Below, in pieces: positions 1-21,467 of a stretch of DNA of 21,467 bases (position 1 is its first letter; each line of letters begins with the position of its first letter). Both the position numbers and the translations under genes were made by a program. The notes beneath the pieces are model-generated. The model ran no database searches. It was not told the origin of the DNA and saw only the letters and a program-made list of their open reading frames with translations. The stretch is taken from positions 1-21,467 of the IMG/VR virus record IMGVR_UViG_2162886012_000048; one strand, written 5' to 3'. Source of the DNA: a virus.

Positions 1-470
1 GATCCAAATTCGAAGCCGTAGACATCGCGCACAGCGCTGGCCAGCACACCGGCCACGAACATAATCGCGTTCACTGCGCGCTCTGGCAGTCCGGCATCCC
101 GAGCGATGAAATACACGCACAGCACCAGGCCGCCCACCGCCAGCACGGCCAGCACGTCGGCGCGCCAGTTGTAGCGACCAGCCTGCACGATCGCCACATC
201 ACGCGCGCGCGCGTTTTGGCGATCCGCCAAGTATGCCTTCTCTAGGTCGGTGTCGTTCGCCATCACCGCCAGCTTGAACTGAACGGCCAGCGCCGGGTCG
301 GCCTGCAGGGCTTCCTGCGCGGCTTCCGGCGTACCTTTGCCGGTGACAGTCTTGGCGATCTCGATAACCTGGCCTGCGACCGCGCCGGCCGTGTCGCTGT
401 TGGTGAAGTACTTGATGATGCTTGGGGCGAACTGTGAGGCCAGGGCCAGGCCGATGGTGACGGGATCCAT
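1..470 (-). CDS. 3-TM phage holin (GTA_holin_3TM-like), 3' end outside window
   Basis: The reading frame opens at ATG 470 and stays open to the window edge, giving 156 residues without a stop. The N-terminus (MDPVTIGLALASQF) is a short hydrophobic stretch. A charged helical region rich in Ala, Glu and Asp follows, and then two clear membrane segments at about residues 106-123 (ADVLAVLAVGGLVLCVYF) and 134-147 (AVNAIMFVAGVLASA). The last visible residues, VYGFEFG, match the place where this family usually ends in a short FGSS-type tail, so only a few codons are probably missing. Holins of this type are inner-membrane proteins that time lysis and let a signal-less endolysin reach the periplasm. 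The start overlaps the stop of the 39-aa gene (TAATG), and an AAGGAAAA purine run lies just upstream. Family assignment is from remembered pattern; a role in lysis is well supported by the endolysin neighbour. Confidence 0.82.
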   Translation of the reverse strand, partial: MDPVTIGLALASQFAPSIIKYFTNSDTAGAVAGQVIEIAKTVTGKGTPEAAQEALQADPALAVQFKLAVMANDTDLEKAYLADRQNARARDVAIVQAGRYNWRADVLAVLAVGGLVLCVYFIARDAGLPERAVNAIMFVAGVLASAVRDVYGFEFG

Positions 471-589
471 TATTTTCCTTTCGGGTTGTCGCTGCAAATC
501 TTGCTGAGGGTGCGGGGTAATTTGGTGATGAGGTATAGGATCAGGCCGACGCCGCACGGAATCCCGACAAGGACGCCGGCGGCGAACAT
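470..589 (-). CDS. 39-aa single-pass membrane peptide in the lysis cassette
   Basis: This small gene encodes 39 residues from ATG 589 to TAA 470. Residues 2-21 form one hydrophobic segment (FAAGVLVGIPCGVGLILYLI), followed by a short basic, polar tail ending in NPKGK. It fills the space between endolysin and holin exactly: its ATG shares one base with the endolysin stop (TGATG), and its stop shares one base with the holin start (TAATG). That fit, with no frame interruption, is the main argument that it is real. A small TM peptide beside a holin could be an antiholin, a pinholin-like partner or another lysis regulator. Cys12 is not in a lipobox (the residue before it is Pro), so it is not an obvious o-spanin. 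The function is inferred from place and topology only. Confidence 0.68.
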   Translation of the reverse strand: MFAAGVLVGIPCGVGLILYLITKLPRTLSKICSDNPKGK

Positions 590-1134
590 CACGCGATGCC
601 CACGCGGTTGAGCATCCAGCCGAAGAAAAAGGCCTCGTTTGCCGGTCGCTTTTCCGTGATTTCCAGGTACCGATTCCCCTGCAGGCAGTTCAGCGCGCGT
701 GCAATCGCCACCTCGCCATCGACGCCGCGCTGGCTGAGCACCGTCCGCAGTGCAGCGATGGTGGCCGGGCCGATCTGCCCGTCGACCACCAGGTCGGGGA
801 ATGCGCGCCCCTGCTGGTTCAGGGCGTTCAGGATGCGCTGCAGCCAGGGGCCGGGCAGGCTCACACCCATGTTGACGCCGGTGTCGATCATTTCCTCGGC
901 AATGGTAGGCGAGACCTCCAGCACCTTGTTAAAGCCCGGCTCGTTCACATACTGGCGCGTGTAGATGGCCACTGCCATATCGCGCTTGAAGTCGCGCATC
1001 AGGCCGGTGTAGCCGTTGGCGCGCGCGACCGCCTCGGTGATGCCGAAGGCAGTCGGCCCGCCCAGGTCGGCCGCGTGGTTCGTGTAGCCGCCCTCGCGCG
1101 CAATTATTTCGTCAATCAGCTTGGCAGCGCTCAT
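589..1134 (-). CDS. Endolysin, GH108 N-acetylmuramidase with C-terminal peptidoglycan-binding domain
   Basis: The 181-residue protein is the phage lysozyme that cuts the glycan strand of peptidoglycan at the end of infection. Near the N-terminus it shows the GH108 signature: REGGYTNH around residues 13-20, with Glu14 the expected catalytic acid, then DLGGPTAFGIT at residues 23-33. The C-terminal half (about residues 100-175, with LVVDGQIGPATIAAL and NRYLEITEKRPANEAFFFGWMLNR) matches the PG_binding_3 domain that usually follows. The length is normal for the family. There is no signal peptide, so export depends on the holin encoded just downstream. I chose ATG 1134 because it overlaps the preceding stop (ATGA); a longer in-frame extension upstream would have non-homologous, Arg-rich sequence. 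Confidence 0.93.
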   Translation of the reverse strand: MSAAKLIDEIIAREGGYTNHAADLGGPTAFGITEAVARANGYTGLMRDFKRDMAVAIYTRQYVNEPGFNKVLEVSPTIAEEMIDTGVNMGVSLPGPWLQRILNALNQQGRAFPDLVVDGQIGPATIAALRTVLSQRGVDGEVAIARALNCLQGNRYLEITEKRPANEAFFFGWMLNRVGIA

Positions 1135-1481
1135 TTTTCTCGCCTTTTTGGTGTTTCCATGAACATGACTTCCAGACTGCGCACGCGCTGCTCCATCGCG
1201 GCGGCACCGGCCTTGATGATCTGTGCTTCGGCGCGATCGCTCACCTGCTGGATCTGCACGGCGTTCATCTGCGCGCTGTTCACTTTTTGATCCGCAGTAT
1301 TCGAGGCCAGCGTTTCCTTGATCTGGTTGAACTGCTGGTACATGATCCCGGTGTTGACCAGACCGGCGAACACCAGGCCGATGAGCCACTTGTTCGAATC
1401 GAGCCGGGCGAACAGCGTCACCGCGTCATCGATGCGGCGCGGCGCTGGCCTGGTTCTGCTGGGTGCTGTACGTGGTGCCAT
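1131..1481 (-). CDS. Single-pass membrane protein with coiled coil; lysis accessory or spanin candidate
   Basis: The protein has 116 residues. A basic, Arg/Pro-rich N-terminus (residues 1-16) precedes one membrane segment at about residues 32-48 (WLIGLVFAGLVNTGIMY). After this comes a long polar helix rich in Gln, Ala, Glu and Lys (about 50-110) that should form a coiled coil. The start at ATG 1481 is set by an AAGGAAAA ribosome site; the frame stays open further upstream but that part lies over the tailspike gene. It sits 14 bp after the tailspike and overlaps the endolysin start by 4 bp (ATGA). One TM helix plus a coiled coil is the layout of an Rz-like i-spanin, but I find no Rz1-like lipoprotein frame inside it. 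A holin-modifying role is equally possible. Confidence 0.75.
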   Translation of the reverse strand: MAPRTAPSRTRPAPRRIDDAVTLFARLDSNKWLIGLVFAGLVNTGIMYQQFNQIKETLASNTADQKVNSAQMNAVQIQQVSDRAEAQIIKAGAAAMEQRVRSLEVMFMETPKRREK

Positions 1482-1495
1482 GATTTTCCTTGTGA

Positions 1496-3421
1496 TTACG
1501 CGCAGAGGAAGACGCCCGAGAGCGTGATGCGGTTGCCGGCGCCGGCTGTCATGTCCGAAACCTGCATGACCGCTGTCGCCCCGTTTGCGGTCGTACGGTA
1601 TGTCATGGAAATGTTCTTGGTGCCAGACAGAAGAATTGCCCCGCTCGGCGTGTTGGCCCCCCATCCCGTTGCGTCGCCCACGGTAATTGCAGTTGCCTGC
1701 ACTGTCGCTGCTGGGGTGAATGGGATATTTCCAAGCGAAATGTAGGCGCCATTCGCTGCAGTCCCTACGGCAAGCGCGGTCTCAACAATCGTCAGGTTGA
1801 AAAAGCACAAATTGCCGACACGCTCGTATGCCCCATTGGCGTAACTGTAAGTGATTGCGCCAAATGCTCCAGCCTGCGATGAATATACCGGCGTGAAAGT
1901 GCCTCGGTACGGAACGAACGTATTGCCTTCGACGTTGTTGGTTAGGATCAGTTTCCCGGTCGATACATCGGCTGGGACATCTACATAAATAGCCTTCTGA
2001 CACCAGTTGTCGGCCAACTTAACCGGGCCAGCCAGGATGCCGCCCATGAAGATGCTGTAGACCGGCGCAGTGGACATGAAACGATTCCGCTCGACGTATG
2101 AACGACCGCCTGCAAAAATCTTTATATCGTGGGTCAAGAACCCGCTGAATGAATTGTCGGAAATTGTGGTGTTCCATTGGTTCGTCCCAATGGCGCTATT
2201 CAACTGGATTCCGATTTGCGGCGATGCCGATTGACCGATAAAACCGTTCCGTTGAATATTAATTTTTACGGTCGGAGTATCGACACTTTGCGGGTTGCCG
2301 AGAATGCCAGTGTTGAAGCATTCAATATAGTTATCTGTGATATTGAAAATACCGCTTACGGTCGTATATTGAATGCAATTTACCAGTGCGCTTAAATCGT
2401 TGCCGGTAACGTTCATAAATACAGTAACGTTCGTGGCCGAGATATTGGCATCGAAGCCGTAGAAATTATTATCCGCAATGTGGATGGATTCTTGGATTGT
2501 GCCGCCGCGCAAATCGACGGTGTACTTGTCCGCCGTACCCGCGCCACCAGCCCCATACACCGCACGGTTGTTCCTGATGCGCAGACCCACAATGACGGCG
2601 GAGGCGGCAACGAAACAGTTGATGTTTTGCGCCGTGCAGTAGGTGATTGCCGTACTCCAATTGGCGGCCAGGTTGAAACACTCGTTCCAGCCGTAAAAGC
2701 GCAGCCGATTGAAGTACAGTCCGTCCATGGTCGCAGCATTGGCAGGCGCAACGATTGCTGATCGGTTGGTGCCCGATCCAATTGACAGCCCGAAATTCTC
2801 GTAAAACATGGACCCGATTTCATAGCCGTATGTAACAAATTCCAGGCCATCGCAGTCATAGCAAACAATTTCCGCAGCAGTCGCGCCGACGCCGAAAATA
2901 GAAACGCCATATGGGATTTGGAGAGGGGCGCTGATTCGATACCGGCCAGCCGGAAGGTAAAGCGCTCCCTTCGGATTTTTAGCGGCAATTGCAGTGATAG
3001 CGGCCTGCAGGGCGGCAGTCACATCCACGAGCAACGTGCCGGCCTGAACGTCAGCGATCTGTGCGACGGTCATGAAGTCGAACGCGCTTACATGCTCGCG
3101 CAGCTTATCCTGCGCAAAGTGCGCGATAGCGCCAGTGCCGGACTGGATGAATCCGACGATATAGGACCCGCCGGATGCGCTTAGCTGCCCATATTGCAAG
3201 GCGTCAGTTGATAGGGTGGCCGGGGCAAGCCCGGTAATCTTGTTGTTACCCATTGGCAAATTTGCCGCCATGGGCGTCTGACCATCAGTACATACCGAGG
3301 TTGTCAGTGCCGCGCCCATGTCGGCAATTTGAGCGTTAAATACGCTTGAACTGACCTGTGTCCCGCTGACTACCGGCTGTCCTGCTGCTGGTACATAAGT
3401 TCCGGCTCCGTTGCGTGGCAT
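1496..3421 (-). CDS. Tailspike with head-binding N-terminus and beta-helix (pectate-lyase-like) domain
   Basis: The 641-residue protein is the likely receptor-binding spike. Residues 1-70 (starting MPRNGAGTYVPAAGQPV and including ANLPMGNNKITGLA) match the virion-attachment domain seen on many podovirus fibres and spikes. At about 110-165 a region with ALYLPAGRYRIS is typical of the start of a pectate-lyase-3 right-handed beta-helix. Repeated short strands rich in Asn, Ile and Gly (for example IADNNFYGF, NITDNYIECF, NIQRNGFIG, TISDNSFSGF) continue to about residue 495. The C-terminal about 130 residues, from RGTFTPVYSS to TLSGVFLCA, look like a trimerising tip domain. Such spikes bind and often cut surface polysaccharide; I cannot name a substrate or catalytic residues. 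Base composition across the beta-helix is clearly more AT-rich than in the flanking genes, which suggests exchange. The start has only a weak purine-rich ribosome site. Confidence 0.9.
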   Translation of the reverse strand: MPRNGAGTYVPAAGQPVVSGTQVSSSVFNAQIADMGAALTTSVCTDGQTPMAANLPMGNNKITGLAPATLSTDALQYGQLSASGGSYIVGFIQSGTGAIAHFAQDKLREHVSAFDFMTVAQIADVQAGTLLVDVTAALQAAITAIAAKNPKGALYLPAGRYRISAPLQIPYGVSIFGVGATAAEIVCYDCDGLEFVTYGYEIGSMFYENFGLSIGSGTNRSAIVAPANAATMDGLYFNRLRFYGWNECFNLAANWSTAITYCTAQNINCFVAASAVIVGLRIRNNRAVYGAGGAGTADKYTVDLRGGTIQESIHIADNNFYGFDANISATNVTVFMNVTGNDLSALVNCIQYTTVSGIFNITDNYIECFNTGILGNPQSVDTPTVKINIQRNGFIGQSASPQIGIQLNSAIGTNQWNTTISDNSFSGFLTHDIKIFAGGRSYVERNRFMSTAPVYSIFMGGILAGPVKLADNWCQKAIYVDVPADVSTGKLILTNNVEGNTFVPYRGTFTPVYSSQAGAFGAITYSYANGAYERVGNLCFFNLTIVETALAVGTAANGAYISLGNIPFTPAATVQATAITVGDATGWGANTPSGAILLSGTKNISMTYRTTANGATAVMQVSDMTAGAGNRITLSGVFLCA

Positions 3422-3448
3422 AATATTCTTTCGTCTGGACTACACAGG

Positions 3449-3462
3449 CCCCTTCACAGGGG
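3449..3462 (-). other. Stem-loop in tailspike leader
   Basis: On the minus strand the sequence reads CCCCT-GTGA-AGGGG, a perfect 5-bp stem closed by a GNRA-type tetraloop, about 28 bases before the tailspike start. No U-run follows, so it is not a standard terminator. It lies in the 104-bp gap 3422-3525, which is AT-rich for this genome and in which I see no convincing promoter. It may protect or regulate the tailspike mRNA; this is inference. Confidence 0.45.
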
Positions 3463-3525
3463 AATTGCTACATGGATATTGTATTGCTTTTTAAAATCGC
3501 TGCGTGCTGCTTTGTACCAGCTTTT

Positions 3526-5694
3526 TTACGGGCTTGGCGAAAGAAGATCTTCCATGTTCAGTTGCGCCGCTTTCGTCCCGGCTGGCGTGAGCGCCTTGAG
3601 CGCAGGCGAAGTGGCGGCGTTCTGCCGGTCAAGCGCCTGGGCGAGTAGTTTCGCGAAATGATTCGGGTCGAGCATGGCCTCTTGAAATTCCCTGTTCACG
3701 CGGTTGCCGACGAAGGCGCCAAGCTTTTCAGCCGCCACCTTGCCGCCGTACGCGCCGACTGGACCTCCCGTCAGATAGCCGCCAGTCGCCCCGAGCGCCT
3801 TGGGAATGAACCCCTTCCCGTCCAGACCCTGACCAAACAACTTACCGGCGAGCCAGTTCGGCGCCTGCGCGTTGAAAAAAGTGTCGGAGCCAGGTTGGCG
3901 AATCGAGTTGCTGATTGCCTCGCGCTGCATGTCGCGCTGAATGGCTTCGAGTGACGCTTGCGCTTCCGGCTGGATACCGTACTTGGCATCCTTCAACGCC
4001 TTGGCCAGTTGCGTGCGGTACTGAGAAAGCATCGGCGCCACTTCATTCTCGACGTTGTGCCCGAGGCCAGAAACGCCGTTCAGGATGCTTTGCCCCGCCT
4101 CCATCGTGTTGACCGGTACGCTGCCTTGCGCCCATGCATCACGCGCTTGCTGGAAGGTTGGCGACTTGGCGTCAAGCTGGCTGACCAGCTGCCCGCGCAC
4201 GTCGCGGAGGGCGCCAGCCTCGTGCGATGCCACGCCGGCCATTGGCACGTCCCGCTGCATGGCGTCCATGGACATCTTGATCTGATTGGCGGCCTCACCG
4301 TTGATGCTGCCCGGCTTGCCGGGGATGACCGTGGTGAACATCGGCAGCCCGTCCGGGCCGAGAATAGCCGATGGAACACTTTGCTCTGGCACGGCCGCTT
4401 CCATGCCGAACGGCTGCTGCTTGTTCGCGGCCAGCGCACGGGCGCGCGCGATGGCGTCCTTGCCAATTGGCGTGTTGAGTAGGCCCGACAGCGAATCATC
4501 GAGCGGCATCACCTCTTTGCCGAAGGCGTCGTACAGCGGCTTGGACGCCTCGCCACGCGCTTTGATGGCAGCGGCCAGTGCCTCGGGCGTCTGCGCCACG
4601 CTGCGCAGCGCCTGCATGCGTGCCGCGTTGTTGCTGATGCCGCGCTCCACGAACCCCTCGGCAGATGCTGGGTTGCTGCGCAATACCTTCTCAGCCATGA
4701 CCAACTGCGGGATGCCAGCAACCTGCGCCGTGGTCGGGTTCGATCCCGGCACGAGCTGCCCGGCGGCGCGCAGGCGCTCAATCACCGCTTGCGGGTTGGC
4801 GTCTGCGCCCAGTAAGCCACCAAGGTCGCCCTCGGGCTGCCCAGGCGCCTGGGTGCGAACCCTCTTCAGGCCAGCAGCGAGCATGTCGCCCACTGTCGAG
4901 CCGGGCGACACCAGCGGGCGCACGGTATTCATGGCAGCCTTCCCGACTGCCCCAACTCCAGCGCCGACACGGTTCAACCCGCCGCCCAGCGCGGCGCCGA
5001 GCGCCATTTGTTTTGTCTTCTCGTTCCAGTACGAGGATGGGTCTTTCTCGGTCATCACCGATTCGAGCGTCGGCGCGCCGCCGTTGAATACCGGTTGGAT
5101 GGCGCCCAGGCCAGCGCCTTGTACTGCGGCGCCTCCTGTTGCCCGTAGGCCAGCGGCGAGTTTTTGCGTCCAGCCGATAGCTTCCGGCGCGCGCGCGGCC
5201 TCGCCACCCACCAGGAACGGCGCCACGCTGGCGGCGACGCGCCCAGTTCCGGCTGCCCACGATCCTCGCGTGCCTTGCTGATAATCGGCCTCCTGGGCTT
5301 TCAGGTGTTCGTTAAACTGCTGGGCCTTCTCGGAAATGAAGCGCGATCCGGCGCCCACCTTCCCGTTTTCCATCGGGAACTTCTTCAGCAGGGCGTCAGC
5401 ACTGTTCAAGACGAGCTGGCCGGCGCCCTGCACGCCGTCAGCAAGACCCTTTGCGCCGCCGTAGGCCAGATTGCCGAGACCGCCGAGAAAGGACGTTCCC
5501 TCTTCGGCCGGTGGCGCGGCAGCAACCTTCTGCGCGACTGGTGCGGCAGCCGGTGCTTTCGGACTGGCAGCCGGCGGTGCAGCCTTGAGCGCGCGGATAT
5601 GACTGGCCAGCGCCTTCGCGTCGTCCGTGTTGCCGGCGGCGTCAGCCTTGATCAGCGCCGCTTCGAGCGCGGCCAGTTTCTCGTCGGTAGCCAT
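3526..5694 (-). CDS. Large internal virion (DNA ejection-type) protein, 722 aa
   Basis: The N-terminal 37 residues form a helical hairpin (ALEAALIKADAAGNTDDAKA) that I recognise from the front of many phage internal proteins. An Ala/Pro linker follows (about 38-65), then Gly/Ala-rich amphipathic or hydrophobic stretches around 68-95, 150-200 and 230-255, and another near 645-670 (GATGGYLTGGPVGAYGGKVA). The centre (about 310-540) holds a conserved phage region with TTAQVAGIPQ, KPLYDAFGKEVMPLDD and ARDAWAQGSVPVNTMEAGQS. Size, glycine-rich membrane-seeking segments and place just before the tailspike suit a protein stored in the capsid and ejected ahead of DNA to form a channel, like the P22 gp7/gp16/gp20 set. 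No transglycosylase motif is evident. The start overlaps the previous stop (TAATG). The domain is familiar; the ejection role is inferred. Confidence 0.82.
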   Translation of the reverse strand: MATDEKLAALEAALIKADAAGNTDDAKALASHIRALKAAPPAASPKAPAAAPVAQKVAAAPPAEEGTSFLGGLGNLAYGGAKGLADGVQGAGQLVLNSADALLKKFPMENGKVGAGSRFISEKAQQFNEHLKAQEADYQQGTRGSWAAGTGRVAASVAPFLVGGEAARAPEAIGWTQKLAAGLRATGGAAVQGAGLGAIQPVFNGGAPTLESVMTEKDPSSYWNEKTKQMALGAALGGGLNRVGAGVGAVGKAAMNTVRPLVSPGSTVGDMLAAGLKRVRTQAPGQPEGDLGGLLGADANPQAVIERLRAAGQLVPGSNPTTAQVAGIPQLVMAEKVLRSNPASAEGFVERGISNNAARMQALRSVAQTPEALAAAIKARGEASKPLYDAFGKEVMPLDDSLSGLLNTPIGKDAIARARALAANKQQPFGMEAAVPEQSVPSAILGPDGLPMFTTVIPGKPGSINGEAANQIKMSMDAMQRDVPMAGVASHEAGALRDVRGQLVSQLDAKSPTFQQARDAWAQGSVPVNTMEAGQSILNGVSGLGHNVENEVAPMLSQYRTQLAKALKDAKYGIQPEAQASLEAIQRDMQREAISNSIRQPGSDTFFNAQAPNWLAGKLFGQGLDGKGFIPKALGATGGYLTGGPVGAYGGKVAAEKLGAFVGNRVNREFQEAMLDPNHFAKLLAQALDRQNAATSPALKALTPAGTKAAQLNMEDLLSPSP

Positions 5695-7298
5695 TATTTA
5701 TACTTCTCCAAAAGAGAGTCGACGGTCGGAGTCTGTGGGGCGCCCGTGTTTTTCTGCAGCGCCTGGTTGGCAATGCTGCCTCGATTTCCGGCAAGGTACT
5801 TATCGGTGAGCATGCGCAGGACCTGCTCGGCAGCCTTCCGGTCCCCGATTGGCACGGACGGGTCGCCAAGCTTGCCGGCCATTTCCTTGTAGAGCAAAAC
5901 GTCCTTGTCCGACTGTGGGCCGGACATTTTCGGCATCTTCGACACCAGAGCGCCGCCGATAGCCGCCAGCTTGGCCGCGCCCTTCGACGCATCCGTGCTG
6001 ATGCCAAGACCGCCGACCACCTTGTCGCGCATCACGCCGCCCATGCTGGAGGTCGGTACGCCGCTGGTAAGCAGTGGCAAGGCTGCATCGAGCAGGCCGA
6101 GCACGCCCTGGGCATCGACCAGCTTCTGCTGCTGCTCGGGCGACTGAGCGTTTTCAATGCGCGATTTCTCGATGGCCAGATTGTTGCGCACCTGACCGAC
6201 GCTCTGCTCGTCCTCCGCCGGCGTCGATCCTTGAATGCCGATGCCGCCTTGGCCGGGCGCCTGCACCTTGCCCAGCGCCTGCATCGCTTCGGCGCGCAGG
6301 ACTGGATCCGGGATTTTCGAAATCTGGTCGAAGGTGGCCTGCGGATCGCCCTTGAAATTGATGCTCAGGCCGCCGTCCGGGCTGTTGTAATGCGTGCCAC
6401 CCTGCGGGGCGCCACCGGACATCTGCACAGCCTGGGCCTTGGTCATCATGACCGGGCGCCCGCCGATGTTCACCGTGGTCATCTCGTTCTGTGCGTTCGC
6501 GCCAGAGGTCGCTGCGGCCACCGCGCCCGCGCGCTCTGCGGCGATCTGCGTCGAGCCGGGGATCGCGCCGGCCACCGGTGCGCCCTGGGCGTCGAAGCCG
6601 CCGGCGACGCCCGTCTCGAAGTTCGGCGCGACCACCCGCGAGCCGTCCGGCATGATGTTGGTCTGGCCCGGCTGCAGCGACATGGTGCCTTCCTTCTGAC
6701 GCTTGGCCAGCTCAGCCTCGCGCGCCTGCGCGGCGGTGATGCCAAGATAGCTATCGTTGCGCTGGCCATCGGTCATGAGGTTGGCGTTTTCCAGATACTT
6801 GTTGCTCAACTCCTTGTTGCCTGACAGGTAGGCCGCATAGGCCATATTGCGAAGCTTGTCGGCCTGGCTCGCCTGTTGCGGAGGGGGCGCGCTCGGCATT
6901 TCGCCTGCGCCAGGGTCGGCGGCGCCAGCTGGCAGCGTGGGCATGACGTTTGCGGCTTGCGGAGCCTGCGCTGCTTCAGTCCTACCGGACATCGCATTAA
7001 AGGCCTGCGTGGTGCGCTCCTGCATGGCCTTGGCCAGCGCTAGCTGTTTGTCATCGGCCTTGCGCTGCATGTAGTTTCCGGCCAGCGCCGATGCAATTTT
7101 TGAGACGCTTTCCCACGGGCTTTTCTTGACCGCCCAACCGTTGATGACCTGCGTGCCATTGTCCGGCGCCATAGCTTGCGACCGCAGCATTTCGGCCAAC
7201 TGCTGCTGACGCGATAGATTGGTCTGCTCGGCCCCGATATCCGGCGCAAGCAAGTTGTAGGCTGGCGCCTTGGCGCTGGTGAAGGGGTTACCGGCCAT
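5694..7298 (-). CDS. Internal virion / ejection-type structural protein, 534 aa
   Basis: The protein begins MAGNPFTSAKAPAYNLLAPD. An Arg/Gln-rich helix follows (NLSRQQQLAEMLRSQA, about 27-42), then GWAVKKSPWESVSKIASALAGNY, an arrangement I know from podovirus structural proteins placed next to the ejection proteins. The middle is low-complexity and rich in Ala, Gly, Gln and Pro (about 85-300). The C-terminal third is predicted helical, with a conserved-looking stretch SKMPKMSGPQSDKDVLLYKEM and a run ending SLLEKYK. I chose ATG 7298 rather than a codon six residues upstream because AGGAG lies at the right distance. This start is 11 bp inside the end of the diiron-protein gene; its stop forms TAATG with the 722-aa gene. 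No enzymatic motif is visible. Its role as a virion protein rests on context and remembered similarity. Confidence 0.8.
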   Translation of the reverse strand: MAGNPFTSAKAPAYNLLAPDIGAEQTNLSRQQQLAEMLRSQAMAPDNGTQVINGWAVKKSPWESVSKIASALAGNYMQRKADDKQLALAKAMQERTTQAFNAMSGRTEAAQAPQAANVMPTLPAGAADPGAGEMPSAPPPQQASQADKLRNMAYAAYLSGNKELSNKYLENANLMTDGQRNDSYLGITAAQAREAELAKRQKEGTMSLQPGQTNIMPDGSRVVAPNFETGVAGGFDAQGAPVAGAIPGSTQIAAERAGAVAAATSGANAQNEMTTVNIGGRPVMMTKAQAVQMSGGAPQGGTHYNSPDGGLSINFKGDPQATFDQISKIPDPVLRAEAMQALGKVQAPGQGGIGIQGSTPAEDEQSVGQVRNNLAIEKSRIENAQSPEQQQKLVDAQGVLGLLDAALPLLTSGVPTSSMGGVMRDKVVGGLGISTDASKGAAKLAAIGGALVSKMPKMSGPQSDKDVLLYKEMAGKLGDPSVPIGDRKAAEQVLRMLTDKYLAGNRGSIANQALQKNTGAPQTPTVDSLLEKYK

Positions 7299-7860
7299 GG
7301 TGTAGCTCCTGTACAAATTCGTTGATGTAGCGTGCCGTCTCGATGGCGCTTTGCAGAATCTCGGGGCAGTAATGCCGGTCGATCACCGCCAGCAGGTCGG
7401 CGCCGTGGTCCGGGTCGTGCTCAGCATGGAAGCGCACGGTGCGCAGCAGCTGCTTGCCATGCAGGCGCTCCAGTTCCTCGACCACTTCGAGCGGCATCGG
7501 AAAGCATTCGAGCACCAGCATGTAGCCCAGCAAGCAGGCGGGGGACACATGCTTGACCATGTAGTACATGCTGCCAGCCATCTGCACCGCTGTGCGGCTG
7601 AGCGGCAGGCTGCTCGCGCCGATATCTTCTGCCAGCCATTCGACGTGGCCGGTTTCCTCGGCCAGGTGCGAAACGAAGTAGTCGCGCAAGTCGCCAGTGG
7701 AAGCGGTGATTGCGTCGGCCAGCAAGCCCTCGCTCGCGGTGATGATCTGGTGGACGAACGACAGGTTTGCCAGGAATGTCGCGCGGTCGTGCAGATCCAC
7801 CTGCGGCGCCTGCGCGCGCAATGCCTGCACTGCCTCGATGATGTGGTCGGAGGGGCGCAT
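7288..7860 (-). CDS. Heme-oxygenase-like diiron protein (iron-containing redox enzyme family candidate)
   Basis: The 190-residue protein is predicted to be all-helical and has no signal or membrane segment. Its acidic and His residues fall in the order expected for the heme-oxygenase-like diiron oxidase (HDO) fold: Glu44, then Glu68/Glu69 and His72 (HLAEETGHVEW, residues 65-75), Glu118, and His145-x3-Asp149-x2-His152 (FHAEHDPDHGADLL). The last motif has the same spacing as the third metal-binding helix I recall for SznF and CADD; Glu69-x2-His72 resembles UndA. Length is slightly short for the family (about 200-260). Related folds include TenA and PqqC, which lack the metal set. It is joined by TAATG to the upstream structural gene and overlaps the downstream one by 11 bp, so it is part of the late operon and not a separate cargo unit. 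Substrate is unknown; N-oxygenation, desaturation or oxygen removal are all possible. The fold call is fairly firm, the activity is not. Confidence 0.72.
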   Translation of the reverse strand: MRPSDHIIEAVQALRAQAPQVDLHDRATFLANLSFVHQIITASEGLLADAITASTGDLRDYFVSHLAEETGHVEWLAEDIGASSLPLSRTAVQMAGSMYYMVKHVSPACLLGYMLVLECFPMPLEVVEELERLHGKQLLRTVRFHAEHDPDHGADLLAVIDRHYCPEILQSAIETARYINEFVQELHHGR

Positions 7861-8720
7861 TATAAAAACATCATCGCTGCGGTTGTGGCCATGCTGCCAA
7901 GAGCGCTGTTCGTGCTATTCGTCTGCGCCACCTTGGAGCCGTACAGGCCCTGCGCGTAGTTGCCCGCCTGCCCGGTCGCGCCCAGCATGTCGGCGCCCAT
8001 CGTCGTTTGCTGCTGGGGCGCCTGCTGGAACGTCGGGTTCGTCACCTGCGCGCCGGTGCGGATCGCGTTCAGCTCGTTCATGGGCATATTGCGGTTGCCG
8101 ACTTCCTGCGCGTACTGCTGGCCCTGCTGCTGCTGGCCGAGGTTGATCGCCTGCAGTTGCGCCTGCTGCTTGGCGTCGTTGTGCTCGCGACCCATCTGGT
8201 CCTGCGCGTTCTTGTACGCCTCGGAGCCGGGCATGATGCCCTGGTTTGCCAGTTGCGCGTCCATGGCGGCCTGGTCGCGCTGCTGCTGCGGCAGAAGGCG
8301 CGCGTTGATCAGGTCAGCGGCGTTGTTGGTCGACTTGGTCGGATCGTAGGCGCTTGGCATCGGCGCGCCCATCATCCCGCCCACGCGCGCGGTGGCTGCG
8401 TCCTGCAGGTTGCCCAGCCCCATGCTGGTTTTGTTCTGCTGGTCGAGTAGCGACTGGCCGGAGCCGGACAGAGAAACGGTGCTGCTCCACTTGTCCGGGT
8501 CGTTCGGATCTTGCGTATATTTCAGGTCGCCATACGGGGTGTACGTGTCGACGCGGTTCGCCTTGGTCGCGAACTTTGCCGCCTCCAGATTGCCGGCGGC
8601 AGTCGCACTGGCCGCGCCCGTGTAATCCGGAGGCGGCGGCGCCGATGGCGAGCTTTTGAAGCAAATCCAGCCGCGCCCGAGTTTGCGTTGTGGCGCCCAG
8701 TAGATGTATTCGTGATCCAT
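7860..8720 (-). CDS. Gln-rich virion structural protein, 286 aa
   Basis: After a short N-terminus (MDHEYIYWAPQRKLGRGW) comes CFKSSPSAPPPPDYTGAAS at about residues 20-38 and then a segment with AAKFATKANRVDTYTPYGDL. I recognise this Pro-rich-to-DYTGAA-to-TPYG layout from phage structural proteins near the ejection genes. The second half contains LLPQQQRDQAAMDAQLANQG and MPGSEAYKNAQDQM followed by a strongly Gln-rich helix (about 185-215), then NPTFQQAPQQQ and a small hydrophobic C-terminus (ALGSMATTAAMMFL). It is probably a helical internal virion protein. ATG 8720 is preceded by GGAGAAG and forms TAATG with the acetyltransferase stop; a start eight codons upstream would overlap that gene. I cannot assign an enzymatic function. 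Confidence 0.8.
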   Translation of the reverse strand: MDHEYIYWAPQRKLGRGWICFKSSPSAPPPPDYTGAASATAAGNLEAAKFATKANRVDTYTPYGDLKYTQDPNDPDKWSSTVSLSGSGQSLLDQQNKTSMGLGNLQDAATARVGGMMGAPMPSAYDPTKSTNNAADLINARLLPQQQRDQAAMDAQLANQGIMPGSEAYKNAQDQMGREHNDAKQQAQLQAINLGQQQQGQQYAQEVGNRNMPMNELNAIRTGAQVTNPTFQQAPQQQTTMGADMLGATGQAGNYAQGLYGSKVAQTNSTNSALGSMATTAAMMFL

Positions 8721-9118
8721 TATTTCTTCTCCAACCATTTGCATTCATTGCGCCACAGGCGATAGATGATCAAGTCGCCGCCAGGGTGCGCGCCGGCCAG
8801 CCGCGCCTCTTCATGAAAGCCGAAGTGCTGGCAAAGCTTGCGCGATTTCGTGTTGTCCTCGCCAATCAGGCAGGTCACGCGGTCGACCTTGGCCTTATTA
8901 AACGGGTAGTCGAAAATGATCTTGACAAAGGCGCGCGTCAGCGGGCGATCAACGGCGATATGTGCATTGATGTTTGGCCCGTTGAACTCGTTGTACGCCA
9001 CGCCGGCCACGATCTCGCCGTCATGCAACCAGCCGATACCAACCGCGCAGCCGAAGTTTCCGAAGTCATTGGTCTTCTTCGCCACCCATTCAACGACGCC
9101 AGGCCCAATGGTAATCAC
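8720..9118 (-). CDS. GNAT-family N-acetyltransferase, 132 aa
   Basis: The small protein shows the GNAT pattern. A strand pair comes first (FGCAVGIGWLHDGEIVAGVA, residues about 23-42), then a central strand and helix (HIAVDRPLTRAFVKIIFDYPF) and the acetyl-CoA-side motif CLIGEDNTKSRKLCQHFGF at about 84-102, where Asn-x-x-Ser followed by a helix and GF is typical. Similar short GNAT proteins occur in the tail regions of several podoviruses; their target is not settled. Translation starts at GTG 9118, not ATG, and GTGA overlaps the stop of the nozzle-like gene by 4 bp, so translation is likely coupled. Acetylation of a host or virion protein during late infection is inference. Confidence 0.86.
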   Translation of the reverse strand: MITIGPGVVEWVAKKTNDFGNFGCAVGIGWLHDGEIVAGVAYNEFNGPNINAHIAVDRPLTRAFVKIIFDYPFNKAKVDRVTCLIGEDNTKSRKLCQHFGFHEEARLAGAHPGGDLIIYRLWRNECKWLEKK

Positions 9119-10908
9119 AGGACCCCCCCATCATCGACAAGGAAGTCGGTTGACGCCCAGCGCAGGCGCGTATTCTTTGCATACCCCTTCATGTGCCCGG
9201 CGATGCTGTAGCCGATTCCAAACGCCGTCTGCCAATCCCGCTTGGTCGCCAGGTCGCCGGCCCAGGTGCTGCCGTCATCCCACAAGGATGCGTCCCACAC
9301 TGCCGGCGTCATGCTGAATGGCGAGAAGGTGGGCAGGCCCTGCGGGTCGCTCGTGTCGAAATCCACGTTGACCCCAAACAGAATGGTTGGGTATCCGTCC
9401 GTGGAGATCACAGGCCGGACCATGTTGACCTTCTTGAGCTGCGATCCGCTGCCGAAGTAGCTGAACGACTGCTGCGCGTTGAAATTGATGTTCGTGCCGG
9501 CATCGGCGTACGTGTCCCATGCCTTGCATACGGCGCCAGCGGTGCCGAAGTACAGGTTGTCGCCGTGCAGCTCCCAGCACGCAGCATCCCAGCCAGTGAA
9601 CAATGACCAGGCGCCGCTGATCGTGTTCATGACGACTTGCCGGGACGCCGTTGGCGAAATGGGGATATTCATCAGCAGCATGTTCGCCTTCGGGAACAGC
9701 GCGGTTTCCCACCCGAAGTTGGCAGAATAGGTGCCGATGTAGTCACCGATGACATGCTGAATCTTGTCGGTCAGCATGGACTGCGAATTCACGCGCGACG
9801 ACATGAGTGCTTTCGACATTGGCGCAAGCCCGTCCTGACAGATAATCGTCAGGTCGCCCGCATATTTCATCATGCAGCGCCGGCCGATAGGCGAACCAAC
9901 ATCATAAATACCGATCAGCGCCCAGGTGGCCGCGCTGGCGGGGTCAGTGCCTTTATAGACGGCAACTTGCCCTTCCGACGAGACGAAAACAGCGTAATCG
10001 TCCATGCCGTAGCCGGCATCGAGTGACCAGGTGCCCATGGCCATCAGGTAGCCGCCGCGCGTGAAAAGGCTGCCAAAGTCCAGTTGCGCAGCGGCGCCGC
10101 CGATTGAGAGCGTCGGGAGATACCAGGCGCGCATGCTGCTTTTTTCAATGAAGAAGAGACGACTTTTAAAAGCGCTTACCGAAATAAGGGAGGTCGATGC
10201 CACGCCGGTGATGGCAAAATTTACACCCGGCGTTGCGATCCCGGTCACGGTGGTGACGCCCAGCGGCGCGGCCAGCACGTAGGTAAATGTCGAGGTGCTG
10301 GTTACCGTTATCGTGTAGGTCCCGTTGTACCCGGCTGGCGTGAAGCCGCTGACCACAATCTGCATGCCGGTCTTCAGGTTGTGCGGATTCGCCATCGTGA
10401 CTGTCGCGAGCGTGCCAGCGCTGGTGATGCTGGTAACGGAAGTATTGAAAGCCGCGCTAAAAACGCCGCCCCAGCCCGTCCCGTTGTAGACGAGCACCGG
10501 ATCGAACCCGTTCGCCATCACAAGGAATGTTCCTGCGGATGTGCCGAAGATGGCGTGCTGCCACTTATCCGAGAGGTTGCCAGTTACAACGGCGCCCCCT
10601 GATGCTCCAGATGCACTCGCGTCATAGATGCTCGCACCGGCTGCTGCGAACAACTTGATGCTGCCCACGGGCGGCGAGTATGAGCACAGCGTGTTGACCG
10701 TGCCGGTTATTCCAGTTGAGTAGTTGCTGTATCCATAGCGAAGCATCACATCAAACGGGGTGCAGAAAAAGTTTTCCAGCGCGACCGCGTCGGTCTTCTT
10801 CATTTCGGCCAAGGGGTCGCGCGCGTTCCAGCCGCCGACAGGTGCAGACACGGACAACGTGCGCGATACCTGGGTGCGTGTGACGCGGCGCTGCGGAGTA
10901 CGCATCAT
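9115..10908 (-). CDS. Putative tail nozzle / tail-hub protein, 597 aa
   Basis: The protein opens with an Arg/Thr-rich tail and then APVGGWNARDPLAEMKKTDA (about 22-41), a signature I associate with podovirus tail tube/nozzle proteins of roughly this size. Short beta-rich segments continue through the protein, including repeated W/Y-containing strands and SISPTASRQVVMN-like stretches near the middle, which fits a beta-propeller-like hub. Residues about 158-212 look like an inserted module (VTMANPHNLKTGMQIVVSGF then NGTYTITVTSTSTFTYVL) found in many unrelated phage and bacterial surface proteins. It directly follows the adaptor gene with a 4-bp ATGA overlap, the same order as P22 gp4-gp10. The role is inferred from order and shape, not from a diagnostic motif. 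Confidence 0.75.
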   Translation of the reverse strand: MMRTPQRRVTRTQVSRTLSVSAPVGGWNARDPLAEMKKTDAVALENFFCTPFDVMLRYGYSNYSTGITGTVNTLCSYSPPVGSIKLFAAAGASIYDASASGASGGAVVTGNLSDKWQHAIFGTSAGTFLVMANGFDPVLVYNGTGWGGVFSAAFNTSVTSITSAGTLATVTMANPHNLKTGMQIVVSGFTPAGYNGTYTITVTSTSTFTYVLAAPLGVTTVTGIATPGVNFAITGVASTSLISVSAFKSRLFFIEKSSMRAWYLPTLSIGGAAAQLDFGSLFTRGGYLMAMGTWSLDAGYGMDDYAVFVSSEGQVAVYKGTDPASAATWALIGIYDVGSPIGRRCMMKYAGDLTIICQDGLAPMSKALMSSRVNSQSMLTDKIQHVIGDYIGTYSANFGWETALFPKANMLLMNIPISPTASRQVVMNTISGAWSLFTGWDAACWELHGDNLYFGTAGAVCKAWDTYADAGTNINFNAQQSFSYFGSGSQLKKVNMVRPVISTDGYPTILFGVNVDFDTSDPQGLPTFSPFSMTPAVWDASLWDDGSTWAGDLATKRDWQTAFGIGYSIAGHMKGYAKNTRLRWASTDFLVDDGGVL

Positions 10909-11615
10909 TGGCCCCAGCTACCAGTCGGGACGAGGACAACCGGCAGGATATCGTTGTAGCCGCCACCCAAGTTCAGCACTGCTTTGCCGCCATCGCGCCC
11001 CATCGCATCGTTAATTTGGCGTTCGTATTCAGCGAAGTCCTCGGCATAGTCGAGCCCCTTAGCCTGCTTCCAGCGCCACCGGGTGCCAAGGACCATTAAA
11101 TCATCATCAAGCTTGCACGTGTCGGCGTCGTTGGTGAACACGCTTCCGGTGCCGCCTGTGCTGGTAACAACCCAGTTTTTAGAGGCATATTCAAATGCGC
11201 AAGTCTGGCCGGCGGCTGGGGCTGGGTTGAACTTGATGACGTCGCCAACAATGCGGAAGGAATTGAACGGCCCCGAAATCTGACTAGCCTTAAGCTGCTG
11301 CCAATCTTGCGGCGTCTTGGGGCCGAACACGGGCCGGCGCAAGGTGCGATTCCAGATGGTGTCGTTGATGATGAATTTACAGCCCGGCGCAATCGCCGCC
11401 ATTGTGCCCTGCGTCTCGGCGGCGACGGTGACGAATATCGCTTCGGTCTGCAACGATTCCCAGGTAGTGCGCTTGGCCTGCGCTTGGCCTTCTTCCTCGC
11501 AGATCGAGAGCAGTTGGATGATCTGCTGATCGGTGGCGCTGAGAGCCGCGTTGGGCGATAAAATGCCGACGCGTTTGCATACGGTCTGAATAATCTGCAG
11601 GCAAGTCAGCGCCAT
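10905..11615 (-). CDS. Head-tail adaptor (P22 gp4-like tail accessory protein), 236 aa
   Basis: The N-terminal about 60 residues are helical (CLQIIQTVCKRVGILSP; IIQLLSICEEEGQAQAKRTT), as in proteins that dock under the portal. Beta-rich sequence follows (about 60-160), including IAPGCKFIINDTIWNRTLRR and FRIVGDVIKFNPAPAAGQTC, and a final helix-strand region contains LDYAEDFAEYERQINDAM. This order matches gp4-type adaptors of podoviruses. In P22 gp4 closes the portal and retains DNA; a muralytic activity reported for some gp4 proteins cannot be judged here. ATG 11615 is preceded by GAGGAA, 12 bp after the upstream stop; the gene ends in an ATGA overlap with the nozzle-like gene. Confidence 0.78.
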   Translation of the reverse strand: MALTCLQIIQTVCKRVGILSPNAALSATDQQIIQLLSICEEEGQAQAKRTTWESLQTEAIFVTVAAETQGTMAAIAPGCKFIINDTIWNRTLRRPVFGPKTPQDWQQLKASQISGPFNSFRIVGDVIKFNPAPAAGQTCAFEYASKNWVVTSTGGTGSVFTNDADTCKLDDDLMVLGTRWRWKQAKGLDYAEDFAEYERQINDAMGRDGGKAVLNLGGGYNDILPVVLVPTGSWGQ

Positions 11616-11627
11616 CGCATTCCTCGG

Positions 11628-12227
11628 TTACCCGGCGTTTTTACGCGCCGACTTTTCTTTATCCATCGAATCGAAACGCGCGGTCAGGGCGTTCAACTGC
11701 TCCTGTAGGCGGCGCGATTCCTCTTTGCTCTCGGCCAATTCCTTGACCACCGGCGACAGGTCCAGCTTTGCCTGAATGTCACCCTTGGCCATGTCGCGCA
11801 GCACGCGCCCGTCAAGGCCGATCTCGCCCAGCGACGAGTCCGGCACTGCGGCTAGGTCTTCCACGGTCGGGAAGCGGCGTGCCAGCACCTCGCGGCGCGA
11901 CTTCAGGATCCGCTCCCAGGTCAGCAGCGGCGTACCGTGGCGCGGGATTTCCTTGCCGTCGCGGTGCATGGCAAGGCCTTCGGTGAACTCGCGCACCCAG
12001 GCCATGTCGTAGCGGCCCTCGCGCGCCTCGCGCTGCTTGCGTTCCAGGAACTCGTCGGCCATGAATTCGAGCGGGTCGCCCTTGTGTCCATGCGGCGAAA
12101 TCATGATAAAGGTCATCAGGCGCGGGACTTCGTAGCCGCGCTCGGCCGATGCGGCAGCATCAACACCGTGCTCGCGGTCTTGGAACATGAAAAACGGTAC
12201 TCGGGACATCGGGTCGGCGTGGGCCAT
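11628..12227 (-). CDS. Conserved phage head/assembly protein with C-terminal coiled coil, 199 aa
   Basis: The protein starts MAHADPMSRVPFFMFQDREH. The segment FQDREHGVDAAASAERGYEV, followed by MISPHGHKGDPLEFMADEFL and by EIPRHGTPLLTW at about 93-104, is a pattern I know from uncharacterised phage proteins encoded beside the capsid gene. The middle has TVEDLAAVPDSSLGEIGLDG, resembling a small helix-hairpin. The last about 45 residues (VVKELAESKEESRRLQEQLN onward) form a likely coiled coil. I chose ATG 12227, preceded by AGGAGA; a longer frame upstream would cover a hairpin and has no family-like sequence. It is the first gene after a strong terminator, so it may head the tail transcript. Function is unknown. 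Confidence 0.78.
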   Translation of the reverse strand: MAHADPMSRVPFFMFQDREHGVDAAASAERGYEVPRLMTFIMISPHGHKGDPLEFMADEFLERKQREAREGRYDMAWVREFTEGLAMHRDGKEIPRHGTPLLTWERILKSRREVLARRFPTVEDLAAVPDSSLGEIGLDGRVLRDMAKGDIQAKLDLSPVVKELAESKEESRRLQEQLNALTARFDSMDKEKSARKNAG

Positions 12228-12244
12228 TGTGTTTCTCCTGTGGT

Positions 12245-12260
12245 CAAGCGGTAGCGCTTG
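12245..12260 (-). other. Perfect inverted repeat before the tail gene block
   Basis: CAAGCG and CGCTTG flank a 4-base spacer, giving a perfect 6-bp stem, 18-33 bases upstream of ATG 12227 and just upstream of its AGGAGA ribosome site. It could be an RNA hairpin in the leader or a protein-binding operator. I see no good -10/-35 pair in the gap 12228-12354. Confidence 0.45.
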
Positions 12261-12321
12261 TTTGGTGGTCCTACCTCTTCGCACGGGCTCGGTGGCTGGT
12301 CGGCTCAGATGCAAGAACACC

Positions 12322-12347
12322 AAAAAAGCGCCCTCGTGAGAGGACGC
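12322..12347 (-). terminator. Rho-independent terminator after the decoration-protein gene
   Basis: On the minus strand, eight bases after the stop at 12355, GCGTCCTC-TCAC-GAGGGCGC forms an 8-bp stem with one G-U pair and a 4-base loop, followed at once by six T. This is a textbook intrinsic terminator and separates the head genes from the tail genes. Confidence 0.85.
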
Positions 12348-12354
12348 GGGCCGA

Positions 12355-13071
12355 TTAGGCGACGATCTGCATGCAGGTCGGGTTGTTGATCATCCCCGAG
12401 CCGTAGCCCGTGTAGGTGCCGGTGAGGGTGATCGAGCCGGTAGCGGTCGAGTTCTTGTCACCAGCGGTGCCGATGGCCGAGCCGGTGTAGATGCGTTTGC
12501 CGTCAGGGTCAAGGGCAGCAACCACGGTCGAGGCGGGAATGCCAGTGCCGGAGAGCGCCATGCCCAGGAACACGCCGTCATAGCCGGCCGGCGCGAACAA
12601 GACGTTCGTACCGTTCTGCGTGTTGACGGTGAGCGTCTTGGTGCCGGTCGCCGCGATGCGGTTGCGAATGCCGATGACCTGCTTGCCGGTCGCGGTGGCG
12701 CCCAAGATGCCGGCGGCTGCAATCGCCATCACGCCATCAGCGGCGACGGTCGCATTGGTCTTGTAGACCGCGCGGCCTTCGAGCTGAATCCAGCCGAAGG
12801 TGCCCGACGCCATCGGCGCCATGGCGATGCCGAACGGGAAGCCTTGGGTCACAGCGGACGGCAGCAACACGGCTTGGTAGATCTCGTCCCACATGACAGA
12901 CGAGCCTTTCAGCACCGCGTCATTCGACTTGACGTACATGAAGGTGCCGGCGCCCCAGAATGGATCGACGGCGGTCAGGCGCAGGCCCAACTGGTGGCGC
13001 TGCACGGTGTCGACGGCGAACCAGTCATTGAATGGCTGGGAGCCAATAACAGGATTGACAGAAGCGAACAT
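12355..13071 (-). CDS. Putative head decoration or accessory capsid protein, 238 aa
   Basis: The gene lies directly after the major capsid gene and ends in a strong terminator. The first about 120 residues (MFASVNPVIGSQPFNDWFAV, then LTAVDPFWGAGTFMYVKSND and GWIQLEGRAVYKTNATVAAD) resemble small phage head proteins that bind the outside of the shell. Residues about 145-225 are beta-rich and include GMALSGTGIPASTVVAALDP followed by a Thr/Gly-rich run, a module I have seen in phage decoration and fibre proteins. No enzymatic motif is visible. ATG 13071 is preceded by AAGAAAGG. The capsid gene and this gene have the same GCCTAATCG around their stops. The name decoration is inferred mainly from position. 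Confidence 0.68.
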   Translation of the reverse strand: MFASVNPVIGSQPFNDWFAVDTVQRHQLGLRLTAVDPFWGAGTFMYVKSNDAVLKGSSVMWDEIYQAVLLPSAVTQGFPFGIAMAPMASGTFGWIQLEGRAVYKTNATVAADGVMAIAAAGILGATATGKQVIGIRNRIAATGTKTLTVNTQNGTNVLFAPAGYDGVFLGMALSGTGIPASTVVAALDPDGKRIYTGSAIGTAGDKNSTATGSITLTGTYTGYGSGMINNPTCMQIVA

Positions 13072-13085
13072 TTTTTACCTTTCTT

Positions 13086-13098
13086 GCCGCATGGCGGC
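13086..13098 (-). other. Small stem-loop next to the ribosome site of the decoration-protein gene
   Basis: The minus strand reads GCCGC-CAT-GCGGC, a perfect 5-bp stem with a 3-base loop, ending right before AAGAAAGG and 15 bases before ATG 13071. It could tune initiation; short GC stems also arise by chance in this GC-rich DNA. Confidence 0.35.
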
Positions 13099-13117
13099 GA
13101 ATGCGAATGTGACCGAA

Positions 13118-13139
13118 GCGCGCCGCCGAAGCGGCGCGC
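13118..13139 (-). terminator. Very stable UUCG hairpin after the major capsid gene
   Basis: Eight bases after the capsid stop codon, GCGCGCCGC-TTCG-GCGGCGCGC forms a perfect 9-bp GC stem closed by a C(UUCG)G tetraloop, one of the most stable RNA hairpins known. No U-run follows, so it is more likely a partial terminator, an mRNA 3'-end protector or a processing barrier than a full terminator. Confidence 0.6.
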
Positions 13140-13146
13140 GGTTCGA

Positions 13147-14142
13147 TTAGGCTTTCATCACGCCTTGCAGCGCGCGGTTGGCCAGCGCCAGGTTGCCCTG
13201 CCAGATGATGGTTTTCACCATGGCGTCCTGGTTGATCGATTCCACGTCATCCAACATGGTGATATTGGCGTCCTTGTGGATGACCAGGTCCAGGTAGTTG
13301 GTATTCAGGAAGTACGCGTGCGCCGCAGGGATGCCGCCGGACGAGTCGAAGAACACATCGGCCGTCTTGTACTTCATGCCGATCATGCCGCCCTTGCCGT
13401 CTTCGCTGGAGGTGTAGCGCTTCAGCGAGGTCTGCGACTGCTCGTAGAACGTGAAATAGTCGTCCGACATCACGATCAGGTTAGGCACGTCCATTCCGCG
13501 CGTCAGACGAATCCACAGCGGCAGCATCAGCGATTCGATGGTGGTAGCCGATGGAGTGATCGCGGCGCCGCCCTGCAGCGGTGCCGCAGCCGACTGCACG
13601 GTGTTCTGCCAGAAGCCATAGGTGGCGCTGTTGATGCCGCCCACGGTGCCGGTGCCGGCGTCGCTGATCAGGGCCTGCAAGCCGTTGATCTGGTTGGCGG
13701 CGGTGCCGTCGCTATACAGGTCAGTGCTCAAACCGTTGGCGAACGAGTGCTGAGCATTCTTCACCTTCGATTTGACGAAGTTGATGATGCGGTTCTCGCC
13801 CGAGTTGGTCCGCATTTCCAGGCCCGACACGGCCAGATTGACCGCGACCTGGCGCCATGGGTACTCGGCGGCCGACAGCACGTCGACGGCGGCGATGTTC
13901 AGCACGTCATAGCCCGAGTAGCGCTGATAGGTCGAGTTGACCGCATATTCCAGCGGCTGCACGATGCTCAGACCGCTATCTTCGAGGCGCACCTTGTCGC
14001 CATCGGTCAGCTTGCGATACAGCGCGTTGTGCTTGGTGATGTTGTCCGCGACTTCTTTCGCGTGGTTGCGGAACGTGGTCGTGACCAGCTCCGAGAAGAC
14101 GGCGAAATTGCCTGCTGCGTAACCTTGTCCTGGGGATGGCAT
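13147..14142 (-). CDS. Major capsid protein, HK97-fold type, 331 aa
   Basis: The protein forms the head shell. It follows the scaffold gene and its sequence matches podovirus capsid proteins: a helical N-arm (GNFAVFSELVTTTFRNHAKE), an early region with YRKLTDGDKVRLEDSGLSIV, WRQVAVNLAVSGLEMRTNSG near 95-115, and a C-terminal third with LIVMSDDYFTFYEQSQTSLK, VFFDSSGGIPAAHAYFLNT and LDLVIHKDANITMLDD. The last block is the pattern I rely on most. No N-terminal protease or cleavable delta domain is present; assembly probably uses the separate scaffold. Length (331) is usual. ATG 14142 has AGGAG at ideal distance, within a 17-bp gap. High expression is expected from the upstream promoter and the stable 3' hairpin. 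Confidence 0.9.
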   Translation of the reverse strand: MPSPGQGYAAGNFAVFSELVTTTFRNHAKEVADNITKHNALYRKLTDGDKVRLEDSGLSIVQPLEYAVNSTYQRYSGYDVLNIAAVDVLSAAEYPWRQVAVNLAVSGLEMRTNSGENRIINFVKSKVKNAQHSFANGLSTDLYSDGTAANQINGLQALISDAGTGTVGGINSATYGFWQNTVQSAAAPLQGGAAITPSATTIESLMLPLWIRLTRGMDVPNLIVMSDDYFTFYEQSQTSLKRYTSSEDGKGGMIGMKYKTADVFFDSSGGIPAAHAYFLNTNYLDLVIHKDANITMLDDVESINQDAMVKTIIWQGNLALANRALQGVMKA

Positions 14143-14159
14143 TTGATGCTCCTAATTTT

Positions 14160-15212
14160 TTAGGCGCCCTGCATGCTTCGCAGGGTCGCGCGGATTGTGT
14201 CTTCCATAGAACCTATGGGCTGGGCTACTGGCATGGCTGGGCGGGGCCGGTGATTGATGCTCGCCGCAGCTTTTGCCGTTTGCGCCTTCTTCGCGGCCTC
14301 GTCCCGTTGCGCGGTGGCCTGCTGCTGTAGAACAGCGGCCCGCGTGGTCGGATTGGCGTAGATGGCTTGCTCATAGGCATCCGCGAGGCTCGTGGCCTGA
14401 CCCGCTTGCAGTAGCGCGATCATTTGTGGCTTGACGGTCTCGTAATGGCTATGCGACGGGTCGGCAGAGAAGGCCGAGATTTCGCTGTCAAGCGATGCCT
14501 GGGCTTGCTGCTGTTGCGTCTGTTGAAAACTTTGCAACTGCGATTGCAGCTGCTGATTCTGTACTTGCAGCGCGTGCTGCTCGGGATTGAACGCGGCGTG
14601 CGCCTGTGTGGCCTGCCCGATGTCGATGCCGTAGCTGTGCGCCAGCTCTGCGAAATAGGCGGATTTCTCTTGCGGCGAGCCGTGACGCAGCTTGTGGTCT
14701 GCCGCCATCAGTTCGCCAATGGCGCGGTCGGGCGAGACGCCCAGTTGCTGCAGGGTCTGCGCATACGGCGCGATGGCGCGCTCAATGGACTGGCCAAAGC
14801 CGGCGGCGGTCTTGTACTGTTCGATGCCCCGGTGCATGTCCTGCTCACGGCGCTGGATCTCGGCGCGCACGTCTGGCGGCAGCGTGCCCCATTGGGCGGC
14901 AGCTTCTTTCTTCCACGTGTTCGGGGCTGGTTCGACCTGGGCGGCTGGGTCGGCAACAACTGGTGCTGCAGGATCGGTCACAGCTGGTGCGGCGGCAAAC
15001 TTGCCTTGGGCGTCGCGGATGCGCGCGGCGGCGGCTTCCGGGTCCTCGACAGCACCAGCCACCACACCATCAACTGGTGCGGCAGCGGTGCTGTCTTCAG
15101 GGGATTGCAGGCTGCGCAGTGTGTCGCGGATAGTGTCATCCATCGACAGCGGCGCGTCATCCCGCACGGTTGGGTCAACGTCGGGGGTAGCCCCTTGGTC
15201 TTCGAGTTGCAT
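14160..15212 (-). CDS. Scaffolding-type head assembly protein, 350 aa
   Basis: The protein is acidic at the N-terminus, Ala/Pro-rich to about residue 98, then has WKKEAAAQWGTLPPDVRAEI, HRGIEQYKTAAGFGQSIERA and ADHKLRHGSPQEKSAYFAEL (about 100-190), a block I recognise from podovirus proteins encoded before the capsid gene. A strongly Gln-rich helix (about 212-240) suggests a coiled coil, and the C-terminus is basic. Such proteins guide shell assembly and leave before DNA enters. An unusual point is a 14-residue motif, SM[DE]DTIRxTLRS[LM]Q, present at residues 23-36 and again at 335-348. ATG 15212 follows GGAGTAG, in a leader with promoter and hairpin. A minor head protein is the main alternative. 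Confidence 0.82.
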   Translation of the reverse strand: MQLEDQGATPDVDPTVRDDAPLSMDDTIRDTLRSLQSPEDSTAAAPVDGVVAGAVEDPEAAAARIRDAQGKFAAAPAVTDPAAPVVADPAAQVEPAPNTWKKEAAAQWGTLPPDVRAEIQRREQDMHRGIEQYKTAAGFGQSIERAIAPYAQTLQQLGVSPDRAIGELMAADHKLRHGSPQEKSAYFAELAHSYGIDIGQATQAHAAFNPEQHALQVQNQQLQSQLQSFQQTQQQQAQASLDSEISAFSADPSHSHYETVKPQMIALLQAGQATSLADAYEQAIYANPTTRAAVLQQQATAQRDEAAKKAQTAKAAASINHRPRPAMPVAQPIGSMEDTIRATLRSMQGA

Positions 15213-15280
15213 TTGCTACTCCTGTCTTTGGACGCGGGCCGAAACCCTGTCCACTAGCGCCGTCGCGGCGTTTAGTATTT
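15210..15280 (-). repeat. Scaffold leader element, copy of the portal leader
   Basis: Two parts recur before the portal gene. The first is a 25-nt block at 15256-15280, on the minus strand AAATACTA then AACGCCGCGACGGCGCT, which can fold as CGCCG-CGA-CGGCG. The second is the 13-nt ribosome site plus start GGAGTAGCAAATG at 15210-15222. The 25-nt block matches the portal copy at 21 positions; the base changes keep the stem paired. Here the two parts are 33 bases apart, before portal they touch. Confidence 0.6.
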
Positions 15281-15289
15281 CCTTGCGCG

Positions 15290-15319
15290 ATTATATGCCT
15301 ATTCGCAAGTTTCCATCAA
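15290..15319 (-). promoter_or_regulatory. Sigma70-type promoter for scaffold and capsid genes
   Basis: On the minus strand TTGATG (15319-15314) is followed after 18 bp by a perfect TATAAT (15295-15290). Transcription would begin near 15283, about 70 bases before the scaffold start, in the largest gap of the window (15213-15341). The -35 matches consensus at four of six bases. This is the best promoter I can see here. Confidence 0.6.
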
Positions 15320-15341
15320 TAAATCGTTGATATAGGGCAGG

Positions 15342-15734
15342 CTATGCCTCAGCCAGCGCGGCAGCCTTCTTGGCCGGCGACAGAGCGGCCCACGCGGTGC
15401 GCACGGTGGCGTCGATGCTGGCATCGAACTTTGCCTCTTCTTCGGCCTTACGCTTGGCGCCTTCGCGGCGCTCCACGTCCTGGCCCTCCCAGTCGCGACA
15501 GCCGGCGGCTTTCATATCCTCGCGGCGCTCCGCATAACTGGTTATGCGCTTGCCGGTAGCTGGCGACTCGTAGGCATCCCACGGTGCAATATCCGCACGC
15601 ATCATGGGCGCGGAGAGGATGCGCTTATCGGTCGACGCGCCGCAGCACTCGGGCGTATCCCGGCACTGGGCAAAGTGGCGGATGTACTCGTGATACTTGC
15701 CGCAGGAGAGGCAGACAGCTTGGTATGTTGGCAT
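15342..15734 (-). CDS. FmdB-like zinc-ribbon phage protein, 130 aa
   Basis: The N-terminus MPTYQAVCLSCGKYHEYIRH, with Cys8-x2-Cys11, then Cys24, Cys30 and Cys31 before a Gly, and DKRIL soon after, is the layout of FmdB-type zinc ribbons, which normally start MPxYxYxCxxC. The usual second CxxC is altered here to a Cys24/Cys30-Cys31 arrangement. Residues about 51-82 (PWDAYESPATGKRITSYAER, GCRDWEG) match a conserved phage extension, and the C-terminus is a charged helix ending AAALAEA. Such proteins sit between portal and scaffold in several phages; their role is unknown, possibly assembly or regulation. ATG 15734 lies 7 bp after the LamG gene stop with only a weak ribosome site (GTGAGA). A larger upstream frame overlaps the previous gene and is not family-like. 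Confidence 0.77.
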   Translation of the reverse strand: MPTYQAVCLSCGKYHEYIRHFAQCRDTPECCGASTDKRILSAPMMRADIAPWDAYESPATGKRITSYAERREDMKAAGCRDWEGQDVERREGAKRKAEEEAKFDASIDATVRTAWAALSPAKKAAALAEA

Positions 15735-15741
15735 TTTTATC

Positions 15742-17112
15742 TCACAGTGAAAGCAGCAGGATTTCGAGGTCTTCTTCGTCGTCGTCATCGGTGACGACAG
15801 GGGCGGGCGCGGGTGGCGCGACAACCTTGGCCTCCACCTTGGCGACAGGGGCAGCAGGCTTCCCGGTGGCCTTGGCATATGCCTCGCGCAGCACCGTATC
15901 AAGCGACTCGTCACGCCTGACGGTCGGCTTGCGCGGCTCCCAGATCTCGATGCGCTCTTCGTCGCGTGGCACGTCATCGCCGCCGATCTTGGTGGGTGGC
16001 GGCTCACTCTGTGCCATGGTCGGGGCGTATCCGACGATGGCTATCGCACCCGCGTCAGGCTGGGCCTCATTCGATGCCGACGCTTGCGTGACCGCTGGCG
16101 CATAGCCCGTAATGACCAGCGCGCCAGCGTTTGGCAAGGCCTCTTGATTGGCAGTTTGCGCAATGCTTGGCGCATATCCCGACAGGGCAACGGAGCCAAC
16201 ACCAGGGCTGGCTGTTGCGCCTGAGCTTTGCGTGACAACTGGGACGTGGCCAGTAATGAGCAGGCTGCCGGCATCGGGCGCGGCAGACTGGTCCGCTGTT
16301 TGATCAACTGTCGGGGCGTAGCCAGTCAGGGCTACGACGCCAACACCGGGGTTAACTGGCGTGTCAGTCGCGCCGCCTGTCGCGCCCTCCCACAGCCGGC
16401 TCGGTGGCGCCCTGAAGACCTGCCATGGGTTCTGAGACAAATCGCCACTGCGATCACGGAAATCGCGCGAGAAAACCAGACATGCGGCAATACGCCCCTG
16501 AAATCCGACTGTGTTTGCCAAGCCCGGCGTTCCGATCCGAAAGGCGACGCCGGCGCGCAGGTTCGCGGAAAAGGAAAATACGCTTGGGGCGCCGTTGTCG
16601 ATAGCCAGGGAAATGCCGGTTCCTGCCGTGTACGACAACTGCACATCGTGCCAGCCCAGCGTAACCGCGCCGCCCACAATCGGAACGCTTGCCCCTGCGG
16701 CGGTGAAAACCTCGCACGCCCACAGATTGCCGGCTGTGATCTCGATCTGCATCGAGTGGTTGGCGCCGCCCGAATCGTAGTCGCCCACGAAGATTTGTCG
16801 CGCGCCGAGCGTGGTTACCAGCAGCCGAAAGAAGATAGTCCAGTTCGTGCCTACCGGGACAATGGTCGAGAATCCGCCGGACGCACCGATGCCCACTTGA
16901 CCATTCGACGCTGCGTGTTGAGTGGCGATGCCGTGCAACGTTGCAACTCGTGACACTGACGATGCGAACGTGACCGCAGCGTTATTGATAGAATTGACGC
17001 CAATCGACGGCACCAGCGACGCCACCAGCGTGGCGCCCAGCGATGTATTGCGCGCTACCGGCAATGCCTGTTGCGGTTGTCGCGTTAGTTGCTGTTGCAG
17101 CCCGAAGCGCAT
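15742..17112 (-). CDS. LamG-like virion protein with five 24-residue repeats and acidic tail, 456 aa
   Basis: Residues about 40-220 form a beta-rich domain with the feel of a concanavalin/LamG fold: TNWTIFFRLLVTTLGARQIF, VTLGWHDVQLSYTAGTGISL, and GFQGRIAACLVFSRDF, ending in SQNPWQVFRAPPSRLW, a tail common on phage LamG proteins. Residues 255-368 hold five repeats, consensus P-x-[AV]-G-x-[LV]-x-[LI]-x-G-[YH]-x-P-x-[VIM]-x-Q. The last about 85 residues include ERIEIWEPRKPTVRRDES and a stretch of Asp/Glu (DDDDEEDLE) before ILLLSL. A surface-exposed glycan-binding or capsid-decorating protein is plausible but inferred. The start is 3 bp after the preceding stop, with no strong ribosome site, so translation probably depends on the upstream gene. 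Confidence 0.78.
   Translation of the reverse strand: MRFGLQQQLTRQPQQALPVARNTSLGATLVASLVPSIGVNSINNAAVTFASSVSRVATLHGIATQHAASNGQVGIGASGGFSTIVPVGTNWTIFFRLLVTTLGARQIFVGDYDSGGANHSMQIEITAGNLWACEVFTAAGASVPIVGGAVTLGWHDVQLSYTAGTGISLAIDNGAPSVFSFSANLRAGVAFRIGTPGLANTVGFQGRIAACLVFSRDFRDRSGDLSQNPWQVFRAPPSRLWEGATGGATDTPVNPGVGVVALTGYAPTVDQTADQSAAPDAGSLLITGHVPVVTQSSGATASPGVGSVALSGYAPSIAQTANQEALPNAGALVITGYAPAVTQASASNEAQPDAGAIAIVGYAPTMAQSEPPPTKIGGDDVPRDEERIEIWEPRKPTVRRDESLDTVLREAYAKATGKPAAPVAKVEAKVVAPPAPAPVVTDDDDEEDLEILLLSL
16009..16350 (-). repeat. Tandem 72-bp coding repeats, five copies
   Basis: These encode the repeats at residues 255, 279, 303, 327 and 352 of the LamG-like protein, with spacing 24, 24, 24 and 25. 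Copies 1 and 3 begin PGVG and copies 2, 4 and 5 begin P[DN]AG, so the array looks built from a 48-residue double unit. The copies differ in many codons, so the array is not recent. Confidence 0.75.
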
Positions 17113-17115
17113 CGG

Positions 17116-17634
17116 TTAGACAGACTGCGCCTGGATGCGCTCGTACTCGAATACGTGGTTGCCGCCTGTGGCGTCGAGCGCGGCCACGTTATTGTGTGTA
17201 ACAAACAGCCCCCAAAACTTAGGCATCGTACCAAACAGACTGGCAATTGAAACAGGGGCGACGAAGTAGTCGCGCCCGGTCGTGGCATCGACCGTGATCG
17301 TGGCAACCGGGCGCAGCATTGAGCTCTTGACGTTCGCGCTGGTGATCGTCTCGGCCGAGTCGGTGCCGTCCAGTACATCTGGGTAGCTCGGCGTGCCGGC
17401 TGCCGTTTTCCATGAAGCATAGGCCCACACTTCGATGCGCGTGCTCACGGTCGGCGTAGTGCCGGTGCGGATCACACCACTGACCAAATGGTCGAGGTCG
17501 AGATTCGTCGTGTTGTCTACGGCGGTGGATTCGCGCCCAGCAAGCAGGTTGGTATCGGATGCAAGCGAAGTCAGCGTCAGCGTAATGGCAACGCTGCTGG
17601 TTGCCGGATATTTGCTTTTGAAATCGGAGGCCAT
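17116..17634 (-). CDS. Conserved phage structural protein, 172 aa
   Basis: The protein begins MASDFKSKYPATSSVAITLT and continues with a Thr/Ser/Asp-rich beta pattern: AVDNTTNLDLDHLVSGVIRT, VSTRIEVWAYASWKT, LRPVATITVDATTGRDYFVA, then SLFGTMPKFWGLFVTHN and ATGGNHVFEYERIQAQ. I recognise this from many phages and prophages, usually next to LamG-like proteins and near the portal, always without an assigned function. It has a single-domain length and no signal or membrane segment. A head-surface or accessory virion protein is the likeliest role. The start overlaps the preceding stop (TAATG). Confidence 0.75.
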   Translation of the reverse strand: MASDFKSKYPATSSVAITLTLTSLASDTNLLAGRESTAVDNTTNLDLDHLVSGVIRTGTTPTVSTRIEVWAYASWKTAAGTPSYPDVLDGTDSAETITSANVKSSMLRPVATITVDATTGRDYFVAPVSIASLFGTMPKFWGLFVTHNNVAALDATGGNHVFEYERIQAQSV

Positions 17635-17945
17635 TACGACACCCCGGCCAACGTATTGACCTGCCCATTGACCGCCGTTTGTAGAATCGCGTCAGTGATT
17701 ACGGCGATGCTCAGCACGCTCGCCAGCGTCTGGCCGATATTCTTGGCCAGCACCATACCCAGCATGGCCGGCGCTTCAGCGCCTGGATTTGCCACCACCT
17801 GCTTGGCCCACTTCATGCGGTTGGCGTGGTTCGGCGTGGCTTCCGCTTCGTCGCCAATGATTTGCGCGGCAATAATGCAAGCTGTTTTTGTTCGGTTCAG
17901 CAAGACCGAATCTTGCAGCGCAACAAGCAATTCAAGGTGTGTCAT
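17634..17945 (-). CDS. Conserved small phage protein, 103 aa, function unknown
   Basis: The protein is almost wholly helical: MTHLELLVALQDSVLLNRTK, TACIIAAQIIGDEAEATPNH, NRMKWAKQVVANPGAEAPAM and a final Ala/Ile/Val-rich stretch. The central motif ANRMKWAKQVVANP is shared by a family of small phage proteins found between portal and capsid genes. The C-terminal half is hydrophobic but interrupted, so a membrane location is doubtful. Both ends are TAATG junctions with its neighbours, so it is co-translated with two structural proteins. I cannot assign a role. Confidence 0.75.
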   Translation of the reverse strand: MTHLELLVALQDSVLLNRTKTACIIAAQIIGDEAEATPNHANRMKWAKQVVANPGAEAPAMLGMVLAKNIGQTLASVLSIAVITDAILQTAVNGQVNTLAGVS

Positions 17946-18403
17946 TAGGTTGCTCCCATGATGCCAAGTGCGTTCGGCGTGAACGTCAACGTGTTCCCGG
18001 TCGTGGTGGCTGGCATGTCGGCTGGCGTGGCATCTGCGAGGAAGTGCCCGACGATAGGGTCAACCTTGCCATTGAGCGTGCCGACTGCACGCACCACGCC
18101 CCGGCGCCAGGCCGGAATCGAGCCGCCCGAGGCGGTCCACACTGCCGCGTCGGTCGTGAACTTGACTACGCCTGCGGTTTGCGTCAGCGCGTCGCTTGCG
18201 AGCGCGATGCCGCCAGCGGTGTAGCCGAAGCCGGTCGCAAGCTCGTTCGTCACGTCAGCGAATACTTCATCTGTTGTATTGTTCGGCGTCCACGCGCTGG
18301 TGTGCAGCGTCAGCTTGAACGTGTTCGCTGGGTTCAGCAGGTCGGTCGCGCTGAAGAAATTAAGCTTCGCCTTGTCGGGGAAGATGAACGGGCCTTGTGC
18401 CAT
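17945..18403 (-). CDS. Conserved phage structural protein, 152 aa
   Basis: The sequence MAQGPFIFPDKAKLNFFSAT, then ANTFKLTLHTSAWTPNNTTD, VTNELATGFGYTAGGIALAS, KFTTDAAVWTASGGSIPAWR and a final NTLTFTPNALGIMGAT is a beta-rich pattern widely found in phage genomes. The block TSAWTP...NEL..G.GYT.GG...VW is the part I recognise. The family occurs among head or tail accessory proteins and is not enzymatic. It begins with a TAATG overlap with the portal stop. The function within the virion is unknown. Confidence 0.77.
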   Translation of the reverse strand: MAQGPFIFPDKAKLNFFSATDLLNPANTFKLTLHTSAWTPNNTTDEVFADVTNELATGFGYTAGGIALASDALTQTAGVVKFTTDAAVWTASGGSIPAWRRGVVRAVGTLNGKVDPIVGHFLADATPADMPATTTGNTLTFTPNALGIMGAT

Positions 18404-20853
18404 TATTGAACTCCAGTTGCGCGACCGTCAGGGCCACGGGTTACAGATTTAGTTTTGCCGCCGACTGTCACGCCGGTGGCCTTGCCGTCAGGACCGCGCA
18501 CGATGGTGCGGGGCGATGAGGAATGCTCGTGCATGGCATCGACCTTCTCGCTGATCGCCTTGATGGCGTCCATGACGCTGGTGTCGGGCTTCACTTCCTC
18601 AGTCACCTTGCCGTTGGCAGCCTGCTCGGCACTGGCCAACGATGCGTCAGCCGATGCCTTGGCGGCGATCTCGGCCACGGCGATCTTTGTCGAGGCTTCC
18701 AGCTCAGCTTTCCAGTGGTTTAACTCCAGCTCGCGCTGTGCAGCCGCATCCTCAAGCGCCATCCGCTGCACCTCGCGCTGGTGCTCCAGCTCGGACTGCT
18801 GGGCGTTGCGCTGGGCTTCCATGTCGTTCTGGCGCTGGATCTGCGCATCCTGCATGGCCTGCTTGTGCTGCTCGACCTGCATGGACTGCTGGGCGGCGAA
18901 CTCGTCAGCCTGGGCCTTGGCCGCCAGCTCGCGCTGGTGCTGCTGGTCCTGAATCTGCGCCTTCATCTGCTCCAGCTGCGCGGTGGACTGGTCTTTCATC
19001 TGCTGCAGTTGCATCTGGTGCTGCTGGTCGGCCTGCTGTGCTTGCTGCGCGGCCTGGGCCTTGGCGACCTCGGGATCAGCCTGCGGCTTGGGCGCCTGCA
19101 TCTTCTCCAGCGCATCCTCGACGGCTGTGCCCATCTTGGCGCGCCGCACGACCACGCCCATCATGGCCTTGACCGCTTCCACTGGCATAGCACCGGCCTG
19201 CACGGCTGGACCGAAGCCGGCAATCATGTCGCTCAGCCCCTTGAGCAGCTTGGCCAGGCCTTCCATGTCGTTATCCTGCGTGGCCGAGAGCGTGCTGTCC
19301 GTCTCGATGTCCACCACGTAGGTGCGCGTGGCGTCTTGATGCATCGCCTCCATGACGCGCTCCCAGGAGATGGGCATGGGCTGCTGCAGCTCGGGCGCCG
19401 GCTGGCCTTGCTGGGCCTGCGCCATCAACTGCGCCTTCTTCGCGTCCAGCTCGGCCTGATGTGGCAGCTTCACCAGCGTCATCTGCTCCAGCGTCTCCAT
19501 CTGGAACTTTTCCGCGATGATTTCGGCCTTGAGGCGCACCAGGTCGCGGATGTAGCGCTGGACCTCGCGCTGCATGCGCTGGAGCCGCTGCGTGCCCCAC
19601 TGCGTCTTGATCTTCTGCGCGCCGAATGTCTCGTTCGGGTCGCTGGCGCTGCGCATGATGTCGCTGATACCGGTCAGCTCGTAGATGATTTGCTTGGTGG
19701 CGTCGCGCTGCAGGTACAGCTCCTTGATCACGGCGGCGGCGATGTCGATGGGCAGCATCCAAATCGCCTTCTCCAGTCCGCCGCGCTCCATCAGTTGCGT
19801 GACGTTCTGGCTTGGCGTCAGCTCGTTGTCGCCCGACTTCATCAACTGCGACAGTTCGGACAGCGTGGCATCGTAAATACCGCGCACGCGCAGGGCGTCG
19901 ACCAGCTTGTTGATCCTGATGCTGATCTTGTTCAGCTCCTTGGCCTGCTGCTCGTACTGGGTGTACAGGCAGGCGGGGACCAGGGAATTGTCGTTCTGGA
20001 TGGCGTACAGGGGTCGGGGGATCGGGAAGAAGCCGGACAGGGAGAGCGGATCGTCCTGCACCTTGCACGGGTGCGCGTAGGACTTGCAGATCCAGATCAC
20101 TTCTTTCTCGTCCTTGTCCCACACCTCCCAAATTTCGGCCGTCTTGAACAGGTCGGACGTGTCGGCGCTGGCCTGCTGGATATCCTCGTCAGCCGCGCCA
20201 TCGAGTGTGATCAGGTTGCCGATCTCGTCCCCGAACTTGTCGACGCAATCTTGGCGTGTGAAGCGGTGCCGGAAGCCGATGGCGGTCACCTCGCTCCAGC
20301 TCTTGGCCGCGCACAGGATGCGGAAATCGTCGTACTTGACGCGCTCGCAGATGACCTGCTCCCAGGCGATTTCCTCGTATTGCTCGGCCTCGGGGTCGGC
20401 CACCTCAGCGCCGCCGGCAGCCTTGCGGATGTCCGGCACATAGCGCACACGCGACACTGCGCGCCCGGGCAGCAGCATGGCCAGCACGTCGTCCTGCAGC
20501 ACAGCGTCGAAGTCGTAGGTGTCTTGCGCGAACTCCAGCGCGCGGGTCAGCACCTCGCCCACGGCCTTGCCGAGCGGGTCATCGTCTTGATAGCGGCGGC
20601 GCGCGTCGGGCTGGGGCAGGGAGTTGTAGACGGACTGGCGCAGCGTCTCGGTGTTGGTCCACAGGATATTGAACGAGTTCGCCGCCGGGGCCTCGGGCGT
20701 GTACAGCTCGTAGACCGCTTTCGCCTTCTTGCGCCAAGTTTCCTCGCGCTTGTCGGCCAGCTTCAGCTCAAGCTTCCAGCGGCGTGCGACCGCCTCGGGC
20801 GACATGCCGAGGTCGGTCGGCTTCTCAAGGCTATTCGCCTGGGGATCGGACAT
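18403..20853 (-). CDS. Portal protein, P22 gp1-like, with long Gln-rich coiled coil, 816 aa
   Basis: The portal is the dodecameric ring at the packaging vertex. The first about 450 residues have the expected pattern: RWKLELKLADKREETWRKKA, YTPEAPAANSFNILWTNTET, a long helical region with YEIAWEQVICERVKYDDFRI-like sequence, ADTSDLFKTAEIWEVWDKDE, CLYTQYEQQAKELNKISIRI and LTGISDIMRSASDPNETFGA. From about 590 to 740 there is a very Gln-rich helix, suited to a coiled-coil barrel projecting into the head. The C-terminus holds RGPDGKATGV and RGPDGRATGV twenty residues apart. The size is normal for portals with a barrel. ATG 20853 has GGAG at good spacing and a hairpin leader. Confidence 0.92.
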   Translation of the reverse strand: MSDPQANSLEKPTDLGMSPEAVARRWKLELKLADKREETWRKKAKAVYELYTPEAPAANSFNILWTNTETLRQSVYNSLPQPDARRRYQDDDPLGKAVGEVLTRALEFAQDTYDFDAVLQDDVLAMLLPGRAVSRVRYVPDIRKAAGGAEVADPEAEQYEEIAWEQVICERVKYDDFRILCAAKSWSEVTAIGFRHRFTRQDCVDKFGDEIGNLITLDGAADEDIQQASADTSDLFKTAEIWEVWDKDEKEVIWICKSYAHPCKVQDDPLSLSGFFPIPRPLYAIQNDNSLVPACLYTQYEQQAKELNKISIRINKLVDALRVRGIYDATLSELSQLMKSGDNELTPSQNVTQLMERGGLEKAIWMLPIDIAAAVIKELYLQRDATKQIIYELTGISDIMRSASDPNETFGAQKIKTQWGTQRLQRMQREVQRYIRDLVRLKAEIIAEKFQMETLEQMTLVKLPHQAELDAKKAQLMAQAQQGQPAPELQQPMPISWERVMEAMHQDATRTYVVDIETDSTLSATQDNDMEGLAKLLKGLSDMIAGFGPAVQAGAMPVEAVKAMMGVVVRRAKMGTAVEDALEKMQAPKPQADPEVAKAQAAQQAQQADQQHQMQLQQMKDQSTAQLEQMKAQIQDQQHQRELAAKAQADEFAAQQSMQVEQHKQAMQDAQIQRQNDMEAQRNAQQSELEHQREVQRMALEDAAAQRELELNHWKAELEASTKIAVAEIAAKASADASLASAEQAANGKVTEEVKPDTSVMDAIKAISEKVDAMHEHSSSPRTIVRGPDGKATGVTVGGKTKSVTRGPDGRATGVQ
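18409..18498 (-). repeat. Duplicated decapeptide at the portal C-terminus
   Basis: The two units cover residues 786-795 and 806-815 (RGPDG[KR]ATGV), separated by ten residues. They end one residue before the stop. Such Arg-x-x-x-Gly tails occur singly on other portals; the duplication is seen directly here. Confidence 0.7.
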
Positions 20854-20895
20854 TTGCTACTCCAGCGCCATCACGGCGTTAAGAATTTGCTACTC
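20851..20895 (-). repeat. Portal leader element with hairpin and duplicated ribosome-site sequence
   Basis: The 25-nt block 20864-20888 matches the scaffold leader at 21 positions and can fold as CGCCG-TGA-TGGCG with one G-U pair. GGAGTAGCAAATG (20851-20863) is the portal ribosome site and start. The 11-bp sequence ATTTGCTACTC (plus strand) occurs at 20852-20862 and again at 20885-20895, flanking the hairpin; the second copy covers the terminase stop codon. Confidence 0.6.
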
Positions 20896-21467
20896 TTGTT
20901 CTCGCCGGCGGGCCTGCCTGGCAATAATTTCGTTCATTGTACGGTGTTGCGGGAATCTTGCAATCTCTGTCGATGGGTTCGGTTTGACCCATGGGCGGGA
21001 CATGCAGCCATAGCGCCATTCATCGGCGGCGTGGTCCTCGCCATCGGTGTCCAGATCCTCAAGGCGGTCCTTATCATGCTGCAGCACGGGAATTGTGCGG
21101 ATCGACTGGTCGCAGGTGGAGAAACAAACGACCATCGGGCGGTCCTCGGACTCACCGATCAAGCGCGCGCGCATCTGGTCCCAGCCACCCATAGCGCCCC
21201 GACTCGGCACCCGCGCATTGTCGGCGCGGCGCCAGATTGCATTACGTCCGCTGCCAATAACCATGCGCTCTTCGATTGACGGACCTCCATCGCGGCTGAA
21301 TGCGGCCGGGTCGAGCACGCCATAGTCGATGCGCGGGTCGAGGCGCTCACGGTCGTCAATGCCGGCGCCCACAGCCTCGGCGGTCATCTTGAGGCCGGTG
21401 TTGTATTGCACCTGTCCATAGGCATCCCTGGCCACGCCGTACCACTCGCGGTAGCGCACCATGCAGC
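20890..21467 (-). CDS. Terminase large subunit, C-terminal part (5' end outside window)
   Basis: About 192 codons of the DNA-packaging motor are present; the frame is open to the window edge (Cys precedes the first visible Met), so the N-terminal ATPase part lies upstream. The visible part carries the nuclease-domain end: LDPRIDYGVLDPAAFSRDGG, SIEERM, GAMGGWDQMRARLIGE, MVVCFSTCDQSIRTIPVLQH and DGEDHAADEWRYGCMSRPW. The last motif, with the acidic DHAADE, is characteristic of large terminases and contributes to the RNase H-like active site. A short basic tail ends QARRREQE. It is followed after 36 bp by the portal gene, the normal order in packaging modules. Confidence 0.92.
   Translation of the reverse strand, partial: CMVRYREWYGVARDAYGQVQYNTGLKMTAEAVGAGIDDRERLDPRIDYGVLDPAAFSRDGGPSIEERMVIGSGRNAIWRRADNARVPSRGAMGGWDQMRARLIGESEDRPMVVCFSTCDQSIRTIPVLQHDKDRLEDLDTDGEDHAADEWRYGCMSRPWVKPNPSTEIARFPQHRTMNEIIARQARRREQE

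Follow-up and report, generated by a model that had tools for sequence, protein, structure and literature searches.

The haem-oxygenase-like dimetal oxidases (HDOs) form a family of over ten thousand members, about a dozen of which have been characterised, and have as their common ligand set three histidines and three carboxylates located on core helices (PMC13108848). One member, CADD/PabS, is a self-sacrificing pABA synthase, which needs sacrificial Lys (and Tyr) side chains (PMC13108848). Peptides have also entered the picture, MboA being a published HDO that acts on a peptide (PMC13185094), while a RiPP is the proposed target of VarO (thiovarsolin; PMC6511847). A literature search found no paper on HDOs of phages. 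In T7, the parts of a review drawn on here (PMC8954989) have gp14 form a pore in the outer membrane, and describe no oxidase gene in the ejection operon (gp14, gp15, gp16). In the following, a podoviral HDO gene is described that lies between two such ejection genes, along with the C-terminal residue of the protein encoded next to it. The window, i.e. the whole stretch of DNA analysed, is an IMG/VR virus record of 21,467 bases.

The gene, its neighbours and the predicted enzyme

The late genes of the window (table 1) follow the order portal, scaffold-like, major capsid, adaptor (SU10_adaptor), nozzle-position protein, GNAT, gp6121, HDO, gp33352, gp5880, spike and lysis, several of these names being positional. 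From the adaptor on, this order corresponds to T7 gp11-12-13-14-15-16-17, so that gp6121, gp33352 and gp5880 take the places of gp14, gp15 and gp16; the gp14-, gp15- and gp16-like assignments are based on gene order, PHROGs labels and established knowledge of T7. The labels found upstream of HDO are 'virion structural protein' and 'DNA ejection protein' (the latter in the distant relatives L146 and L149), and internal virion or transglycosylase proteins are found downstream, in agreement with the ejection block of which an earlier note, made from the sequence of the window, had spoken. The ORF coordinates also bear out the position that it gave for the gene and both junctions, namely the TAATG in which the HDO ATG has one base in common with the stop codon of the preceding gp14-like gene, and the 11-bp overlap between the HDO stop and the next ATG (7298).

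Table 1. Features of the window and of the compact bacterial cassettes (L numbers denote other loci).
Feature	Position	Strand	Remarks
HDO gene	7288..7860	-	190 aa; predicted 3H/3C ligands E69, H72, E118, H145, D149, H152
gp14-like ejection protein gene (phrog_6121)	7860..8744	-	proposed substrate; C-terminus ...TTAAMMFL; stop overlaps HDO start (TAATG)
gp15-like protein gene (phrog_33352)	5694..7298	-	ATG overlaps HDO stop by 11 bp
gp16-like large protein gene (phrog_5880)	3526..5694	-	assigned from gene order
GNAT-like acyltransferase gene (phrog_4470)	8720..9118	-	also in phages without HDO
gp12/nozzle-position protein gene (phrog_5107)	9115..10908	-	basis of the phage tree
Compact peptide-HDO-radical SAM cassette	L257:4711-6985	-	Burkholderiales
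Compact peptide-HDO-radical SAM cassette	L258:5159-7443	+	Burkholderiales
Compact peptide-HDO-radical SAM cassette	L259:4885-7223	-	Burkholderiales
Compact peptide-HDO-radical SAM cassette	L157:3568-6213	+	Caulobacteraceae MAG

Neither a sigma-70 promoter-like site, which could have served HDO alone, nor a minus-strand terminator-like site was found in 6900-9300; with these signals lacking there and the genes overlapping, the gene does not have the make-up of a phage moron, which brings its own promoter and terminator. A functional link with the GNAT gene was likewise dropped, since GNAT occurs in phages without HDO as well.

That the gene encodes an HDO is well supported. The product matches Pfam PF14518 (Haem_oxygenas_2) at E 7e-8, its 32.9 bits exceeding the cut-off of 28.9; comparison with NCBIfam and PHROGs profiles gave no family for it, and among solved structures a search with the single sequence returned chance matches only, the profile search having 3dde at 1e-4 as its sole match. 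The AlphaFold (AF2) model built from five phage homologues (pLDDT 92, pTM 0.88) has a haem-oxygenase-like bundle, for which Foldseek listed among solved structures TenA, CtCADD (TM 0.77, rmsd 3.4), UndA, PolF and BesC. When 63 phage sequences are aligned with 29 cellular ones and the mis-framed L195 is left out, all 91 usable rows have the six ligands unchanged. Profile, fold and ligand conservation among homologues thus all speak for the HDO reading of the earlier note; two outcomes that it had named as refuting, a different fold and ligands that vary among homologues, did not arise. Its list of ligands stands except for one: every residue that it named is present, but Glu44, which it had included, is Glu in 47/63 phage rows and in 3/29 cellular ones. 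A residue that varies in this way is not an obligatory ligand, and the protein is probably of the 3H/3C type rather than SznF-like 3H/4C, the extra conserved Glu of the SznF type not being found with Glu44 as the only candidate examined.

The alignment of relatives contains no conserved Cys column and no invariant Lys, the best Lys column reaching 15/25. TenA thiaminase uses a catalytic Cys; thus neither the TenA nucleophile nor the sacrificial Lys of CADD is present, and the roles of thiaminase and of CADD/PabS-type pABA synthase were rejected.

Distribution among phages

Scans of IMG/VR retrieved 24, then 59 loci in viral contigs that encode relatives of the protein, far more than chance would give, whereas tblastn of INPHARED phages with three phage HDOs gave no match. 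Altogether, the gene is present in about 60 related phages, and its copies there make up a single clade; in a tree with a limited cellular sample, the phage proteins all fall on one side of a branch with an SH-aLRT of 99. Among 399 Burkholderiales genomes searched, the one strong match is a Herminiimonas contig, in which the HDO gene is part of the same phage module; a prophage-like region of Herminiimonas contaminans Marseille-Q4544 (L155) is among the loci. Most contigs are metagenomic, and position was the basis for the gene starts and for part of the gp14 assignments.

In nearly all phages the HDO gene directly follows the gp14-like gene and precedes the gp15-like gene, and this slot is kept even among phages whose ejection proteins barely align. 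In L204, an 85-aa gene intervenes between the gp14-like gene and HDO; in L186, L214 and L236, HDO lies outside the usual slot. At L261:4262-7274, HDO is found between the genes for the terminase large subunit and a minor head protein, away from the ejection block. About 20 related phages have no HDO. On the tree of the nozzle protein, the presence label needs seven changes, and the gene has been gained or lost several times in these phages. A close relative without HDO has a PP-loop/PAPS-reductase-like gene between its gp14- and gp15-like genes (L088:15799-16473), so that the slot accommodates different enzymes.

Aromatic C-termini in bacterial cassettes and in the gp14-like protein

The nearest cellular HDOs found sit in RiPP-type settings. 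Three Burkholderiales loci and a Caulobacteraceae MAG (table 1) combine a small peptide, HDO and a radical SAM gene, with one or two peptides of about 100-145 aa that end in Phe, mostly as G-x-x-F; this cassette looks RiPP-type and could not be matched to a described system, and a literature search for 'aroma-sacti' found no paper. In Streptomyces, a class III LanKC (865 bits against a cut-off of 575) is encoded near HDO, and a conserved peptide of 73-82 aa overlaps the HDO end. These clusters (L162:2142-8833 and L159-L166) comprise LanKC, an MFS transporter, a 51-aa LDLQ-type lanthipeptide precursor and HDO, the second conserved peptide ending in ...EIAGGALF. A Janthinobacterium lividum MAG has three HDO loci (L156, L158, L177), each with a small NHLP-like peptide whose NHLP-clan matches are below threshold; two of the three also encode a TIGR03975 RiPP C-methyltransferase (B12 radical SAM; 524 and 500 bits, cut-off 282). 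The peptides of this MAG end in ..FIL, ..GII and ..LLY, i.e. not all in an aromatic residue. HDO relatives are also found on Sinorhizobium plasmids. Across the Streptomyces and the Burkholderiales/Caulobacteraceae cassettes, Phe is the last residue of 13 of 13 peptides (...GGALF, GGCIF, GTYVF, GGGIF, GSGCF, GSCFF), although eight of them are near-kin from Streptomyces.

An adjacent ribosomal polypeptide with a hydrophobic or aromatic end is found in these cassettes and in the phages, in which the gp14-like proteins encoded next to HDO have a Met/Ala-rich hydrophobic tail with Phe or Tyr as terminal residue. In the first set, this end was found in 20/22 gp14-like proteins of phages with HDO and in 3/22 of those without, the latter being a small set, partly of one lineage. 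As the test came after the pattern had been seen in the data, only the held-out loci, which were fetched afterwards and placed on the tree, provide a clean test; in these, F/Y is the end in 28/29, or in 23/24 with identical tails merged. The overall figures are 48/51 with HDO against 3/22 without (Fisher 1e-11, kinship ignored), and 41/44 against 3/16 for distinct tails only (Fisher 5e-8, kinship ignored). On the nozzle-protein tree, six independent supported pairs gave on average 4.1 concordant and 0 discordant contrasts, too few pairs for significance (sign test p 0.06-0.5). The pairing of HDO presence with the F/Y end of the gp14-like protein is new here.

The exceptions, the window itself (...MMFL), L198 (...AFL) and L154 (...AAL), end in Leu. 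The nearest kin of the window, L088 and L085, are without HDO and have a different gp14-like tail. In the model of the window's gp14-like protein, a poor one from a shallow alignment, the last ~95 residues have pLDDT <50, which is consistent with a tail that is accessible and apparently unstructured. Several gp14-like proteins of phages without HDO (L003, L005, L050, L085, L114, L117) have, in place of the hydrophobic tail, a C-terminal S74-like (SDIRLKKNI...) chaperone-type domain, named by eye.

Possible roles of the phage oxidase

The HDO/Phe-Tyr pairing and the Phe-ending cellular peptides suggest a chemical modification, by the phage, at the tip of one of its virion proteins. Of the roles considered, HDO would most likely oxidise the C-terminal residue of the neighbouring gp14-like ejection protein, with a probability that we put at about 0.45. 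Slightly more tentative is the proposition that podoviruses use a RiPP-type diiron oxidase for the post-translational modification of the C-terminal residue of a virion ejection (pore) protein. The substrate, the chemistry and the benefit are those that we infer as follows. The enzyme, a predicted dimetal 3H/3C oxidase of a phage-specific clade related to the HDOs of RiPP-type cassettes, would be made late, translationally coupled to the gp14-like protein, and would target the terminal residue (usually Phe or Tyr and in some cases Leu) of an apparently unstructured hydrophobic tail. UndA binds the carboxylate of its substrate to Fe1 (PMC13108848); by analogy, the free C-terminal carboxylate of the gp14-like protein would coordinate one iron, O2 would give a peroxo-diiron species, and decarboxylation, desaturation or some other reaction would cap the terminal residue, after which the protein would be packaged and later ejected. 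As a guess, the capped tail could withstand tail-specific proteases (those that recognise nonpolar C-termini) or aid membrane insertion.

Several observations count against C-terminal modification, such as the Leu ends of the window, L198 and L154, the HDOs of L186, L214 and L236 outside the usual slot, the partly non-aromatic ends in Janthinobacterium, the small number of independent contrasts (six pairs) and the gp14-like protein itself, which with ~290 aa and a low-confidence model bears very little resemblance to a small RiPP precursor. The chief rival, possible although rather doubtful, is an auxiliary metabolic enzyme that acts late in infection on a free small molecule (an amino acid, a fatty acid or a cofactor precursor), the aromatic end of its neighbour being co-inherited and not a substrate. 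Indeed, free amino acids or fatty acids are the substrates of most characterised HDOs (PMC13108848), and the slot is variable cargo space, given the PP-loop gene that occupies it in L088; the HDO label also changes ~7 times on the phage tree. However, the terminal aromatic residue is retained while the remaining tail diverges, the independent contrasts never set it against HDO presence, the cellular kin are likewise paired with Phe-ending peptides, and the gene is without a promoter of its own in the interval scanned. Next comes an unlikely role in which the protein, as a chaperone or as part of the virion, would bind the hydrophobic gp14-like tail, with the metal site structural or a relic; it would agree with the location between two ejection genes with overlapping ends and with the tail type going with HDO presence, but six ligands invariant at ~40% overall identity are not expected of a purely structural bundle.

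The F/Y end might also be due to translational coupling through a nucleotide signal (TTCTGATG, TACTGATG) instead of protein chemistry, most junctions being ATGTTCTGATG or similar. This account is judged weak and most improbable, as F/Y is kept where stop and start do not overlap (L135, L142, L146) and despite the intervening gene of L204, several phages without HDO have other ends even though their gp14-like stop overlaps the next start or directly adjoins it, and F/Y ends were found in no other gene type of the HDO-carrying loci. Equally little is to be expected of a sink for oxygen or iron, or of a TenA-like or pABA-synthase-like activity, for which the fold matches to TenA and CtCADD would speak and against which the lack of a conserved Cys and of an invariant Lys weighs. 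The functions envisaged in the earlier note (oxidation of a small molecule, a sink for oxygen or iron, reuse as a structural protein) fit less well than C-terminal modification of the ejection protein, which it had not proposed; its suggestion that the enzyme might modify an amino acid comes closest.

If C-terminal modification is true, phages mature an injection protein by a type of oxidation that is otherwise known from the biosynthesis of natural products, so that ejection would depend on an O2-using step; this would be a new kind of virion protein modification as well as a new use of HDOs, for which protein C-termini ending in Phe or Tyr would be named as a substrate class.

Compared with the T7-type ejection operon, the window keeps the same gene positions and has an extra oxidase gene between its gp14- and gp15-like genes. 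The RiPP-cassette HDOs (VarO, and the kin by radical SAM or LanKC) include the nearest cellular relatives found here, and in the radical SAM and LanKC cassettes the product of the adjacent gene ends in Phe, in the phages mostly in Phe or Tyr; the phage partner, however, is a large ejection protein and not a small precursor, and no second maturase is seen in the phage operon. With the HDO superfamily as a whole (UndA, CADD, BesC, SznF, AetD, PolF, MboA), the phage protein has in common PF14518, the haem-oxygenase-like helical bundle and the ligand order E-x2-H, E, H-x3-D-x2-H; yet the phage proteins, of ~190 aa, form a separate clade, and their gene belongs to a virion operon instead of a biosynthetic cluster.
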